Notes under the pieces: generated by a model
Told to the model about the DNA's origin: nothing
Database searches by the model: none
The model's input: only the letters and a program-made list of their open reading frames with translations
Program-made: the position numbers and the translations under genes
Part shown: positions 1-64,000 of the stretch, piece after piece
Layout: each line of letters opens with the position of its first letter
Position numbering within the stretch: position 1 is the stretch's first letter
Origin: Pseudothermotoga hypogea DSM 11164 = NBRC 106472
GTDB lineage: Bacteria; Thermotogota; Thermotogae; Thermotogales; DSM-5069
Reading direction: 5' to 3'
Length of the DNA stretch: 64,000 nt
NCBI RefSeq assembly: GCF_000816145.1
Contig: NZ_CP007141.1
Location: 372,001 to 436,000, forward strand

Positions 1-2
1 AG

Positions 3-1019
3 AGTTTAACACATCTTATGCAAGAAGTGAACAACGTCTTCAAGGGTGAAGAGTCAGGAAGCGCAGAGTACAACGTTGTTCAGGGGCCACTCGGTGCGGA
101 CAGACTGGATTTTCTGTTGCGGGACGCCTATTACAGTGGGACCACCCATTTCGGTGTCGGAGCCGTCGATCGGATCATCAGAAATGCTTACCTTAAGATG
201 AAGGATTCAAAAACCATCCTGTGTTACCACGTGAAGGTACTCGACCAGATCTACACCAGTCTGTTTGGCAGGTTCATGATGTACAAGAACGTCTACTTCC
301 ACAAAACTTCCAGGGCTGTCGATCTCATGATACAGGAAATACTCTCGCTGGTTTACAAACCCCTAACGTTGCCAGAGAGGGTGAACGAGTTGGAGAAGTT
401 CCTCGACCTGACCGATCAATCCCTGCTCGCTGAGGTGAAGCTCGAAGCCAGGAAAATCCTCGAAAAGCACAAGGTCGACAGCGAGGCTGAGATCGAGATT
501 GCGGATCTGAGCGATGACGAATACAACCTCATTGAAGCGTACAGAATCCTGCGCAGACTTGAAACCAGAGATTTGTGGAAAGTGATAGTGGAGATCGCCT
601 TTACAGCAGAAGGTGCGGATCCCTACGTGCTGAGTGTTGGAATAGTGGCAGACACCTTGCAGAAGATCAGGCTGAGACTGGAAAAACTCGTCGATTCGAA
701 AGACGTTCCAGACGAGGATCGAAAAATCATGAGACGACTTCTCGATGATTTCGAGGTCGTGTTCAAGTCAGACACTCCCTACAAGCTTTCACTGGTGCAC
801 CCGCAGGAGTTTGTGAACAGCAACGTGTTCCTTTACGATCCGCAGACGGACACCATTATCACGTTGGAAGACTACGTTAAGAGCTATCCGGCCTATCGGC
901 TTTTGGCGAGCAATCTTGTCCAGATCGTAAGAATCTACGTCACTGAAGACGTGAGAGAGTTGCTCACCCGATACAACGTCATACCGAGTGCGAAACTTCA
1001 ACTCACCACTCGCTGGTGA
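3..1019 (+). CDS. HD-domain phosphohydrolase (dGTPase/SAMHD1-like), 5' end missing
   Basis: The reading frame is open to the left edge, so the N-terminus with the HD metal-binding motifs lies outside the window. The first ATG, at 18, is probably internal. The visible part has the GPLGADRLDFLLRDAYYSG segment that follows the catalytic core in the dGTP triphosphohydrolase-like HD family, then a long helical C-terminal region. Family members hydrolyse dNTPs or other nucleotides in the cytoplasm; the substrate here cannot be read from the sequence. The gene converges on the YqhQ-like gene with one base between the stops. Family call fairly secure, substrate unknown. Confidence 0.7.
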   Translation, partial: SLTHLMQEVNNVFKGEESGSAEYNVVQGPLGADRLDFLLRDAYYSGTTHFGVGAVDRIIRNAYLKMKDSKTILCYHVKVLDQIYTSLFGRFMMYKNVYFHKTSRAVDLMIQEILSLVYKPLTLPERVNELEKFLDLTDQSLLAEVKLEARKILEKHKVDSEAEIEIADLSDDEYNLIEAYRILRRLETRDLWKVIVEIAFTAEGADPYVLSVGIVADTLQKIRLRLEKLVDSKDVPDEDRKIMRRLLDDFEVVFKSDTPYKLSLVHPQEFVNSNVFLYDPQTDTIITLEDYVKSYPAYRLLASNLVQIVRIYVTEDVRELLTRYNVIPSAKLQLTTRW

Positions 1020-1020
1020 A

Positions 1021-1893
1021 TCAACCGAAGTAGTCGGGACCTTCTTCCTTGGATGAGTCGGGTAACACTCTTTTCAGTGCAGCGATGGCCACCTCGAGCT
1101 GCGAATCGTCTGGCTGAGCCGTCGTGAGTTTTTGAAAGAACAATCCAGGATAGAACAGAATCCTGAGCAAAGTTGGATTCTTCGAGGATACTCTGAGTAA
1201 TTCGTAAGCGAAACCTGCTGTGAGCGGAAGAAGCACGAGCCTGCTGACCAGTCTCCAAACGAAACTCTTTGAGGCGATCGGGCTTGCGAGAGAGAGCACC
1301 ACGACCGAGAAGATCAAGAATATCATGATGAAACTCGTGCCGCAACGTGGATGGATCGTGCCGTACTTCTTGACGTTCTCCAGCTCCAGCTGTTCAGAGT
1401 TTTCGTAAGCGTTGATCACCATATGCTCCGCGCCATGGTACTGAAAGAGTCTCTTTACGTCTGGAAAGAACGATATGATCCAGACGTACAGAACGAAAAA
1501 TGTCAATCTCAGAGCCCCCTCAACGACGGCAAAGAGAACTTCGTTCTTTCTCAAAGCATCGAACAATCCCGTGATCCACATGGGTAGCAGTACAAACAGT
1601 CCTATCGCCAAACCAAAAGCGAAGAGAGTGGTCCATAAGAGCTCCGACTTCTTAACACTCTCACCACTGCTGATCTCTGCAGATCTGTTCAAGGCTTTGA
1701 TACCGAAGTACAAAGAATAGTACAGGCTCACGAAACCTCTCAGGAAAGGAACTCTGAAAAGCTTCTTCGTCGCCACAGAACCTTGTGAAAGATCCTCAAG
1801 GACGATCTCACCGTCTTTGTTCCTGACTGCCATTGACACCCTGCTTCCAAGCATCAACACACCCTCGATGACTGCCTGCCCTCCAACTTTCAC
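1021..1893 (-). CDS. yqhQ: DUF1385 / YqhQ-like membrane protein
   Basis: 290 aa from a GTG start preceded by GAGGAGGTAG. It opens with GGQAVIEGVLMLG, typical of DUF1385, has four or so hydrophobic helices, and carries the conserved YHGAEHMVINAYE motif, whose His and Glu residues suggest a metal-dependent activity. The family's biochemical role is not established. It is the last gene of a leftward operon, 12 bp after the histidine kinase stop. Its 3' end abuts the end of the HD-domain gene on the other strand. Family call is confident; function is unknown. Confidence 0.85.
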   Translation of the reverse strand: MKVGGQAVIEGVLMLGSRVSMAVRNKDGEIVLEDLSQGSVATKKLFRVPFLRGFVSLYYSLYFGIKALNRSAEISSGESVKKSELLWTTLFAFGLAIGLFVLLPMWITGLFDALRKNEVLFAVVEGALRLTFFVLYVWIISFFPDVKRLFQYHGAEHMVINAYENSEQLELENVKKYGTIHPRCGTSFIMIFLIFSVVVLSLASPIASKSFVWRLVSRLVLLPLTAGFAYELLRVSSKNPTLLRILFYPGLFFQKLTTAQPDDSQLEVAIAALKRVLPDSSKEEGPDYFG

Positions 1894-1905
1894 ATCGCTA
1901 CCTCC

Positions 1906-3201
1906 TCAACATTTTGGAAGTTTCACGATGAACTCACTGCCCTTGCCCACTTCGCTCACCACTTCTATGGTGCCACCGATGGCCCTGACGAGTTTGTCCG
2001 CAAGTGCGAGTCCCAGTCCATAACCCGGTGTTGAGCGCGATCGATCAGATTTGTAGAATTTCTGAAAAATTTTCTTCTTTTCAGAGTCCTCTATGCCGAT
2101 TCCGAAATCTTTGACGCTGATCCATCCGTCTCCGCAGCGCAGTATGATCCTTTTATCGTTTGTGGAGAATTTCACCGCGTTTTCCACCAACGCTTTCAGA
2201 ACGATCCGCAGCGCCCTCGTATCACTACAACCTTCACCTTCGCCCTCGACTTCGAACGTGAAATCTCTGAACTGTCTGGAAAATTCTTCAGCCTCTTCGT
2301 GAAGGAATTTGCGCAGGTCCAGCCTCACGAGTTCCACCTTCGAGACTGGCCTTGAGAGTGTCAGAAGGTTCTCGGTGAGATCTATGATCTGCTGAACGGT
2401 CTCTCTTATGGTTCTCGCCGACTCGGTGACGATCTCGCTGTTCTTTGAGAACTTCTCGATCAGTTCGGCATAACCTTGAATGCTCGTCAAAGGTGTCCTC
2501 AACTCGTGAGAAACGTCGTTCACGAAGTCGTTCTGCATCTCGAAACCAAGCTGAAGTCTGTTCAGCATGTCGTTGATCGTTTTGGCAAGATTGGAAACTT
2601 CGTCCTCTGTGCCCGGATCGTAGACGCGCCTGCTCAGATCCGATGCGCTTATGTTTCTCAGCTCTTCGGTGATCCTTTTCATTGGGGCGAGCGATCTGTT
2701 CACAAAATAGTGCCCCAGCAAGAAAGAAGCCAGAGAGAAAATGGCCCACAGGATCAAGAACATGCGTGAAAGAAGCTTAAGAAAGTCACCCATTCCTCCC
2801 GCAGGTGAGAGCAGGAACAACTCACTCTGCCCAGCGAACGTCTGAACCGAGAGTTTCACAACGAGATACTCATCGTTACCCAACTTGATGTACGAAGGTT
2901 TCCTGACTGAGAGAACATGGGAAAGGAACTTCTCGAAACTCTCATGTTGTGTGTCTATCGTACCAAAGATCACCTCACCCGTACTGCTTATGATGGCAAT
3001 TCCAGCCGGTAAACCCGATCTTGGCGCGTTCCTCATCGGATTGCGCAGATAAGCCGAAACCGCCTGCCTCAAAAGTGCCACGGACCGTGATATGTGCACT
3101 TGTTTGGTCACGTTGTAGGTCAGCAACAATCCGAGTCCCAGCACGAGAGAGAAGAGAACCGTCTGGATTACGGTCAGTTTCCATTTAAGTGTCGAGAACA
3201 T
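1906..3201 (-). CDS. sensor histidine kinase (HAMP-HisKA-HATPase)
   Basis: 431 aa. An N-terminal transmembrane helix (about 10-30), an extracytoplasmic sensing segment, a second helix (about 140-165) and a HAMP linker lead to a dimerisation domain with the phospho-acceptor H-box DVSHELRTPLTSIQGYAE. The ATP-binding domain follows, with N, G1 (VKDFGIGIE) and G2 (GYGLGLAL) boxes. It would autophosphorylate on His and pass phosphate to the response regulator encoded immediately upstream, whose 3' end overlaps this start by 17 bp. The signal sensed is unknown. Confidence 0.93.
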   Translation of the reverse strand: MFSTLKWKLTVIQTVLFSLVLGLGLLLTYNVTKQVHISRSVALLRQAVSAYLRNPMRNAPRSGLPAGIAIISSTGEVIFGTIDTQHESFEKFLSHVLSVRKPSYIKLGNDEYLVVKLSVQTFAGQSELFLLSPAGGMGDFLKLLSRMFLILWAIFSLASFLLGHYFVNRSLAPMKRITEELRNISASDLSRRVYDPGTEDEVSNLAKTINDMLNRLQLGFEMQNDFVNDVSHELRTPLTSIQGYAELIEKFSKNSEIVTESARTIRETVQQIIDLTENLLTLSRPVSKVELVRLDLRKFLHEEAEEFSRQFRDFTFEVEGEGEGCSDTRALRIVLKALVENAVKFSTNDKRIILRCGDGWISVKDFGIGIEDSEKKKIFQKFYKSDRSRSTPGYGLGLALADKLVRAIGGTIEVVSEVGKGSEFIVKLPKC

Positions 3202-3838
3202 ATCCAGCGCCTCGCACGGTCTTCAAAAATTTCGCACTCTCTCCAAGTTTGTCTCTCAGATACTTCACGTACACGTCCACCACGTTACGACTGATGTTGT
3301 AGGTGTCTCCCCACACCTTTTCGAGCAGTTCCTCCCTGCTGACCACACTGCCTTTCTTTTCGCAAAACAACTCCAGTATGGCTACTTCTCTATCTGAAAG
3401 GCTCACTTCTTTTCCATCAGGAAAACTCAGCTTCCTCATCTTCGGCACGAACATCACATCGCCAATATGAAAGATGTCCTTCTTTCTAACTCTTCTTGCC
3501 ACACTCTCCACACGTGCGAGTAACTCGTCGAGGTGGAACGGCTTGGGTACGTAATCGTCCGCTCCCTTCTTGAGACCCTTTATCTTGTTTTCGACCTCAC
3601 CACGCGCGGTGAGCACGACCACTCCAACTTCCTCGTCGATGGACCTGATCTTTTCGAGCACCTCGAACCCATCCATACCAGGCAACATCAAATCCAGGAC
3701 GACCACCACAGGATCGAAAAGGTGAAACAGCTGCCAACCCTCTTCACCGTCCCTGGCGATCCTGACTTCATAACCATGGCTTTCAAACAGGATCTGCAAA
3801 AGTCGTGCTATCTTCGGATCATCCTCCACGATCAGCAA
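3185..3838 (-). CDS. OmpR/PhoB-family response regulator
   Basis: About 217 aa. The receiver domain has the acidic pair in VEDDPKIARLL, the phospho-acceptor Asp in VVLDLMLPGMDGFEV and the Lys in VPKPFHLDEL. A C-terminal winged-helix DNA-binding domain of the OmpR type ends GAGYVLDT. No ATG or GTG start exists before the receiver domain: the choices are TTG at 3838 (protein MLIVEDD) or ATT at 3844 (protein M-RLLIVEDD). ATT lies 10 nt after AGGGAG and gives the usual family N-terminus; a TGA sits just upstream, so no longer form is possible. It pairs with the kinase downstream and overlaps the end of the transglycosylase gene. Confidence 0.92.
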   Translation of the reverse strand: MLIVEDDPKIARLLQILFESHGYEVRIARDGEEGWQLFHLFDPVVVVLDLMLPGMDGFEVLEKIRSIDEEVGVVVLTARGEVENKIKGLKKGADDYVPKPFHLDELLARVESVARRVRKKDIFHIGDVMFVPKMRKLSFPDGKEVSLSDREVAILELFCEKKGSVVSREELLEKVWGDTYNISRNVVDVYVKYLRDKLGESAKFLKTVRGAGYVLDT

Positions 3839-4361
3839 GCGAATGGTTCATCAACTCCCTGTAGCGGTCCACCACTCTGGCAGCGTAACGGCTTTTCGAA
3901 TTGCCACCGTTGTAAGCCTCGAGAGCCTTGAGTACGCTGCCTGAGAATCTTTCAAGCTGGTATTTCAGATAAAGGGTACCAAGCTCCACATTCAGTTTGT
4001 GATCCCAGAGCAGTCTACCCCAACCCTCTTCGGGCTCATCAAGGCCGTAGATTCGACACACAAACTCTGCGGTCTCGGGCTTGATCTGCATCAAACCCAG
4101 CTCACCATGCATTCCCACCACATTCCTGAACTCACTTTCTACAGCTATGAGTGCAATTATCAACAGACGATCCACACCGTACTTCTCACTGACTTCGAGT
4201 ATCGTTTCGTAAAGGCTCGCAACGTATACGTCGTCCGTGAGCAATCCATGTTTCGAACGCGTCTCGACCATCAGTTTTGCAAACCAGTCCGGCACCTCGA
4301 TCGCCAGAACGAAAAATGTCTGCAGCAAGAACAGCGTCGTCAGCCACTTCAAGCTTCTCAT
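3819..4361 (-). CDS. secreted lytic transglycosylase (SLT domain)
   Basis: 180 aa with an N-terminal signal peptide or anchor (KWLTTLFLLQTFFVLA). The catalytic domain has the family signatures: catalytic Glu in AVESEFRNVVG, GELGLMQIKPETA, and AYNGGNSKSRYA near the end. Such enzymes cleave peptidoglycan glycan strands between MurNAc and GlcNAc outside the cytoplasmic membrane. It is the first gene of the leftward transglycosylase/two-component/YqhQ operon, which suggests, as inference, an envelope-related regulon. GGAGGAT lies 11 nt before the ATG. Confidence 0.88.
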   Translation of the reverse strand: MRSLKWLTTLFLLQTFFVLAIEVPDWFAKLMVETRSKHGLLTDDVYVASLYETILEVSEKYGVDRLLIIALIAVESEFRNVVGMHGELGLMQIKPETAEFVCRIYGLDEPEEGWGRLLWDHKLNVELGTLYLKYQLERFSGSVLKALEAYNGGNSKSRYAARVVDRYRELMNHSLADRGG

Positions 4362-4383
4362 TCTTCGCTCATCCTCCGTTTCT

Positions 4384-4391
4384 GATATAAT
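4384..4391 (+). promoter_or_regulatory. extended -10 promoter of dnaX
   Basis: TGATATAAT-type element (TG, one base, then a perfect TATAAT at 4386-4391). No good -35 box is visible. Transcription would begin near 4398, leaving almost no leader before the dnaX start at 4401 or 4410. Confidence 0.55.
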
Positions 4392-4409
4392 CTATTGTTG
4401 GTGAATCGC

Positions 4410-5818
4410 ATGGAAGCGCTCTATAGGAAGTACAGGCCCAAGAGCTTCTCCCAGGTAATAGACCAGGTTCAAGCTAAGCTGGTTCTCCAGAATGCTATTT
4501 TAACCGATCGTGTATCGCACGCGTACATATTCTCTGGTCCGCGCGGAAGCGGGAAAACCACACTTGCAAGGATACTCGCCAAGGCCTTGAACTGTCCAAA
4601 CAGGAAGGATTTTGAACCCTGTTGCACGTGTGAAAGCTGTATCTCCATAGATAAGGGAAATCACCCCGACGTTATCGAGTTGGACGCAGCATCGAACCGG
4701 GGCATAGACGAAATAAGAAGGATTAGAGATGCTGTGATGTTCAAACCCATGATGGGAATGTACAAAGTTTACATAATCGACGAGTTTCACATGCTCACGA
4801 GAGAAGCCTTCAACGCGTTGCTCAAAACGCTTGAAGAGCCTCCCGAGCGTGTGGTCTTCGTGCTGGCCACAACCAACTTAGAGAGGGTTCCAGCAACGAT
4901 AGTATCGCGGTGCCAACTGATAGAATTTCGAAGTTTCAAGGAAAACGATATCTTACAGCAGCTGAAACTCGTTGCATCCAAAGAAAACATACCTGCCGAG
5001 GAAGAGGCTCTCAAAATCATCGCCAAGCGTGCATCGGGTGGCATGCGGGACGCGCTGACGATGCTTGAACAGGTTTCAAGTTATGCGCTCAGCGATAGAA
5101 TCACAGTCGAAACGGTGGAGCGAGCGCTGGGCTTGGCTCCGTCAGGAGCGGTGGAAGAATACCTTCACGCGTTGATGAACGGCGATGCGACGAAGGTTGG
5201 AGAGATCGTAGACAGAATGTACGAAGAAGGTTACGACATCGAACAGTTCGTTCAGGTCTGCCTGGAACGAATGGAGGAAGAGATCGCTTCTCATCCATCC
5301 ACGGAGACGATCTCTCTCGCCAGGGACCTGATGAACCTGGCAAGCGAGATGAGGTTCTTCGAAAACAAACGAATCGCCTGCAAGCTGCTTTCAATCGACA
5401 TCGCAGCCAGGAGAGGAACAAAGGTGCAGCCGACGCAGTCTGCAAAGGAGCAGGCGAAAAGCATCGAGCCAATTGAACAGAAAGACGAAGCTGTAAAGGT
5501 ACAATCAGACCTTTCTGACCAGATCGATGTCAGCCCGTTACTGGACTATCTGAGAAATCAGGGCGACATGGCGATGTATGTGGCACTGGTGCAGGCGAAC
5601 ATCACAAAGAAAGATGGTACAGTAGAAGTATCGTTCCTTCCGTCTCAAAGATTTCAATACGAGTATCTCAGAGAAAAACTCTTCGAGCTGGAGTATCTCT
5701 TCAAAACTCAGCTCAAGTCTAACGTTACCGTTGAGCTCAAGGTTGACGAAGAACGCGAGAAACAGTTGCTCGAAAAACTTCAGAAGTTGTTCCCAGGTAG
5801 AATCAAGATAGAGGAGTG

Positions 5819-5819
<1 letters not shown>
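4410..5819 (+). CDS. dnaX: DNA polymerase III subunit gamma/tau
   Basis: 469 aa from ATG 4410 (MEALYRKYRP, the standard family start); an in-frame GTG at 4401 is the alternative. Walker A GPRGSGKT is at about 43-50, the four zinc-binding cysteines at about 62, 71, 74 and 77, Walker B is IIDEFHML, and the arginine-finger region is VSRCQ. This is the ATPase subunit of the clamp loader that loads the beta clamp on DNA. The C-terminal third is less conserved and ends in a helical tail. The stop overlaps the downstream ybaB-like gene (TGATG). No Shine-Dalgarno site is visible, consistent with a leaderless or near-leaderless message. Confidence 0.96.
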
Positions 5820-7264
<1,445 letters not shown>

Positions 7265-7266
<2 letters not shown>

Positions 7267-7283
7267 GGGAGCGTTGCTCCCTC
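7265..7283 (+). other. gap-pgk intercistronic hairpin
   Basis: Perfect 8-bp stem GAGGGAGC/GCTCCCTC with a GTT loop that begins in the gap stop codon. No T-tract follows, so it is more likely an mRNA stability or processing element than a terminator. The pgk ribosome site (GAGGGGGTG) is a few bases downstream. Confidence 0.5.
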
Positions 7284-7304
7284 ATTTCTTGAGGGGGTGA
7301 AACG

Positions 7305-8492
7305 ATGAAGAAGATGACCATAAGGGATGTTGATTTGAACGGAAAGACTGTCATCATGCGTGTAGACTTCAACGTTCCTGTAGAAAACGGCAAGGTCACA
7401 GACGACACGCGCATCGTGGCCGCCCTGCCAACGATAAAGTATGCTGTGGAACACAACGCAAAGGTTATACTGCTTTCACATTTAGGAAGACCGAAGGGTG
7501 TTGACCCGAAATACAGCATGAAACCCGTGGCTGAACATCTGAAGCAGATATCGGGTTTGAACGTCATCTTCGTTCCACACGTTGTTGGGGAAGAGGTGAA
7601 GAGGGCCGTCCAGGAGGCCAAACCCAAGGACGTCATCGTCCTGGAGAACACGAGATTTCATCCCGGAGAAGAAAAGAACGATCCTGAGCTGGCAAAGGCC
7701 TGGGCTGAGTTGGCCGACATCCACGTGAACGACGCGTTCGGTACTGCCCACAGGGCACATGCATCGAACGTCGGCATTGCTTCTTTCATACCGAGTGTGG
7801 CGGGATTCCTGATGGAAAAGGAGATCGAGTTTCTCAACAAAGTGACCTATGAACCTGATCATCCTTACGTTGTCGTACTCGGTGGCGCGAAAGTGTCTGA
7901 CAAGATTGGTGTCATCACGAACCTCATGAATAAGGCCGACAAGATCCTCATAGGTGGAGCGATGATGTTCACCTTCCTCAAGGCGCAAGGCCTGAACGTT
8001 GGCTCGTCACTCGTCGAGAATGACAAGCTCGATCTGGCCAAGCAGATACTCGAGCAAGCAGAACAAAAGAAGGTGAAAATGGTTCTGCCCGTGGATTGCG
8101 TCATCGCACAGAAGATAGAAGCAAATGCCGAGAAGAAGATCGTCGATCTGAAGGATGGAATACCTGAAGGTTGGATGGGGCTGGACATAGGTCCAAAGAC
8201 GGTTGAATTGTTCGAAAAAGAACTCGAAGACGCGAAGACCGTTGTCTGGAACGGACCAATGGGAGTTTTCGAAATAGATGACTTTGCGGAAGGTACCAAG
8301 AGAGTCGCCCTCGCAATCAGCAGAGTGAAGGGAACAACCGTGGTCGGCGGAGGCGATTCAGCGGCAGCCGTTGCCAAATTCAACCTGGAATCTGCCTATT
8401 CGCACGTTTCAACCGGAGGTGGCGCCTCGCTCGAGTTCCTGGAAGGTCGAGAACTGCCTGGCATAAAGAGCATCGCCGATAAAAAAAAATAG
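7305..8492 (+). CDS. pgk: phosphoglycerate kinase (also N-terminal half of PGK-TIM)
   Basis: 395 aa. The N-terminal signature [13 protein letters not shown], the substrate-binding HLGRPKG, and the C-terminal nucleotide-binding GGGDSAAAV and [14 protein letters not shown] motifs are all present. It transfers phosphate from 1,3-bisphosphoglycerate to ADP in glycolysis. The frame ends in three Lys codons inside a run of nine A, then TAG. The triosephosphate isomerase frame is entered one base back from this run, so two products are expected: free PGK, and a PGK-TIM fusion of about 648 aa. This matches the arrangement known in Thermotoga maritima. Confidence 0.97.
8481..8489 (+). other. A9 slippery site for -1 recoding (PGK-TIM)
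   Basis: Nine consecutive A bases directly before the pgk TAG stop at 8490-8492. A -1 ribosomal slip on A-AAA-AAA, or polymerase slippage adding one A, puts translation into the TIM frame and yields ...[19 protein letters not shown]. The TIM frame has a TAA at 8480-8482 and no ATG, GTG or TTG until 8522, which is inside the catalytic GNWKM motif. Confidence 0.8.
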
Positions 8493-9250
8493 AGCGACTG
8501 ATCCTCGCTGGTAACTGGAAGATGCACAAAACTAACGAAGAGGCTAAGCTCTTCGTTAACCGATTGATTAACGATTTGGCGGGCAAGCGTTTCAAAATCG
8601 TTGTTTGCCCGCCTTTCGTTTCTCTGACAGACGTTGTAGAAATAACACGTGGCACAAACATCTCAATTGGCGCGCAGAACTGCCACTTCGAGCGCAGTGG
8701 AGCGTTCACTGGAGAAGTTTCCGCTGCGATGCTGAAGGCGATTGGCATCGAGTACGTGATCGTTGGACACTCTGAGCGAAGGAAATACTTCAACGAAACT
8801 GATGAGATGATCAACAGAAAGGTGAAATCCGTGCTCTCTGAGGGCATGAAACCTATACTGTGTGTGGGTGAGACCAAGGAAGAACGCGAGAAAGGTTTGA
8901 CGTTCTGCGTTGTTGAGATGCAGATCAGACACGCTCTCTATGGGCTCTCGAGGCAGGAAGTGGAGAACATCGTCATAGCGTACGAACCAGTTTGGGCGAT
9001 AGGCACCGGTGTCGTTGCCAAACCCGAACAGGCCCAAGAGGTCCACAGGTTCATAAGAAAATTACTCTCAGAACTTTACGACACAAAGCTCGCAGAGAGC
9101 ATACCGATCTTGTATGGAGGAAGCATAAAACCTGATAACTTCTTCGCAATCATGGCTCAGCCTGACGTGGACGGAGGCCTGGTGGGTGGTGCGAGCCTGG
9201 ACGAACAGTTCGTCAAACTTGCCCAGATTGTGCAGTCTTTCGCAGTGTGA
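8489..9250 (+). CDS. tpiA: triosephosphate isomerase, expressed as fusion to PGK
   Basis: About 253 aa counted from the recoding site. Catalytic residues are all present: Asn and Lys in AGNWKMHKT, His in [10 protein letters not shown], Glu in [11 protein letters not shown], and the phosphate-binding [10 protein letters not shown] loop. It interconverts dihydroxyacetone phosphate and glyceraldehyde-3-phosphate. No independent start precedes the catalytic Lys, and the ATG at 8522 would remove the active-site Asn and Lys, so the functional product must be the PGK-TIM fusion. The 3' end overlaps the oppositely oriented comB-like gene by 38 bp. Confidence 0.93.
8533..8613 (+). other. two strong hairpins downstream of the recoding site
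   Basis: First hairpin: perfect 10-bp stem TAACGAAGAG/CTCTTCGTTA (8533-8542 with 8549-8558), 6-nt loop. Second: perfect 9-bp stem GGCGGGCAA/TTGCCCGCC (8578-8586 with 8605-8613), 18-nt loop. They lie 44 and 89 nt after the A9 tract, farther than classical frameshift stimulators, so a link to recoding is only a possibility. Confidence 0.45.
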
Positions 9251-9908
9251 AAGAAGTTCCGTCGAAAACAGGTACGATCGGATGAATATCGATTTGAGAA
9301 CAGTATTCGATGTCTTTCAGGAACCCTATTTCAATCAGTTCCTGGCCGTGCTTTGATTCACAGAGGCTTCGAAAAACCGAATCGCTACATTTCCAAACGG
9401 ACTCGGCTATCAGTGCCGAGTCCGATTTTTCTTTCGCACCACACATTGCGACGATCGCACCAGCGCACAGCACATCCTCTACGGCGATGCCACCGTTCTG
9501 CCCAGAGCAAACCAGCGTGAAATGACGGTGTCTTCTCAGTTGTTGAACCACGGCAGAAAGGTTTAGAAAACTCGCTGCGTAGAGGATCTTGCACTCGATC
9601 TTTTCGACCGCACGCGTGCCATTGCTGGTCGTCAGAACGATTCTCTTACCGGCAACTCTCTCCCTTGAATACTCAGTTGGTGAATTTCCAAGATCGAAGC
9701 CTCTCGGCTTGACACTTTTCCTCTCTCCACACACGAGCATGTTTGATGTTTTTTCTGCGAGTGCCTTTCTCACATTCGAGACAGGCTTCACAGAAACTGC
9801 ACCGTTCGCAAGAGCCGTGACTATGACGCTCGTGGCCCTGAGCACGTCTATCAGAACGCACACATCCGATTTCACCTTTTGTTTCGGAACAAAGATCACG
9901 TCGATCAA
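9213..9908 (-). CDS. ComB-family 2-phosphosulfolactate phosphatase-like protein
   Basis: 231 aa with the ComB signatures in order: LIDVLRATSVIVTAL, CGERKSVKPRGFDLGNSP, VLTTSNGTRAVE and CSGQNGGIAVEDVLCAGA. The founding member is a Mg-dependent phosphatase in coenzyme M synthesis. Bacteria such as this one have no coenzyme M pathway, so the real substrate is probably another phosphorylated hydroxy acid; that is inference. It is the last gene of a long leftward operon, 4 bp after the glutaredoxin gene, and overlaps the tpi end by 38 bp. Confidence 0.85.
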   Translation of the reverse strand: MIDVIFVPKQKVKSDVCVLIDVLRATSVIVTALANGAVSVKPVSNVRKALAEKTSNMLVCGERKSVKPRGFDLGNSPTEYSRERVAGKRIVLTTSNGTRAVEKIECKILYAASFLNLSAVVQQLRRHRHFTLVCSGQNGGIAVEDVLCAGAIVAMCGAKEKSDSALIAESVWKCSDSVFRSLCESKHGQELIEIGFLKDIEYCSQIDIHPIVPVFDGTSFTLRKTAQSGQV

Positions 9909-9912
9909 ACCT

Positions 9913-10155
9913 TCATCTCACTCCCAAGATCCTGTCTATCTTCTCTTTATCAAAACCTATGACTATTTGATTGCCGATCTCGATCACGGGAACTCCCGTT
10001 TGACCAGTCTTTTTGACCAAGCGTTCCGCCGCCACTGGATCACGCGAGACATCCACCTCGGTGAATTTGAGACCGAGCTGTCTCAAGTAACTTTTTGCCC
10101 TCGCGCAGTATGGGCACGTGGGTGTGGTGTAAATTGTTATTTTGATGTGTTGCAT
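9913..10155 (-). CDS. glutaredoxin-like protein (CPYC)
   Basis: 80 aa single-domain thioredoxin fold. The redox motif CPYC is at residues 14-17 (YTTPTCPYCARAKSYL), the cis-proline is in TGVPVIEIG and the C-terminal GFDKEKID helix completes the glutaredoxin/NrdH-like layout. It is probably a small cytoplasmic dithiol oxidoreductase, reduced by glutathione-independent partners, as such proteins usually are in Thermotogales (inference). It is 4 bp from each neighbour in the operon, so translation is probably coupled. Confidence 0.88.
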   Translation of the reverse strand: MQHIKITIYTTPTCPYCARAKSYLRQLGLKFTEVDVSRDPVAAERLVKKTGQTGVPVIEIGNQIVIGFDKEKIDRILGVR

Positions 10156-10159
10156 TCAC

Positions 10160-10843
10160 TCACCTCCTCATATCCTGCTTGATTGCCTCAATGCTTTCAA
10201 CGTTCAAGTACAGTCTCTGGTACTTCTTACCATCGACGATTATCGTCAAAGGCTTTTCGAGTACTCCTTTTACCGTGTAAAACCTCAAGGCGTTCCTACC
10301 AGACTCATACACGAGTTTGTAGAGAGCTGCGACGGTCATTGTGTTTTCATTCCTGAACTCCCCCAGCCACTTTCGAGTCAGGACATGGTCGAATGGATTT
10401 GATTTCCTCACAGCGAGATTTCTCAAAAGGTTTTCAAAGCTCTCGGCACCGTTACCTAAAAGAGCCTTGGAGAACCTCTTGATCTGTTCTGAATCAACCA
10501 CTGCGTAGTATCGGAAACTGGAAGAAAGTTCGATCATGGACTCGGCAAAACTGAAAACCTCCAAAGGATTCTGAACATCGAGCAACCTGTTGTTCAACGG
10601 ATTGAACGCATATTGAGGTAACTCGATCACGTATATCATCCGTTTGCTCAAATCCACTCTTATAAAGTAAGCCTTCTGTTGGTCTTTCAAAATGAAGGCA
10701 TAATGAACCACAGGTGAAGTGAATTCGGCAGATCCTTTCAGACTGTTCAAAGACAAAAAGAACCACAGACCGAAACCCGCACCTGCGATCAAAACAGCTA
10801 AAAGCACCCAGAACAGCCCGGTCCTTCTCTTCTTGATTGCCAT
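10160..10843 (-). CDS. membrane-anchored protein, possibly divergent LCP (LytR-CpsA-Psr) family
   Basis: 227 aa. A basic N-terminus (AIKKRRTGLFW) and one transmembrane helix (about 10-32) put the rest outside the membrane. The core begins HYAFILKDQQKAYFIRVDLS, reminiscent of the start of LCP domains, and the gene follows yqeK, a position held by an LCP gene in many Firmicutes. However, the arginine-rich catalytic signatures of LCP enzymes are not obvious and the protein is short. I therefore treat it as an extracytoplasmic protein of unknown function with a positional hint toward the LCP family. Confidence 0.5.
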   Translation of the reverse strand: MAIKKRRTGLFWVLLAVLIAGAGFGLWFFLSLNSLKGSAEFTSPVVHYAFILKDQQKAYFIRVDLSKRMIYVIELPQYAFNPLNNRLLDVQNPLEVFSFAESMIELSSSFRYYAVVDSEQIKRFSKALLGNGAESFENLLRNLAVRKSNPFDHVLTRKWLGEFRNENTMTVAALYKLVYESGRNALRFYTVKGVLEKPLTIIVDGKKYQRLYLNVESIEAIKQDMRR

Positions 10844-10846
10844 ACC

Positions 10847-11464
10847 TCAGCCTCCTTCGACTCCATCTTGATCGTTCACTGTCAGTGGCCTGGGCCTCTT
10901 GTTCCAAAGCAACCAGTTCCACATTTCAACCGTTTGTGGAAAAAGAAGGTACTCTTTTTTCACTGCGTAACAAATCTTGTTTCGAAGCGTCTGAATCACG
11001 GCCTCGTCCAGATCTTGCTCTGCCAGCTTTCTTAAATCCTCCACGCCCTCGTAAACCCTTGTCTCTTCAAGTGAGTCCGCAAGGAAAACGATCTTCGCGA
11101 TCTCGCTCATGTATGGCTTTCCACTCGTGTGGGCAGAAACAGCTTCGAGAATCTCTTGATCCTCAATCTTGAATCTTCTTTTCAAATACTCGGCCGCAAC
11201 TTTCCCGTGCAAGAGCACAGGATGTGCCAGCTCCATCTCGTTGGGTTCGATCCCATATGCCCTGGCAATTTTCAACAGCTTCGATGCAGGCACGTCCCTG
11301 AACGCATCATGCGCCAAACAGGCAACCGTAACCTTCTGTTCGTCTACACGGTGTAATTTTGCAAGTTTCCTTGCAAAGTTACAGCAAGAATATATGTGAC
11401 GGAGTCGCCTTGGAGTCACCAAAAGTTTCAGTGTCTGGATCAGTTCTTCGACAATATGCTGCAC
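10847..11464 (-). CDS. yqeK: YqeK-like HD-domain hydrolase
   Basis: 205 aa. The HD motif is LAHDAFRD, with upstream His in RRLRHIYSC and downstream His residues in AHPVLLHGKVA and VSAHTSGKPYM, the pattern of YqeK. Characterised YqeK proteins are symmetrical diadenosine tetraphosphatases that split Ap4A into two ADP. The gene often sits with nadD, an LCP gene and rsfS; here it is followed by the LCP-like gene, but nadD and rsfS are not in the window. The C-terminal 20 residues are polar and probably disordered. Confidence 0.85.
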   Translation of the reverse strand: MQHIVEELIQTLKLLVTPRRLRHIYSCCNFARKLAKLHRVDEQKVTVACLAHDAFRDVPASKLLKIARAYGIEPNEMELAHPVLLHGKVAAEYLKRRFKIEDQEILEAVSAHTSGKPYMSEIAKIVFLADSLEETRVYEGVEDLRKLAEQDLDEAVIQTLRNKICYAVKKEYLLFPQTVEMWNWLLWNKRPRPLTVNDQDGVEGG

Positions 11465-11467
11465 GTC

Positions 11468-11749
11468 TCACCATCCTTCTCTCTCCAGTTCAACGATCTG
11501 TAGACCGTACGTTGATTCAAGGACGTTGCTTATCTGTTCCACCGTGCTGTCAACGACCTCCTTCGCAGAGTTCACGACGGCGATGCCTATTTCAGCCCAA
11601 CCCTTCGAATCACACATGCCAACTTCAGAAACTGAGACGTTGTATTTGCTCCTCAGTTCGTTCATGAGTCTTTTGATGAGACTGCGCTTCTCCTTCAAAC
11701 TGCTGATACCGAACAGTTTGATCTTGAAGCTCACCACGGCCACGTGCAT
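11468..11749 (-). CDS. DUF503 (YlxP-like) family protein
   Basis: 93 aa, the normal length. It carries the family signature LKEKRSLIKRLMNELRSKYNVSVSEVG. The fold is a ferredoxin-like alpha/beta domain. In many bacteria the homologue lies in the nusA-infB-rbfA region, which hints at a ribosome or translation link, but no activity is established. Here it sits between an EF-G-like GTPase and yqeK. Confidence 0.85.
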   Translation of the reverse strand: MHVAVVSFKIKLFGISSLKEKRSLIKRLMNELRSKYNVSVSEVGMCDSKGWAEIGIAVVNSAKEVVDSTVEQISNVLESTYGLQIVELEREGW

Positions 11750-11764
11750 CGACCGATTCTCACC

Positions 11765-13825
11765 TCAGGCATTCTGTTGCTCCTGTTTCCTTTCCTGAAT
11801 GATCTTCTCCTGAATGTTCGGCGGAACCTCTTGATACTTCAAGAACTTCATGGTGAAGTAACCCCGACCGCTCGTGATTCCAGAGAGCCTACCAGAGAAA
11901 TCGAGCATCTCAGCTAAAGGAACCTCGGCTTTTATCTTGGACATACCACGACCGGCTGGCTCCATTCCTTGTGGTCTTCCTCTGCGGCTCGTTACTTCAC
12001 CCATGACATCTCCTGCAACCTCGTCCGGACAGAATATCTCTACCTCCATGATGGGTTCGAGTATGACGGGTCTGGCTTCTTCCATACCCTTTCTGAAGGC
12101 CTGGATCGCTGCAATCTGGAAAGCGATGTCCGAAGAGTCGACTTCGTGGTAAGATCCGTCGAACAGTGTCACGCGTACGTCCACCACAGGATAGCCAGCG
12201 AGAGAGCCACGTTTCATAGCTTCAACTATCCCCTTCTCCACGGACGGGATGAAGTTCTTCGGAATCGCTCCTCCGAAAATCTTATCGACAAACTCGAAGC
12301 CAGCTCCACGCGGAAGTGGCTCCAGTTCTATCTTCACATGACCGTACTGACCGTGCCCTCCCGTTTGCTTCTTGTGCTTGTACTCTGCGACGGCTTTTCT
12401 TGTGATAGTCTCTCTGTAAGCGATCTTGGGTTTGCCGACCTCCACATCCACACTGAAGATGTTCTTGAGTTTTTCTATCATCACGTCGAGATGTATCGTA
12501 CCGAGACCGGAAACGACAGTTTCGCCGGTTTCAGGATCGTATTCCCACTTGAAAGTGGGATCGCTCTCGGAGAGCCTCGAGAGACCGTTGCTTATCTTGT
12601 CTATGTCCGTCTTGCTCCTGGGGTTCACGGACCTGGAGAACATGGGTTCAGGAAATTGTGGTGGAACTATCTTCAGCCTCCTGTCTTTGTGGGTCAGCGT
12701 CTCGCTAACGCTGGCTTCCTTGAGCTTCGGTAAGACCACGATTTCGCCGCAGGATGCCGCTTCTATCTCCACTTGTTCCTTTCCACGAGCCCAATAGAGC
12801 TTGCTGATCCTATCGCTCGTCCCGCGGTTCGCGTTCACAAAGTTGTCTCCGGGCCTTGCGTTACCTGAAATGATCTTTATGTAGCTCACTCGACCAACAA
12901 ACGGATCCACCACATTCTTGAAAATGTAAGCACAGAAAGGCTCCGTTTCACTTGCTGAAACCAACGTTTCCTCACCACTTTCGAGGACAGCCTTCAATGG
13001 TTTTGCTTCGAGCGGATTCGCTCCGAGATCGACGATTGCGTCCAGCAGCAGATCGACTCCTATTCCCTTTTCGGCAGAACCGCAGAGCGCGGGCACGATG
13101 GCACCAGACTTGTAGGCCTTAACAAGGGCTGTTCTGAGCTCTTCTTCGCTGATCTCCTGTCCTTCCAGATACTTCTCCATCAAGACGTCATCGCTCTCCA
13201 CGATATCTTCCAGTAGCTTGAGTTTGGCTTCTTCCACCTGTTTTGCCATGTCTGACGGCACTTCCACAGCTCTGGATTTACCGTCTTCATAGACGTAAGC
13301 CTTCATGCCCACCAGATCAACGATTCCTTTGAAATTGGCTTCAGACCCGATCGGTAAGACGAGTGGAACGATCTTGCACTCGAACGCTGACTTCACTGAT
13401 TCCAAAACGTTTTCGAAGTTCGCCCTCTCTTTGTCCATCTGGTTCACAAAAACCATGATGGGTTTAGACATCTGCTGGGCTATTTGCCAAGTTCTTTCGG
13501 TCTGTATCTCGACCCCTGAAACCGCGTTGATCACACTCACCACGTTCTCACTCACGAAGATGGAATTGATCACCTCAGCAATGAAATCACCGAAACCAGG
13601 GGTATCTATCGCAGTCAAAAGGTGGTCCTTCCACATGAACGTGAACACGTGTGAGTTGATACTCGAACCTTTCGCTTCTTCCAGCGGATCAACGTCCACG
13701 AGCTTGTTTGAGATCCGGTCAGCCAGGCCAGCTGTTTTGATCATCGAGCTGGTCAGAAGGGATTTCCCCGAACCGTTGTGACCAATCAGTACGAAGTTTC
13801 TCTTCTTCTCAGCAGCGATTGCCAT
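11765..13825 (-). CDS. elongation factor G-like GTPase (EF-G type 2)
   Basis: 686 aa with the full EF-G domain set: G domain (about 10-270), domain II, and domains III-V to the end. The P-loop is GHNGSGKS rather than the GHIDAGKT of canonical EF-G. G3 is DTPGFGDF and G4 is NQMDKE, and domain IV contains TGGHGQYGHVKIE. The altered P-loop and shorter switch I are typical of EF-G-like paralogues, which bind GTP and ribosomes but are usually accessory. A canonical fusA is expected elsewhere. GGAGGTGT precedes the ATG. Confidence 0.9.
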   Translation of the reverse strand: MAIAAEKKRNFVLIGHNGSGKSLLTSSMIKTAGLADRISNKLVDVDPLEEAKGSSINSHVFTFMWKDHLLTAIDTPGFGDFIAEVINSIFVSENVVSVINAVSGVEIQTERTWQIAQQMSKPIMVFVNQMDKERANFENVLESVKSAFECKIVPLVLPIGSEANFKGIVDLVGMKAYVYEDGKSRAVEVPSDMAKQVEEAKLKLLEDIVESDDVLMEKYLEGQEISEEELRTALVKAYKSGAIVPALCGSAEKGIGVDLLLDAIVDLGANPLEAKPLKAVLESGEETLVSASETEPFCAYIFKNVVDPFVGRVSYIKIISGNARPGDNFVNANRGTSDRISKLYWARGKEQVEIEAASCGEIVVLPKLKEASVSETLTHKDRRLKIVPPQFPEPMFSRSVNPRSKTDIDKISNGLSRLSESDPTFKWEYDPETGETVVSGLGTIHLDVMIEKLKNIFSVDVEVGKPKIAYRETITRKAVAEYKHKKQTGGHGQYGHVKIELEPLPRGAGFEFVDKIFGGAIPKNFIPSVEKGIVEAMKRGSLAGYPVVDVRVTLFDGSYHEVDSSDIAFQIAAIQAFRKGMEEARPVILEPIMEVEIFCPDEVAGDVMGEVTSRRGRPQGMEPAGRGMSKIKAEVPLAEMLDFSGRLSGITSGRGYFTMKFLKYQEVPPNIQEKIIQERKQEQQNA

Positions 13826-13852
13826 TCCTGTACACCTCCACCTTCTTCGTTT

Positions 13853-15499
13853 TTATTCGGATTTCTCTACCACCAACAGTGAAACAGGGACAGCCCTCGT
13901 CCACCCAGTTGGAGTCCTGCTCACGATCTTGTCCCTTATGACCATCACCGAAGAACTTCCACCGTCGAAGTTCATGGCCGAGTAGAATCCTTTACTCAGA
14001 CAGAAGTCAACCAGTTCATCGTAGTTGACCCCCCCAGATCCATTCTGATCGCTTATGACTATCAGGGCGACCTTGCCATCCTGCGTCGTGGCAATCAGCG
14101 TTCTGGTCGCATTCACTCTCGCGATGTTACCTCCATAGCGATTCTTTTCCTGGTTCCGATCTGGTATCGGAGCACCCTGGTACAGTAACAGGGGTCCAGC
14201 TTCAACGGCATGCTTTATCCTGTAAGGAAAGTTGGTGTTGACGACATACTCAACCGGATCGCCAGGCCTGACTTCCTGTAGGTATCTCTCGTACTTGTTC
14301 GAAATCGCCAGCACAAAACCGCTGTCTGGGGCTTTCGACGTCCAGCCCTTTGACACAACCTTGCCCTCTTCGACAACAAGGTAGATCGTATCATCTCTCT
14401 TTGGAATCGGCAGGCCGAATTCTCTCGTGAAGATGAGTACGTCCCCCAGAGCAACCGTGTTGACACCCTTCACGATGAACAAGAGTTGCCCAACACGCAC
14501 GTTCAGGTCGAAGTAAAACCTCTCGATGTGCGCCGTTCCAGCGTAAGTGTATACGAAGATCGGCCTGTCTCCGTAGATGCTCTGCAACACCTTACCATCC
14601 ACGATCAACAAACCGATCGGAATCGCGGTGTTTGGATCGAAGTAGCTCGCATTCACACCCGCTATGGCGCCGTTCCTTGCCACCATTGACTCCACGCTCT
14701 CCATCGTCCCGATGCCAGAAGAACTGATCGCTGGTTTCAGCTCGACAATGCTCGGATCTATCCACAAATAGTTCACTAAGAGTTCCTTATTGCCGATACG
14801 TTCACTCGTCTGCTGCCAGTAAACACCGTTGGCGATCCATTCCTTGCCGAGCATGGGCATCCTGAGTTCGAAGACAAGAGCGCTCGCCTCCATTCTCATG
14901 ACCATCACAGGTTCGACGTCCACGCCCAGATCGACATCGATGATCACACTTGTGCCCTCAGCCAGGATTTTCACAGGTTCAAGAGACATCGCGGAACTTA
15001 AACACGGCGAGATCTCGACAGTCAGTTTACCCTTGGACGTGCGAGCCGAAACCATCTGCTCAGAGATGAAACCAGCGAATCTTAACTTCAGCTGGTTCTT
15101 TTCAAAAACTGCGGAAACAAGGATGGGAACACTGTCAAGAAGCACAATCTGGCCGGACACCGTTTTATAAGCCTTCAGTCCAAGAATGTTCTGTAGAAGT
15201 TCTGCTTTGATGAAGACCCTTTTCCCGACAAACTTCGCAGATTCTTCATAGACGTCCAGGAAGTCTACACTCACTGTGCCGTCTTTGTTGAGCAAAATGA
15301 TCTTTTTTTCGAAGATCAAATAGGCCCTCCCGGAAACTTCCGAAAGCACAAAGGTCAATCCCAGCTGCTGCAAACCCTGCACGTCAACGTAACCTTCCGA
15401 TTCCTGCAGCACAACGAACTTCCCTTGAAGTCCCACAAGGATTTGACCCAGCGCACAAGACGCCACAACAACGAGCACGAGGAAGAACAGATGTCTCAT
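13853..15499 (-). CDS. secreted phosphodiester glycosidase-family (NAGPA domain) protein
   Basis: 548 aa. An N-terminal signal peptide (FFLVLVVVASCALG) is followed by a region resembling copper-amine-oxidase-like N-terminal (cell-wall associated) modules, then a C-terminal NAGPA domain (about 270-548) with GVNASYFDPNT, NATRTLIATTQDGKVAL and the signature FDGGSSSVMVI. NAGPA domains cleave N-acetylglucosamine-1-phosphodiester bonds or related envelope sugars. It likely acts in the periplasm. Its start overlaps the upstream pdp stop by 4 bp. Confidence 0.87.
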   Translation of the reverse strand: MRHLFFLVLVVVASCALGQILVGLQGKFVVLQESEGYVDVQGLQQLGLTFVLSEVSGRAYLIFEKKIILLNKDGTVSVDFLDVYEESAKFVGKRVFIKAELLQNILGLKAYKTVSGQIVLLDSVPILVSAVFEKNQLKLRFAGFISEQMVSARTSKGKLTVEISPCLSSAMSLEPVKILAEGTSVIIDVDLGVDVEPVMVMRMEASALVFELRMPMLGKEWIANGVYWQQTSERIGNKELLVNYLWIDPSIVELKPAISSSGIGTMESVESMVARNGAIAGVNASYFDPNTAIPIGLLIVDGKVLQSIYGDRPIFVYTYAGTAHIERFYFDLNVRVGQLLFIVKGVNTVALGDVLIFTREFGLPIPKRDDTIYLVVEEGKVVSKGWTSKAPDSGFVLAISNKYERYLQEVRPGDPVEYVVNTNFPYRIKHAVEAGPLLLYQGAPIPDRNQEKNRYGGNIARVNATRTLIATTQDGKVALIVISDQNGSGGVNYDELVDFCLSKGFYSAMNFDGGSSSVMVIRDKIVSRTPTGWTRAVPVSLLVVEKSE

Positions 15500-16788
15500 C
15501 CGATCACCTCAAGCACAGTCGGTGGTGATTCAACTGGATGTTCAAAAATCACGTATGCCGACTGAACAAGACTGAGCGCCGAATTCAGATCACTTCTTTT
15601 CGAATGATACACCTTCGCGAGCACGTCCCCTGCTTTGACGTGGTCCGAGACCTTTTTTAAAAGCTCTATACCAACAGAATGATCGATGCTGTCTTCCTTT
15701 TTCGACCTTCCTCCACCGAGCAGCACGCAGGCTCTGCCTATCGCCTCGGCGTCAAGGCGTGCGACGTAACCGTCTCTATCGGCTCGCACCTCAACGATAT
15801 CTCTGCTGATCGGCAACCTGGAAGGATCATCAACGACCGACGGATCTCCTCCCTGACGCTCGATGAACTTCTTAAAGCGATTCAACGGTTCATGTGAGCG
15901 AACCATGCTTTCGATATCGTTGAGATTCACCCTCACACCTGCAAGATCCAGCATCTCTTTCACGAGAGTGAAGGACAGTTGCATGACGTCCTCTGGGCCT
16001 TCCCCTCTCAAACATTCCACAGCCTCGATCACCTCGAGAGAATTTCCAACCATCCTACCGAGCGGTTGATCCATGTTGGAGAGCACGGCCCTGGCTTTCC
16101 TCCCGTTGCGCTTCACGATGTCCAGCATCAAGAGTGCGAGTCTTCTGGCCTGATCCACATTTTTCATGAAGGCACCGGATCCAACCTTCACATCGAACAC
16201 TATCGCGTCGGCACCAGCGGCAAGTTTTTTACTGACTATGCTCGAAGCGATGAGAGACAAATTTTCCACCGTTGCTGTTGCGTCCCTGAGCGCATAGATC
16301 TTCTTGTCGGCAGGGGCAAGGTTCTCAGTCTGGCTCGCAACGGCGAAGCCTATTTCATCAACGATCCTTATGAACTCGTCTCTTGTCAAGGATGTTTTCA
16401 TTCCAGGTATAGATTCGAGTTTGTCTATGGTGCCACCCGTGTGTCCCAGTCCACGACCAGACATCTTGATGATCTTCACACCGAAGCTCGCCGCAATGGG
16501 AAGCACAACGAACGTTATCTTGTCTCCCACACCCCCACTCGAATGCTTGTCGAGCTTGACGCCTTTCAGCGACGATAGATCCAGTCGTTCGCCAGATTCG
16601 AGCATCGCGATGGTCAGATCGTAGGTCTCCCGCTCGTTCATACCCCTGAAGTAGACAGCCATGAGAAACGCAGCCATCTGATAGTCCGGAATTTCCCCGC
16701 GAGTGTAACCATGCACAACGAATCGAATCTCTTCCGTCGTCAATTCTTCCCCATCTCGTTTCTTCTTTATGATGTCGTACATTCTCAT
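15496..16788 (-). CDS. pdp: pyrimidine-nucleoside phosphorylase
   Basis: 430 aa, standard length. The nucleoside phosphorylase II layout is clear: helical N-terminal domain, the phosphate-binding signature KLDKHSSGGVGDK, GRGLGHTGGTIDKLESI, the hinge with KKLAAGADAIVFDVK, and a C-terminal domain ending in the nucleoside-binding fold (HVKAGDVLAKVYHS). It reversibly cleaves uridine or thymidine with phosphate in the cytoplasm for nucleoside salvage. It overlaps the histidine kinase upstream and the glycosidase gene downstream by 4 bp each. Confidence 0.95.
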   Translation of the reverse strand: MRMYDIIKKKRDGEELTTEEIRFVVHGYTRGEIPDYQMAAFLMAVYFRGMNERETYDLTIAMLESGERLDLSSLKGVKLDKHSSGGVGDKITFVVLPIAASFGVKIIKMSGRGLGHTGGTIDKLESIPGMKTSLTRDEFIRIVDEIGFAVASQTENLAPADKKIYALRDATATVENLSLIASSIVSKKLAAGADAIVFDVKVGSGAFMKNVDQARRLALLMLDIVKRNGRKARAVLSNMDQPLGRMVGNSLEVIEAVECLRGEGPEDVMQLSFTLVKEMLDLAGVRVNLNDIESMVRSHEPLNRFKKFIERQGGDPSVVDDPSRLPISRDIVEVRADRDGYVARLDAEAIGRACVLLGGGRSKKEDSIDHSVGIELLKKVSDHVKAGDVLAKVYHSKRSDLNSALSLVQSAYVIFEHPVESPPTVLEVIG

Positions 16789-18038
16789 GCTTCCACTTCC
16801 CGCTCGATGGGCAACTTCACAATGAAAGTTGTCCCAACACCTACTTCACTGTTCACACTGATCTCCCCACCGTGCCTTTCGACGATCGATTTGACTATGG
16901 AAAGCCCCAGTCCGGAACCTCCCATCTTCCTGCTCCTTCCCTTGTCCACCCTGTAAAACCTGTCAAACAGCCTCGGAAGCGCTTCTTTTGGGATTCCAGG
17001 ACCCGTGTCGGAAACCGCAACTATCGCATGTTTGCCCTCTCTGGTGACCCTGACCTTGACGCGTTTGTCTCCAATCTCTTTCAAAGAAGTGTACTTGATG
17101 GCGTTGTCAACCAGATTAAGAATCATCTGCACCATCCTGTCCTGATCGGCCCATATGCTGACAGGTTCACACTGAATCTCAACCTGAACACCGTGCTCAT
17201 TCGCAAGAGGCTCAACAATGGACAAAACATAGTTGACGACCACACACAGGTCCGTTTCCTTGAACTCGAACCTCGCTTCACCGGACTCCAAGCGCTCCAA
17301 GTCGAGCAGATCGTTTATCATCCTCGACATCCTTGCCGATTCGTTCTCGATGATCGTCAAGAATCTCTTGCGCGTTTCTGCGTCCATTTCTGGATCACTG
17401 AGAAGAGTTTCGGCATAACCGTGGATGGATGTCAACGGAGTTCTCAGCTCGTGAGAAACGTTGGACACGAACTGCTTTCTCAGCTCGTTCAGCTCGTGTT
17501 CCTTCGTCACATCCCTCATCATGATGACTACCCTTCGTTCTCCCCTTGGCAGTATCACGGGTATCATGTTGCATGAGTAGTATCTCTTTTCGTCGCTCAC
17601 GTACAGGACTATTTTGGATTCCTGCGCTTGCCATGTCCTCACGGTTTCTTCGAACATTTCTATGACGTAGTAATCCTCGATTGCTTCGTATATCTTCCTC
17701 GCTATAGGTTCGGAACGCGTGATCTTCTGAGCCGCTAAGTTCGCAAACGTTATGGTACCGTCCGCTTCAACGAAGATTATCGGATCAGAGATGTTATCGA
17801 GCAAAGTCAATATGTTCTCCCTGCTTCTCTGGGCTATCGACAGTTCTTCTTCTATCGTCCTAAGTTTTTTGCGAAGTCGTTCTAAGACGTAAGAGGGTGG
17901 AGAGTCTTCAACCACGTCCGCAAGCTCTGCCACCCTCCTGAAGAATCGAAGAAGATTTTTGTTGATCTTCAGCAACGAGAGTGAGTACAAAAAAAACCCT
18001 ATCGCTGCGACTGCGGCGACGATGAGCAAGACTATCAC
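16785..18038 (-). CDS. PAS-containing sensor histidine kinase (PhoR/WalK-like)
   Basis: 417 aa. One N-terminal transmembrane helix (about 3-23), a short coiled linker, a PAS domain (LDNISDPIIFVEADGTITFAN, about 73-180), then the HisKA H-box NVSHELRTPLTSIHGYAE and the HATPase domain with N box NLVDNAIKY, G1 VSDTGPGIP and G2 GSGLGLSIV. There is no large extracytoplasmic domain, so the signal is probably sensed by PAS inside the cell or near the membrane. It is 3 bp downstream of its response regulator gene. Confidence 0.94.
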   Translation of the reverse strand: MIVLLIVAAVAAIGFFLYSLSLLKINKNLLRFFRRVAELADVVEDSPPSYVLERLRKKLRTIEEELSIAQRSRENILTLLDNISDPIIFVEADGTITFANLAAQKITRSEPIARKIYEAIEDYYVIEMFEETVRTWQAQESKIVLYVSDEKRYYSCNMIPVILPRGERRVVIMMRDVTKEHELNELRKQFVSNVSHELRTPLTSIHGYAETLLSDPEMDAETRKRFLTIIENESARMSRMINDLLDLERLESGEARFEFKETDLCVVVNYVLSIVEPLANEHGVQVEIQCEPVSIWADQDRMVQMILNLVDNAIKYTSLKEIGDKRVKVRVTREGKHAIVAVSDTGPGIPKEALPRLFDRFYRVDKGRSRKMGGSGLGLSIVKSIVERHGGEISVNSEVGVGTTFIVKLPIEREVEA

Positions 18039-18041
18039 GAA

Positions 18042-18761
18042 TTATTCTTCCTTCCCAGGATCTCTGAACTTATATCCCTTGCCCCTCACCGTTATGATGT
18101 ACTTGGGATTCGATGGATCCTCTTCGATCTTAGTTCTCAGCCTTCTGATGTGCACGTCCACAGTCCTCGTATCACCGTAGTAATCGTAACCCCAAAGCTT
18201 GTCGAGCAAAACGTCTCTGCTGAAGACTTTGCCCTCGTTCTCCGCGAGGAACCTCAGCAATTCAAACTCGAGCGGGGTCAACGCGACCTTCTGGCCGTTC
18301 ACCCTCACTTCGTACCTTTCCACGTCGATCTCGAGCCCCTTGGCTACGATCTTTTTGGGCCTTTCCTCCCGCTCTTGAGCGCTCAGCTGGATCCTTCTGA
18401 AGATCGCCTTGACGCGAGCGATCATCTCTCTCACGCTGAAAGGCTTCGTGATGTAGTCATCGGCACCCAGTTCCAAGCCGAGTACCTTGTCGAACTCTTC
18501 GCCCTTGGCGCTCAAGAAGATGACCGGTGTGTTCTTGTACTTCTCCATGGCTCGGAGCTGCCTGACGAGTTCGAATCCGTCCATCTGTGGGAGCATGATG
18601 TCCACAATGAACATGTCCACGCTTTCGTTTGTTGCAACCTTGAGTGCCTCTTCTCCGTCGTAGGCTTTGAGCACATCGTAGCCTTCACGGGCCAGGTTGT
18701 AACTCACCAACTCGATGATCGAAGGGTCGTCGTCAACAACCAAGATCTTCTTTTTCGCCAT
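18042..18761 (-). CDS. PhoB/WalR-like response regulator
   Basis: 239 aa from ATG 18761 (MAKKKILVVDDDPSI), preceded 8 nt upstream by AAAGGG. A longer in-frame version up to 18806 runs through another strong site (AAAGGAGGTG) and is unlikely. The receiver has phospho-Asp in FIVDIMLPQMDGFE and Lys in ITKPFSVREM. The OmpR-type winged helix ends TVRGKGYKFRDP. It probably regulates the long leftward operon it heads, together with envelope genes; the target is not shown by the sequence. Confidence 0.94.
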   Translation of the reverse strand: MAKKKILVVDDDPSIIELVSYNLAREGYDVLKAYDGEEALKVATNESVDMFIVDIMLPQMDGFELVRQLRAMEKYKNTPVIFLSAKGEEFDKVLGLELGADDYITKPFSVREMIARVKAIFRRIQLSAQEREERPKKIVAKGLEIDVERYEVRVNGQKVALTPLEFELLRFLAENEGKVFSRDVLLDKLWGYDYYGDTRTVDVHIRRLRTKIEEDPSNPKYIITVRGKGYKFRDPGKEE

Positions 18762-18812
18762 AATCACACCCTTTCGGGTACACCTCCTTTCGTGAGCGTT
18801 CACCATGTTAAC

Positions 18813-18821
18813 ATTATAACA
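18813..18821 (-). promoter_or_regulatory. extended -10 promoter of the PhoB-like operon
   Basis: On the minus strand the sequence is TGTTATAAT, an extended -10 with a perfect TATAAT and no clear -35. Transcription would begin near 18806, giving a leader of about 45 nt before the ATG at 18761. Confidence 0.55.
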
Positions 18822-18860
18822 GACGAATGACGAAAGGGCCAGATTGTTTTTTCTGCTTCC

Positions 18861-19826
18861 TCAGATTTCGCCGACCTGGGTGAGAAAATCCAGAAGGAAC
18901 CCCTTCAGATAGCCAGAAAACTCTTTCATAATAAGTTTTGTGATGCTCTTCAGCTCTTTCAACTGCTCACTGCTCGCTTCAAAATCGTTCCAGCTGAGGG
19001 TTCTGTCGAGACCCGAATAGACGCTTGAAAAGATTCTGTCCACAGCCTCCAAATTTCTCAGACCGAGCAACCTCACGCGCTGAATGAGTTCTCGCATGTT
19101 CCTCGCTCGTTTCGGCTGAGATTCCACGATCGAACTTATCACTTCCTCGTCTTCGAGGTACAGCAGGTACGCCAAATAATCATCGTACGAGAAGTGTCTG
19201 TAAGCCAGTTCCATACCTTTTTCTCTGTTCCACAGCAGTGACTCCAGAACTTCTCCGAGTCGGCCCGGTGCGTTGTGGTAGGGCATCGACAGATCCTCCA
19301 AGTGATGGATCGCCCTCGCCAGGAACCTGTAACCCCAGTATCGATCGTTTCTGCCAAAAGCTTGCTTGGACATCTCCACGAAGTACAGGAAGGACTCGCT
19401 CCCCTCGAAAAAATCAAAGAAGAGGAGTTTGTACTTCATGTGCCTGACGCCCTGACTGTTACCTATGATTGACTGAAGTGGTGACAGATTCAAACCCTCA
19501 TCCATTCCAAGATCGGGTTCAACCGAATAGACGGTCAGTACCTGCCACACCGGCACCTTACCATCGATGGGAGCAGGATCCGGTGGATAGAACCTGGCCC
19601 AGCTTGGAATGAAATTGACCATGAACCGACCACAAACATCGTCCAAGATCAACCTCTCAGTGTTGTAGATTCTTTTCTCTTCGTAGCTGTAAGGTGTTAT
19701 TTCCACCAGGTCGTCAGCGTTCGGCAAGCACGACTTCACCACCAAATAGGTCAGCGTCTCGTGTGCAGACCAAGCGAAAACCACTGCAAAAGAAAGGAGC
19801 CACACCAGAGTCATGAACCTCTTCAT
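18861..19826 (-). CDS. secreted zinc-dependent phospholipase C / S1-P1 nuclease-fold protein
   Basis: 321 aa from ATG 19826, 5 nt after GAGGTGA. A signal peptide of 18 residues would be cleaved before WSAHETLTYLV, leaving an N-terminal Trp; in zinc phospholipases C and S1/P1 nucleases the mature N-terminal Trp and a nearby His bind zinc. A second zinc signature, AIHHLEDLSMPYHN, resembles the HYLGDLxxPxH motif of that fold. It may act on phospholipids or nucleic acids outside the membrane. The assignment rests on motifs only; substrate unknown. Confidence 0.65.
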   Translation of the reverse strand: MKRFMTLVWLLSFAVVFAWSAHETLTYLVVKSCLPNADDLVEITPYSYEEKRIYNTERLILDDVCGRFMVNFIPSWARFYPPDPAPIDGKVPVWQVLTVYSVEPDLGMDEGLNLSPLQSIIGNSQGVRHMKYKLLFFDFFEGSESFLYFVEMSKQAFGRNDRYWGYRFLARAIHHLEDLSMPYHNAPGRLGEVLESLLWNREKGMELAYRHFSYDDYLAYLLYLEDEEVISSIVESQPKRARNMRELIQRVRLLGLRNLEAVDRIFSSVYSGLDRTLSWNDFEASSEQLKELKSITKLIMKEFSGYLKGFLLDFLTQVGEI

Positions 19827-19870
19827 ATGCATCACCTCATGAAGAATTTACCACGCCATTCGAAGGTGTG

Positions 19871-19910
19871 AGCATAAGAAAGCAAAAGAGAGCATACGTG
19901 AGCATACGTG
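19871..19910. repeat. short phased AGCATA repeats between divergent genes
   Basis: AGCATA occurs at 19871, 19891 and 19901, the last two within a perfect 10-bp tandem repeat AGCATACGTG. Spacings of 20 and 10 bp match DNA helical turns, as binding sites often do. It lies about 75-130 bp upstream of the ornithine aminotransferase promoter. Regulator unknown. Confidence 0.4.
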
Positions 19911-19964
19911 AGAAAGAGAAAGAATAAGCATCTTGGTCAAGATTAGTTCCTCCTGGTAAATGAT

Positions 19965-19979
19965 TGGCATATTTTGCCA
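19965..19979. promoter_or_regulatory. inverted repeat, possible operator for rocD
   Basis: TGGCA-N5-TGCCA, a perfect short inverted repeat ending 4 bp before the -35 box of the downstream promoter. A nearby TCTTG-GT-CAAGA palindrome lies at 19931-19942. Both fit operator-sized sites but neither is a recognised consensus. Confidence 0.4.
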
Positions 19980-19983
19980 GACT

Positions 19984-20011
19984 TTGATTTTTTTGGCTCC
20001 AGTGTTATCAT
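19984..20011 (+). promoter_or_regulatory. sigma-A type promoter of rocD
   Basis: TTGATT at 19984-19989, a 16-bp spacer and TATCAT at 20006-20011. Transcription should begin near 20018, leaving a leader just long enough for AAAGGAGG before the ATG. Confidence 0.55.
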
Positions 20012-20038
20012 TTTGTTGCATGGAAAGGAGGACCGCTC

Positions 20039-21274
20039 ATGAGGAGTCAAGACTACATGGATCTGGAGTACAATTACGGTGCACACAACTACAAACCGAT
20101 ACCTGTCGTCATCGATAGAGCGGAACGCGTCTGGGTCTGGGATGTAGAAGGGAAAAGATATTTGGACATGCTGTCTTCGTACTCAGCACTGAACCATGGA
20201 CACAGACATCCGAAAATCATCGAGGCGCTCGAGCGCCAACTTCAAAAGGTCACACTCACATCCCGCGCCTTCTACAACAGCGTACTCGGCCTCTTCGAAG
20301 AGAAACTCGCAAAATTTGCGGGATACGAAAAAGTGTTGCCCATGAACACAGGTGCCGAAGCGGTGGAAAGCGCATTGAAGATCGCGAGGAAGTGGGCGTA
20401 TTACAAGCGCAACATCCCCATGAACGAAGGAAACATCATCGCTCTGGAGGGAAACTTTCACGGCAGAACGATCACCATAATCTCGTTCTCGACGGAACAT
20501 CAGTACAAAGATGGGTTTGGTCCCTACACGCCGGGTTTCAAGATCGCTCCGTTCGGCGACGCACGTGCCCTGGAAAACCTCATCGACGATCGCACGCTCG
20601 CGATACTCGTTGAACCAATCCAAGGTGAAGGCGGCGTCAGGGTACCACCGCAAGGGTATCTGGCAGAACTGAGAAGAATAGCAACGAAACATCGCATCCT
20701 GCTCATGTTCGATGAGATTCAGACGGGATTGGGCAGGACCGGAAAGATGTTCGCTTGGCAGTGGGAGGATGCTAAACCCGACGTGCTCATACTCGGAAAG
20801 GCGCTCGGTGGAGGGATCTATCCAGTTTCTGCGGTCCTTGCGAACAACGATGTGATGGACGTGCTCACGCCGGGAGACCACGGTTCAACTTTTGGAGGAA
20901 ATCCACTCGCCGCAGCAGTTGGTATGGCGGCGATAGACGTGCTCGTGGAAGAGAAACTCGACGAGAGGGCGAGAACACTTGGCGAATATTTCATGAACCA
21001 GCTCAAGCACATCAAGAGCGATTACGTCAAGGAGATCAGAGGGAAAGGTTTACTGATAGGTATCGAGATAAAGAAAGAGTTCGGCACTGCTCGTCCCTTC
21101 TGTGAGAAACTTGCACAGATGGGAATACTCTGCAAAGAGACTCACGAACAGGTCATCAGATTCGCGCCACCGCTTGTGATTGAGAAGGAAGAGATTGACT
21201 GGGCACTGGAACGAATCGAAAGAGTTCTCACAGAACCTGTGCACGTGCAAGCAAAGATAGCAAGATCGATCTGA
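20039..21274 (+). CDS. rocD: ornithine--oxo-acid aminotransferase
   Basis: 411 aa class III PLP aminotransferase. The N-terminal GAHNYKPIPVVIDRAE segment is characteristic of ornithine aminotransferase; the PLP-binding Lys lies in VLILGKALGGGIYPVSA, the cofactor-contacting Asp in LMFDEIQTGLGRTG, and NTGAEAVESALKIARKW is present. It converts ornithine and 2-oxoglutarate to glutamate semialdehyde and glutamate, linking arginine or ornithine catabolism with proline and glutamate. It has its own promoter and terminator, so appears monocistronic. Confidence 0.9.
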   Translation: MRSQDYMDLEYNYGAHNYKPIPVVIDRAERVWVWDVEGKRYLDMLSSYSALNHGHRHPKIIEALERQLQKVTLTSRAFYNSVLGLFEEKLAKFAGYEKVLPMNTGAEAVESALKIARKWAYYKRNIPMNEGNIIALEGNFHGRTITIISFSTEHQYKDGFGPYTPGFKIAPFGDARALENLIDDRTLAILVEPIQGEGGVRVPPQGYLAELRRIATKHRILLMFDEIQTGLGRTGKMFAWQWEDAKPDVLILGKALGGGIYPVSAVLANNDVMDVLTPGDHGSTFGGNPLAAAVGMAAIDVLVEEKLDERARTLGEYFMNQLKHIKSDYVKEIRGKGLLIGIEIKKEFGTARPFCEKLAQMGILCKETHEQVIRFAPPLVIEKEEIDWALERIERVLTEPVHVQAKIARSI

Positions 21275-21284
21275 GTCACTATGG

Positions 21285-21306
21285 AGGGCCGGCAACGGCC
21301 CTTTCT
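21285..21306 (+). terminator. rho-independent terminator of rocD
   Basis: Perfect 7-bp stem AGGGCCG/CGGCCCT with a GCAA loop, followed by TTTCTGTAAATTT. It begins 11 bp after the rocD stop. Confidence 0.7.
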
Positions 21307-21382
21307 GTAAATTTGTCTTCAACACGCTTGCCCCTCCTTGAGATAAGATTCTTTACAAGAGAGACTCAAGGAGGAGTTTGCC

Positions 21383-22090
21383 GTGAAACCTGTGATTGTT
21401 CTTTTGAGTGCCTCTGAGAGAAAGTATGGTTCCTCATCTCAACTTCTTCACATCGCTGCGGAGGGTGTGCGCGATGCACAGGGTGAGTTCGAAATCGTTC
21501 ATCTATCGGATCACACCATCAAATCTTGCATAGGATGCGCCTCGGACGAAGAGAAATTTTGCAAGTATCCTTGCTTGATCCAAGACGACGATTTCAACAT
21601 GATCGCCTCCAAACTGATCCAGGCACAGGGCTTCGTGATCGCAACACCTGTGTATTGGTATGCACCCAACGGAACTTTGAAACACTTCATCGACAGACTC
21701 ACGAGCTTGGAGAACATGATTGACCATGCGGGCAAGAGTTTGCTCGAAGGGAAAGTCGCGGGTTTCATTGCGGCCGGTCTGGACAGCGGTGTCATGATGG
21801 CCATATCGTACTTGATCGTGGCACTCAACAGTATGGGTGTTCACATCGTACCATGGTCCATGGCGTACACGCATTCGCAGGATCCAACCGAGGACCTTCA
21901 AGCGATCATGGATGCGTACAATGTCGGAATACTTGTGACCAAAACAGCACGGATTTTCATGAACAGCGAACCTGTCGGGTACGAACCCAACGTGGATGTT
22001 GGAAGGCTGAAGCGGAAAGCCGAGCAAATCAAGAGGGAATTCGAGGTGCAGAGGAAACTCAGGATCAACAGTTTCGAATTCTCGCAGTAG
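21383..22090 (+). CDS. flavodoxin-fold NAD(P)H-dependent FMN reductase-like protein
   Basis: 235 aa from GTG 21383, 6 nt after AAGGAGGAG. The FMN phosphate-binding region follows the first strand (LLSASERKYGSSSQLL), and ATPVYWYAPNGTLKHFIDR is the flavin-contacting loop of the NADPH-dependent FMN reductase family. A CIGC-x7-CKYPC cluster sits where the usual family CxGCxxC lies; four Cys here could bind an Fe-S centre as in iron-sulfur flavoproteins, but the spacing is not the standard one. A cytoplasmic electron-transfer or quinone-reductase role is likely. The S9 peptidase gene follows 12 bp later. Confidence 0.78.
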   Translation: MKPVIVLLSASERKYGSSSQLLHIAAEGVRDAQGEFEIVHLSDHTIKSCIGCASDEEKFCKYPCLIQDDDFNMIASKLIQAQGFVIATPVYWYAPNGTLKHFIDRLTSLENMIDHAGKSLLEGKVAGFIAAGLDSGVMMAISYLIVALNSMGVHIVPWSMAYTHSQDPTEDLQAIMDAYNVGILVTKTARIFMNSEPVGYEPNVDVGRLKRKAEQIKREFEVQRKLRINSFEFSQ

Positions 22091-22102
22091 GAGGGAAGAA
22101 AA

Positions 22103-23989
22103 ATGTGGAGCGTATCGAGTTTCGCAAAGCTGGTTGTCCCGACTGAGGTGAGGATGAGTCCGGACGGAACTTGGGTCGCGTACACAATTAAGAGGATCGA
22201 TCCTGAAAAGAACAGGGCCATTAGACAGCTGATTCTGTACAACCTCAAGACCAGGGAACGTTTCTTCCTGTCCGAAGACACTTCGAAACCTCGCTTCTCG
22301 CCGACCTCAAAAAAACTGGCATATTTGAAGAAAGAGGACGACAAGAGCAGTCTCTGCATCATGGAACTTTCGAACTTTTCAAGCTACACTTTGTTGACCA
22401 CCCCAAACGTGAGTTTCTTCGGCTGGTCCCACGATGAGCGCAACTTGTTCGTCGTCACCCAGAAGAAGAGGAACGACCCGGACCTGTACTTTGAGACGCG
22501 TATTCCCGTTTGGTTCGATGCAAAGGGATTTCTCGATGATCAAAGGGATGTTTTCCACATCTTCGACGTTGAATCCCGTCAAGAGCTGACCCAATTTGAG
22601 GAAAAGAACGTGGCGTACGCATTTTGGTCGAAAGAAGGCATAGTCTACACGGTCTTTCGTGAGGAAGCTCCGTTCACGCGTTTCGACATTTTCCTTCACA
22701 GCAACGGATCGAAGAGGACTGTCCTTGAGGACGTTGGATTCATCGCAACGAGCGAATCACAATGGGGTTTTATACTACTTGGAAGGGAGAAGAAAAACGC
22801 TTTTCAGCACGACTACGTGTATTTATTGAAGAACGGTCAGATCCTTCCACTCACCGAACGGTACGGTTTGGACAATTCTGGACACATCAGCCTTGAGGTG
22901 TGGGCATCTGACAGCGAGGGGTATCCCATCGCCGTTGGTGAGTGGGTTTACTTCAAGAGTGGTGAACGCGGCATCGTGAAGTTGGAACGAATGAACCTGC
23001 GCTCCTTTGCGAAAGAAACTCTTTTCAGCGAAGGTGCTGTCAGCTGTTTCGACGCAAGTGAAGACGGAAAGGTTGCTTACGTGGCCGTTGACGATGAACG
23101 CGGAGCAGAGGTTTGCATTCTACATGACGGAAAAAACGAAAGGATCACATCCTTGAACGAACAGTTCCTGGCAACCGTCACTGTGAAAAGGTTGAACCAT
23201 TTCGAGTACGCGAGTTTCGATGGGACAAAGATCGATGCTTGGTATCTCAAACCCGACAGCTCACCAGCGCCTCTGATCGTGTTCGTGCATGGTGGTCCGA
23301 AGGGTGCGTACGGTAGATGCCTCTATTTCATGGGACAATTGCTCGCGCAGGAAGGTTTCTATGTTCTTTACACGAACCCGCGCGGTAGCGATAACTACGA
23401 CGAAGGATTCGCCCTCGCGGTGAAAGAAAGGACAGGCTTGGAGGATTTCAAAGACATCCTCAGCGGTGTGGAGGAGCTGAAGAGAAGAGAAGCCGTCACG
23501 GACATCGGCATCACGGGGATCAGCTACGGGGGTTTCATGACGAACTGGGCGATAACGCAGACCGATATGTTCAGAGCGGCGGTGAGCGAGAACGGTATAA
23601 GTTACTGGTTCACGAGTTACGCCTTTTCTGACATCGGCTTCTGGTTCGACAAAAGTCTCATCGGCGATGATCCGTTGACGAACGAAAACTACAGAAAACT
23701 CAGTCCTCTGTTCCACGCCAAGAACGTGAAAACACCGTTGTTGCTCATACACAGCCTCGAAGACTATCGCTGTCCACTCGATCAATCGCTGATGTTTTAT
23801 CACGTACTCAAGGATCTTGGAAAGGAAGTCTATATAGCAATTTTCAAGAAAGGCGCACACGGTCACAGCGTTCAGGCGAGTTACTCACACAGATTGAAGA
23901 GATACAAATTGATCGTTGAGTTTTTCAAGCAAAAGCTACTTCTGAAAAGCGAAATCTTCGATCCCGAGAAATGCTTCAAGCTGGATTGA
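22103..23989 (+). CDS. S9 family peptidase (acylaminoacyl-peptidase/prolyl oligopeptidase-like)
   Basis: 628 aa. The N-terminal two-thirds is a beta-propeller with WD-like repeats; the C-terminal alpha/beta-hydrolase domain (about 380-628) holds the nucleophile Ser in TGISYGGFMTNW, the Asp in HSLEDYRCPLDQS and the His in KGAHGHSV. The oxyanion-hole region is VHGGPKGAYGR. There is no signal peptide, so it is a cytoplasmic serine peptidase trimming short peptides, which suits an organism rich in peptide importers. Its last 14 bp overlap the radical SAM gene on the other strand. Confidence 0.92.
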   Translation: MWSVSSFAKLVVPTEVRMSPDGTWVAYTIKRIDPEKNRAIRQLILYNLKTRERFFLSEDTSKPRFSPTSKKLAYLKKEDDKSSLCIMELSNFSSYTLLTTPNVSFFGWSHDERNLFVVTQKKRNDPDLYFETRIPVWFDAKGFLDDQRDVFHIFDVESRQELTQFEEKNVAYAFWSKEGIVYTVFREEAPFTRFDIFLHSNGSKRTVLEDVGFIATSESQWGFILLGREKKNAFQHDYVYLLKNGQILPLTERYGLDNSGHISLEVWASDSEGYPIAVGEWVYFKSGERGIVKLERMNLRSFAKETLFSEGAVSCFDASEDGKVAYVAVDDERGAEVCILHDGKNERITSLNEQFLATVTVKRLNHFEYASFDGTKIDAWYLKPDSSPAPLIVFVHGGPKGAYGRCLYFMGQLLAQEGFYVLYTNPRGSDNYDEGFALAVKERTGLEDFKDILSGVEELKRREAVTDIGITGISYGGFMTNWAITQTDMFRAAVSENGISYWFTSYAFSDIGFWFDKSLIGDDPLTNENYRKLSPLFHAKNVKTPLLLIHSLEDYRCPLDQSLMFYHVLKDLGKEVYIAIFKKGAHGHSVQASYSHRLKRYKLIVEFFKQKLLLKSEIFDPEKCFKLD

Positions 23990-24902
23990 CCTGCCCGCCT
24001 CTGGCGGGCTTAAATTTCGCACCCTGGAAAGTGTTCCTTCGCTCGAGTTCGGTTTCTACGATGTTCACGAGCTGACTCTTCGAAAGACCCCATCGTGCGA
24101 ACAGCGTCCCGACCCTGGGAGGATCTGAGACCAGTCTATGTATCACGATGCGGGGAGAAAGATGTTCCAGGAAGGCGACGATCCTTTCAAGAAAAGATTC
24201 GAGACTCACTGGCTGGAATTTCCCTTCCCTGAGCATCGCCCCCAGAGGGCTGTCCTCTACAACATATAGCGAGTGGATCTTCACACCATCCACATTCAAA
24301 TAAGAGAGAGTTTTCGCCGTGTCGACGACATCTTCCAGTTCGTCCCACGGCAGATCGACGATCACGTGAACGACGATCTCGAAACCGTGTTCCTTTGCCC
24401 TGAGTACAGCATCCACGAATTCGGCAACACCATGACCCCTGTTCAGTATCCTCAGCGTTTTTGAATTGATCGTTTGAAGGCCGAGTTCGAGCGAGACGTC
24501 CACTCGAGTTTTGAACTCGTCCAGCAAGTTCAGCACTTCTTCTGGAACGCAGTCGGGTCTGGTCGAGATTGCGAGCTGAACGATGGAATCATCCACCAAG
24601 GCCTGTGAGTACCTCTCACGAAGTGTATCCACTGGTGCGTAGGTGTTTGTGAAAGCTTGAAAGTAAGCTATGAATTTGCTTGCGCCATACTTCTTACTCG
24701 CCCATTCTTTCTGTCTGAGCACCTGTTCGCGGATAGATAGACCACGAAGCGTGTTGAACCCACTGCCTGTAGGATCGCAGAAGATACACGGACCATTCTT
24801 TTGCCTGTTGGGGCACGTGAAACCTGCGTCTATGACGAGCCTGTGAACCCTCGCACCGTAACGGCGTTTTAAATGTTCGCTCAGCTTGTTGTACCTATCA
24901 AT
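23976..24902 (-). CDS. yhcC: YhcC-like radical SAM protein (TIGR01212 type), ATT start
   Basis: About 308 aa when read from ATT 24902. The radical SAM cluster is C-x8-C-x2-C (residues about 30, 39 and 42) in DAGFTCPNRQKNGPCIFC, a YhcC-type motif, followed by FIAYFQAFTNTYAP and STRPDC segments. No ATG, GTG or TTG exists in frame between the upstream TGA and the Cys motif; the first is GTG at 24722, after the cluster. ATT 24902 lies 10 nt after AGGAGG and gives the family-like N-terminus x-DRYNKLSEHLK. It overlaps the mtaD end by 22 bp. The reaction is unknown. Confidence 0.82.
   Translation of the reverse strand: MDRYNKLSEHLKRRYGARVHRLVIDAGFTCPNRQKNGPCIFCDPTGSGFNTLRGLSIREQVLRQKEWASKKYGASKFIAYFQAFTNTYAPVDTLRERYSQALVDDSIVQLAISTRPDCVPEEVLNLLDEFKTRVDVSLELGLQTINSKTLRILNRGHGVAEFVDAVLRAKEHGFEIVVHVIVDLPWDELEDVVDTAKTLSYLNVDGVKIHSLYVVEDSPLGAMLREGKFQPVSLESFLERIVAFLEHLSPRIVIHRLVSDPPRVGTLFARWGLSKSQLVNIVETELERRNTFQGAKFKPARGGQVNPA
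23993..24015 (+). terminator. terminator of the S9 peptidase, embedded in yhcC coding sequence
   Basis: Perfect 7-bp stem GCCCGCC/GGCGGGC with a TCT loop, then TTAAATTT, 3 bp after the S9 peptidase stop. The same bases encode the C-terminal KPARGG region of the oppositely oriented radical SAM protein. Confidence 0.6.
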
Positions 24903-26122
24903 CTGCCGATCGCCTCCTCACATTTTTCGAAGACATACTTTGCATCGATCGTGGGATACTCTCCATCGTAATAGACCCAGCGACCCTTAATCATCGTGGC
25001 GAAGACGTCCAGCGAATTTCCAGAATGAACGATGTGATTCTTGATCCTATCCAACGGCACATACCACGGTTTGTTCAGATCGATAACGATCAGATCGGCG
25101 TCCGCGCCAACTTCAATCCTGCCAGGCGTGAGACCCACAGCCTTGGCACCTTGCTCTATCGCCATGATCAACGCCTGCTGGATGGAAATGTTCCTCGGAT
25201 CTGAAGCCTTCTGCAATAAGGAAGCTAAACGCATTTCGTACCAAACATCGAGAGTGTTGTTGCTCGCAGCACCGTCTGTGCCCAGACAGACCTGCACATT
25301 CTTTTCGATCATCTTTTGAAGTGGAGCCACACCGTTTCCAAGTTTCAAATTGCTCGTTGGATTGTGTGCGACGAAGAAGTTTTCTGAAGAAAGGAGTTCG
25401 ATGTCCTTCTCCGGGATGTGAACACAGTGTGCGAAGATCACTTTGCACTCTCTGAGTTTGGTCTTCATTATCTCTTTTAGCGAGTAATTCTCTTTGGACG
25501 ACTCGAAAAGATGCATCGTGATTGGAGCATCCAGCTCCAAAGCGACACGAGCGATTCGATCTATATACGACAGTGAACAGCTGTAAGGTGCGTGTGGACC
25601 AAAACCGATCGATATCAAACCTTCTTTGCCGTTCCAACGCTCGAAGTACTCGATGTTCTGCTTCAATCTACCATTATCACCATCGTGATCGGTCAAGCCA
25701 CGCGTTATCAGAGCTTTCATCCCGAAGTCCAAAACCGCCTGCGCGACCGCATCGCAATGGAAGTACATATCCACATAAGCTACAACGCCCTTTCTCGCCA
25801 TTTCCAGCTGAGCCACCATCGTCCCATAGTAGACGTCCTCTGGGGTCAGTTTTTCTTCTATCGGGAATATCTTCGTCAGAAGCCACTCCTGCAGTCTCAT
25901 ATCCTCCGCAGAGCCTCTCATGAGTGTCATTGCCGCGTGCGTGTGCGCATTTACGAAACCCGGCATGATGAGTTTTCCAGACATATCATGAACTTCGTCG
26001 GTAGCCCCTTCTGTGAAATTCCCTATCCCAGCGATCTTACCATCTTCCACGAGCAAATCTGAAACCTTCGGTTCTGAACGAACATCGCACATAAGCAAGG
26101 CGTTTTTCAACAAGGCTCTCAT
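24881..26122 (-). CDS. mtaD: 5-methylthioadenosine/S-adenosylhomocysteine deaminase
   Basis: 413 aa amidohydrolase. Metal ligands are in NAHTHAAMTLMRG, GPHAPYSCS, HLFESSKEN and HCVHI, and the catalytic Asp is in LGTDGAASNN. This matches the SAH/MTA deaminase family, whose Thermotoga member TM0936 was functionally assigned by structure and docking. It deaminates S-adenosylhomocysteine to S-inosylhomocysteine, recycling methylation by-products. It overlaps the phosphohexomutase gene upstream by 4 bp and the radical SAM gene downstream by 22 bp. Confidence 0.92.
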   Translation of the reverse strand: MRALLKNALLMCDVRSEPKVSDLLVEDGKIAGIGNFTEGATDEVHDMSGKLIMPGFVNAHTHAAMTLMRGSAEDMRLQEWLLTKIFPIEEKLTPEDVYYGTMVAQLEMARKGVVAYVDMYFHCDAVAQAVLDFGMKALITRGLTDHDGDNGRLKQNIEYFERWNGKEGLISIGFGPHAPYSCSLSYIDRIARVALELDAPITMHLFESSKENYSLKEIMKTKLRECKVIFAHCVHIPEKDIELLSSENFFVAHNPTSNLKLGNGVAPLQKMIEKNVQVCLGTDGAASNNTLDVWYEMRLASLLQKASDPRNISIQQALIMAIEQGAKAVGLTPGRIEVGADADLIVIDLNKPWYVPLDRIKNHIVHSGNSLDVFATMIKGRWVYYDGEYPTIDAKYVFEKCEEAIGRLIGTTS

Positions 26123-27552
26123 AATTCCGTCACAGCCTTTCTCACGGATCCCAGAATCGATCTTGCTTCGTGTTCGTCGTAACCTACGACCTTCACGTAG
26201 ATCTTCAACTTCGGCTCGGTTCCAGAGGGTCTGACATAAATCTTAACACTTCCAGTTTCGAACAGAAGCGTCTCGTTCGGCATCTGTGGATCGTTTTCAT
26301 AGTCGAAGATACGAACAATCTCCTGATCAGCGATTCTCGTAGGTGGGTTGAGTTTCAGCACTTCATATTTCTGCTTGGCTTGCTCCGGACTTTCGAAAGA
26401 CATCGAGATCAGTTCTTCGATGTGGTAACCGTACCTCTCGTACAGGCTGTTTAACAGTTCGATCGGGTCGTACTTCGAACAGAGCCCGGCGATCAACGCA
26501 GAACCCAGAACGCCGTCTTTGTCCCTCACCAGATCACCAATCAGATACCCGCAACTCTCTTCGAAGGCGAGAAAGTAGCTGAAGCTGGGCTCCTTCGACT
26601 TGGTCTCGATCAGATGACCTATGTATTTGAACCCTGTGGGGGTTTCCAACACGTGCAGATTCAGTTCTTCACACATAGGTTTCACCATGTCTGTGGTCAC
26701 GATGGTTTTGATCAGGTTACTTTCAGGGTTCGCACCGTGTCTGAGCATTTCTGTCAGCAACACCCCTACCTGATTGCCCGACAACCTTTTTCCATCGACG
26801 ATCAGCCCAACCCTGTCGCAATCTGGATCGGTTGCGATACCAAACCTCGCCTTTTCTTCCTGACATACTCTTCTCACCATATCGAAGGCTCTCTCGTCTT
26901 CGGGATTCAGCGATGCCACTTTCGAGAAATTCGGATCGAATTCCATCTGCTGTTCGACACAGATAACATCACACCCGAGTTCACGTAAAACCTTAGGAAC
27001 AAAGCGAGCGCCCGTACCCTGAAGAGGGGAATACACGATCTTCGTTGATCCTTCAACGTGTTTCCCCACCAGTCGGACGAGCCTTTCAATGTAACGCTCC
27101 TCGACCTGCTTTGGTACAGGTTGCACTCGAGCAGTTTTATTCACTCTGAAGGATTTTCCCATTAACGATGAGATTTTTTCGGTGTGGCTAGGAACGGCTT
27201 GCACCCCATCACTTGTGTAAACTTTATAACCGTTGTACTGTGGAGGATTGTGACTCGCCGTGATCACCACGCCAGCCCCGACTCTCAATTCTCGAACGGC
27301 GAAAGACAGAAGGGGTGTCGGCGTGGGAGCATCGAAAAGGTACGTCTCTATGCCACAGTCCGCGAAAGTTTGCGCAGCCAATTTTGCAAAACGATTAGAG
27401 TTCCTCCTCGTATCGTATGCGATGACCACTCCATCCAGTTTCTCCTCATACATCCACAAGGCAACGGCGCGCGAAACGTCAACGATAAGCTTTTCGTCGA
27501 ACTCACCATCTCTCATGATTCCTCTCACACCACCCGTACCGAAGAGAATCAC
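26119..27552 (-). CDS. phosphoglucomutase/phosphomannomutase family enzyme
   Basis: 477 aa from GTG 27552, which overlaps the recN stop (GTGA); it gives the family start MILFGTGGVRG. The catalytic phosphoserine is in TASHNPPQYNGYKVY, the Mg-binding loop is DPDCDRVG, the sugar-binding loop is FEESCGYL, and the phosphate-binding C-terminal motif is RPSGTEPKLKIYV. It interconverts hexose 1- and 6-phosphates. Glucose, mannose or glucosamine specificity cannot be decided from motifs alone; the FEESCGY loop favours phosphoglucomutase. Confidence 0.9.
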   Translation of the reverse strand: MILFGTGGVRGIMRDGEFDEKLIVDVSRAVALWMYEEKLDGVVIAYDTRRNSNRFAKLAAQTFADCGIETYLFDAPTPTPLLSFAVRELRVGAGVVITASHNPPQYNGYKVYTSDGVQAVPSHTEKISSLMGKSFRVNKTARVQPVPKQVEERYIERLVRLVGKHVEGSTKIVYSPLQGTGARFVPKVLRELGCDVICVEQQMEFDPNFSKVASLNPEDERAFDMVRRVCQEEKARFGIATDPDCDRVGLIVDGKRLSGNQVGVLLTEMLRHGANPESNLIKTIVTTDMVKPMCEELNLHVLETPTGFKYIGHLIETKSKEPSFSYFLAFEESCGYLIGDLVRDKDGVLGSALIAGLCSKYDPIELLNSLYERYGYHIEELISMSFESPEQAKQKYEVLKLNPPTRIADQEIVRIFDYENDPQMPNETLLFETGSVKIYVRPSGTEPKLKIYVKVVGYDEHEARSILGSVRKAVTEL

Positions 27553-29096
27553 ATGACATCCCCCCACAGGTCTTCTCCACCGATCATGCGCAGCAGCTCG
27601 TACCTTCTTTCTTCCGGTGTCAGAGATTTCACTCGCATGCTTCTGTCCTCCTTGAGCACCACGAAATGCGTGTCTGCGTACCTTGCGATCTGAGGCAAAT
27701 GAGTCACGACAATGACCTGAGATGTTCTCGATAACGACTTCAACTTCTCTCCCAGCACGTTTCCCGTCATGCCCCCTATGCCACTGTCTATTTCGTCGAA
27801 GATAAAGACGTTGCCTGCTTGGTTCGCGACCGACAAATGCACCGCAAGCACCATACGGGAAAGCTCTCCTCCAGAAAGTACGTCTCTGAGAGGTTTCTCT
27901 TCACCACCTGCCTCGACGACAAATTCGACATCACTGATACCGCTGGGAGTCAGCTGATTCAGTCTTCCGATCTTCACCGAAAATTTTAGACTCATCGCAA
28001 GTTCTTGAAGATGCTGTCTGACGAAACCTTCAAACTCACCAGCAGCTTTGAGTCTGTTATCGTGCAATTTCTCCGCAAGATCCCAGCATCGCTTCTCGAT
28101 CGAACGAAGCTCACGATCTGCGAGCTCCAGCTGTCTTTTGTTACTGAGCAACTCACTCTTTTCTCTCTCCAACTTCGCCCAGTTCTTTTTTATGTCTTCC
28201 CAATCAGGTCCAAAACGTCTCTTCAATTCGTTGTACACACTCAGTCTTGCTTCCACCTCGCGTGAATCTTCAAGCTGCATTTCATTGATGAACCTCGTGA
28301 CCAACTTCCTGACCTCGTCAGACTTTTCGGCGATATCTCTCAACAGTCCGGGCAGGCCTTTCGGCACGAGCGATGCCATTTTTTCCGCCGAAAAGCTCAA
28401 GCGCCAAACTCGTGTCGTGAGATCTTCATCGAGCGCGTTCAAAATCTCTTCCACGAGTGCTACGATTTGCTTGGCCTTGTTGATCCTTTCAAATCTTTCT
28501 TTCAGAGTTTTTTCTTCATCTTCGCTGGGTTTGTACTTTTCGAAAAGAGCGAGTTCTCTGTTCAATTCCTCGATTCTCTGGTCCAAATTTTCCACGTTGA
28601 GCTCTTCCACGATTTTTCGAAGTTCGATCATTCTTCCGTACGCCTCAGCATAATCAGAAAAGAGCTGAGGATTGTCACAGAACCTGTCGAGCAAAGACAG
28701 CTGATAACGCTTCCTGAGCAAGTTCACGTGGGTGTTCTGTTGGTGAAAGTGAACATCATTTTCGAACATTCTCTCGACGACACTCTGGGGATACATCCTT
28801 CCGTCGATGCGGTATATCCACCTTTTACCGGCGCTCAAACTCACGATGTGCTCTCCTCGTTGAATGCCCAGTTCCTTGAGTTCTTCGTCAACGGCGTCTA
28901 TCAGCACGAGCGCTTCGAGCCATGTCTCATCGTTGTCAAACAGTTCGACTCTTTTTCCAAGCAACGCCTGCAGACCTTTCAAGAGTATCGATTTGCCCGC
29001 ACCCGTCTCACCAGTTATGACGTTCAGTCCCTCACTGAACTCGAGATCGAAGGAATCGAAATAGAGCAGGTTTTTCCCAGCAAACCTCAGAATCAT
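27549..29096 (-). CDS. recN: DNA repair protein RecN
   Basis: 515 aa SMC-like ATPase. Walker A is TGETGAGKSILLKGL near residue 30, a coiled-coil region runs about 150-350, the ABC signature is LSGGELSRM, Walker B is VFIFDEIDSGIGG, and VTHLPQIARYAD is the switch. RecN acts early in recombinational repair of double-strand breaks. It is slightly shorter than the E. coli protein (553 aa), with the difference in the coiled coil. Confidence 0.95.
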   Translation of the reverse strand: MILRFAGKNLLYFDSFDLEFSEGLNVITGETGAGKSILLKGLQALLGKRVELFDNDETWLEALVLIDAVDEELKELGIQRGEHIVSLSAGKRWIYRIDGRMYPQSVVERMFENDVHFHQQNTHVNLLRKRYQLSLLDRFCDNPQLFSDYAEAYGRMIELRKIVEELNVENLDQRIEELNRELALFEKYKPSEDEEKTLKERFERINKAKQIVALVEEILNALDEDLTTRVWRLSFSAEKMASLVPKGLPGLLRDIAEKSDEVRKLVTRFINEMQLEDSREVEARLSVYNELKRRFGPDWEDIKKNWAKLEREKSELLSNKRQLELADRELRSIEKRCWDLAEKLHDNRLKAAGEFEGFVRQHLQELAMSLKFSVKIGRLNQLTPSGISDVEFVVEAGGEEKPLRDVLSGGELSRMVLAVHLSVANQAGNVFIFDEIDSGIGGMTGNVLGEKLKSLSRTSQVIVVTHLPQIARYADTHFVVLKEDRSMRVKSLTPEERRYELLRMIGGEDLWGDVM

Positions 29097-29111
29097 CGGC
29101 TCACCACTCTC

Positions 29112-31001
29112 TCAATCGGTCGCATCGATCCATTCAACGAGTTCCCTCGGGATTCCATCGATGAAGTCTGGCAACTTCATCCACGAGAAATAGTTTCGCT
29201 GTACAGATTCCTGCCGCATGATGTAGAGCAATTCTTTGGCTCGCGTTATAGCAACGTAGAAGATCCTTTCCTCCTCATCGAGCTTCCCATCAATCACGGC
29301 GTAGTAACTTGGAAAATCTCCTGGATTCACGCTGAGAACGAACACAACGTCCCATTCCAAACCCTTCGCCTGGTGAACCGTTGTCAAGGTGACCTTGTTG
29401 GTGCCCCTTTCCTGATTCACGTCTTCGCTGATCATCAGATCCGACAGAAACCTTTCCAGAGACCTGTACCGCTCGGCCATTTCTATGAGCCTTTGAATGT
29501 CGAGCTGTCTTTCTGTGTAGTCCGAATAGTTTTCCTCCAAGTATTCCTTGTAAAAAGATTCGTAGAGTCTCTCTATTTTCTTTGAAACAGCCTCTTCCTT
29601 CATTAACTCAGAAAAGATCTCCCGGAGTCTGCTCAAGGAGGGTTTCTTCAAGGGAAAACTCTCGAACATCTCCTGAAAGTCCATTGTTTCCACCGAAGAA
29701 GCGTGATCAGCGAAAGCCGAGGCCGTCTTTGCTCCTATACCAGGGAACAACCTTGCCACTCTGATCCAGGAGACCTTCTCTTTTGGATTCTGCAACAACC
29801 TCAAGAAAGCCAGCACGTCCTTCACGTGAGCGGTCTCCGTGAAACGAAGACCAGAGAGGATCCGAAAGGCGATTTGATTCCTCGTCAGTTCCAGTTGTAC
29901 GTCAAAGGAGTGCGAGTGGCTCCTGTAGAGGATGCCTATCTGGTTCGGCTCGTATCCGAACTCGATCAGCTTCAAGATCTGTCTCGCCACGAAGCTCGCT
30001 TCACTCGCTCTGTCCCACGTGCTAACGACCTTCGGTTTTGGACCGTCCGGTTTCACCGAACGAAGCAGTTTCGGCACGCTGGTCCTTGGGATCATCGCGT
30101 TGATGAACTCGACGATTCTCTGGGTACTTCTGTAGTTCGTCTGTATCTTGAATATCTTGGCATCGGATCGAGCGAAATCCTTCACGTTCTCGAACCTTGC
30201 GCCTCTGAAAGAGTATATGCTTTGAGCGTCGTCCGCCACAACGAACGCGTTTTTATGAACGCTGGACAGTTGATCCACCATCTTCAGTTGCAGAATGTTC
30301 GTGTCCTGAAATTCGTCCACGAGCAACCATCTGTATTTGGAGGCTTCCCTGTATCTGACCTGTGGATCGTTCTCGAGTAGGAAGACTGTCAGAGATAAAA
30401 GATCGTCGTAGTCGACGCAGTTCTGAGTTCTCTTTTCTATGGTGTACTCTTTGTAGATCTCCTCGATGATCTTTTCAAACTCGGCATGTTTCGGATACAG
30501 CGTCAGCAGAGCTTGCCTGAGCGAGCTCATCGTGTTCACACTGTACGAGAAAACCTTCTGTAGGATAGATGGTGCTGGAAAATGCTTCTCCTTTTCGTCC
30601 TGGAAGATTCTGTCGAGCACTCTCGTTCTGACGTGCTTTATGAGACTCAAGGAGTCCTCTTCGTCGAGTATCGTGAAGTTCGGCGAGATGCCCACTCTGT
30701 TGGCGTATCTTCGCAGCAACAAGTTGCACACGTGGTGAAAGGTCCCCGCTGTGAGTTCTTCGAGGTCCATGCCCGTGACCTGCTTCGCTCGCTCTATCAT
30801 CTCGTTCGCTGCAGCGCGCGTGAAAGTGACAAGCAAAATCTGCGAAGGCTTGACACCGTTCATCAGAAGGTGCAACAACTTGTACGTGATGACCCGGGTC
30901 TTTCCAGATCCGGGTCCCGCGATGACGAGAGACCTGCCTTCGGATTCCAGTACGGCCTTTCTCTGTTCTTCATCGAGTTCTTGCAGATAGTCTATCTTCA
31001 C
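29112..31001 (-). CDS. UvrD/Rep-type superfamily 1 DNA helicase
   Basis: 629 aa from a GTG start. The helicase motifs appear in order: Q motif LDEEQRKAVLESEG, motif I GPGSGKTRVITYKL, motif Ia LLVTFTRAAANEM, motif II LLVDEFQDTN, motif III ADDAQSIYSFRGA, motif IV NYRSTQRI, motif V VTLTTVHQAKGLEWDVVFV and motif VI FYVAITRAKELLY. It would unwind DNA 3' to 5' during repair, a role in line with recN next to it. It is smaller than UvrD/PcrA (about 720 aa), lacking a long C-terminal tail. Confidence 0.93.
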   Translation of the reverse strand: MKIDYLQELDEEQRKAVLESEGRSLVIAGPGSGKTRVITYKLLHLLMNGVKPSQILLVTFTRAAANEMIERAKQVTGMDLEELTAGTFHHVCNLLLRRYANRVGISPNFTILDEEDSLSLIKHVRTRVLDRIFQDEKEKHFPAPSILQKVFSYSVNTMSSLRQALLTLYPKHAEFEKIIEEIYKEYTIEKRTQNCVDYDDLLSLTVFLLENDPQVRYREASKYRWLLVDEFQDTNILQLKMVDQLSSVHKNAFVVADDAQSIYSFRGARFENVKDFARSDAKIFKIQTNYRSTQRIVEFINAMIPRTSVPKLLRSVKPDGPKPKVVSTWDRASEASFVARQILKLIEFGYEPNQIGILYRSHSHSFDVQLELTRNQIAFRILSGLRFTETAHVKDVLAFLRLLQNPKEKVSWIRVARLFPGIGAKTASAFADHASSVETMDFQEMFESFPLKKPSLSRLREIFSELMKEEAVSKKIERLYESFYKEYLEENYSDYTERQLDIQRLIEMAERYRSLERFLSDLMISEDVNQERGTNKVTLTTVHQAKGLEWDVVFVLSVNPGDFPSYYAVIDGKLDEEERIFYVAITRAKELLYIMRQESVQRNYFSWMKLPDFIDGIPRELVEWIDATD

Positions 31002-31016
31002 TTCTTTTCACCGCCG

Positions 31017-34000
31017 TCAGAACACGTCAGCCCCGATCGACCCAGTGATGGGATCGAACGAAAAGCTCTTCTTCGGAAATTCCTTTATGAAGAATTTGAA
31101 CGAGAGTTTCTCAAGGCTGAACCCGCCGACCGTCGAAAAACTCGTCTCGAAGACCAATCCCCAACAGTGTAGGTCCTTGGTCATCGTCAGGTCGAGAGAA
31201 TTTATCTGGAAAGGCTCGAGTCTGCCCGAAAAAGAGATCTTCACCGACGGGTCGAAGTTGGAAAGTTCGTACGAAGCTCTGAGTCTGTAAGAACTTCTCG
31301 TGTAGGTCACAGAGAACGCGTGCTTTGCAGGACCCGTGTAGAAAGAACCCCTGGCCTGGATGGTGAGAAGATCGAAGGGTTGAACACTCAAGTTGTATCT
31401 CACGGACAGATTCGGCCTTTCCATGAACAGAAAGCTTTTACCCCTGATGTTCAGTTTGTTTTCCACTACGTCCACAGGGATTGTTCTGTCGTATCGGTAG
31501 GTGAACTTCGTTTCGTGACTGAAGGAACCCAAGCCCATCGTTATGTCCCAGTCCGTCTTGTAGAACCTCTCGTTCTCAATTTGATAGACTGTTTCCGTGT
31601 AGATGGACCAACGGAGCGAAAACACGTCGAAGGTGCTCGACGTTTTGATCAAAAGATCGTCCCACTTGTACCCGATCAAATCGTAGCTTGTGGAAAGCTC
31701 GACACTGCTCGTCGGAACCTTCAAGTTCGTCGAAAACGTGGCCTTGGAAAGGTCAGAAAAGTCCGAAAGGCTCGAACGAAAAACGTTGTTCAGGGAGGCT
31801 CTATTCTGATAACCAATCGAAGCGGAGAAGAAGTCGACGGGTTTGATCGTGAAAGCCGTTCGGCTCGTCTGAGAGAAAAGATATTCCGGATCCATTCCTT
31901 GAGCAAGCCAAACACCAACGCGCAGAGAAGAGTCAAACGAAAGATCAAACCAGCCTCCGCGCAGCAGCGCCGTTTTGAAAGGCAAACTCGAATCGATCTG
32001 AAAATAGTTCCTCGAGTAATTGCTCGTAATATTCGTTCCACTCAGCTCGTAAGCACCGCTCAACAACACACCGATCTGTTTGAAAACGTGAGCGGGTTTG
32101 AACTGCATCGACGCGCTGTACCGACCGAAGGTGTAGAACTCGTCCAAATGATCGAACAGGTTACCTTCGGTGTATTCTGACGACGAAACGTGTGAAAAGG
32201 AGTTGATGATCAATGAGAACGGATCTTTCAGCACTGTGAACTTCTTGATCGACACACTCGGCAAAGTCCAACGCGTCACGGTTTGCGTCTTTGTGATCGA
32301 ACTCTGGATCACGAAGTCTTTGGCTGGATTCAGAGTGTGCTGCAGAGAGAATCTTTCATCGCTGAAATACGTCGTCAACTTCGAATACAACGATGGCACG
32401 GACAACGTCGCGTTGATCTCGTAATCTTTTCCATTCGGTCCTTCGAGGTTGTAGAGATTGCTGGTGAGCTCCCATTCGCTCGCCTTGTAGTTCACCGTCA
32501 ACTGAGAGTAGTTTCCAGCTTTGTCCCCTTTCTCTCTGAAACCAACGCGAGCCGATACGTACCCGTTCGGGTACGTCAAATTGTAGACGCTTTCGATGTT
32601 GAAGCCCTCACCCTTCGAATAACCCATCTTCACGGAGAACGGCTGTGGGCCTTCACGCAGAGAGACGAAATAGACGGGAAAATAAACCGTGGGAACATCG
32701 AAGACAAACAAGACGACGTTGTAAGCGGCGAGATAGTCATTCTCCTTTATCTCCACGTTGGTTGCCTGGAGCCTGTAATGTGGCCGTTCGAGATCGCAGG
32801 TCGTCAGGTAGGATCTTCGGAGTTCTCCGATGCCTTCTTTCATTTGTGAAGACTTCGCGGTGAAGTAGATCGTATGCTTCACTTTCTCTTCGTCCGAGAA
32901 GATCGTCTTGCCTCTGGCTTCAACGATGAGCGCCAATTTCTCGGAAAAGACATAGTAGAGCTGTTGAGCCCTTATTTGAGTATCTTTCCTGTTGTACGAC
33001 ACGTTTCCCTCTGCGAGGATCTTTTCAACCTCGTTCGCATCGTTGAGAAAAGCGGTCAACGTCGAGCACTGGATGAAGACGTCTTCGTAAGATGCTTCGA
33101 CCCCCTGTGAGAGGATCAACTTTCCCTCCTCGAAAACCACGTTGCCACCTTTGAGCTGCATAGTCGCAGCCTGCGCATGTGAGGCGAGAAGTATCACGAA
33201 GAGAACGGCCAAAAATCTGGTCAAGAGTTCCCTCAATCTGTAACTGACGTGCGTGTCGAGCAATATGAACAACACCGTGCCGACGACTCCGAAGCTGAGA
33301 TCAGGCAGCCAGGCCGCAAGGACTGGGTTGATGAGGTTCTCCTTCCCCATGGCACTGATCCAGGCACCAGAGCCTTGGTACAGAACGATCAGAACGAAGG
33401 TGAGTATGACACCCCAGGATTTACTCCTCAAGTTAAACATGAGGGACAGAGGAACTCCCACGAGCGCTATTATGATGGGACCGAGTGCAACGGAATAGCG
33501 CGAATGCAGTTCGACCACCCACGGTGCCGGGTCTATACCGAGTTTCCTGAGCGTGGAGATCCTCTCCCTCAGCTCTTCGCTCTTCATGTCCCTCGGTGTC
33601 TTACCAGTTCTCAGGATCGATTCGATGTCTTGCTTGAGATCGAGTTCAACCTTCGAAAAACTCACGTCGAAACGTAAGAAACCTTCCTTATCGACTCTGT
33701 ACATTCGACCGTCGTACATGAACCATTTGTTTCCCTCTTTCGTCACGCGTCGTGCCGTGATGATCTCTTCTTCTGAAGGCTCGTTCCTGAACAGGACCAC
33801 ATTCTCCAAAACTCCGTTCTGCCTGTCGTACTTCTTCACGTAGAAGTACTGGTTCTCATCCACCTTGGTCAGAACGTTCTCGCTGATGAACACCTCCGGT
33901 TTTCTGTAAACGTACTTGGAGAGCACTTGGTCCGCCTTCTGGTTGAACACGGGAACGATCCTGTCGTTGAGCACGTAGGCCGCGAGACTCAATATCGCGC

Positions 34001-34328
34001 CAATCAGCAAGAAAGGAACGATCAAGACCTTCATCGAAATACCGTGCACTTGCATAGCCATGAGTTCGCGATCGTTGGACAGTTTCGATAGCACCCAGAA
34101 CACTGCAAGAAGGATACCAACAGGTACCCCGAGCGCGGTGAAGTAGGGAAGATAGTAGTACAGGATTCTCAAAAGCACGAAGAAACTGACTCTGTGTCTG
34201 ACGATCAGGTCGGAAAGTTGATAGAGTATCTCAACGCTCACAAAAATTATGAAGCCCCCAAGACCGATGAGGACTGGACCCAACGAGAGTTTGAACAGAT
34301 ATTTAGTCAGAATCGCCAAACAGGACAC
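31017..34328 (-). CDS. LptF/LptG permease fused to LptD-like outer-membrane assembly protein
   Basis: 1103 aa from GTG 34328; TTG 34319, 6 nt after AAGGTG, is an equally good start. Residues 1-355 form a YjgP/YjgQ permease: three N-terminal helices, a periplasmic beta domain and three C-terminal helices. Residues about 365-387 (FLAVLFVILLASHAQA at the end) look like a signal peptide with an AxA cleavage site. After it comes an OstA domain (MQLKGGNVVFEEGKLILSQG) and an LptD region (YLTTCDLERPHYRLQATNVE; DVPTVYFPVYF), then about 500 residues of alternating aromatic beta strands ending in Phe. One polypeptide thus encodes an inner-membrane transporter part and an outer-membrane barrel. Its substrate in the toga envelope is unknown. 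Confidence 0.85.
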   Translation of the reverse strand: MSCLAILTKYLFKLSLGPVLIGLGGFIIFVSVEILYQLSDLIVRHRVSFFVLLRILYYYLPYFTALGVPVGILLAVFWVLSKLSNDRELMAMQVHGISMKVLIVPFLLIGAILSLAAYVLNDRIVPVFNQKADQVLSKYVYRKPEVFISENVLTKVDENQYFYVKKYDRQNGVLENVVLFRNEPSEEEIITARRVTKEGNKWFMYDGRMYRVDKEGFLRFDVSFSKVELDLKQDIESILRTGKTPRDMKSEELRERISTLRKLGIDPAPWVVELHSRYSVALGPIIIALVGVPLSLMFNLRSKSWGVILTFVLIVLYQGSGAWISAMGKENLINPVLAAWLPDLSFGVVGTVLFILLDTHVSYRLRELLTRFLAVLFVILLASHAQAATMQLKGGNVVFEEGKLILSQGVEASYEDVFIQCSTLTAFLNDANEVEKILAEGNVSYNRKDTQIRAQQLYYVFSEKLALIVEARGKTIFSDEEKVKHTIYFTAKSSQMKEGIGELRRSYLTTCDLERPHYRLQATNVEIKENDYLAAYNVVLFVFDVPTVYFPVYFVSLREGPQPFSVKMGYSKGEGFNIESVYNLTYPNGYVSARVGFREKGDKAGNYSQLTVNYKASEWELTSNLYNLEGPNGKDYEINATLSVPSLYSKLTTYFSDERFSLQHTLNPAKDFVIQSSITKTQTVTRWTLPSVSIKKFTVLKDPFSLIINSFSHVSSSEYTEGNLFDHLDEFYTFGRYSASMQFKPAHVFKQIGVLLSGAYELSGTNITSNYSRNYFQIDSSLPFKTALLRGGWFDLSFDSSLRVGVWLAQGMDPEYLFSQTSRTAFTIKPVDFFSASIGYQNRASLNNVFRSSLSDFSDLSKATFSTNLKVPTSSVELSTSYDLIGYKWDDLLIKTSSTFDVFSLRWSIYTETVYQIENERFYKTDWDITMGLGSFSHETKFTYRYDRTIPVDVVENKLNIRGKSFLFMERPNLSVRYNLSVQPFDLLTIQARGSFYTGPAKHAFSVTYTRSSYRLRASYELSNFDPSVKISFSGRLEPFQINSLDLTMTKDLHCWGLVFETSFSTVGGFSLEKLSFKFFIKEFPKKSFSFDPITGSIGADVF

Positions 34329-35010
34329 CTTCCCCTTTCTTGAAAAGCTTCATCTGGTCTCTGAAGCACTTATAGTTGGACCCAGAAACGGCGTAAAGTA
34401 CCGATTCAACGACGTTCGTGCATAGGTCCGCCACCTCTTCGAGTTCCTGCGCGATCTCCAACAAGCAAAGGATCCGCTCTGATTGCTCCGGTTTCTCCTT
34501 CAGCAAGTTCGTGAGCTCCGATCTCATTTCCTCAAACAACTCGTCTATCTCCTCGTCCCTCGTGCACACCTCAAAGGCCCTTTCAGATTGCATGTCTGCC
34601 ACGACACCGAGGGTTTCTCTAAACAACGTCGCAACATTTTTCGCCATTCTGACGATGTTCGGATCGATGCTTGCAGACTGTTCTGTGTAGAAAGAAATTA
34701 GGAGTTGAGCCATCCTACGTGTTTTGTCACCTATCTTCTCCAGAATGTTTGCCACTTCCAGTGAACTGACTATGAACCTCAAATTGAAACCTGTGGGTGT
34801 GTACGTACCGAGCAGCACGGTGGCTTCCTCTCTCAACTCGACCTCCATAGCGTCAAGCATGTCGTCGTCTTCAACGACCTGCTTCGCCGCAACAATCTGT
34901 CTGCTCTCCATCGACTCGATCACTCTTATCATCATCTTTTCGGCGAACCAGCCCATCTTCATCAAGGCTTTCTTGAATCTCTCGATCTTCTGATCCAGAA
35001 GCCATTTCAA
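34303..35010 (-). CDS. PhoU-family protein
   Basis: 235 aa, all helical, with two PhoU three-helix repeats (about 15-115 and 120-215) bearing acidic metal-binding patterns such as ANILEKIGDKTRRMAQ and AQELEEVADLCTNVVE. PhoU proteins modulate phosphate uptake and the PhoR/PhoB kinase pair. No pst transporter genes are nearby; the gene sits among housekeeping genes. The 3' end overlaps the lptFD start by 17-26 bp and the start overlaps nadK by 4 bp. Confidence 0.85.
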   Translation of the reverse strand: MKWLLDQKIERFKKALMKMGWFAEKMMIRVIESMESRQIVAAKQVVEDDDMLDAMEVELREEATVLLGTYTPTGFNLRFIVSSLEVANILEKIGDKTRRMAQLLISFYTEQSASIDPNIVRMAKNVATLFRETLGVVADMQSERAFEVCTRDEEIDELFEEMRSELTNLLKEKPEQSERILCLLEIAQELEEVADLCTNVVESVLYAVSGSNYKCFRDQMKLFKKGEGVLFGDSD

Positions 35011-35786
35011 GATTCGTTCACACCCTTTCCATAACCAACCTTGTTCTTCAGCACGGAGAAGAAGTCGTACCTTTTGGGTCTCAGCAACGAAAAACTTCTG
35101 CTGGACCTGCTCACGAAAATCTCCTTCGTCGTACCCACACAGACACCGTCTACCACGAGTTCAGACTCGAGCTGGCTCACGATGTGGATGTTCCTGTCCG
35201 CAGGCAACACTATGCTACGGTTCTGAAGATAGTACGGTGCCACAGGCATGATCTGTACAACTTCACAACTTGGTATGACGATCGCCCCACCCAGAGAGAG
35301 GTTGTAAGCGGTGGAACCCGTGGGCGTGGACACGAGCACGCCATCTGCAAAAAAATCCAGATCGCTACAACTGTCTATGGAAACCTTGAACTCGCTCATA
35401 GGCTTGGTTTTCGCACGCACTATCGCATCGTTCACGGCGTCGAACTCCCTTTCACCCATCACGATTCTCAACATCCATCTTTTCTCGAGCACGAGGCTCC
35501 CATCCTGCAGATCCGTGAGGAACTGTTCCGCCTCTTCTATCTTGTACGGCGTCAAGAAACCGATCCTGCCGGCCTTGAAGCCAACTATCGGCACCGACAC
35601 GCACTTCACGGCCCTCAGAACCGTACCGTCACCGCCCACCACGATTGCAAAGTCACAATCAGTTTCAATGCGTCGGCAGGAAAGTTCCTCAACCTTCAGC
35701 ACGTTCAGTTGGTTTTTAACGCGTTCGTACAGTTCCTGTGCTTCCTTATCCTTTCCGGATTTGTACAGAACGATACACGTACTCAA
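35007..35786 (-). CDS. nadK: NAD kinase
   Basis: 259 aa. The catalytic GGDG motif is in AIVVGGDGTVLRAVK; VPIVGFKAGRIGFLTPY, ADGVLVSTPTGSTAYNLSLGG and the C-terminal VSQLESELVVDG segment complete the family. It makes NADP from NAD and ATP in the cytoplasm. It overlaps yggT upstream and phoU downstream by 4 bp each, so translation is probably coupled. Confidence 0.94.
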   Translation of the reverse strand: MSTCIVLYKSGKDKEAQELYERVKNQLNVLKVEELSCRRIETDCDFAIVVGGDGTVLRAVKCVSVPIVGFKAGRIGFLTPYKIEEAEQFLTDLQDGSLVLEKRWMLRIVMGEREFDAVNDAIVRAKTKPMSEFKVSIDSCSDLDFFADGVLVSTPTGSTAYNLSLGGAIVIPSCEVVQIMPVAPYYLQNRSIVLPADRNIHIVSQLESELVVDGVCVGTTKEIFVSRSSRSFSLLRPKRYDFFSVLKNKVGYGKGVNES

Positions 35787-36085
35787 CGTAGCCTCACCGC
35801 CAGATCGAACAGAGTCCTGACAACGAAATTTTCCAGAAACACGAGCACAAAGATGGCTATCATTGGTGTGATGTCCACAGGCCCTATCGGGGGAATGAAC
35901 TTTCTGAGAGGCCTCAGCACGATGTTCGCAACGGCATCAACGAACTGTCTGAACGAGGAATACCTGAAAGGTGTGATCCAGCTCAGCAGCGCTGAAAGAA
36001 TCACGGCGAAGATCTCCACGTAGATAAAAAGCTGCAGCACCACAGCGATTGCGTACAAGAGATTCGAGATCACGAACATCTTCAT
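35783..36085 (-). CDS. yggT: YggT family membrane protein
   Basis: 100 aa with two hydrophobic segments and the conserved ALLSWITPF and VLRPLRKFIPPIGPVDITPM motifs of the YggT family. The function is not firmly known; homologues are linked to osmotic stress, division or membrane integrity. The yggS-yggT order is conserved widely, which supports the call. It overlaps both neighbours by 4 bp. Confidence 0.88.
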   Translation of the reverse strand: MKMFVISNLLYAIAVVLQLFIYVEIFAVILSALLSWITPFRYSSFRQFVDAVANIVLRPLRKFIPPIGPVDITPMIAIFVLVFLENFVVRTLFDLAVRLR

Positions 36086-36750
36086 CCTCCCTTCAGGATT
36101 GCCCTACCGATTCGAACCATCGTTGCTCCCTCTTCTATGGCCACCTCGAAATCGTTGGTCATACCCATCGACAGATGAACGACGCTGGGCCATTCTTTCG
36201 CGATCTCGTCGCGCATTTGCCTCAACTTTCTGAAGACCCAGCGGACCTGCTCCGCATCTTCTACCAGGGGTGCCATTGTCATCAGGCCTACCACTTCGAT
36301 GGACGAAAAGTTTTTTGCAAAGTTCAAAAGTCGACTAATTTCTTCTGGTTCAACGCCGGCTTTACTCTCTTCACCAGATACGTTGACCTCGATGAGAATC
36401 TTCTGCACCTTTTTCAGTTTCGAAGCGATCCTATCTATCTCAACGATCTCCTCCTCTCTGCACACAGAATGTATGTATTCACACCTCGGAACGATGTATT
36501 TGACCTTGTTGGTCTGGATTCTCCCAATGAAATGCCATGTGGCGTTCGGAGCGATCTCGAACTTCTTCACGAGCTGCTGGGCATAGTTCTCTGCAAGATC
36601 GCTCAATCCCAAATCCACCAGAGCCTTCACTTGCTCAAGACTCGCCTCTTTCACCACTGCGATCAGTCTAACGGAATTTGGATCACGATGAGCCCTGACT
36701 GCCGCCTGAGTTATCCTCTCTTTGATCTTCAGAATGTTCTGCAACATAGC
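36082..36750 (-). CDS. yggS: YggS/PROSC-family pyridoxal-phosphate homeostasis protein
   Basis: 222 aa from ATG 36750, 8 nt after AGGTGG; a GTG further up lies inside that site. Alanine-racemase-like single TIM barrel: the PLP Lys is in RLIAVVKEAS, with AENYAQQLVKKFE, WHFIGRIQTNKVKYI, and the phosphate-binding SMGMTNDFEVAIEEGATMVRIG near the end. These proteins bind PLP and balance B6 vitamers and amino-acid pools. The start lies 68 bp inside the ruvB 3' end. Confidence 0.92.
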   Translation of the reverse strand, partial: AMLQNILKIKERITQAAVRAHRDPNSVRLIAVVKEASLEQVKALVDLGLSDLAENYAQQLVKKFEIAPNATWHFIGRIQTNKVKYIVPRCEYIHSVCREEEIVEIDRIASKLKKVQKILIEVNVSGEESKAGVEPEEISRLLNFAKNFSSIEVVGLMTMAPLVEDAEQVRWVFRKLRQMRDEIAKEWPSVVHLSMGMTNDFEVAIEEGATMVRIGRAILKGG

Positions 36751-37732
36751 CATCAAAGAGTCCACCTCTCACCCTGCTCTCGTATCCAAGATGACGGTAC
36801 GCGAGATCACTGGCCACCCTGCCGCGCGATGTTCTCACGAGCAAACCTGTGCGAAGCAGGTATGGCTCGTAAACTTCTTTGAGTGTGTCAACCTCGACGT
36901 TCAGCGTCGCCGCGAGTGCTTCCAAACCCACGGGGCCTCCCTCGTAGATTTCGATGATCGTTCGTAATATCTTTCGATCCATCTCGTCCAATCCCAGCGC
37001 ATCTATCTCCAGTATATCCATGGTTTTAAGAACGATCGATTGCGTTATCGTCTCTTCGCCACGTACGGTTGCCACGTCCCTCACGCGCTTCAAGAGTCTG
37101 AGCGCGATGCGAGGAGTACCCCTCGATCGCTGAGCAATCAGCTCGGCTGCTTTCTGCTCTATAAACATGTTCATGATCTCACAAGCTCGTTTGATTATCA
37201 GCGTCAGCTCTTTCACAGTGTAAAAATCAAGCTCGAATATCATTCCAAACCTGTTTCTGAGAGGTGAGCTGAGCAAGCCGCTCCTCGTTGTTGCACCGAT
37301 CAACGTGAAGGGTTTCAACCTTATCCTGACGGACCTCGCCGTGGGGCCCTTGCCGATCATCACATCTACTTGGAAGTCTTCCAGCGCTGAATAGAGAACC
37401 TCTTCGGCAGTTTTGTTCATCCTGTGGATTTCATCGATGAAGAGCACATCGCCCTCCTCGAGGCTCGAAAGCATCGCAGCGATGTCGCCACCGCGTTCGA
37501 TGACAGGTCCGCTCGTGACGTATATGTTCTTCCTGAGCTCTTTGGCTATCACGTGTGCGAGCGTTGTTTTCCCCAAACCGGGAGGTCCAGCGAGCAAGAT
37601 GTGGTCGAGAGGTTCTGCACGAAGCTTCGCTGCTTCCAGAGCAATTCTCAGTCTCCTCTTCACTTCTTCCTGTCCCACGTACTCGTCCAAGTTGTTCGGC
37701 CTGAAGTTCAGTATCGATTCAACTTCCTTCAT
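36683..37732 (-). CDS. ruvB: Holliday junction branch migration ATPase RuvB
   Basis: 349 aa from ATG 37732 (MKEVESILNFRPNNLDEYVG), which shares its A with the asnS stop (TGATG). Walker A is AGPPGLGKTTLAHV, Walker B LFIDEIHRM, sensor 1 IGATTRSGLL, and the arginine finger region RNRFG follows. The C-terminal winged helix ends SRGRVASDLAYRHLGY. The last 30 residues are a polar extension overlapping yggS. RuvB drives branch migration with RuvA, which is not in the window. Confidence 0.95.
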   Translation of the reverse strand: MKEVESILNFRPNNLDEYVGQEEVKRRLRIALEAAKLRAEPLDHILLAGPPGLGKTTLAHVIAKELRKNIYVTSGPVIERGGDIAAMLSSLEEGDVLFIDEIHRMNKTAEEVLYSALEDFQVDVMIGKGPTARSVRIRLKPFTLIGATTRSGLLSSPLRNRFGMIFELDFYTVKELTLIIKRACEIMNMFIEQKAAELIAQRSRGTPRIALRLLKRVRDVATVRGEETITQSIVLKTMDILEIDALGLDEMDRKILRTIIEIYEGGPVGLEALAATLNVEVDTLKEVYEPYLLRTGLLVRTSRGRVASDLAYRHLGYESRVRGGLFDGYVAEHSEDQREDNSGGSQGSS

Positions 37733-39030
37733 CACGGATACACCCTGTAGAGTGTCCTTGCGAACGGTATGGCCTCTCTGATGTGCTCCAATCCACAGAT
37801 CCATGCAACGGTGCGTTCTATACCAAGTCCGAAGCCACTGTGAGGCACACTTCCCCACTTTCTCAGATCCAGATACCACTGGTATTTGTCGATAGGCAGG
37901 TTGAACTCTTTGAGTCTTTCAACCAACAAGTCGTAGTCGTGAATCCTCTGAGAACCTCCTATGATCTCTCCGTAACCTTCCGGTGCGAGCAGATCCGCAC
38001 ACAGAACGACTTCTGGCCTGGAAGGATCCGGTTGCATGTAGAACGCTTTCGCCTTTCGCGGATAGTGAGTTACGAAGACAGGCTTTTCGAACTGTGAAGC
38101 GATCAGGGTCTCTTCGTCTCCGCCGAAGTCGTCACCCCATTGTATGTCCACGCCTTTCGACTGCAAGAACTTTATTGCCTCATCGTAGCTTATGCGTTCG
38201 AATGGGACGGTCACTTTCTCGAGCTTCGAGATGTCTCTACCGAGCGCCAAAAGATGATCAGAGGCGTTCTCGAGCACGTATTTGACTATGTGAGAGACCA
38301 GCTCCTCTTGGAGCCTCAGGTTGTCTTCGTGCTCATAGTACGCTACTTCGGCCTCGTGCATCCAGAACTCTATCAAATGTCTTCTGGTTTTGGACTTCTC
38401 TGCTCTGAACGTTGGACCGAGGTTGTACACCTTACCGAAGGCCAGGCAGGCAGCCTCCAAATAGAGTTGACCCGTTTGCGTTAGATAGACCTTTCCGTAA
38501 TCGAAATAATCGAGTTCGAAGAGATTACCGGCCGTTTCACCGATCGAACCTGTGAAGATTGGGGTATCGATCAGGACGAAGTTCCTATCTTTGTAGAACT
38601 TTCTTATAGCCCATATGATCGCATCCCTGACGCGAAGGATGTGGAACTGCCTTCTTGAACGCAACCACAAATGTCTACAGCTCATGAGGAAATCTATCCC
38701 ATGGTCTTTCTTGGATATGGGGTACGGTTCTTTGGGGATTTGAACAGCTGCGATGTCCGTTGCCAGTACCTCGACACCGTAAGGCGATCTCTTGTCCTCC
38801 TTAACCAAACCTCTCACGATCACGCTCGATTCGATGCGGAGTTTCCCCGCGACCTCGAACACATCTTCGGGAACCGTGGAGCGTTCGACCACCACCTGCA
38901 CGAAGCCTGTACCATCTCTGAACTGAAGGAAGTGTATCTTCCCACTCGAGCGGAGATTCCAGACCCATCCACGCAGTTCAACTTCCTCGTTGATGTGATT
39001 CTTCAGATCCTCCACGTAGACCCACTTCAT
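37732..39030 (-). CDS. asnS: asparaginyl-tRNA synthetase
   Basis: 432 aa class II synthetase. An N-terminal OB-fold (VELRGWVWNLRSSGKIHFLQFRDG) precedes the catalytic domain with motif 2 (GPTFRAEKSKTRRHLIEFWM) and motif 3 (GFGLGIERTVAWICGL). The GETAGNLFELDYF segment and lack of an aspartate-type insertion favour AsnRS over AspRS. It charges tRNA-Asn in the cytoplasm. It is the first gene of a twelve-gene leftward operon, and its leader contains a CCGAAC-AG-GTTCGG hairpin just before the ribosome site. Confidence 0.93.
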   Translation of the reverse strand: MKWVYVEDLKNHINEEVELRGWVWNLRSSGKIHFLQFRDGTGFVQVVVERSTVPEDVFEVAGKLRIESSVIVRGLVKEDKRSPYGVEVLATDIAAVQIPKEPYPISKKDHGIDFLMSCRHLWLRSRRQFHILRVRDAIIWAIRKFYKDRNFVLIDTPIFTGSIGETAGNLFELDYFDYGKVYLTQTGQLYLEAACLAFGKVYNLGPTFRAEKSKTRRHLIEFWMHEAEVAYYEHEDNLRLQEELVSHIVKYVLENASDHLLALGRDISKLEKVTVPFERISYDEAIKFLQSKGVDIQWGDDFGGDEETLIASQFEKPVFVTHYPRKAKAFYMQPDPSRPEVVLCADLLAPEGYGEIIGGSQRIHDYDLLVERLKEFNLPIDKYQWYLDLRKWGSVPHSGFGLGIERTVAWICGLEHIREAIPFARTLYRVYP

Positions 39031-39122
39031 CTTTCAGACCTCCCCGAACCTGTTCGGTTGCACACGACATTCAAAAACCGATGCACGGTGCGCCAAGCTT
39101 CGCGACACGTTGTTCAACTAAA

Positions 39123-39131
39123 ATGATACCA
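39123..39131 (-). promoter_or_regulatory. probable extended -10 promoter of the asnS operon
   Basis: On the minus strand TGGTATCAT, an extended -10 without a clear -35. Transcription would start near 39116, giving a leader of about 85 nt. No tRNA-like T-box features are visible in the leader. Confidence 0.4.
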
Positions 39132-39267
39132 TTCGTTCGTGAACTGGCCCCTCCTTTCAAATCGGCAACATCAAACGCAGACAGAGAATTTACTTTGCTC
39201 CAAGCATCATTCAAATTCACAGACCCCGCGCACTCTGTACTTCACCTTTTCGCTTTTATCTCGTTAC

Positions 39268-39541
39268 GTCTCCTCAACAGCCATCCCCTAAGAAAGTGCA
39301 CCGCTCAGACGGTGAAGCCCGTACATTGGTCTCATCCTAAGTAATGGCTCGGATGAATTAGGATACAGCTCACGCTCCCGAGTGTGAACACCTGCGAAGG
39401 TGGTGTCTTCAACGATCTGAACGAAAGCACAATTGAGCTATTGAGACCCACCACGAAACAGGGAATCGAAAAACGCTGAGACTATCTATGGACAGCCGAA
39501 TACGAGTAAGGTCCTGCACCGGAAACGGGGCTTTTTGTTTT
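39268..39541 (+). ncRNA. putative structured non-coding RNA of unknown class
   Basis: The roughly 600 bp between asnS and tRNA-Cys has no plausible protein gene but is dense in complementary segments on the plus strand: CACCG/CGGTG (39300-39314), GGTCTCA (39328-39334) with TGAGACC (39442-39448), ATCCTAA with TTAGGAT around 39335-39365, a CACCT-GCGA-AGGTG tetraloop hairpin near 39390-39404, and CGATCTG with CAG-GGA-ATCG crossing another helix as a possible pseudoknot. It ends in a terminator at 39516-39540. The 5' end is a guess from a weak TTATCT -10 box. I do not recognise RNase P, tmRNA or SRP motifs; 6S RNA is not excluded. The preceding 39031-39267 holds only the asnS leader and promoter as far as I can see. 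Confidence 0.45.
39516..39540 (+). terminator. terminator of the putative RNA
   Basis: GCACCG-GAAA-CGGGGC hairpin with one A-G mismatch and a GAAA tetraloop, followed directly by TTTTTGTTTTT. No protein gene precedes it on this strand within 10 kb, which is the main reason to suspect a transcribed RNA here. Confidence 0.6.
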
Positions 39542-39589
39542 TCGTGGTGAGAAAATCTTAAAGGTTTGGACCAGCTTTGTTTTCAACGC

Positions 39590-39617
39590 TTGACCTGTCC
39601 CGACGATGTGTTATAAT
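39590..39617 (+). promoter_or_regulatory. tRNA-Cys promoter
   Basis: TTGACC at 39590-39595, 16-bp spacer, TATAAT at 39612-39617. It is the best sigma-A promoter in the window, placed 10 bp before the mature tRNA 5' end. Confidence 0.8.
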
Positions 39618-39627
39618 GTGGCCGGAA

Positions 39628-39703
39628 GGCGACGTAGCCAAGCGGTTAAGGCGGGGGTCTGCAAAATCCCTATGCGTGGGTTCGAATCCCACCGTCGCCT
39701 CCA
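39628..39703 (+). tRNA. tRNA-Cys (GCA)
   Basis: 76 nt cloverleaf: acceptor arms GGCGACG/CGTCGCC, D-arm with AGCGGTTAAG, anticodon stem GGGGT/ATCCC with loop CTGCAAA (anticodon GCA), and T-arm GTGGGTTCGAATCCCAC. The discriminator is T, and CCA is encoded. U73 with a GCA anticodon is normal for tRNA-Cys. Confidence 0.96.
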
Positions 39704-39704
39704 G

Positions 39705-39727
39705 GGGAGGGTCTTCCCTCCCTTTTT
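39705..39727 (+). terminator. tRNA-Cys terminator
   Basis: Perfect 7-bp stem GGGAGGG/CCCTCCC with a TCTT loop and a TTTTT tail, 2 nt after CCA. It separates the tRNA from rtcB. Confidence 0.85.
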
Positions 39728-39754
39728 GCTCGGTCCTCCCTCGAGGTGGTCTTC

Positions 39755-41152
39755 ATGGACATCAAGCGCATCGATAAGTATATCTTCAGTATCAAAGGTA
39801 AGAACGTGGATGCCATCGTTTTCACGGACCAAGAGACGATCAACGATCCAGAGTTCAAAGAAGCCTTACAACAGATTGTGAACGTCACACACATGCCGGG
39901 GATCGTCGCAGCACTGGCGATGCCCGACATCCACTGGGGTTACGGCTTTCCCATCGGTGGTGTTGGAGTTTTCGACGCGAAGGATGGTGTCATCTCGCCG
40001 GGCGGTATAGGCTTCGACATCAACTGTGGTGTTCGTCTGATGTTGACTTCTTTGACCTTTGAAGAGATCAAACCGCAGTTGCGCAGACTCGTTGAAGCGA
40101 TCTACGACGCTGTTCCCGTGGGAGTCGGTGCGAGCGGTGCAGTGAAGGTCAGTGCGAAGACGTTACGCAAGGTATGCATCGAGGGTGCGCACTGGGCTGT
40201 CGAGAACGGTTATGGTTTCAAGGAAGATCTCGAGCGCATAGAAGATACGGGCAAACTTTCGCCCGCCAATCCGGATCACGTTTCTTCCAAAGCCTTCGAA
40301 CGCGGGCTCGACGAACTGAGTACCCTTGGAGCGGGAAACCATTTCATAGAGATACAGAAGGTGGAAAGGATATTCGATCCAAAGGTCGCAGAAGCGTTTG
40401 GCATCTTCGAAGGGCAAGTCGCGATCTCCGTCCACTGTGGCAGCAGAGGGTTCGGCCATCAGATCGCGACGGATTACATACAGATCATGCGCGACAAACT
40501 TGCCCACCACAACAAAGATTTGCCGGATAAGCAACTTATAAATGCCCCGTTCGAACATCCGATAGGCCAGCAGTATTTCAGCGCGATGAACTGCGCAGCG
40601 AACTACGCCTTCGCGAACAGGCAGATGATTGGACACGCGGTCCGAATGGCCCTTTTGAAAATCTTTCCCACAGCCCAGGTGTGGCTGCTCTACGACGTTG
40701 CACACAACATAGCGAAGGTAGAAGTCTACAACAACAGAAAATTGATCGTCCATAGGAAAGGCGCGACCAGGTCCTTGGGGCCCAAGAATCCATTGCTTCC
40801 AAGTCTTTACAGCGATGTCGGTCAACCGGTGCTCATCCCAGGGAGCATGGGCAGTGCTTCTTACGTGCTCGTCGGCACGAAGAAGGCTGAGGAAATGTCC
40901 TACGGCAGCACGGCACACGGTGCTGGCAGAACTCTCGGGAGGCGCGCAGCGCTGCGAAGCCTCAGCTACGAACAAGTGTTGAATGAACTGAAACAGAAAG
41001 GCATCGAAGTCATGAGCAAAGGCAAGAAGACACTGGTCGAAGAGGCTCCGGAAACTTACAAAGACGTGGACCGTGTGGTCGAGATCGTCGATCAAGTGGG
41101 CCTCAGTAGAAAGGTGGCAAGACTCGTTCCTTTGGGCGTGGTCAAAGGATGA
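39755..41152 (+). CDS. rtcB: RNA-splicing ligase RtcB
   Basis: 465 aa from ATG 39755, 4 nt after GAGGTGGT. Metal and nucleotide-binding motifs are present: PDIHWGYGFPIGG, the metal Cys in GFDINCGVRL, SVHCGSRGFGHQ, VLIPGSMGSASY and the guanylated-His motif STAHGAGRTLGRR. RtcB joins 2',3'-cyclic phosphate or 3'-phosphate RNA ends to 5'-hydroxyl ends using GTP and Mn2+, in tRNA or rRNA repair. Its position right after a tRNA gene is probably accidental given the terminator between. It overlaps the MFS gene by 4 bp. Archease is not in the window. Confidence 0.95.
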   Translation: MDIKRIDKYIFSIKGKNVDAIVFTDQETINDPEFKEALQQIVNVTHMPGIVAALAMPDIHWGYGFPIGGVGVFDAKDGVISPGGIGFDINCGVRLMLTSLTFEEIKPQLRRLVEAIYDAVPVGVGASGAVKVSAKTLRKVCIEGAHWAVENGYGFKEDLERIEDTGKLSPANPDHVSSKAFERGLDELSTLGAGNHFIEIQKVERIFDPKVAEAFGIFEGQVAISVHCGSRGFGHQIATDYIQIMRDKLAHHNKDLPDKQLINAPFEHPIGQQYFSAMNCAANYAFANRQMIGHAVRMALLKIFPTAQVWLLYDVAHNIAKVEVYNNRKLIVHRKGATRSLGPKNPLLPSLYSDVGQPVLIPGSMGSASYVLVGTKKAEEMSYGSTAHGAGRTLGRRAALRSLSYEQVLNELKQKGIEVMSKGKKTLVEEAPETYKDVDRVVEIVDQVGLSRKVARLVPLGVVKG

Positions 41153-42513
41153 AGTTTTATTTGAACCTTGAAGGCGTCGCCTCGACACTGTACATTCTCC
41201 TGACTCAGGGTGCCATCTTCACAGGTCTGGCGATCGCCTTCAATCTCGATGAGTTTCTGATAGGAGTTACCGCGTCATTTCCGATGGTAGCTCAGATATT
41301 TCAGATCCTTTCCCCTTTGGTTGTCGAGAAGTTCCCCAAACGCAGAACTCTCGTGAACATCTTTAACTTGCTCTCACGCTTGCCTTGGGCGCTTTTGCTC
41401 GTGTTTCTTGCGTTCGAAAGACGCAGTCCCATGTTCTTCGTTTTGATCTTCGCCGTCTCGCAGATCTTTGGAACACTCGCGGGAAACGCCTGGACTTCTT
41501 TGGTGAGAGATCTGATCCCAGAATCCGAAAGGGGTACGTTCTTCGGTCGGAGGAACGTTTACGTATCGCTCACATCACTCGTGTTTTTCTACGTTTACTC
41601 GCTCCTGATCGATCAATTGAAAGATCCTTTGGGTTATCAGCTTGCGATAGCCATTGGGATGTTCGGAACATTTCTGTCTTTCTGGGCGATGCTAAAGGTG
41701 CCGGAGGTCCCGCTGAAGAGCTCGAGTGCGAGCGCCGAAGTCAAGTTCGTTTTTCAGGACAGGAATTTCATGAAACTCTGCTCGTTCTATTTCGTTTGGA
41801 ACGTCGTGATTGCGTTCACATCCCCATTCTTCACTTACCACCTCCTGAAGAACCTGCAGGTACCGTTCTCCTACATAGGTTTCACCGGTGTGCTCAGCAG
41901 TATTGTGGCAATAATCTTCTATTTCATCTGGGGCAGGCTCTCCGATAACATTGGACACAAGTCCGTTGCCATGGTGGGTGTGTTGATCGTCAGCTTCCTG
42001 CCTCCAATGTGGTTTTTCATGAACACGTTCACTTATCGTTACCTCATGATCGCGGACGCAGTGATAACGGCCATCGGTTGGTCAGCGATAAACCTATCTT
42101 TTCTGACTTTACCCATGGAAGTCGCACAGAGTTCTTCGAGCGCCTACTTCGCGACTTATGCGGCTCTCGGTGGCATCGGCGGTTTGATCGGTGCACTCTC
42201 AGGTGGAACGATTGCAAAACTTCTCGCGAACGTGCACCTTGGCACGAGCAACCTTCCGATATACGGAATTCAGTTGATGTTTTTGGCCTCGGGATTGCTC
42301 AGGGCATTCACGCTGAGATTGCTTGGCAGAGTTGGAACGAGACGTTACGTTCCACTGAGAACTCTCATCGCGAGCGCTCTCTTCCTCTCGAGAGAAGGTG
42401 GCCTGACACGATCGAACGGATCGAACGTGTACGAGGTCTTAAGAATCGTGAAGAAGAAACTTGAAGAAAAGGAGGATGAAACGATACCATGGCGCGTGAA
42501 ACGATGGTGGTGA
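41149..42513 (+). CDS. major facilitator superfamily transporter
   Basis: 454 aa with about twelve hydrophobic helices and a cytoplasmic loop between helices 2 and 3 (VEKFPKRRTLVN). The motif LIPESERGTFFGRRN between helices 4 and 5 is seen in MFS_1 proteins of unknown substrate. The last 60 residues form a charged cytoplasmic tail. Its start overlaps the rtcB stop (ATGA) and its end overlaps rseC by 25 bp, so the three are likely co-transcribed. No substrate can be predicted. Confidence 0.85.
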   Translation: MKFYLNLEGVASTLYILLTQGAIFTGLAIAFNLDEFLIGVTASFPMVAQIFQILSPLVVEKFPKRRTLVNIFNLLSRLPWALLLVFLAFERRSPMFFVLIFAVSQIFGTLAGNAWTSLVRDLIPESERGTFFGRRNVYVSLTSLVFFYVYSLLIDQLKDPLGYQLAIAIGMFGTFLSFWAMLKVPEVPLKSSSASAEVKFVFQDRNFMKLCSFYFVWNVVIAFTSPFFTYHLLKNLQVPFSYIGFTGVLSSIVAIIFYFIWGRLSDNIGHKSVAMVGVLIVSFLPPMWFFMNTFTYRYLMIADAVITAIGWSAINLSFLTLPMEVAQSSSSAYFATYAALGGIGGLIGALSGGTIAKLLANVHLGTSNLPIYGIQLMFLASGLLRAFTLRLLGRVGTRRYVPLRTLIASALFLSREGGLTRSNGSNVYEVLRIVKKKLEEKEDETIPWRVKRWW

Positions 42514-42938
42514 AGACGATCCTGAACGACGACGTCGTACTGGAGAGAGACAGAACCTCCATGTGTGGAAAATGCCCAGCGAACATGTTGTGCACCGGTG
42601 AGGCTCAGAAGGTGCGCCTCGTGGTTGAGAGGAACGGTCTCGATTTAGCTGAAGGTGACGTCGTTCTGGTCGAAACACCAGCAGTAAGTGCTACCAGAAC
42701 AGCCTTCCTCGTTTACACCGCCCCGACGATCCTGTTCATCTTCGCCGTGGTGTTGACGGTGAAAAAACTCGGCGAGCTCACCGCTTTTTTCTTTGGAATA
42801 TCGCTCGTTGCGGCTTACTTTTTTCTCCTCAGGCTCTACGATAAACGCTTCAGAAAAAAGTTCAGACCGAGGATCGTTGGGATCGTCAAGAGAGCAAGGC
42901 CAGAAGATCCATCAGATGGCGCTTCTCTTCTGATATGA
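42489..42938 (+). CDS. rseC: SoxR-reducing system RseC family protein
   Basis: 149 aa. Four Cys are clustered in TSMCGKCPANMLCTG plus neighbours (three visible in that stretch), as in RseC/MucC, then two transmembrane helices (about 75-95 and 100-120) and a basic C-terminal tail. RseC homologues act with Rnf-type electron-transfer complexes or sigma-E control; no rnf genes are nearby. The last 53 bp overlap the ferritin-like gene on the other strand. Confidence 0.8.
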   Translation: MARETMVVKTILNDDVVLERDRTSMCGKCPANMLCTGEAQKVRLVVERNGLDLAEGDVVLVETPAVSATRTAFLVYTAPTILFIFAVVLTVKKLGELTAFFFGISLVAAYFFLLRLYDKRFRKKFRPRIVGIVKRARPEDPSDGASLLI

Positions 42939-43335
42939 CCTTCTTTATCGTCTCTCTTTCGTTTCCTGCGTACGGAAGAAGCTCCGAGTAAAATATGATG
43001 CTGTCCTTCTCAACCTCCACAGCCAGCTTGAGAGCTTCTGTTGAACTCATCTGTTTCATTTTCGTCATCGTCGGAAAGATGGACATGTTGGCGTAGCTCT
43101 TCAAATAACCCGCCACCTCTTCAGAAACCCAGTTGTCTTTTGAAGAATCAGGTTGAGAGAATTCATTGATCAGCTTTTTGAATATCTCCTGATGTTCCCT
43201 TTCTTGCTGTGCCAGGTTCTGAAATAGTTGCTTTGATTGTTCATCAGTCTGAGCCGAAGCGAGATTGGTGTAGAACGCGTAGCCTTCCGCCTCGATGTTC
43301 AAAGCTATCGAAAGCAGTTCCGACAAGTTCACCAT
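42886..43335 (-). CDS. ferritin-like/rubrerythrin-family di-iron protein
   Basis: 149 aa four-helix bundle. Carboxylate and His ligands are in EAEGYAFYTNLA, EREHQEIFKKL, VEKDSIIFYSEL and SEEKRHLMDLL, the ExxY and ExxH pairs of erythrin-type di-iron proteins. There is no rubredoxin domain. It may reduce peroxide or handle iron in this anaerobe. It is 16 bp downstream of korA and probably the last gene of the hutU operon. Confidence 0.83.
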   Translation of the reverse strand: MVNLSELLSIALNIEAEGYAFYTNLASAQTDEQSKQLFQNLAQQEREHQEIFKKLINEFSQPDSSKDNWVSEEVAGYLKSYANMSIFPTMTKMKQMSSTEALKLAVEVEKDSIIFYSELLPYAGNERETIKKVISEEKRHLMDLLALLS

Positions 43336-43351
43336 GCCCTCTTACCTCCCG

Positions 43352-44511
43352 TTAGAGTTCTTTCAGCTCCAAGTGAAGCTCGTTGATGCCATCCAGAATT
43401 TCCTCAGGCGTTATGAGCACACCCCCGACTTTGGTTACCAGTTTGACCTTCAAACTCTTCTTGGTCAAGCTCAAAACTTCCTTCGCGTACTGACCGAGGT
43501 TCATCTCGGCGAACAAGACCGCTTCGACACGACCCAGCAACTCCTTGAGCCTCGTCGCCGGTACGGGCCAGATGCTTATGGGCCTGAAGAGACCAACCTT
43601 GACCTTGCTCTGCCTTGCGATCTTGACCGCCCTGATCGCGCTTCTGGCAACGGAACCGTATGCGACAACGAGTATCTCCGCGTCATCCGTCATGTACTCT
43701 TCGTACATTGCTATCTCATCTGCATGTATGCGAATCTTGTTCGAGAGCCTCCGTACAAGCTTGTCACTCACCTCAAAGCTCGATTGTGGAAAACCAGCTT
43801 CGTCGTGAACGAGCCCCGACACGTGGAACCGCGCCTTTCCCATCTCGACGAGCGGTACAGGTGTTGGTTCACCGAAATCCTTTTCAACAAACGGTGTATA
43901 GATCTCTTCTTCTTCAAGTTGTGTTTCTTGCAGTCTGGGTATAACAACGATCTCCTTTTCGTCCGGGAGTTCAAAAGTCTCACGCATGTGCCCAAGAACT
44001 TCGTCCATCAGAAAGATCACGGGCGTTCTGTATTTCTCAGCGTAGTTGAATGCTGTAATGATCAATCTGTAGGTTTCTCCAACGCTCCAGGGATACAGTG
44101 CGATGATCTCGTGATCGCCGTGGGTGCCCCAGCGAGCCTGCATGATGTCACCCTGAGCCGGCTGTGTGGGAAGACCTGTAGAAGGACCTCCCCTCATGAC
44201 GTTGACGAAGACACAGGGTGTTTCGGTCATCACAGCATAACCGATCGCTTCCTGCATCAAACTGAAACCAGGACCACTCGTTGCAGTCATGGACTTGACA
44301 CCTGCGAGCGATGCACCAATGATTGCCGCGGCACTGGCTATCTCATCTTCCATCTGTATGACACGCCCCCAACTTTTGGTAACTCTCGCGCCATGACCTC
44401 GGCGATCTCGCTCGAAGGGGTGATTGGATAACCTGCGTAGAAGCGACACCCAGCCCTTATGGCACCTAAAGCGCACGCTTCGTTTCCCTGCACCAGTAAA
44501 CGTTCAGGCAT
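43352..44511 (-). pseudogene. korA: 2-oxoacid:ferredoxin oxidoreductase alpha subunit, frameshifted
   Basis: The N-terminal part from ATG 44511 (MPERLLVQGNEACALGAIRAG; GYPITPSSEIAE) runs to a TAG at 44338-44340. The rest continues in the -1 frame (RVIQMEDEIASAAAII; TATSGPGFSLM) to 43352, complete at the C-terminus. The switch is at a G5 run (44366-44370 on the minus strand): one more G would restore a normal 386-aa protein. It could be a sequencing error, a real mutation or a recoding site. The enzyme oxidises 2-oxoacids to acyl-CoA, reducing ferredoxin. Genes for the beta (TPP) and gamma subunits, which usually follow, are absent from the window. Confidence 0.85.
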
Positions 44512-44731
44512 TATCAACACTCCCTTGGACCACTTCGAGTTGTTTGATGGCGATGGCGAAATCTGGACAGAGGTTCTCACACATCAAACAGCCGATGCAC
44601 TTGTTGCGATCGGTGACAATTGGTTTGAGTAATTCGCCTTTCGCTAACGCTCCCGTCGGACAGAAACTGTAACATATCCCACATCTCTTACACCATTCGT
44701 AGTTGATGTGTATGTCGTACTGCTTCTTCAC
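44504..44731 (-). CDS. korD: 2-oxoacid:ferredoxin oxidoreductase delta subunit (ferredoxin-like)
   Basis: 75 aa with two 4Fe-4S motifs: CKRCGICYSFCPTGAL and CIGCLMCENLCPDFA, each with the CxxCxxCxxxCP pattern. It carries electrons from the TPP centre of the complex to free ferredoxin. It lies 13 bp after oadB and overlaps the korA start by 8 bp. The kor label rather than vor or por is inferred from the short delta and lone alpha gene. Confidence 0.85.
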   Translation of the reverse strand: MKKQYDIHINYEWCKRCGICYSFCPTGALAKGELLKPIVTDRNKCIGCLMCENLCPDFAIAIKQLEVVQGSVDNA

Positions 44732-44744
44732 ATTTTTCGCCTCC

Positions 44745-45863
44745 TCACTTGAGTAACGTCAAGAAAACACCCGCAGCAACGGCTGAACCTATCACACCAG
44801 CAACGTTCGGACTCATCGCGTGCATCAGTATGAAGTTCGTTGGATCGACTTCGCTGGCGAGTTTCTGTGCCACACGTGCCGAATCTGGAACTGCCGAGAC
44901 GCCCGCAGCTCCAATCAGTGGGTTGATCTTTTCCTTCAGGAACAAGTTCATGAACTTGGCGAACAAGATGCCTCCTGTGAGCGAGCAAACGAACGCGAAC
45001 GCACCCAGACTGAATATCTTCAAACTCTCAGGCTTGAGAAAAATGTCCGCCCTCGCGGAAGCTCCAACGCACACCATGAGTATGATTGTCACCGTATCGA
45101 GTATGAACCTGCTCGCAGCCTCAACGAGCCTCTTCACGTTACCGACTTCCCTGAGAAGGTTACCAAGCATCAACATACCAACCAAGGACAGGGATTGAGG
45201 CACAAGGGCTGCCGAAACGATCGTGACCACTATCGGGAATACGATCCTTTCGAACTTGGAAACCTTCCTTGGAGGGCCCATCCTTATCATTCTTTCCTTC
45301 TTCGTCGTCAAGAGTTTAGAGACAGGAGGCTGCAAGATTGGAATCAAGGCTATGTAAGAATAAGCTGCTATGGCGACGGCAGAGAGTATCTCTGGAGCGA
45401 ACCGACTTGCAACGTAGATCGTCGTTGGACCATCTGCACCACCAATTACTCCGATGGTTCCAGCTTGTTTCAAAGTGAAGCCTAAGGTCCTTGCGAGCAT
45501 GAACGCGGTGAATATTCCGATTTGTGCGGCCCCTCCGAGGAAAATGGTTATCGGATAAGAGAGCATGAAGGAGAAATCTGTGAGGGCACCTATCCCCAGG
45601 AATATGAGCGGAGGATAGATGCCCTTGATCACTCCGTAGTTCAGATACCATAGAAGACCGCCCTCGTTCAGAATTCCGGTCAGCTGTGGCGGCACGTTTC
45701 CAAGTATTATTCCAAAGGAGATCGGCACCAGTAGCAACGGCTCGGCGTCCTTCTTCACAGCAACGTAGAGCAAAGCTGCGGCGACTCCGAACATGAGGAG
45801 GTTTCCAAAGGTGAAATGAGCGAACGCTGTCTGTTTCAACATTTCCAGGATACCTTGCAGCAT
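44745..45863 (-). CDS. oadB: sodium-pumping decarboxylase beta subunit (OadB/GcdB/MmdB family)
   Basis: 372 aa, about ten transmembrane helices. The family core GVIGGADGPTTIYV with the essential Asp, NVPPQLTGILNEGG and the C-terminal HAMSPNVAGVIGSAVAAG are conserved. The beta subunit decarboxylates carboxybiotin and exports Na+. Whether the parent complex handles oxaloacetate, methylmalonyl-CoA or glutaconyl-CoA cannot be told here: the carboxyltransferase, biotin and gamma subunits are not adjacent. It lies between hutU and korD. Confidence 0.9.
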   Translation of the reverse strand: MLQGILEMLKQTAFAHFTFGNLLMFGVAAALLYVAVKKDAEPLLLVPISFGIILGNVPPQLTGILNEGGLLWYLNYGVIKGIYPPLIFLGIGALTDFSFMLSYPITIFLGGAAQIGIFTAFMLARTLGFTLKQAGTIGVIGGADGPTTIYVASRFAPEILSAVAIAAYSYIALIPILQPPVSKLLTTKKERMIRMGPPRKVSKFERIVFPIVVTIVSAALVPQSLSLVGMLMLGNLLREVGNVKRLVEAASRFILDTVTIILMVCVGASARADIFLKPESLKIFSLGAFAFVCSLTGGILFAKFMNLFLKEKINPLIGAAGVSAVPDSARVAQKLASEVDPTNFILMHAMSPNVAGVIGSAVAAGVFLTLLK

Positions 45864-45888
45864 CGCACAATCCTCCCAATCTTCATGA

Positions 45889-47553
45889 TCACCCCATCAT
45901 TGGATACCTCAAACCCTTCTTCTTTGCCGTTTCCAAAGCGATCTCGTAACCTGCATCGAGATGCCTTATGACCCCGATGCCAGAATCGTTCGTCAAGACT
46001 CTCTCGAGCTTCTGACGAGCCAAATCCGTTCCGTCTGCGACGATCACCATACCCGCGTGGATCGAATAACCAATACCCACACCTCCACCGTGGTGTACGG
46101 AAACCCAGGTGGCACCGCTGGCCGTGTTCAGCAAAGCGTTGAGAATGGGCCAATCGGCGATCGCATCGCTACCGTCCTTCATTGCCTCAGTCTCACGGTA
46201 AGGTGACGCGACAGAACCTGTGTCGTGATGGTCTCTACCTATCACGATGGGCGCCTTGAGTTCTCCCCTCTTCACCATTTCATTCATCGCAAGACCCATT
46301 AGCGTTCTTTCACCCTGACCGAGCCAACAGATCCTTGCAGGCAAGCCTTGCCACTTGACTTTCTCGTGAGCCATCTCTATCCACTTGCGTAGATGTTCAT
46401 CCTCGGGGAAGAGCTCCAGAACCTTTTTGTCCGTCGCGTAGATGTCCTCAGGATCGCCCGAAAGGGCAACCCATCTGAACGGACCTTTACCCTGCGCGAA
46501 CAATTCCCTTATGTACTCAGGTACATAACCAGGTATCTGGAAGGCATCCTTCACGCCATGATCGTAAGCGAGCCTTCGGATGTTGTTCCCATACTCGAAC
46601 ACCTTCGCACCCTGTTTTTTCATCTCAAGGATGGCGTTCACATGTTCGACCACGGATTCGTAAACTCTCTCGAGGTAGTCCTGTGGGTCCTTCTTTCTCA
46701 ACTCCGCGGCTTCCTCGACGCTCAATCCCTTGGGAACGTAACCGTTCAAAGGATCGTGTGCTGCCGTTTGATCCGTCACGACATCTGGAATGATGCCCAT
46801 CTTGACAAGTTTCGGATGGACCTCTGCCGCGTTGCCGAGCAGAGCAACAGATAAAGGTTTACCTTCTTTCTGCGCCTCTTTGACCAGTCTCAGTGCTTCG
46901 TTAAGATCATCAGTCCAGGTGTCAAGATATCCTGTCTTCAATCTCCTGTCGATCATTCTTTTGTCCACTTCCACGGCGAGCATGACACCGTCGTTCATGG
47001 TCACCGCCAGAGGTTGAGCACCGCCCATCTCACCGAGGCCAGCTGTGAGGACGAACTTACCTCTCAAAGTACCGTTGAAGTACTTTTGGGCCACGGCGTA
47101 GAAAGTCTCGTAGGTACCTTGCAGTATTCCCTGAGTTCCGATGTAGATCCAGCTACCTGCGGTCATTTGTCCAAACATTATCAAACCGCGCTCTTCGAGT
47201 TCTCTAAAGTATTCCCACGTGGCCCACTTTGGAACCAGAAGCGAGTTGGCTATCAGAACTCTCGGTGCCCATTCGTGCGTCTTGAACACCGCCACAGGCT
47301 TTCCACTCTGAACGAGCAACGTTTCATCGTTCTCAAGTTTTTTCAGCGTTTCAACGATCTTGTAGAAACACTCCCAGTTGCGCGCGGCTTTCCCGGTTCC
47401 GCCGTACACGATCAGATTGGCCGGATCTCTCGCCACCTCTGGATCGAGGTTGTTCATGAGCATGCGCATCGCTGCTTCTGTTTGCCAGCTTTTACAAGTC
47501 AGGGTATTTCCTCTCGGCGCCCTGATGATCTTTTGTTTTTCCACAATTTCCAC
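45889..47553 (-). CDS. hutU: urocanate hydratase
   Basis: 554 aa from GTG 47553, 7 nt after AAGGAGGT; a longer frame up to 47604 would overlap the promoter. Family segments [11 protein letters not shown], the NAD-binding [36 protein letters not shown], and [16 protein letters not shown] are clear. It hydrates urocanate to imidazolonepropionate in histidine catabolism. hutH and hutI are not in the window. It heads a leftward operon with oadB, korD, korA and ferritin, and shares a promoter region with divergent fumarate hydratase. Confidence 0.95.
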
Positions 47554-47575
47554 ACTTTCGACCTCCTTCGTCTCT

Positions 47576-47604
47576 ATTGTATCATCTGAACTGAAACGGT
47601 ACAA
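47576..47604 (-). promoter_or_regulatory. promoter of the hutU operon
   Basis: On the minus strand TTGTAC, 17-bp spacer, TACAAT. Its -35 end lies within the ribosome-binding region of the divergent fumarate hydratase alpha gene, so that gene must be transcribed from further inside the hutU coding side. Confidence 0.55.
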
Positions 47605-47618
47605 AGAGGTGAGTGTAT

Positions 47619-48467
47619 GTGAAATTGCTGTTGATAAAGCACGAAGAGCTCGTGGGAAAGATTTCCCAAAAGATAATCGAAGCCAACAACATCATGCGCG
47701 AAGAGATCTTTCAGCAAGTTCTCTCCTACGAAGGTCCTTTCTGTGACGTGCTGCGCAGGAATGCCGAGGTGGCAAGGACCAAAGATCTTCCTTTATGTCA
47801 GGACACAGGATTCGTGGAGTTCTTCATCTTCATTCCGTTCAACGCGATTTTCGAAAGACCCATACAAGAGAGTTGCGATGAGGCTGTCAAGAAGGTTTAC
47901 TCCTCCAAGCCTTACCGTCACTCCATTGTGACCGATCCACTCTACGAACGTAAAAACACTCGAACCAACACGCCTTCGATCTGCCACATCTTTCACTGGG
48001 ACGAAGAAAAGGTGCAGATCAGGTTGCTGATCAAGGGCGGGGGGAGTGAGAATCTGACAACGCTCTTCATGTTGTCGCCGACAGCTGGCGAGGAGGAACT
48101 CATGGGGAAAATAATCGAACACGTCGCACGGCACGGTTCGAAAGGTTGTCCGCCCCTCAGAGTTGGTGTGGGCGTGGGTGGGAGTGCAGACAAGGCCATG
48201 TTACTTTCGAGGCTCGCACTCACTTACAGTTTAAGCGATGTAAATCCCGATCCACGTTACGAATCGCTCGAACGACGAATTTCGGAGAAACTGAACCAGC
48301 TGAGAATAGGTTTTCAGGGCCTTGGAGTTGGTCCTACGATCTTCTCTGTTCACGTTCTGCAGGCACCAACACATATAGCAAATCTTCCTGTCGCCGTTTC
48401 GTTTGACTGTTATCTCTCCAGGATTGGGGTGGTGGAAGTTGAACCTGTTAGAATTGAAAGCAGGTGA
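47619..48467 (+). CDS. fumA: class I fumarate hydratase alpha subunit
   Basis: 282 aa from GTG 47619, 6 nt after GAGGTGA. The Fe-S hydratase alpha signatures are [11 protein letters not shown], the second Cys region [16 protein letters not shown] and [19 protein letters not shown]. With the beta subunit it interconverts fumarate and malate via an oxygen-sensitive 4Fe-4S cluster. L(+)-tartrate dehydratase is a related alternative, but a fermentative thermophile with nearby C4 genes favours fumarase. The end overlaps the beta gene. Confidence 0.85.
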
Positions 48468-48957
48468 AAGAATTAACTACACAGGTGCTATGATTGTGAT
48501 GAGAGACGCTGCACAAAAGAGGATTGAAATGCTTCTAAGAAAGGGGTCAAATGTGCCTATCGATCTAAAAGGAAAGATTGTTTTCTACGCTGGACCAACC
48601 AGAATCGTGGACGGCAGGTTCTCCATAGGTCCAACGACGAGCGAGCGAATGGATAGATATGTGAAAATGCTTTTCGAACTCGGAGTCCTGGCCACCGTCG
48701 GGAAAGGTCAAAGGAGCGAGATAGCGAGAAAGCTCTGTCGAGAATACCGCAGGATATACTTTGTCGCACCGAGTGGAGCCGCGGCGGCACTCTCGGAGCA
48801 TGTTGAAAACATAGAACTTTTGGCCTTTGAAGATCTCGGGACCGAAGCAGTGTACGAAATCCAGGTGAAAGACTTTCCTCTCATAGTGGCCATTGACTCT
48901 GAGGGCAGCGATATTTTTGAGCTCATAAAATCTACTAATGGAGGCGATCGAACGTGA
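48439..48957 (+). CDS. fumB: class I fumarate hydratase beta subunit
   Basis: 172 aa from TTG 48439 ([16 protein letters not shown]), close after GGGTGGTGG and overlapping the alpha gene by 29 bp. The swivel-domain signature [30 protein letters not shown] and [11 protein letters not shown] match the C-terminal domain of class I hydratases. The stop overlaps the chemoreceptor start (GTGA), so the chemoreceptor is in the same transcript. Confidence 0.87.
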
Positions 48958-50447
48958 GACTTGTAATTATTACTGTTGCTGCAGTTGGTGTTGTCTCAGT
49001 CTTGTGGGGCTTTCCATCGTCACAGTTCGTTGTCGCAGGCTGCTTCGTCGCTCTGGCGGTAGTATCGATGATCCACCGCATCAGGCATACCGAGAATGTG
49101 ACTCAGGACACAAACAACGAGAGAGTCTTCGAAGAGATATTCACATCTGCAGACACTTTGAAACAAGATGCTCATGAACTCGGTGACATCTCGAAGCAAG
49201 CTCAAACTATGTCCGCAGATCTTTCAGTACAATCGAAGAAGATCTCCCAGCTGATCCAGTCTTTGACAGCCGCTCTGGAGGAAACATCTTCCAGTGCGAG
49301 CGAGATCGCGAGAACCGCAAAGGTTGTGGGAGAGGATACGCAGAGGATGCGTCAGGATTTCAGCTCGTTCGAACTGGAGGTGAAGCAAATACACGATGCC
49401 TTGCTCGAACTTTCGAAGGAAAACATCGAAACTTTCGAAAAACTGAACGAACTTCTCTCATCCATGGAGAATCTCAGGGAGAAAACTGGAGCGATCGTGC
49501 AGGCTGTTCAACTGATCAGGAACATTTCAGAGCAAACAAACCTGCTTGCTCTCAACGCAGCGATAGAGGCAGCGCGCGCGGGAGAGCATGGCCGAGGTTT
49601 CGCCGTCGTCGCAGAAGAGGTTAGGAAGCTCGCCGAACAGTCGAAACAGTTCGCCGGTTCAATAATTGAGAACGTGCAAGCTGTTGAACAGGCGGTCACC
49701 GATTCGGTGAAGAAGAACGAGGAAGTTGCCAGGACGATGAAAGAAACAGCTCAGACGAGTCAGACGTTCGCCGAGAAATTGGGAAAGTTCAAGGAACAGG
49801 CAGGTAGTTTCGCAAGGACTTTAGAAGAAATAGTTCATTCCATAGAGAGTCAGGTCACCTCCACGCGAGAGATCGAGCTCGCAGTGAACAGCAACACCAA
49901 CGCCGCATCACAGCTGATGGAATTCAGCATGGAGATGGAGAAAAATGCAACATCTCTCGAGAAGGTGGCTTCCCAGTTGGCAGAAAAGGCCCAGATTTTG
50001 ACTCTGAGATCGCTCAAACTCAGAAGCTTAGCCGGGGCAAGATCATGGATCATGCAGCGTGTGAAAGAACTCTCCGAGTTGTTTGCAAAACCTGAGTGTC
50101 AGAAGCTCGACTGGAACGCCTTTGAACCCATTGCCAAACGCTTCCTCGCAGAAAAACAAGGCATCTACGAAGCTGCGTTCATAGCCGACAGCGAAGGAAA
50201 TTTCATCACCACGACAGGCACGAAGGGTTCCATCAAAGACAGAAACTATTTTCATCGCCTGAGGAACAGCGATCTTGAATGGACCATGTCAGATCCGATA
50301 CGTTCGCGTGCAACAGGCAACATGGTCATCACAATCGCCTTCGCGATCCGTGAAAATGGCAGATTCAAAGGCATCGCGGGTGTGAATTTGAACGTCGCCA
50401 AACTGGAGGAACAAGTCGAATTTTCTACAGCTCAAGCGCAAAAGTGA
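48954..50447 (+). CDS. methyl-accepting chemotaxis protein with C-terminal cache-like domain
   Basis: 497 aa from GTG. Two hydrophobic helices at 3-40 form a hairpin with no periplasmic domain between them. A coiled-coil signalling module follows, with the CheA/CheW-binding tip [20 protein letters not shown] and [16 protein letters not shown]. After about residue 350 there is a domain with [18 protein letters not shown] and [19 protein letters not shown], resembling the distal part of a PDC/Cache sensor, on the cytoplasmic side and after the signalling domain. It follows fumB without a gap, so it may sense a product of that pathway (inference). The end overlaps oppF on the other strand by 16 bp. 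Confidence 0.85.
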
Positions 50448-51391
50448 CATCTGCAGAAGTGACCCGGTGATACTTCAACGAGTTTCGGTTCCTCAACCTT
50501 ACACATTTCAACGGCTTGGGTACACCGCGTGTGAAAGACGCACCCGGACGGAGGGTTGGCTGGATTGGGTATCTCACCCCTCGGGATCGATCTGATGCGT
50601 CTGCCCGTGCCGAAGGAGGGTATCGAATCGAGCAGGGCCTTCGTGTAAGGATGCGAGGCCCTCTCGAATATGTCCTGCTTTGAACCCATCTCCATAATCT
50701 TTCCAAGGTACATGACGACGACGTGTGTGGCCATGTGGTCAACGACTGCCAAATTGTGCGTGATGAACATGTAGGTCAAACCAAACTTCTCCCTGAGTTC
50801 TTTCAACAGGGCGAGCACTCGAGCCTGAACCGACACATCCAGCGCAGACGTCGGTTCGTCCAACACCAGGAACTCTGGCCTTAGAACCAGCGCCCTGGCG
50901 ATCGCTATCCTCTGTCTCTGACCTCCCGAGAACTCGTGAGGGTATCTGAACATGTGCTCTTCGCGCATACCGACGAGCTCGAGAATTTCCTTTATGCGAA
51001 CGTAGATCTCATCAGAACGCATTTTGAAGTGGATCTTCAGACCTTCACCAACGATGTCTTTGACGAGCTTTCTTGGATGCAACGAGTTGTAAGGATCCTG
51101 CTGAACTATCTGCATTCGCCGCCTGAACTCGAGGAAATCTTTCTTTTCAATTTGTGTGATGTCGCGTCCATCGTAAAGTATCTTTCCAGAGGTGGGTTCG
51201 ATGAGTTTGATCACCGTTCTGCCAAGCGTGCTCTTACCGGATCCCGATTCACCGACCACTGCAAAGATCGAACCTTTTTGTATTTCGAAAGAAACGTCGT
51301 TCACCGCTTTCACGTAGATTGGCCTGGAGAACATGGACTTTCTGATCTCGAAATACTTCTTCAACCCTTCAACTTTCAGCAACACTGCCAT
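50432..51391 (-). CDS. oppF: peptide ABC transporter ATPase (DppF/OppF type)
   Basis: 319 aa from ATG 51391. Walker [15 protein letters not shown], signature [15 protein letters not shown], Walker [13 protein letters not shown], and the C-terminal oligopeptide-transporter extension with [11 protein letters not shown] Cys residues. It powers import with OppD, encoded upstream with a 23-bp overlap. It is the last gene of the six-gene operon running from 57697 to 50432. Confidence 0.93.
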
Positions 51392-52361
51392 TTTGATCAC
51401 CCGCTGCGTAGAGATGGCATGCCACAAAATGGTTCTCAGAGACTTCTATCAGGTCGGGAAGTTCGACCTTGCATCTTTCAAAGGCTTTTTGGCATCTTGG
51501 ATGGAATCGGCAACCACTGGGTGGATCGACCAGGTCTGGAACCACACCAGCGATCCCTTTGAGTTCCTTTCTCTGTCCAACGAGTGGTATCGAGTCGATC
51601 AAACCGACCGTGTAAGGGTGAAGAGGACGCGCGAATATCTCATCGCTCTTCGCCACTTCAACTACGTTCCCGGCGTACATAACCGCGACCCTGTCACAGA
51701 ATTCCGAAGCCACCGCCAGATCGTGAGTAATGAAGATGACGGCGTTCTTACCGACTCTCACGAGGTTATCGAGCAACTCAAGGATCTGCGCCTGAATCGT
51801 CACATCGAGCGCCGAAGTGGGTTCGTCGGCTATCAGCAACTTGGGTTTCACCGCCAGTGCCATAGCGATCATCACCCTCTGCGCCATGCCACCGCTCAGT
51901 TCATGAGCGTACAGATTCATCGTCCTCTTCCAGTCGAGTCCCACCATCGTGAGGGCTTCTGGAACCAATTGATAGGCATCTTTTATTGGTATGTTCTGAC
52001 TGTGCGCTATCGCCTCGGCAATCTGAAAACCCACCTTGAAAACAGGGTTCAGCGCCGCAACGGGTTCTTGGAAAATCATGGAAATGGACTTTCCCCTGAC
52101 TTTCTCCATCTCCTCCTCAGGCAGGCTCAACAGATCTTCGCCGAGAAATTCAACTTTACCACTCGTTATTTCGCCGGGTGGTTCTATCAACCTCATGATC
52201 GACAACGCCGTTACGGATTTTCCACAACCGGTTTCACCAACCACTGCAAGCCTTTCTTCCTCGTTGAGCCACAATCTGACACCGTTGAGCGCCTTTATGA
52301 CCCCACGATAGGTGTAGAACACCACTCTCAGATTTTCTACGTTCAGGAGAGATCCGCGCAC
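51369..52361 (-). CDS. oppD: peptide ABC transporter ATPase (DppD/OppD type)
   Basis: 330 aa from GTG. Walker A GETGCGKSVTALSI, signature LSGGMAQRVMIAMAL, Walker [15 protein letters not shown], and a C-terminal extension with GCRFHPRCQKAFERC, whose Cys residues may bind an Fe-S cluster as in other OppD proteins. It lies 6 bp after the DppC-type permease gene. Confidence 0.93.
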   Translation of the reverse strand: MRGSLLNVENLRVVFYTYRGVIKALNGVRLWLNEEERLAVVGETGCGKSVTALSIMRLIEPPGEITSGKVEFLGEDLLSLPEEEMEKVRGKSISMIFQEPVAALNPVFKVGFQIAEAIAHSQNIPIKDAYQLVPEALTMVGLDWKRTMNLYAHELSGGMAQRVMIAMALAVKPKLLIADEPTSALDVTIQAQILELLDNLVRVGKNAVIFITHDLAVASEFCDRVAVMYAGNVVEVAKSDEIFARPLHPYTVGLIDSIPLVGQRKELKGIAGVVPDLVDPPSGCRFHPRCQKAFERCKVELPDLIEVSENHFVACHLYAAGDQNGSVAES

Positions 52362-52367
52362 CTTCGA

Positions 52368-53267
52368 TCACCTTCGCAGTCTCGGATCGAGAATGTCCCT
52401 GATGCCATCACCCAAAAGATTGAATCCCAAAACCACTAAAGCTATGAAGAGCCCAGGAAAGGTGGCAATCCACCAATGGTTTATCAGATAGCTTCTTCCA
52501 TCGCTGACGATAGCACCCCATTCGGGTGTTGGTGGTTGGGCGCCAAGACCAAGGAATCCAAGGCCTGCCGCAGTGAGGATGATCGTTCCCATTCTCATCG
52601 TTAGTTGCACAAGAATCGGTGAGACGCACATGGGTAGAACGTGAAAGAGCAGAATTCTCAAATCGCTCGCACCAACAGCTTTCGCTGCCTCCACGAATGG
52701 TTGGGACTTCACGCGCATCGCTTCTGCCCTTGCCAGCCTCGCTATGACCGTCCATTCTACGAGCGAGATCGCGATGATGGCGTTGGTCAAACCACGGCCA
52801 AGGACAGCAGACAGCGCCATTGCGAGTATCAGCCTTGGAAAAGCCAGAAAGATATCAGTGATTCGCATGAGGACTTCATCGATCCAGCCACCGAAGTATC
52901 CCGCGACGATACCGATCGCTGTGCCTATTGTTCCGCTGATCACCGTCACAAGCAATATGATCCAGACCTCGATCCTTGCACCGTACAGCACTCTGCTCAG
53001 TATGTCTCTGCCGAACTGGTCCGTTCCAAAAAGAAACTGTCGGCTCGGTGGTTTCAACCTGTTAACCAGATCCACTTTCACAGGATCATAAGGTGCAAGC
53101 ACCGGTGCCAAAAGGGCCATGATGAGAAAACCGATGACGATGAACGTTCCAACCATCGCAAGCTTGGTTCTTCTCCACAGATAAAGGCTGTGTTTCCAAT
53201 CTTCAATTATCGGTTTCCATCGCGAAATCTCCGTCTTCTCAACCTGCATGTTCTCCAACGAAACCAC
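52368..53267 (-). CDS. dppC: peptide ABC transporter permease (DppC type)
   Basis: 299 aa as the longest form from GTG 53267; TTG 53258 sits better behind GAGAGGTGG. An N-terminal cytoplasmic segment, first helix (about 40-60), the OppC-type LFGTDQFGRDILSRVLYGAR motif and the EAA loop VEAAKAVGASDLRILLFH are present, with five or six helices in total. It forms the channel with the DppB-type protein encoded 3 bp upstream. Confidence 0.92.
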   Translation of the reverse strand: MVSLENMQVEKTEISRWKPIIEDWKHSLYLWRRTKLAMVGTFIVIGFLIMALLAPVLAPYDPVKVDLVNRLKPPSRQFLFGTDQFGRDILSRVLYGARIEVWIILLVTVISGTIGTAIGIVAGYFGGWIDEVLMRITDIFLAFPRLILAMALSAVLGRGLTNAIIAISLVEWTVIARLARAEAMRVKSQPFVEAAKAVGASDLRILLFHVLPMCVSPILVQLTMRMGTIILTAAGLGFLGLGAQPPTPEWGAIVSDGRSYLINHWWIATFPGLFIALVVLGFNLLGDGIRDILDPRLRR

Positions 53268-53270
53268 CTC

Positions 53271-54281
53271 TCAAATCCTCATTCTCGGATCGAGCACTGC
53301 ATACACGATGTCCACCACGAGATTCACGAGTGAATATATGATCGCAACGAACAACGTGCCACCCATTATCGCAGGGTAGTCGAGCACAAGGAGTGCGTTC
53401 ACAATGTACCTGCCCAGACCGGGCCAGCTGAAGATCGTTTCTGTCAGTACAGCACCCTCGAGCAAGCCTCCAAACGTGAGACCCACGATCGTTACAACAG
53501 GTATGAGAGCGTTCCTCAGAGCATGTCTGTATATAACAAGGCGTTTGCCTATACCTTTCGCTTTAGCGGTCCTGATGAAGTCCTGCCGGAGAACGTCGAG
53601 CATGCTGGCTCTCGTTATCCTGGCAATCGATGCAGTTGCCGAGTATCCCAAAACGATCGTGGGCAAGACGAGGTGAGCCAGGGCATCCTTGAAAGCCTCC
53701 ATGTTACCCGAAAGAAGCGAATCGAGCACCAACAAACCTGTATATTTCGTTGGGGGTGTTACGAACAGACTGAGTCTTCCTCCTCCGGGTAACCAACCGA
53801 GGCGGAAATAGAACAGAAGCAGTAGCAAAAGACCCGTCCAGAACACTGGCATGGACACACCGAGTATCGAGAAAACACGGGAGAAATGATCTATGAATTT
53901 GTTCCGATAGACAGCCGACAATATACCCAGCAGGATACCCAGAACGATCGAGAGCAGCGTCGCCGATATTGCAAGTTCAAGAGTGGCTGGGAAAAACTCT
54001 GCGATGTCTTTGACCACGGGTCTGTTGGTTTTCAACGATGTGCCAAGATCGCCCCTCAACAAGCCAGACATGTAATCGTAGAACTGATTGATCAATGGTT
54101 TATCAAGGCCGAGTCGTCTTCTCAAGTCTTCTACTAATTCAACAGGTGCGTTTCCCCCAAGAATCGCTCCAACCGGATCTGCAGGAATGACTTTGGAAAT
54201 CACGAACACTAAGACGGAAACTCCGAAAAGGACGAGCAACATCAGAAAAAGCCTTTTAATTATGAAAGACGCAAGCTTCAT
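53271..54281 (-). CDS. dppB: peptide ABC transporter permease (DppB type)
   Basis: 336 aa with six helices. N-terminal IKRLFLMLLVLFGVSVLVFVI and the EAA loop TAKAKGIGKRLVIYRHALRN are family typical. It is separated from the binding-protein gene by a 65-bp gap containing a strong hairpin, which probably reduces permease expression relative to the binding proteins. Confidence 0.93.
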   Translation of the reverse strand: MKLASFIIKRLFLMLLVLFGVSVLVFVISKVIPADPVGAILGGNAPVELVEDLRRRLGLDKPLINQFYDYMSGLLRGDLGTSLKTNRPVVKDIAEFFPATLELAISATLLSIVLGILLGILSAVYRNKFIDHFSRVFSILGVSMPVFWTGLLLLLLFYFRLGWLPGGGRLSLFVTPPTKYTGLLVLDSLLSGNMEAFKDALAHLVLPTIVLGYSATASIARITRASMLDVLRQDFIRTAKAKGIGKRLVIYRHALRNALIPVVTIVGLTFGGLLEGAVLTETIFSWPGLGRYIVNALLVLDYPAIMGGTLFVAIIYSLVNLVVDIVYAVLDPRMRI

Positions 54282-54319
54282 GCGACTGAGTTGACCTCCT
54301 TAGAAGAAATTGAGAGCAA

Positions 54320-54341
54320 GCGGCCGGCCTTCACCGGCCGC
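54320..54341 (-). terminator. attenuator-like hairpin after the binding-protein gene
   Basis: 8-bp all-GC stem GCGGCCGG/CCGGCCGC with a 6-nt loop, followed on the minus strand by TTGCTCTC rather than a T-run. Such hairpins between binding-protein and permease genes usually protect the upstream mRNA or partly terminate transcription. Confidence 0.55.
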
Positions 54342-54346
54342 CAGGA

Positions 54347-55921
54347 TCACTTCTTCCTTATTTTCGTGAAGTCAAACACGAGTGTGTAACCTTCACACGC
54401 TTCCTCAAACCCCACAACGTCGTTGCTCACCGCCCAGAATCCCACGGGCTGGTACAGCATGACGAACGGGCTTTTGTAGATCCAGTACTCTTGCAATTCC
54501 TTGTACAACTGCGCACGTTTTTCAGGATCTTGTTCAATTCCTGCTTTCTCCGCAAGGTCTGCCGCATAATCGTCGTACCACATGTTTCGCCATGCGAGTT
54601 GCTTGACTCTGTAGTTCGCAAAAGGTTTCGCCAGCGCATCTGGATCTGGATAGTCTATACCCCAACCCGCTATGATCATCTGATGACCTTGCTGACGATA
54701 TTTCTTGTACATCTCTCCCGATGGCATCAAGGATATGTTCGCTTTTATACCTATCTCTGCCAGGTTGGCTTGCACGATCACAGCTTCGTTCCTTCTGATC
54801 TCTGTGGTGCTCGTTATCAATTCAACTTCAAAACCGTTTGGATAACCTGCCTCAGCAAGAAGTTGCTTCGCTTTCTCTACATCCCTCTTGAACGGGTTCA
54901 ACTCGATGTAACCGAAGTAACCTATTGGCATGAAGTTCTGGTTCAAAACAGCAAAACCTCTCATGACAGAGTTGATTATCGCATCATAATCGATCGCGTA
55001 TTTGATCGCCAAGCGCACTCTCTCATCCTTGAATGGACCCCAACCGACGTTCATTGCGATGTACTCGTTGGACTGCTCAGGTGTCGTGACCAGTCTGATG
55101 TTGGATGGCTTCGAGTCTCTGAGCTGTGCTGCCTGTTCCGTCGTGATGTTCCATGCTACGTCCACGTCACCCCTTTGAACCAGCAGGAACTGTGTCGTTT
55201 CCTCGGGGACATCGCGTATGATGATCTTCTTGAGCGGTGGTTGACCACGCCAGTAGTTCGGGTTCGCTTCCATCGTGATCATTTCTCTACGCTTCCACTC
55301 GGTCACCACATAGGGACCTGCTCCTGCTCCGATGGATTTGTCTGTCAGGTACGCTTCGCCAAGATCTCCATTCACTTCGTTCGCAAGCACGAGTTTCTTG
55401 TTCACGATTCCTCCCCATGGCGGTGCAATGATAGACAAAACGATGTTCGCTGCGAGAGGCTTGGTCTTGAGAACAACTGTATGGTCATCCTCTGCGTAGA
55501 TCGTTTCTTCCATGTTCTCAGCGGTCAAACCGAGCTCTTCGAACAACCATGCTGGAGATTTCCTTATCTTCAGTACCCTTCTGAACGAAAACACAACGTC
55601 TTCTGCCGTGAGAGGATCTCCATTCGAGAACTTGAGCCCTTTTCTCAGGTAGAACTTCCACACGGTACCGTCTGGAGAAACCTCCCAGCGTTCTGCGAGC
55701 TCCGGAACAGGAGTCAGAACACCGTTGACTGGCTCGATCTTGGTTAAACCAGAATAAGCAGCGGTGACCACTGCGGCGGCAAAGGTCTCATAACACACAG
55801 CCGGATCGAGCGTGATGAAGATCTCCGTGTTGGCAGCGATCACGAGCGTGTCCTTGGGCGTCTTCGCATATGCCACAAAGAGTGTGAGAGCTACGAGTGC
55901 CAGCACTAAAAACCTCTTCAC
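54347..55921 (-). CDS. peptide ABC transporter substrate-binding protein (copy 1)
   Basis: 524 aa from GTG 55921, preceded by GGGGGG. Signal peptide (KRFLVLALVALTLFVAYA), then the SBP family 5 core: TPKDTLVIAANTE, the PELAERWEVSPDGTVWKF signature, and KFSNGDPLTAEDVVFSF. It captures oligopeptides or possibly oligosaccharides in the periplasm; family 5 proteins in Thermotogales bind either, so the substrate is uncertain. It is a tandem paralogue of the next gene upstream and has its own promoter. Confidence 0.9.
   Translation of the reverse strand: MKRFLVLALVALTLFVAYAKTPKDTLVIAANTEIFITLDPAVCYETFAAAVVTAAYSGLTKIEPVNGVLTPVPELAERWEVSPDGTVWKFYLRKGLKFSNGDPLTAEDVVFSFRRVLKIRKSPAWLFEELGLTAENMEETIYAEDDHTVVLKTKPLAANIVLSIIAPPWGGIVNKKLVLANEVNGDLGEAYLTDKSIGAGAGPYVVTEWKRREMITMEANPNYWRGQPPLKKIIIRDVPEETTQFLLVQRGDVDVAWNITTEQAAQLRDSKPSNIRLVTTPEQSNEYIAMNVGWGPFKDERVRLAIKYAIDYDAIINSVMRGFAVLNQNFMPIGYFGYIELNPFKRDVEKAKQLLAEAGYPNGFEVELITSTTEIRRNEAVIVQANLAEIGIKANISLMPSGEMYKKYRQQGHQMIIAGWGIDYPDPDALAKPFANYRVKQLAWRNMWYDDYAADLAEKAGIEQDPEKRAQLYKELQEYWIYKSPFVMLYQPVGFWAVSNDVVGFEEACEGYTLVFDFTKIRKK
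54451..54598 (-). repeat. 148-bp tract identical to 56227-56374
   Basis: Every base matches the corresponding tract of copy 2 (offset 1776), and identity continues for 20 more bases after one mismatch at 54599. Flanking paralogous sequence differs at many positions, including third codon positions. Confidence 0.85.
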
Positions 55922-55952
55922 AAAAATCCCCCCTTCGTCTTGGTTTAAATGT

Positions 55953-55982
55953 ACTATACCACATTTGGCCACAGTTGTTCAA
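55953..55982 (-). promoter_or_regulatory. promoter of binding protein copy 1
   Basis: On the minus strand TTGAAC, 18-bp spacer, TATAGT, with an extended TGG before the -10. The following leader resembles that of copy 2, including CAAGACGAA and a G-rich ribosome site. Confidence 0.6.
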
Positions 55983-56122
55983 GTTACTCTCATGAAAAGA
56001 CATCCATCAATCCAAGCAGACGATATGCCATGACCTCAACCCGGTGCACTGAACGAAAGCTTCAAACAAAACAAGAACACGATCAAAATCCTCTCAAGAT
56101 GGTACGACCCAGCATGAAACTT

Positions 56123-57697
56123 TTACTGCTTCTCGATCTTGATGAAATCGAAGATCATAGGATAACCCTGACAGGCCTCTTCAAAATGCAGAACATCCTT
56201 GCTGACAGCCCAAAAATTAATGGTTTGGTACAGCATGACGAACGGGCTTTTGTAGATCCAGTACTCTTGCAATTCCTTGTACAACTGCGCACGTTTTTCA
56301 GGATCTTGTTCAATTCCTGCTTTCTCCGCAAGGTCTGCCGCATAATCGTCGTACCACATGTTTCGCCATGCGAGCTGCTTGACTCTGTAGTTCGCGAACG
56401 CTTTCGCGAGATTGTCAACGTCTGGATAATCTGGAGGCCAACCCGCGAGGACCAACTGGTGTCCTTGCCGACGATATTTGGCGTACATTTCACTCGCTGG
56501 CATGATCGTTATGTTAACCTTTATGTTTATATCCGCAAGGTTGGATTGAATGACAACAGCTTCGTTCTTTCTGAAATCGTATGGCGCTATTAAAAGTTCG
56601 ACTTCAAAGCCATCGAGATAACCTGCCTCAGCCAGCAGTTGTTTTGCTTTCTCTAAATCCCTCTTGTACGGGTTCATCTCGACATAACCAAAGTATCCAA
56701 TCGGTACGAAATTCTGGTTGAGCACCGCAAAACCTCTCATTACGTTGTTTATTATCGCATCGTAATCTATGGCGTACTTGATGGCCAGCCTGACTCTCTC
56801 ATCAGCCAACGGGCCCCAACCAGCATTCATACCAAGATATTCGCTCGTCTGTGATAAAGTGGTCACCAGTCTCACATTCGGCAGTGGGTTGTCTCGAAGC
56901 TGAGCCGCTTGTTCTGTCGTTATGTTCCAAGCAACATCAACGTCTCCTTTTTGAACAAGTAAGAACTGAGTTGATTCTTCAGGAACGTCTCGAATTACGA
57001 TGTTCTTGATGCGCACTGAACCAGCCCAGTACCTCGGATTGGCCGTCATCGTCACGACCTCATTCCTTTTCCATCCCAAAATGACGTACGGGCCGGCACC
57101 AGCATCGACAGATTTGTCCTGTAAATAAGATTCTCCAAGATCACCATCGATTTCATTCGCAAGCACAACCTTCTTATTAACGATTCCACCCCAGGGAGGA
57201 GCGATGACCGAGAGAAGTATGTTTGGAGCCATTGGTTTGGTTTTCAAAACGACCGTGCGTCCATCAACGGCAACAATGGTTTCGTTCATGTTCTCTGCCG
57301 TCAACCCAAGCATCTCAAAAAGCCATGCAGGAGATTTTCTGATCGTTAAAACTCGTTTGAAGGAGAAAACCACATCTTCTGCCGTAAGAGGATCTCCGTT
57401 GGAAAACATCAAGCCGTCTCTCAAATAGAAAGTCCAGATTGTACCGTCTGGTGAAACCTCCCATCTTTCGGCAAGATCTGGTACGGGTGTTATTACACCG
57501 TCAACAACTTGCAATTTCGTTAGACCGGCATACGCAGCCCTCACAATCTGTATAGCAAAGCCTTCGTAACACGCGGCTGGATCCAATGTGGTGAAGATAC
57601 CAGTGTTACCTGCGATAACAAGCGTGTCTTTGGGTGTCTTCGCATAGCCCACAACGAGCACGAAAAGTACGAGTGTAAGTAACAAATACTTCTTCAC
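56123..57697 (-). CDS. peptide ABC transporter substrate-binding protein (copy 2)
   Basis: 524 aa from GTG 57697, the same length as copy 1. Signal peptide (KKYLLLTLVLFVLVVGYA) and core motifs TPKDTLVIAGNTG, PDLAERWEVSPDGTIWTF and MFSNGDPLTAEDVVFSF. It is clearly paralogous to copy 1 along its whole length, with divergence spread over the ligand-binding regions, so the two probably present related but distinct ligands to one permease. A tract near the 3' end is identical in DNA to copy 1. Confidence 0.9.
   Translation of the reverse strand: MKKYLLLTLVLFVLVVGYAKTPKDTLVIAGNTGIFTTLDPAACYEGFAIQIVRAAYAGLTKLQVVDGVITPVPDLAERWEVSPDGTIWTFYLRDGLMFSNGDPLTAEDVVFSFKRVLTIRKSPAWLFEMLGLTAENMNETIVAVDGRTVVLKTKPMAPNILLSVIAPPWGGIVNKKVVLANEIDGDLGESYLQDKSVDAGAGPYVILGWKRNEVVTMTANPRYWAGSVRIKNIVIRDVPEESTQFLLVQKGDVDVAWNITTEQAAQLRDNPLPNVRLVTTLSQTSEYLGMNAGWGPLADERVRLAIKYAIDYDAIINNVMRGFAVLNQNFVPIGYFGYVEMNPYKRDLEKAKQLLAEAGYLDGFEVELLIAPYDFRKNEAVVIQSNLADINIKVNITIMPASEMYAKYRRQGHQLVLAGWPPDYPDVDNLAKAFANYRVKQLAWRNMWYDDYAADLAEKAGIEQDPEKRAQLYKELQEYWIYKSPFVMLYQTINFWAVSKDVLHFEEACQGYPMIFDFIKIEKQ
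56227..56374 (-). repeat. 148-bp tract identical to 54451-54598
   Basis: Partner of the tract in copy 1; both encode the segment with QLYKELQEYWIYKSPFVMLY and the preceding WRNMWYDDYAADLAEKAGI region. Confidence 0.85.
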
Positions 57698-57728
57698 GAA
57701 AATCCCCCTTTCGTCTTGCCTTAACTTT

Positions 57729-57737
57729 ACTATACCA
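57729..57737 (-). promoter_or_regulatory. extended -10 promoter of binding protein copy 2
   Basis: On the minus strand TGGTATAGT, matching the copy 1 promoter core. The upstream TTAAACAA aligns with the TTGAACAA -35 of copy 1 but 3 bp closer (15-bp spacing). Confidence 0.5.
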
Positions 57738-58507
57738 TAGATCACACTTGTTTAACGTATTGATTAAAAACAGACATTGCTTGAAATAGACAGGAAGGTG
57801 ATCCTTTTGTCTTCAGCCACGAGAAGACAAACGAACTCTCTCGAATAGAAGGCTCATGTTGTTTTGACACACTCACAGTTTTCTGGAGCGAATGGGATTC
57901 TTTGTAGCTACTCTAACTTCATGCCCACAGAGGTTTACGCCTCTAATGAGTGCCAATCCCGCTCCTACTCCTGTGAAACCCAAACCCACAGACATCACAC
58001 TTGTAGTTTCTGCCCTTTGGATTGTTCATATTAGAACGTGCAGCCATAACATATCACAAAGCTTTTTTGCCATTTCCGAAAGGGAAAACTTGATGGGTTG
58101 TTGTTTCTGTCAGTGGATGAGAATGTCCATTTTCTGCGGTTTTGTTACGCTGTCCACAGCTGTAGCTTCTTCAAAGCTGAAAACGCAACCCCACATGCCG
58201 AATGGAAAATTCCCATGATTAAAAAATTCTACCAACGGTTGACCTTCCCGCTTCTCCTTTCCTGACCTGCCAAAACGCTGGTATCCCCAAACTTACACAT
58301 TCCACGAATGTTACTCAGGATCTGTCGAGTCGTAAGTGTTTTCACCATCGAACTTAGCCTACAGAGTGATCGATCTCATGTCAACATCATGAGTATATGC
58401 GTTTCTCATCCATTCGGCTCGATCTACAACTATTGGTTCATAGATAACATACAGCATGTTTCAGCAACACAAAAAACTCAACTGTGAAACGAGAGGGGGT
58501 CTTCATT
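57738..58507. other. 770-bp region without a recognisable gene
   Basis: It lies between the divergent promoter of the binding-protein operon and the histidine phosphatase. A plus-strand open frame at 57892-58218 encodes a Cys-, Ser- and Pro-rich sequence unlike any family, with no ribosome site. A minus-strand frame (57873-58457) has five internal stops. I see no tRNA, repeats, terminator or transposon ends. It may be decayed sequence or regulatory space. Confidence 0.4.
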
Positions 58508-59158
58508 ATGGATATAATGGATCGTGATCAGCGACACAGGACGGTGGTAGACTTGAAAATCTTTCTCGTTCGCCATGCCAGAACGGATTGGAACGATCTG
58601 GGTTTATGGCAGGGTAACTGCGATGTTCCGCTCAACCGGGCAGGTTTCGAAGAGGCTCGAAAGATCGCTGAAAGATTTTCGAAACAGAACGTGCAGATCG
58701 TTTATTCGAGCCCGCTGTCAAGGGCCCACCAGACCGCGAAGGTCATCAGTGAGATGCTTAAAGTTCCTGTCGTGCTGGACGAAAGATTGAAAGAGTGCGA
58801 AATATCCCTATGGAACGGCTTGACGATGCAAGAAACGCTGCAGAGATTCGAAAGAGAGTATCTAATCTGGTCTACCGATCCTGCCGCTCAGATAGACGGA
58901 GTCGAATCTCTGCAGAACGTTCAAAACCGCATCGTTCAGTTCTTCAATGAATTACTTCAAAAGTCCTTCGAGTCGGTCGTTGTGGTGTCGCATGCCCTAT
59001 CACTGCGCACACTGATCTGCTGGGTTCTGAGGCTATCCTTGACCGAGCACAGGAACTTCAAGCTCGACAACGGCTCTGTAAGTTTGATCGAGTTCCAGGA
59101 CAGAATAAGGTTGGTTTATTTGAACGATACTTGCCACTTGGATCAGAACAATCTCTGA
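58508..59158 (+). CDS. histidine phosphatase family protein (phosphoglycerate mutase-like)
   Basis: 216 aa from ATG 58508, about 8 nt after GAGAGGGGG. The phospho-His motif is LVRHARTDWNDLGLWQGN (RHA instead of the usual RHG), the acid/base Glu region is ECEISLWNGLT and the second His is VVVSHALSLRTL. Such enzymes remove phosphate from small molecules such as sugar phosphates, cobalamin-pathway intermediates or phosphoglycerate; the substrate is not evident. The end overlaps the next gene on the other strand by 16 bp. Confidence 0.88.
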   Translation: MDIMDRDQRHRTVVDLKIFLVRHARTDWNDLGLWQGNCDVPLNRAGFEEARKIAERFSKQNVQIVYSSPLSRAHQTAKVISEMLKVPVVLDERLKECEISLWNGLTMQETLQRFEREYLIWSTDPAAQIDGVESLQNVQNRIVQFFNELLQKSFESVVVVSHALSLRTLICWVLRLSLTEHRNFKLDNGSVSLIEFQDRIRLVYLNDTCHLDQNNL

Positions 59159-59832
59159 CTCGCCTTCGGACCTGGGGTTTTATCGTACGCTTCAGTAGGC
59201 CAAAATCTATAAACATACTCGTACCTGTCCGTCCTAACACTCGGATCCCTGGGCACGTGGAAAAGATCGTGCACCGCCGTGACGTAGTTGTAGAAATCAG
59301 TGCCCCTCGGTACCAATTCGACGATCACGTTGAACATGACACTGTAACCACTCATCTGGTCGTAGAACAACAACGTTGCCCGTGGATCTTTCAGAACGTT
59401 CTTGTAGCTTCTCTTGTAAAACATCTCTATGATGGAGAGAACACTTCTATCGAAAACATCAGGATTTTCGTAAAGCTCTAAAAGGAAATTCACTCTTTCT
59501 CTGAAGGTTTCGTTGACACCTTTTTGTCTTGCAAGGTCTATGAGTTCCATGGCTCTGCTCGCGAGCCTTGCAAGGTGCTCTTCTTTCGGCACCAAGCCAA
59601 GGCCCTTGATACAACTGTTGATGGGAAATTCTTCCTCGTCTGAAAACGTCGACATGACGACCGTGTGTGGTGAGAAGTTGGGAACACCCTTCTCCAAACC
59701 GAGAAAGATCTTCAGACTCTTTGTTCGAGTCTGGATCTGCCAGTTGAAGAACTCCCCGTCCAACTCATGGAGTTTGTAAATTCTCTCTTGCCCACGAACC
59801 GTTAATCGGACCGTACCGTTTTCGATCCTCAC
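59143..59832 (-). CDS. hypothetical protein in peptide-transporter operon
   Basis: 229 aa from GTG 59832, which lies 1 bp after the DppC stop and close behind AGGAGGGAG. No signal peptide or membrane helix. Mixed alpha/beta with a helical middle (LARLASRAMELIDLARQKG) and a Tyr/Phe-rich C-terminus (RYEYVYRFWPTEAYDK). I do not recognise the family. Tight coupling to the transporter suggests a cytoplasmic role with the imported substrate or a lineage-specific accessory protein; both are guesses. Confidence 0.75.
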   Translation of the reverse strand: MRIENGTVRLTVRGQERIYKLHELDGEFFNWQIQTRTKSLKIFLGLEKGVPNFSPHTVVMSTFSDEEEFPINSCIKGLGLVPKEEHLARLASRAMELIDLARQKGVNETFRERVNFLLELYENPDVFDRSVLSIIEMFYKRSYKNVLKDPRATLLFYDQMSGYSVMFNVIVELVPRGTDFYNYVTAVHDLFHVPRDPSVRTDRYEYVYRFWPTEAYDKTPGPKASQRLF

Positions 59833-59833
59833 A

Positions 59834-60694
59834 CTACTCCCTCCTGTTAGAGATCTTCGGATTGAGTATCCTCTCGCTCGCCACACCCAGAGACATGATG
59901 GAAAAAGAAGCCAAGAATATGGCCAATCCTGGGAAGAGTATCCACCACCAAGCGCCGAGAACGAGCGCGTTGCAAGTCCTCGCCAGGCTGAGCATCTTTC
60001 CCCAGGACACGACGCGTGGATCGGAAAAACCCAAGAAGGAAAGCCCCGCCTCTGCGAGCATTGCGCCCGCCGCTGAGAAGGCGGCGTTCACGACCAGCAC
60101 CGAATAAGACGCCGGTAAGAGGTGCTTTTTCAAGATGTACCACTTACTCGCTCCGGCACAGATGGCAGCCTCAACGTAGCCTCTTCTCTTCTCGGAGAGC
60201 ACGATCGCACGCACGACCCTGGAGATGCCCGCCCAACCAAAAACGACGAGCACAAACACGAGCGTCCAAAAGCTGCTCCCAAGATAGGTCATGATCATTA
60301 TCATTATGGGTAAACCCGGAAGCACCATCACGAAGTCGACGATTCTCATGATCAAGACGTCGACCCCTCTACCGAAGGTCGCAGCAGTAACACCGAGAAA
60401 ACCTCCTATGACAGTAACTCCAACTGCTGTGAGCGCACCGACGGTGAGGGACGTTCTGGCACCGTAGACGATCTGGCTGAATATGTCCACACCGTACCAG
60501 TCCGTGCCCATGATATGCTGCCGCGAAGGTGGTTGCAACCTTCGGCTCCTCTGTGTGATGTCGTAAGGATCGTAGGGAGCTATCATGGGTGCAAAGATCG
60601 CAAAGAAAACCATCACACAGAGAATCGCGAAACCAACCGTGCCTTCAAAGGATTTGAACAGTTCGCGGAAAAAGTTCGGTTTTCGTCTCTTCAT
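59834..60694 (-). CDS. peptide ABC transporter permease (DppC type), second operon
   Basis: 286 aa from ATG 60694, overlapping the DppB-type stop by 4 bp (ATGA). Motifs: first helix GFAILCVMVFFAIFAPM, HIMGTDWYGVDIFSQIVYGA, and the EAA loop VEAAICAGASKWYILKKHLL. It forms the import channel with the DppB-type partner upstream. This operon carries no ATPase gene. Confidence 0.92.
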   Translation of the reverse strand: MKRRKPNFFRELFKSFEGTVGFAILCVMVFFAIFAPMIAPYDPYDITQRSRRLQPPSRQHIMGTDWYGVDIFSQIVYGARTSLTVGALTAVGVTVIGGFLGVTAATFGRGVDVLIMRIVDFVMVLPGLPIMIMIMTYLGSSFWTLVFVLVVFGWAGISRVVRAIVLSEKRRGYVEAAICAGASKWYILKKHLLPASYSVLVVNAAFSAAGAMLAEAGLSFLGFSDPRVVSWGKMLSLARTCNALVLGAWWWILFPGLAIFLASFSIMSLGVASERILNPKISNRRE

Positions 60695-61653
60695 TCGAAC
60701 CTCACCCTCGGATCGAAAGCCGCCTGAAGCACATCGGCAAGAAAATTCGCAACTATGATCGAAACGATCGTTATTATGATCGTTGCCTGCAAGAGTGGAT
60801 AATCCGAGTTCCTCGATGCTTCCAACACGAGAAGGCCCATACCTTTCCAAGAGAAGATAGTTTCGATGAGCACAGCTCCACCGAGCATCCCTGCAATGCG
60901 CAACGTGAGCATCGAGAAGAGGGGTCCAAGCGCATTCCTCAGTATGTGCCTCTTTCTTATCTGCCTTTCAGTCAACCCCTTCGCCTTCGCCGTCAAAATG
61001 AATTCCTCGTTCAAAATTGATATCACCATGTTTCGCACGTACACCGCAAAGCCAGGCACATTGACGACGAAAATGACCAGCCAAGGCAAGAAGGCGTGTC
61101 TCAACAGGCTGACGAAACTTGAAAAACCCTTCGCAGAAGGATCGATCATACCCTGAAGTGGGAACCAGCCGAGTTTGAAAGAGAAAAGCAAAACGAGCAA
61201 GAGCGCAAACCAGAAGGTTGGAACCGAATGGAGTGCGAACGCCACGTAACGGACCAACTTGTCGACGAAAGAATTCCTCTTGCAACCGATGTACACGCCC
61301 AAACTCAGCGATGTGATCATTCCCAGAATCGTAGGCACCGCCGTGAGAAGAAGGGTCCATGGAAGTCTTTCCAAAACCACACCCACGACACGTCTGTTGT
61401 AAGTGTAAGAGACCCCAAGATCACCTTTCAAAAACTGCTTCAAAAAGCTCAGATACTGTATCAAGACTGGTTTGTCCAAACCAAAAGCGGCCTTTATCTC
61501 CTGTTTGACTTCTTCCGGGATCCTGGGATCACCATAGAAACGCTCTGCCGGATCTCCCGGCAGAGCCCTTATGAGTATGAAACTGACGGTGACCGCTACC
61601 AAAATGGTCAAGAGCATTTGAATTATTCTCTTGACGAGGTACGAAAAGCTCAT
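60691..61653 (-). CDS. peptide ABC transporter permease (DppB type), second operon
   Basis: 320 aa, six helices. N-terminal VKRIIQMLLTILVAVTVSFIL and the EAA loop TAKAKGLTERQIRKRHILRN are typical. It starts 4 bp after the binding-protein stop, without the intervening hairpin seen in the first operon. Confidence 0.92.
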   Translation of the reverse strand: MSFSYLVKRIIQMLLTILVAVTVSFILIRALPGDPAERFYGDPRIPEEVKQEIKAAFGLDKPVLIQYLSFLKQFLKGDLGVSYTYNRRVVGVVLERLPWTLLLTAVPTILGMITSLSLGVYIGCKRNSFVDKLVRYVAFALHSVPTFWFALLLVLLFSFKLGWFPLQGMIDPSAKGFSSFVSLLRHAFLPWLVIFVVNVPGFAVYVRNMVISILNEEFILTAKAKGLTERQIRKRHILRNALGPLFSMLTLRIAGMLGGAVLIETIFSWKGMGLLVLEASRNSDYPLLQATIIITIVSIIVANFLADVLQAAFDPRVRFE

Positions 61654-61657
61654 GGGA

Positions 61658-63193
61658 TCACCTTGCAGGCTTCAACGATTTCAGCGTCTCGACGTTCATC
61701 ACACCCTCAGTCGGAGAAACGACCCAACCGGTGAAGTTCTTCACACTGTAAGCTTCGATGTCCACCGGTACGAGCAGTGGCACGACGGGGACAACTTCGG
61801 CGAGCAACTTTTGCAACCTTGAGAAAGCTTCGACTCGGTCCTTCTCGGAAAACGCCATCCATATCGCTTGTAAGGCGCTGTCCAGCTCTGGAATGTTCAC
61901 CCCACCGTAGTTGAATCCAACCACTTGACCATTCTTCATCTCACCTCTGGAAGAGTGCAGATGGTAGAACACCATCTCCGGATGGCTTCCCAGACTGTAA
62001 GAGTACAGGGCGAGATCGAAATCCGCCTTCTTCAGCTTGGTGGTGAGACCTTCTGGACCTTGCACGTCGAGTTCAACTTGAATCCCCACGTTTTTCAGAT
62101 AGAGTTTTATGTACTCTGCCATGTCCATGGCTTTCCTATCCGAAGACACCAAGAGCGTCAGCTTTTTGCCATCGTAATTGCTCTTTTTCAAAAGTTCCTT
62201 CGCCATGGAAACGTTCTGCTGAACAGGTCCAACGCTCTCATCGTAGACCGCTTTGGCCCTCTTTGGGATCAAACCGAGCGATGCAACGTCTGCGAGCCCA
62301 CTGTAGACCTTTTCAACCAGTTCTCGGTAGTTCAACGCGTGTAGCACGGCCTTTCTGAAATTCACATCGTCCATGGGCAACTTTCTGTGGTTGAACAGAA
62401 TCACATTTACGACTCCACCCTCGATGAGTGCCACCTTGACGTTCGGGTACTTGTTCGGATTCTCCATGATCTGCTTTGCGAGCTCGGGATCGAGGTTCCA
62501 GAAGAGATAGTCGTAATCACCCTTCACAAGGCCGAGAAATCCCATCGTCTCGTCCTGAACGATGTGAAACACCATGCCGTCCAACTGTTTCGGGGCGTCG
62601 GGATGATCCTTGAAGAATTTCATGACCACACTCTGCGGTGTGAGTTTTTCGAACATGAGCACACCGCTACCGATAGGTCTTTCGATGTTCGGAAATTCGA
62701 GCGGTTTTTCGATCTTCTCCCACACTGACTTTGGAATTATGGGTATCGCCATGGGTGCGAAGGAGAGCATCGACACGTTCATCGTTCTGAACTTGAGCTT
62801 GACGGTCTTCTCATCGATCTTCTCAGCACCCGTGAAATAGGCCAAGATGGGTCCCAACGGCAACCTCTTCTGAAGGATGTAGTTGAACGAGAACACCACA
62901 TCGTCGGCGCTCACGGGTGAACCATCGTGAAACTTTCGATCCCTCAGCTTGAGGATCAGGCTGTTGTCCGAAAAGTCAACCTGAAAGTCTTCCGCGAGCG
63001 CACCGACGACTTGCCCTGATCGCTGGGTGAGCAACGTTTCGTAGAGGTAACCCACGACGATACGTTCGGCGGCGGATTTCACCAAGAAAGGATTCAGAGA
63101 TCTCACTTCTCCAAGGACAGCGACGTTCAGTTGCGAAGAAAAAACAAACGCAGAAATCAAAACCACCAGAGCGAGAAAGAGAAATCTCCTCAC
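61658..63193 (-). CDS. peptide ABC transporter substrate-binding protein (family 5), second operon
   Basis: 511 aa from GTG 63193, 8-9 nt after GGAGG. Signal peptide ([18 protein letters not shown]), then [40 protein letters not shown] and further family 5 segments. It is only distantly similar to the two paralogues of the first operon, so it probably binds a different ligand class. A strong promoter lies just upstream. Confidence 0.9.
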
Positions 63194-63227
63194 TGCGCAT
63201 CCCTCCTCACAGAATTTGTCTGTTATC

Positions 63228-63256
63228 ATTATAAGTGGAGGTGTTCGACTTTGCAA
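63228..63256 (-). promoter_or_regulatory. promoter of the second ABC operon
   Basis: On the minus strand TTGCAA, 17-bp spacer, TATAAT. The -35 box coincides with the start codon of the divergent OsmC-like gene. On the plus strand TGTTATCAT (63221-63229) may be an extended -10 for that gene, so the two promoters overlap. Confidence 0.6.
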
Positions 63257-63664
63257 ACCGAATGGCTCGGCAAAATGACTTTTCTGGCACACACCGATTC
63301 TGGAAGGCAAGTCTTGATGGACGCGAAAAAGGAAAGCGGAGGACTTTCAGCCGGTCCCAGCCCGATGGAATTGGTTCTCGTCGCACTCACAGGTTGCACT
63401 GGAATGGATGTCGTCTCGATCCTCTCGAAGATGAAAGTGCTCGATGAGGTCGAAAGCTTCAGGATGGAAGTTTCTTCCGAACGCGCTCAGGATCATCCGA
63501 AGGTGTACACCAAGATCCACCTCAAGTACATCTTCAAGTTCAAGAACCAGCCTTTCAAGGAGCAGGTCGAAAAGGCCGTTCAACTGTCACAGGAAAAGTA
63601 CTGCAGCGTCGCTGGAATGTTGAAGAAAGCTGCTGAGCTGACCTACGAGATCGTCTACGAGTAG
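63251..63664 (+). CDS. OsmC family protein
   Basis: 137 aa from TTG 63251, 7 nt after GGAGGTG. Family core [29 protein letters not shown] contains the first reactive Cys, and [15 protein letters not shown] contains the second. OsmC/Ohr proteins reduce organic peroxides with this Cys pair; members of the YhfA-like branch are of uncertain substrate. It is followed 8 bp later by the macro-domain gene. Confidence 0.87.
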
Positions 63665-63672
63665 GTGGTGCG

Positions 63673-64000
63673 ATGCTCCTGAAGAGTTTCACCTTTCAGG
63701 GCACTGTCATCGAAATCGTTCAGGACGACATAACCAAACAGGACACCGAGGCGATCGTAAACGCCGCCAATTCCTATCTGAAACACGGCGGAGGTGTCGC
63801 GGCAGCAATCGTGCGCGCGGGAGGGGAAGAGATCCAAAGAGAAAGCGATGAATACGTGAAGACGCACGGGCCGGTTCCCGTCTCGCAAGTCGCCGTGACG
63901 AAGGCTGGAAGACTGAAGGCAAAGTACGTGTTGCACGTCGTCGGACCACGCTGGGGCGAAGGGAACGAGCACGAAAAGCTTTACATGGCGGTGCAAAACG
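63673..64000 (+). CDS. macro-domain protein, 3' end missing
   Basis: 109 residues visible from ATG 63673, behind TAGGTGGTG. The ADP-ribose-binding signatures [34 protein letters not shown] and [18 protein letters not shown] are clear. Macro domains bind or hydrolyse ADP-ribose derivatives such as O-acetyl-ADP-ribose or ADP-ribosylated macromolecules. The frame runs off the right edge; full length is usually 170-190 aa. Confidence 0.9.

Follow-up and report, generated by a model that had tools for sequence, protein, structure and literature searches.

The window analyzed here is a stretch of 64,000 nucleotides from Pseudothermotoga hypogea DSM 11164 (contig NZ_CP007141.1, positions 372,001 to 436,000). 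On its reverse strand, a single uninterrupted open frame of 1103 codons runs from GTG 34328 to a stop codon at 31017–31019 and encodes an LptF/LptG-type permease followed by an LptD-like protein (Table 1). TTG 34319 is a possible alternative start, and an AGGGG run lies a short distance 5'. The original prediction, made from sequence alone, had described this frame as a six-helix permease, a seventh segment with an AxA site, an OstA domain, and a beta-rich tail ending in Phe. Pfam, hydropathy, profile and fold analyses confirmed this layout: the AxA site is A-Q-A at residues 385–387, and Phe is the last residue of the protein.

The fused gene is probably co-transcribed with the PhoU-like gene that overlaps it; a functional link has not been shown. 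An NAD kinase gene and the PhoU-like gene precede the fused gene (window 34303..35786), and the order NAD kinase, PhoU-like, permease recurs in a distant family (locus L095). This neighborhood is conserved without any obvious tie to lipid export.

Table 1. Features of the fused gene and its upstream neighbor, in window coordinates
Feature	Position	Strand	Basis or remark
Fused lptF/G-lptD gene	31017..34328	-	GTG start, 1103 aa
PhoU-like gene	34303..35010	-	Directly upstream; end overlaps start of fused gene
LptF/LptG permease, residues 1-357, six helices and periplasmic beta domain	33258..34328	-	PF03739, structure matches
Signal-peptide-like internal segment, residues 364-387	33168..33239	-	Hydropathy, motif pattern, AF2 pLDDT
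OstA (LptA/LptD-type N-terminal beta domain), residues 391-556	32661..33158	-	hmmsearch, PF03968 in relatives, hhalign
Cys511 (YLTTC)	32796..32798	-	Invariant; aligns with E. coli LptD Cys173
Predicted outer-membrane barrel of LptD type (array of beta strands), residues 564-1103, last residue Phe	31020..32639	-	AF2, Foldseek
Cys1055 (KDLHCW), near C-terminus	31164..31166	-	Conserved; candidate partner of Cys511

Identity of the two halves

Computation establishes the domain identities of this protein. The Pfam model LptF_LptG (PF03739) spans residues 9–354 with an E-value of 9.8e-80 and 268.7 bits against a curated cut-off of 27.9, and a sequence search with the window protein retrieved LptF and LptG chains from solved structures. 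Neither the LptF nor the LptG equivalog cut-off of NCBIfam was reached by this protein. The permease half belongs to the LptF/LptG family but is strictly neither F nor G. Its hydropathy profile contains six permease helices, followed by a seventh peak at residues 372–390, and the arrangement of six helices around a periplasmic beta domain agrees with the secondary structure predicted by AlphaFold2 (AF2).

The C-terminal half of the window protein scores below the Pfam threshold, also for PF03968, a model that was detected in 15 of 30 relatives. The NCBIfam LptD model matches residues 488–580 (E 7.5e-7); LptD matches of this kind sit far under the curated cut-off. By way of hmmsearch, profiles of the C-terminal halves from the phylum retrieved the LptD structures 4n4r (E 7.3e-7) and 8h1r (E 9.7e-6), and LptA structures as well. 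Alignment of the C-terminal profile to E. coli LptD with hhalign gave a probability of 94% (E 1.5e-7) and placed the PxxYxPYF motif of the profile on VPIFYSPYL of the E. coli protein.

The AF2 model of residues 387–1103 has a mean pLDDT of 90 and is beta throughout, with about 33 strands and one short helix. In a Foldseek search of the PDB with this model, ranks 1–33 were all LptD, starting at E 1.8e-21, and the next barrels followed at 5e-6 or worse. With the full-length model, LptD occupied ranks 1–15 and LptF/LptG appeared from rank 16, with nothing else at the top. The original prediction would have failed had no barrel or OstA fold emerged; the check was run, the predicted fold matches LptD best, and OstA profile matches were found. 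Based on profiles and predicted fold, the C-terminal half is very likely an LptD, which is about as sure as computation allows for domain identities. The TM-scores are just 0.33–0.45 for the 15 best matches, and the predicted 33 or so strands exceed the 26 of LptD. Closure of the modeled barrel is therefore unproven and its exact form unsettled. One family (f9, with Kosmotogaceae and Mesotoga among its members) has a fused protein extended by about 350 residues (1434–1494 aa), and nearly all of the surplus lies within the LptD half (L035, L041, L045, L070, L077, L081, L084).

E. coli LptD joins its N-domain to C-terminal strands through Cys173 and the 724/725 pair. Cys511, which falls on Cys173 in the alignment, is present in 65 of 65 sequences, and Cys1055 is kept in 53 of 63. 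Relatives from Bipolaricaulota contain two plus two cysteines, in the motifs TTCxC and FCxxCW. Cys511 and Cys1055 may form a pair, a tentative assignment: no disulfide has been demonstrated, and for the C-terminal cysteine the equivalence is inferred purely from its position.

These data bear on the possibility that the C-terminal half is not an outer-membrane gate but a scaffold or bridge that remains periplasmic or anchored to the inner membrane. In favor of this reading, barrel closure is unverified and the localization lacks experimental data. Against it, the fold matches to LptD are stronger than those to other barrels by many orders of magnitude, the Cys173 equivalent is invariant and accompanied by a conserved C-terminal cysteine, the chain terminates in Phe, and BamA is present. 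We consider the scaffold reading very unlikely.

Occurrence of the fusion and natural splits

A six-frame search of 103 Thermotogota genomes found a relative in 102. The fusion, defined in this phylum as a permease that continues for at least 200 residues further in the same frame, occurs in 94 of the 103. Five loci are cut by contig ends (G001, G031, G061, G097 and G055), two genomes lack a permease match (G004 and G032), and two (G005 and G054) are true separations. The relatives come from Pseudothermotoga, Thermosipho, Fervidobacterium, Mesotoga, Marinitoga, Athalassotoga and other genera. Unexpectedly, a scan of named bacterial genomes also returned eight loci from Bipolaricaulota/Acetothermia, all eight of them fused. 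Among 100 Bipolaricaulota genomes, 90 contain a permease above the cut-off, and in 76 of these 90 the open frame that holds it is 960 aa or longer. The latter count rests on frame length; the LptD half was directly verified only in the fetched loci. The survey of the fusion covers Thermotogota and Bipolaricaulota only. Members of both groups have been described with an outer membrane that is detached at the poles (PMC10665443).

A separating stop codon, which the original prediction had named as a possible refutation, was looked for, and the halves proved unseparated in almost all relatives. That the fusion is phylum-wide and common to Bipolaricaulota goes beyond what had been seen in the window. 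Could an assembly error or readthrough have joined two neighboring genes? A few genomes with broken frames (G041, G093) would speak for such an artifact, but the same open frame occurs in about 170 genomes from two phyla, many of them closed, and we can all but exclude this explanation. In G093 (L099:3404-6696) and in Marinitoga lauensis (G041, L104) the permease half is split over overlapping frames, possibly by sequencing errors or by real frameshifts.

Three lineages have the gene separated at the junction. In G054 the permease ends in ...PLKRLLG; a few bases beyond its stop codon lies the ATG of a distinct LptD gene, whose 848-aa product carries a signal peptide at the N-terminus. In G005 LptD is a separate 849-aa gene on another contig, again with an N-terminal signal peptide, and two permease genes that are sisters in the tree stand in tandem (L101:3410-5743, L103:3253-5802). 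This tandem pair looks as if a heterodimeric LptF/LptG had evolved anew. The third lineage comprises the Bipolaricaulota genomes G151 and G152, in which an OstA-type lptA/C-like gene, lptB, lptF/G and an adjacent separate lptD are co-directional (L215:118-5233, L216:3791-9729). The start codon and signal peptide of these lptD genes could not be pinned down, so that a signal peptide is clear in two split lineages only. All three lineages nest within fused clades. We therefore reject the idea that the unfused state is primitive within the phylum and regard these cases as later fissions. Support for the deep split of the tree is low (0.59, 0.79), and E. coli is the only outgroup. Since split genes exist in three lineages, the two halves can work unlinked and permanent linkage is not needed. 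Fused species contain one permease per genome; this, together with the duplication of the permease after one fission (G005), fits a homodimer in fused species.

The junction and the fate of the chain

LptF and LptG end in the cytoplasm, and a tail that is to be exported therefore requires a new signal. The segment between the two halves consists of an R/K-rich n-region, the h-region FLAVLFVILLA and the c-region SHAQA, with a predicted cut after A387. It meets the sequence criterion for a signal peptidase I substrate, with n-, h- and c-regions and small residues at −3 and −1. The junctions of relatives follow the same pattern of Arg/Lys, a hydrophobic stretch (median 12 residues; TM1 and TM3 of these proteins have 21 and 19) and small residues such as AQA, LFS, GFS or AFG. 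Those of Bipolaricaulota are textbook-like, with clear sites such as AWA/Q. In site score the junctions show no difference from the LptA signal peptides of the phylum (Mann–Whitney P 0.43), which end alike (AFS/K, TFS/G); the junction h-region is somewhat shorter (P 0.02). Mean column identity is 0.33 at the junction versus 0.57–0.86 across the six permease helices. The sequence thus drifts fast while the pattern of charged, short hydrophobic and small residues persists. In the full-length AF2 model pLDDT falls below 50 exactly at residues 380–387. The cleavage-site score was dropped as sole evidence, since it also flags TM5 of the permease highly owing to the conserved QGSGA motif; only the combined evidence counts.

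An alternative origin for the exported half would be internal translation initiation, by which the in-frame segment would serve as an ordinary N-terminal signal peptide. The window does contain a TTG preceded by GAGG in the right place, at residue 369. Against this reading, a start codon with such a motif was found in the junctions of only 14 of 65 species, against a background of 13% in sequence windows elsewhere in these genes, and an in-frame ATG occurs in the junction of 22 of 65. An internal start is not conserved, and we reject it as very improbable.

A second alternative leaves the chain uncleaved: a seven-helix permease would remain covalently joined to the LptD barrel, and one polypeptide would span both membranes and hold pump and gate to each other. 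The near-universal fusion in two phyla suggests selection that keeps the halves together, and the hydrophobic junction segment could serve as an anchor. If true, this would be a one-polypeptide lipid exporter, from pump to surface gate, acting where the toga touches the cell body. Against this reading, the seventh helix (ending at 381) and the barrel (from 564) are separated by only about 180 residues, which are folded as a beta domain. By analogy with the LptD N-domain, we estimate that such a stretch reaches about 6–7 nm. The periplasm of ordinary diderms measures about 20 nm. Given this distance and the detached poles (PMC10665443), an uncut chain could not reach. The three lineages with separate genes also argue against this reading, and we judge an uncleaved chain very unlikely. 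Of the two outcomes that the original prediction had left standing, cleavage or a single chain, cleavage is favored by the junction, the independent fissions and the short reach. Its interpretation of a permease and an LptD-like protein with an extra segment for re-export is likewise supported, the latter by a signal-peptide-like junction inferred from sequence alone.

Partner genes, cargo and relation to known Lpt systems

Searches for lptB, lptC and lptA, also called for by the original prediction, established that LptB is present and that a single gene scores as both LptA and LptC. One LptB match per genome exceeds the curated cut-off in 21 of 21 genomes. A 207-aa protein with a signal peptide scores as LptC, over the cut-off, and as LptA/LptD_N. 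Its gene (L119:7476-8099; 1097475-1098098 in the P. hypogea genome) lies upstream of an apparent serS and is the only separate OstA-fold gene found in this genome. It is possible that one protein does both the LptA and the LptC job. There is one gene each for signal peptidase I and BamA. None of the 203 genomes searched contains LpxC (0 of 103 Thermotogota, 0 of 100 Bipolaricaulota), which the search did recover from E. coli and other controls. A cargo based on lipid A is therefore unlikely, and a non-LPS lipid is probable; which lipid can at most be inferred. The original prediction had likewise left the cargo open, as Thermotogales are not known to make classical LPS.

We propose that the gene product is a precursor of two proteins. 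The permease would take its place in the inner membrane, its C-terminus facing the cytoplasm, and the following segment would act as an internal signal peptide that routes the remaining chain through Sec. Signal peptidase I would cut after A387. As the genome has a single permease gene, the permease would pair with itself on an LptB dimer. BAM would fold the half set free by the cut into an outer-membrane LptD gate, and the LptA/LptC-like periplasmic protein would bridge permease and gate. In this way an amphipathic lipid other than classical lipid A-based LPS would be moved to the outer surface. We regard this explanation as likely, but it is without experimental support: cleavage, outer-membrane location, homodimer and cargo are all inferred. 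The Bradyrhizobium FbcH cytochrome b/c1 precursor, in which a polytopic membrane protein and an exported protein are made as one chain and cut in two, is a precedent for fusion via an internal signal sequence. FbcH differs in that it belongs to a respiratory complex and both of its products remain in the inner membrane.

The system described here is a known one in variant form. It shares with E. coli Lpt (LptB2FG, LptC, LptA, LptDE) a homologous permease, the ATPase, an OstA-fold protein, and an LptD with the Cys173 equivalent. Unlike in E. coli, the gate is encoded together with the permease, one permease stands in place of the LptF and LptG pair, the LptA and LptC matches fall on the same gene, and in the absence of LpxC there appears to be no classical LPS. 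Lpt proteins occur in the LPS-lacking diderms Borrelia and Treponema, orthologues in Thermus and T. maritima are mentioned, and a glycolipid cargo has been proposed for such systems, T. maritima included (PMC10353723, which credits a 2015 review for the T. maritima orthologues). These systems are Lpt without LPS, as here; the relevant sections of that paper do not mention the fusion. The Lpt cluster of diderm Firmicutes similarly has just one LptF/G homologue, accompanied by LptB and by proteins with OstA domains, but these bacteria have LPS genes and no LptD was identified in them (PMC5007114). We found no description of the fusion in the literature searched; subscription papers were not covered, and it may be noted elsewhere.

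A 2022 survey reported Thermotogae to be without nearly all outer-membrane genes examined, bamA excepted (PMC8871954). The present analysis reveals a nearly complete Lpt route across essentially the whole of Thermotogota; its LptD had escaped notice as the terminal part of a permease gene. The fusion itself is real, conserved and surprising. Its occurrence in both phyla described with a detached outer membrane ties gene architecture to envelope type and makes it a candidate shared marker for early-branching bacteria. The question which lipid is moved by an Lpt machine without LPS has become testable. In P. hypogea, the LptB gene (G000:C1:1697014-1697712) lies directly downstream of an OmpH/Skp-like gene (L118:7015-8198).

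Follow-up and report, generated by a model that had tools for sequence, protein, structure and literature searches.

The 64,000 bp stretch of Pseudothermotoga hypogea DNA analyzed here (the window) contains, between asnS and a tRNA-Cys gene, a segment that is best read as a promoter-deleted, decaying copy of a Pseudothermotoga small RNA family whose intact copies are probably run by a split sigma factor; the probability of this reading as a whole is put at about 60%. It is the dispersed family, with up to about 20 copies per genome, and not the window copy itself, that constitutes the actual discovery. Limited searches of the open-access literature returned no description of it, and this multicopy RNA family appears to be previously undescribed.

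asnS and the tRNA-Cys gene (Table 1) are separated by 597 bp without a convincing open reading frame, as the first-pass annotation of this DNA had stated in reporting a protein-free gap of about 600 bp. The "many complementary segments" that it saw there are at chance level, since positions 39268-39541 fold with -73.0 kcal/mol and shuffled sequences with -71.4 ± 5.0 kcal/mol (z = -0.33); both strands were tried, and the idea of a notable single-sequence fold was dropped because shuffled sequences fold equally well. Its clear intrinsic terminator is a hairpin with a T-run, but an A.G mismatch interrupts its stem (39516-39521/39526-39531), which is worth -6.7 kcal/mol, and the consensus scan missed the hairpin; terminators of intact family members lie mostly between -10 and -20 kcal/mol, and that of the window copy is the weakest. 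A consensus scan of the plus strand of the gap found no sigma-70-like promoter other than the tRNA gene's own. Rfam 15 yielded only chance-level matches (E up to 10) to the window copy and none to eight intact loci, and the absence of a match at gathering and permissive thresholds rules out 6S RNA, RNase P, tmRNA, SRP RNA and riboswitches. To the last four the first-pass annotation had found no match by eye; 6S, which had been named as the first family to try, was not matched, nor was any other Rfam family.

Table 1. Features of the asnS to tRNA-Cys segment (window coordinates) and the split operon loci elsewhere in the same genome
Feature	Position	Strand	Basis or remark
asnS	37732-39030	-	
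Protein-free gap, asnS to tRNA-Cys	39031-39627	.	gained segment; only 93-169 bp in five relatives
GTTAC, relic upstream promoter element	39263-39267	+	sequence; promoter pattern; alignment to G003 ortholog
Deletion point (uncertain by a few bases)	39285-39286	+	26 bp (CTCGTATATCTATATATGGGAGCGCT) of G003 ortholog absent
RNA gene remnant (leader minus start, body, terminator)	39286-39541	+	ortholog E = 6e-22; R1 match
Hairpin P2 CACCGCTCAGACGGTG	39299-39314	+	scan inverted repeat; P2 of subfamily consensus fold
Conserved core motif GTACATTGGTCTCATCCTAA (family form GUACAUUGGnnUnGGUCUAA)	39321-39340	+	
P1 3' strand ACGCTCCC, partner gone	39372-39379	+	P1 known from family; sequence
Weakened intrinsic terminator GCACCG-GAAA-CGGGGC-TTTTT, A.G mismatch	39516-39536	+	unlisted by consensus scan
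tRNA-Cys promoter TTGACC-16-TATAAT, separate from the RNA	39590-39617	+	promoter scan
tRNA-Cys	39628-39703	+	
Split operon locus, G000:C1	205,239-205,505	-	loci L083, L084, L105, L173 (both operon loci)
Split operon locus, G000:C1	1,049,916-1,050,633	+	

A DNA search of 61 genomes returned a single ortholog of the segment, which also adjoins asnS in a close relative, G003 (68% identity, E = 6e-22), and weak second matches at other sites of G003 and of the window's own genome (G000). These second matches consist of shared blocks followed by terminators, which makes the window segment part of a dispersed family. A pattern built from the shared blocks found further copies, and two models of their common 5' leader were used, R1 (80 nt, sequence only) and the broader R2, many of whose matched loci were outside its building set. 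In the window copy R1 positions 26-80 match 39286-39340 (E = 1.7e-8) and R2 matches over its positions 26-82 (E = 8.7e-4), and the segment very probably belongs to the RNA family.

It is not a full member, however. The sequence is CCATC-CTCGTATATCTATATATGGGAGCGCT-CCTTAAGAAAG in the G003 ortholog and CCATC-CCCTAAGAAAG in the window, and the 26 bp missing from the window comprise the -10 element, the start site and the 5' strand of helix P1. The upstream element GTTAC survives, with no CGTATA-like sequence 20 nt after it. The shared leader with its core motif is thus present and the shared promoter and P1 5' strand are absent, so that the copy is a relic; the deletion together with the weakened terminator makes it a likely pseudogene, which would be silent. 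Among the ten ortholog pairs compared between G000 and G003, that of the window copy has 83% identity over aligned bases and 12 gaps, and the other nine pairs show 80-92% identity with 1-16 gaps; a raised substitution rate is not clearly seen, and since the identity lies within the range of intact pairs, this rate alone is no proof of decay. The proposal of an RNA gene at this place therefore holds insofar as a non-coding RNA gene with an intrinsic terminator is the origin of the segment, but its promoter and RNA start have been lost, and an intact abundant RNA here is unsupported. Nor is the suggested asnS-RNA-tRNA-Cys order conserved in the Thermotogales: the RNA lies there only in the window genome and G003, and the gap is short in five relatives (G001, G002, G004, G005 and G008), so this synteny is not ancestral. 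Most simply, the line to G000 and G003 acquired the RNA at this position.

R1 finds 16 matches in G000 and the same number in G003. With R2 the window genome has 17 (14 full leaders, the window remnant and two protein-operon promoters), G003 has 16 and G008 21, followed by G001 (10), G002 and G010 (9 each), G009 (6), G007 (3) and G004 (1); full leaders number 14 in G000, and leader-bearing loci about 15 in G003 and about 21 in G008. By the R2 scan, members are confined to two Pseudothermotoga-type genera, and none of 30 genomes from 12 further genera has the leader. A scan of public genomes, which possibly did not cover the window's genome, found matches only in Pseudothermotoga sp. RSWP20 plus two isolated ones that are likely due to chance.

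The family promoter in this genus is GTTWC-N20-CGTATA-N7-ATGGGAGCGCTC. Intact copies in G000, G003, G001 and G002 have the order GTTWC-N20-CGTATA-N6/7-ATGGGAGCGCTCC, P2, GUACAUUGGnnUnGGUCUAA, often AGGAU and AGCGCUCCC, a body that varies and, at the end, a GC-rich terminator; the leader is 80 nt long, ends with GUACAUUGGnnUnGGUCUAA and is closed by P1. Searched with up to 3 mismatches, the promoter pattern occurs 12, 13, 3 and 3 times in these four genomes, respectively, and its reversed control not at all. In g4 the -35-like GTTAC is missing, and the G008 leader differs in sequence (CGTATACTATATAATGGAAGGCGCC...CGTATATTGGCATAGGTCTAATC) with palindromes and core kept. In the f3 genera the cognate promoter variant has 0-2 matches per genome, with no sign of an RNA expansion; a phage origin was discarded, as viral contigs yielded no match to the promoter pattern. 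Bodies are not conserved among paralogs. A terminator at the 3' end is usual among intact members and not universal; in some cases no terminator is evident and the leader heads for a gene or lies antisense to it. At L048 (G008:C1:1,014,8xx), for example, a g4 leader lies upstream of an ORF that looks serpin-like by eye with no evident terminator between them, so some leaders may be 5' untranslated regions. At L081 (G000:C1:194,5xx) an RNA body directly precedes an ORF resembling by eye an IS200-type TnpA, which may have inserted into the RNA gene. It is likely that the family is a genuinely transcribed non-coding RNA.

Helix P1 is formed by AGCGCUCCC, which is complementary to the RNA start. 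A near-exact GCGCTCCC (at least 7 of 8 positions) lies downstream in 34 of 40 copies; a control search upstream gave 1. With the 3' strand picked by its likeness to a fixed consensus and not by pairing, 255 of 290 P1 cells are paired, a value equalled by 1 of 5000 shuffles. Altered 5' strands are accompanied by altered 3' strands: g0_194 has GGAGAGCGC/GCGCTCTCC, and the GGGGAGC strands of g3_C146, g3_C234 and g1_924 go with GCTCCCC. RNAalifold applied to eight subfamily members recovered P1, P2 and the terminator without double changes, as the subfamily is too similar to show them. The GGGAGCGCTCC palindrome was also considered as a DNA operator alone; this was rejected because the downstream copy frequently retains just the half that pairs with the 5' strand, as in L109, and varies along with that strand (L081, L040 and L093). 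A DNA role at the promoter is nonetheless possible, since a palindrome also occurs at the protein-operon starts, and L111 and L115 have theirs with no evident P1 partner.

In G000 the same promoter also precedes DUF1659-DUF2922 and, at another locus, an 81-amino-acid weakly holin-like gene followed by a gene for a 118-amino-acid RsoA-like protein that has sigma region 2 only (PF04542, E = 5.5e-6, above the curated cut-off). The RsoA-like protein is present in 38 of 45 Thermotogales genomes. All four genes form one operon in G004, G005, G008, G016 and G019, and DUF1659 is close to the RsoA-like gene in further Thermotogales genomes; in G000 the operon is divided between two loci and each has the promoter, which argues circumstantially for a functional motif. 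In most Thermotogales examined a -10-like element, CGTATA or GTAGATATA, lies upstream of the operon, and close to the inferred start there is a GC-rich palindrome that varies between genera. Upstream of DUF1659 this palindrome is perfect in many genera and lies just past the -10, with GGGAGCGCTCCC, GGACAGCGCTGTC, GCCTGCGCAGGC and GGGCTGCGCAGCCC as sequences of individual genera. A region-4 search of the genome gave no obvious stand-alone sigma-4 partner, and DUF2922 is not mentioned in the open-access literature searched. At L167 (G019, g5) the operon continues, downstream of the RsoA-like gene, into a gene resembling by eye a FlgJ/glucosaminidase-type lysozyme; lysozyme-like and holin-like genes together suggest a lysis function.

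Because the same promoter stands before the operons of the sigma-region-2-only protein and of DUF1659-DUF2922, a sigma factor of the split SigO-RsoA type is proposed for the RNAs, and their regulon is probably tied to such an alternative factor. Intact copies would probably be transcribed by this dedicated sigma factor, with the RNA beginning at or near the GC palindrome. The leader should then fold, closed by P1 and including hairpin P2 and the core GUACAUUGGnnUnGGUCUAA, and be followed by a copy-specific body that would usually end at the intrinsic terminator. The most likely mechanism is that the RNAs would act jointly as trans-acting regulators when the sigma factor is active: the leader common to all would be the module for binding or targeting, and each copy would have its own partner through its variable body; a trans-regulatory role, suggested by analogy with known families, is put forward tentatively and is somewhat less than an even bet. 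More speculative, and rather unlikely as a whole, is a lineage-specific scheme in which the promoter-plus-leader scaffold spreads in the genome and gains new 3' bodies, creating many new RNAs that depend on the split sigma factor and are co-expressed with the holin-like protein, so that the regulon would evolve rapidly and be tied to a lysis, stress or DNA-exchange program.

Mobile or repeat sequence candidates are a recognized category (PMC11109978), and the family could be a selfish dispersed repeat, MITE- or REP-like, with an outward promoter and 3' bodies that are simply whatever adjoins the insertion. Like such elements it has many dispersed, partly homogenized copies per genome; a near-identical block of about 190 bp with flanks that diverge beyond it is found in about ten G008 copies, and the asnS-tRNA-Cys site is empty in five relatives, although these empty sites are too diverged to show a target-site duplication. 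However, unlike MITEs and REPs, it uses a promoter that belongs to a cellular operon conserved throughout the order, most copies end in their own terminators, the P1 strands change together and no transposase link was seen. By eye the G008 block has no inverted ends, and at least ten orthologous sites are kept between G000 and G003. A selfish repeat is the chief rival reading, though an unlikely explanation of the family.

It is improbable that the window copy still functions as an RNA, made from another promoter and stabilized by the remaining hairpins: its body and core motif are still recognizable, but there is no promoter-like site upstream on the plus strand, asnS points away, the 5' strand of P1 is lost and the terminator is weak. 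It is least probable of all that the transcripts serve as mRNAs and encode very small peptides. ORFs of 14-18 codons were seen by eye in a few bodies, such as MEQRLNDARNERTKSR (L090) and MDRQLTDAHNNRTKSR (L074), but they are confined to close paralogs and missing in others such as L077, they have no clear Shine-Dalgarno sequence, and the conservation sits in the leader.

Paralogous small RNAs under one regulator include the Vibrio Qrr RNAs (sigma-54/LuxO) and the streptococcal csRNAs (CiaR). The sigma-28-dependent non-coding RNA paralogs CjNC1 and CjNC4 of Campylobacter (PMC4626219) are a further case. Like all of these, the Pseudothermotoga family consists of several intergenic RNAs that are related, share a regulator-specific promoter and have intrinsic terminators, the promoter and terminators here being predicted from sequence. 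It differs from them in its 14-21 copies of about 220-400 nt, its conserved 5' leader with divergent bodies, its sharing of the promoter with the gene of a sigma-region-2-only protein, and its lack of a sequence match to a known family. As in SigO-RsoA, sigma region 2 is on a small separate protein whose operon carries the promoter of the regulon; unlike in that system, no separate sigma-4 protein was recognized, the regulon includes many RNAs, and the genes are those of DUF1659, DUF2922 and the holin-like protein. This is by copy number a large RNA family, in a deep-branching thermophile phylum with few known non-coding RNAs (13 putative ones in Thermotoga maritima; PMC3636130), and a promoter consensus and a regulon are hereby proposed for an RsoA-like sigma subunit.

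Among the G008 copies L204-L213, promoters and bodies are combined differently. L208 and L212 have a body in common and differ in their upstream types, as do L206 and L213, a pattern that points to the leader as a route of recombination or gene conversion.
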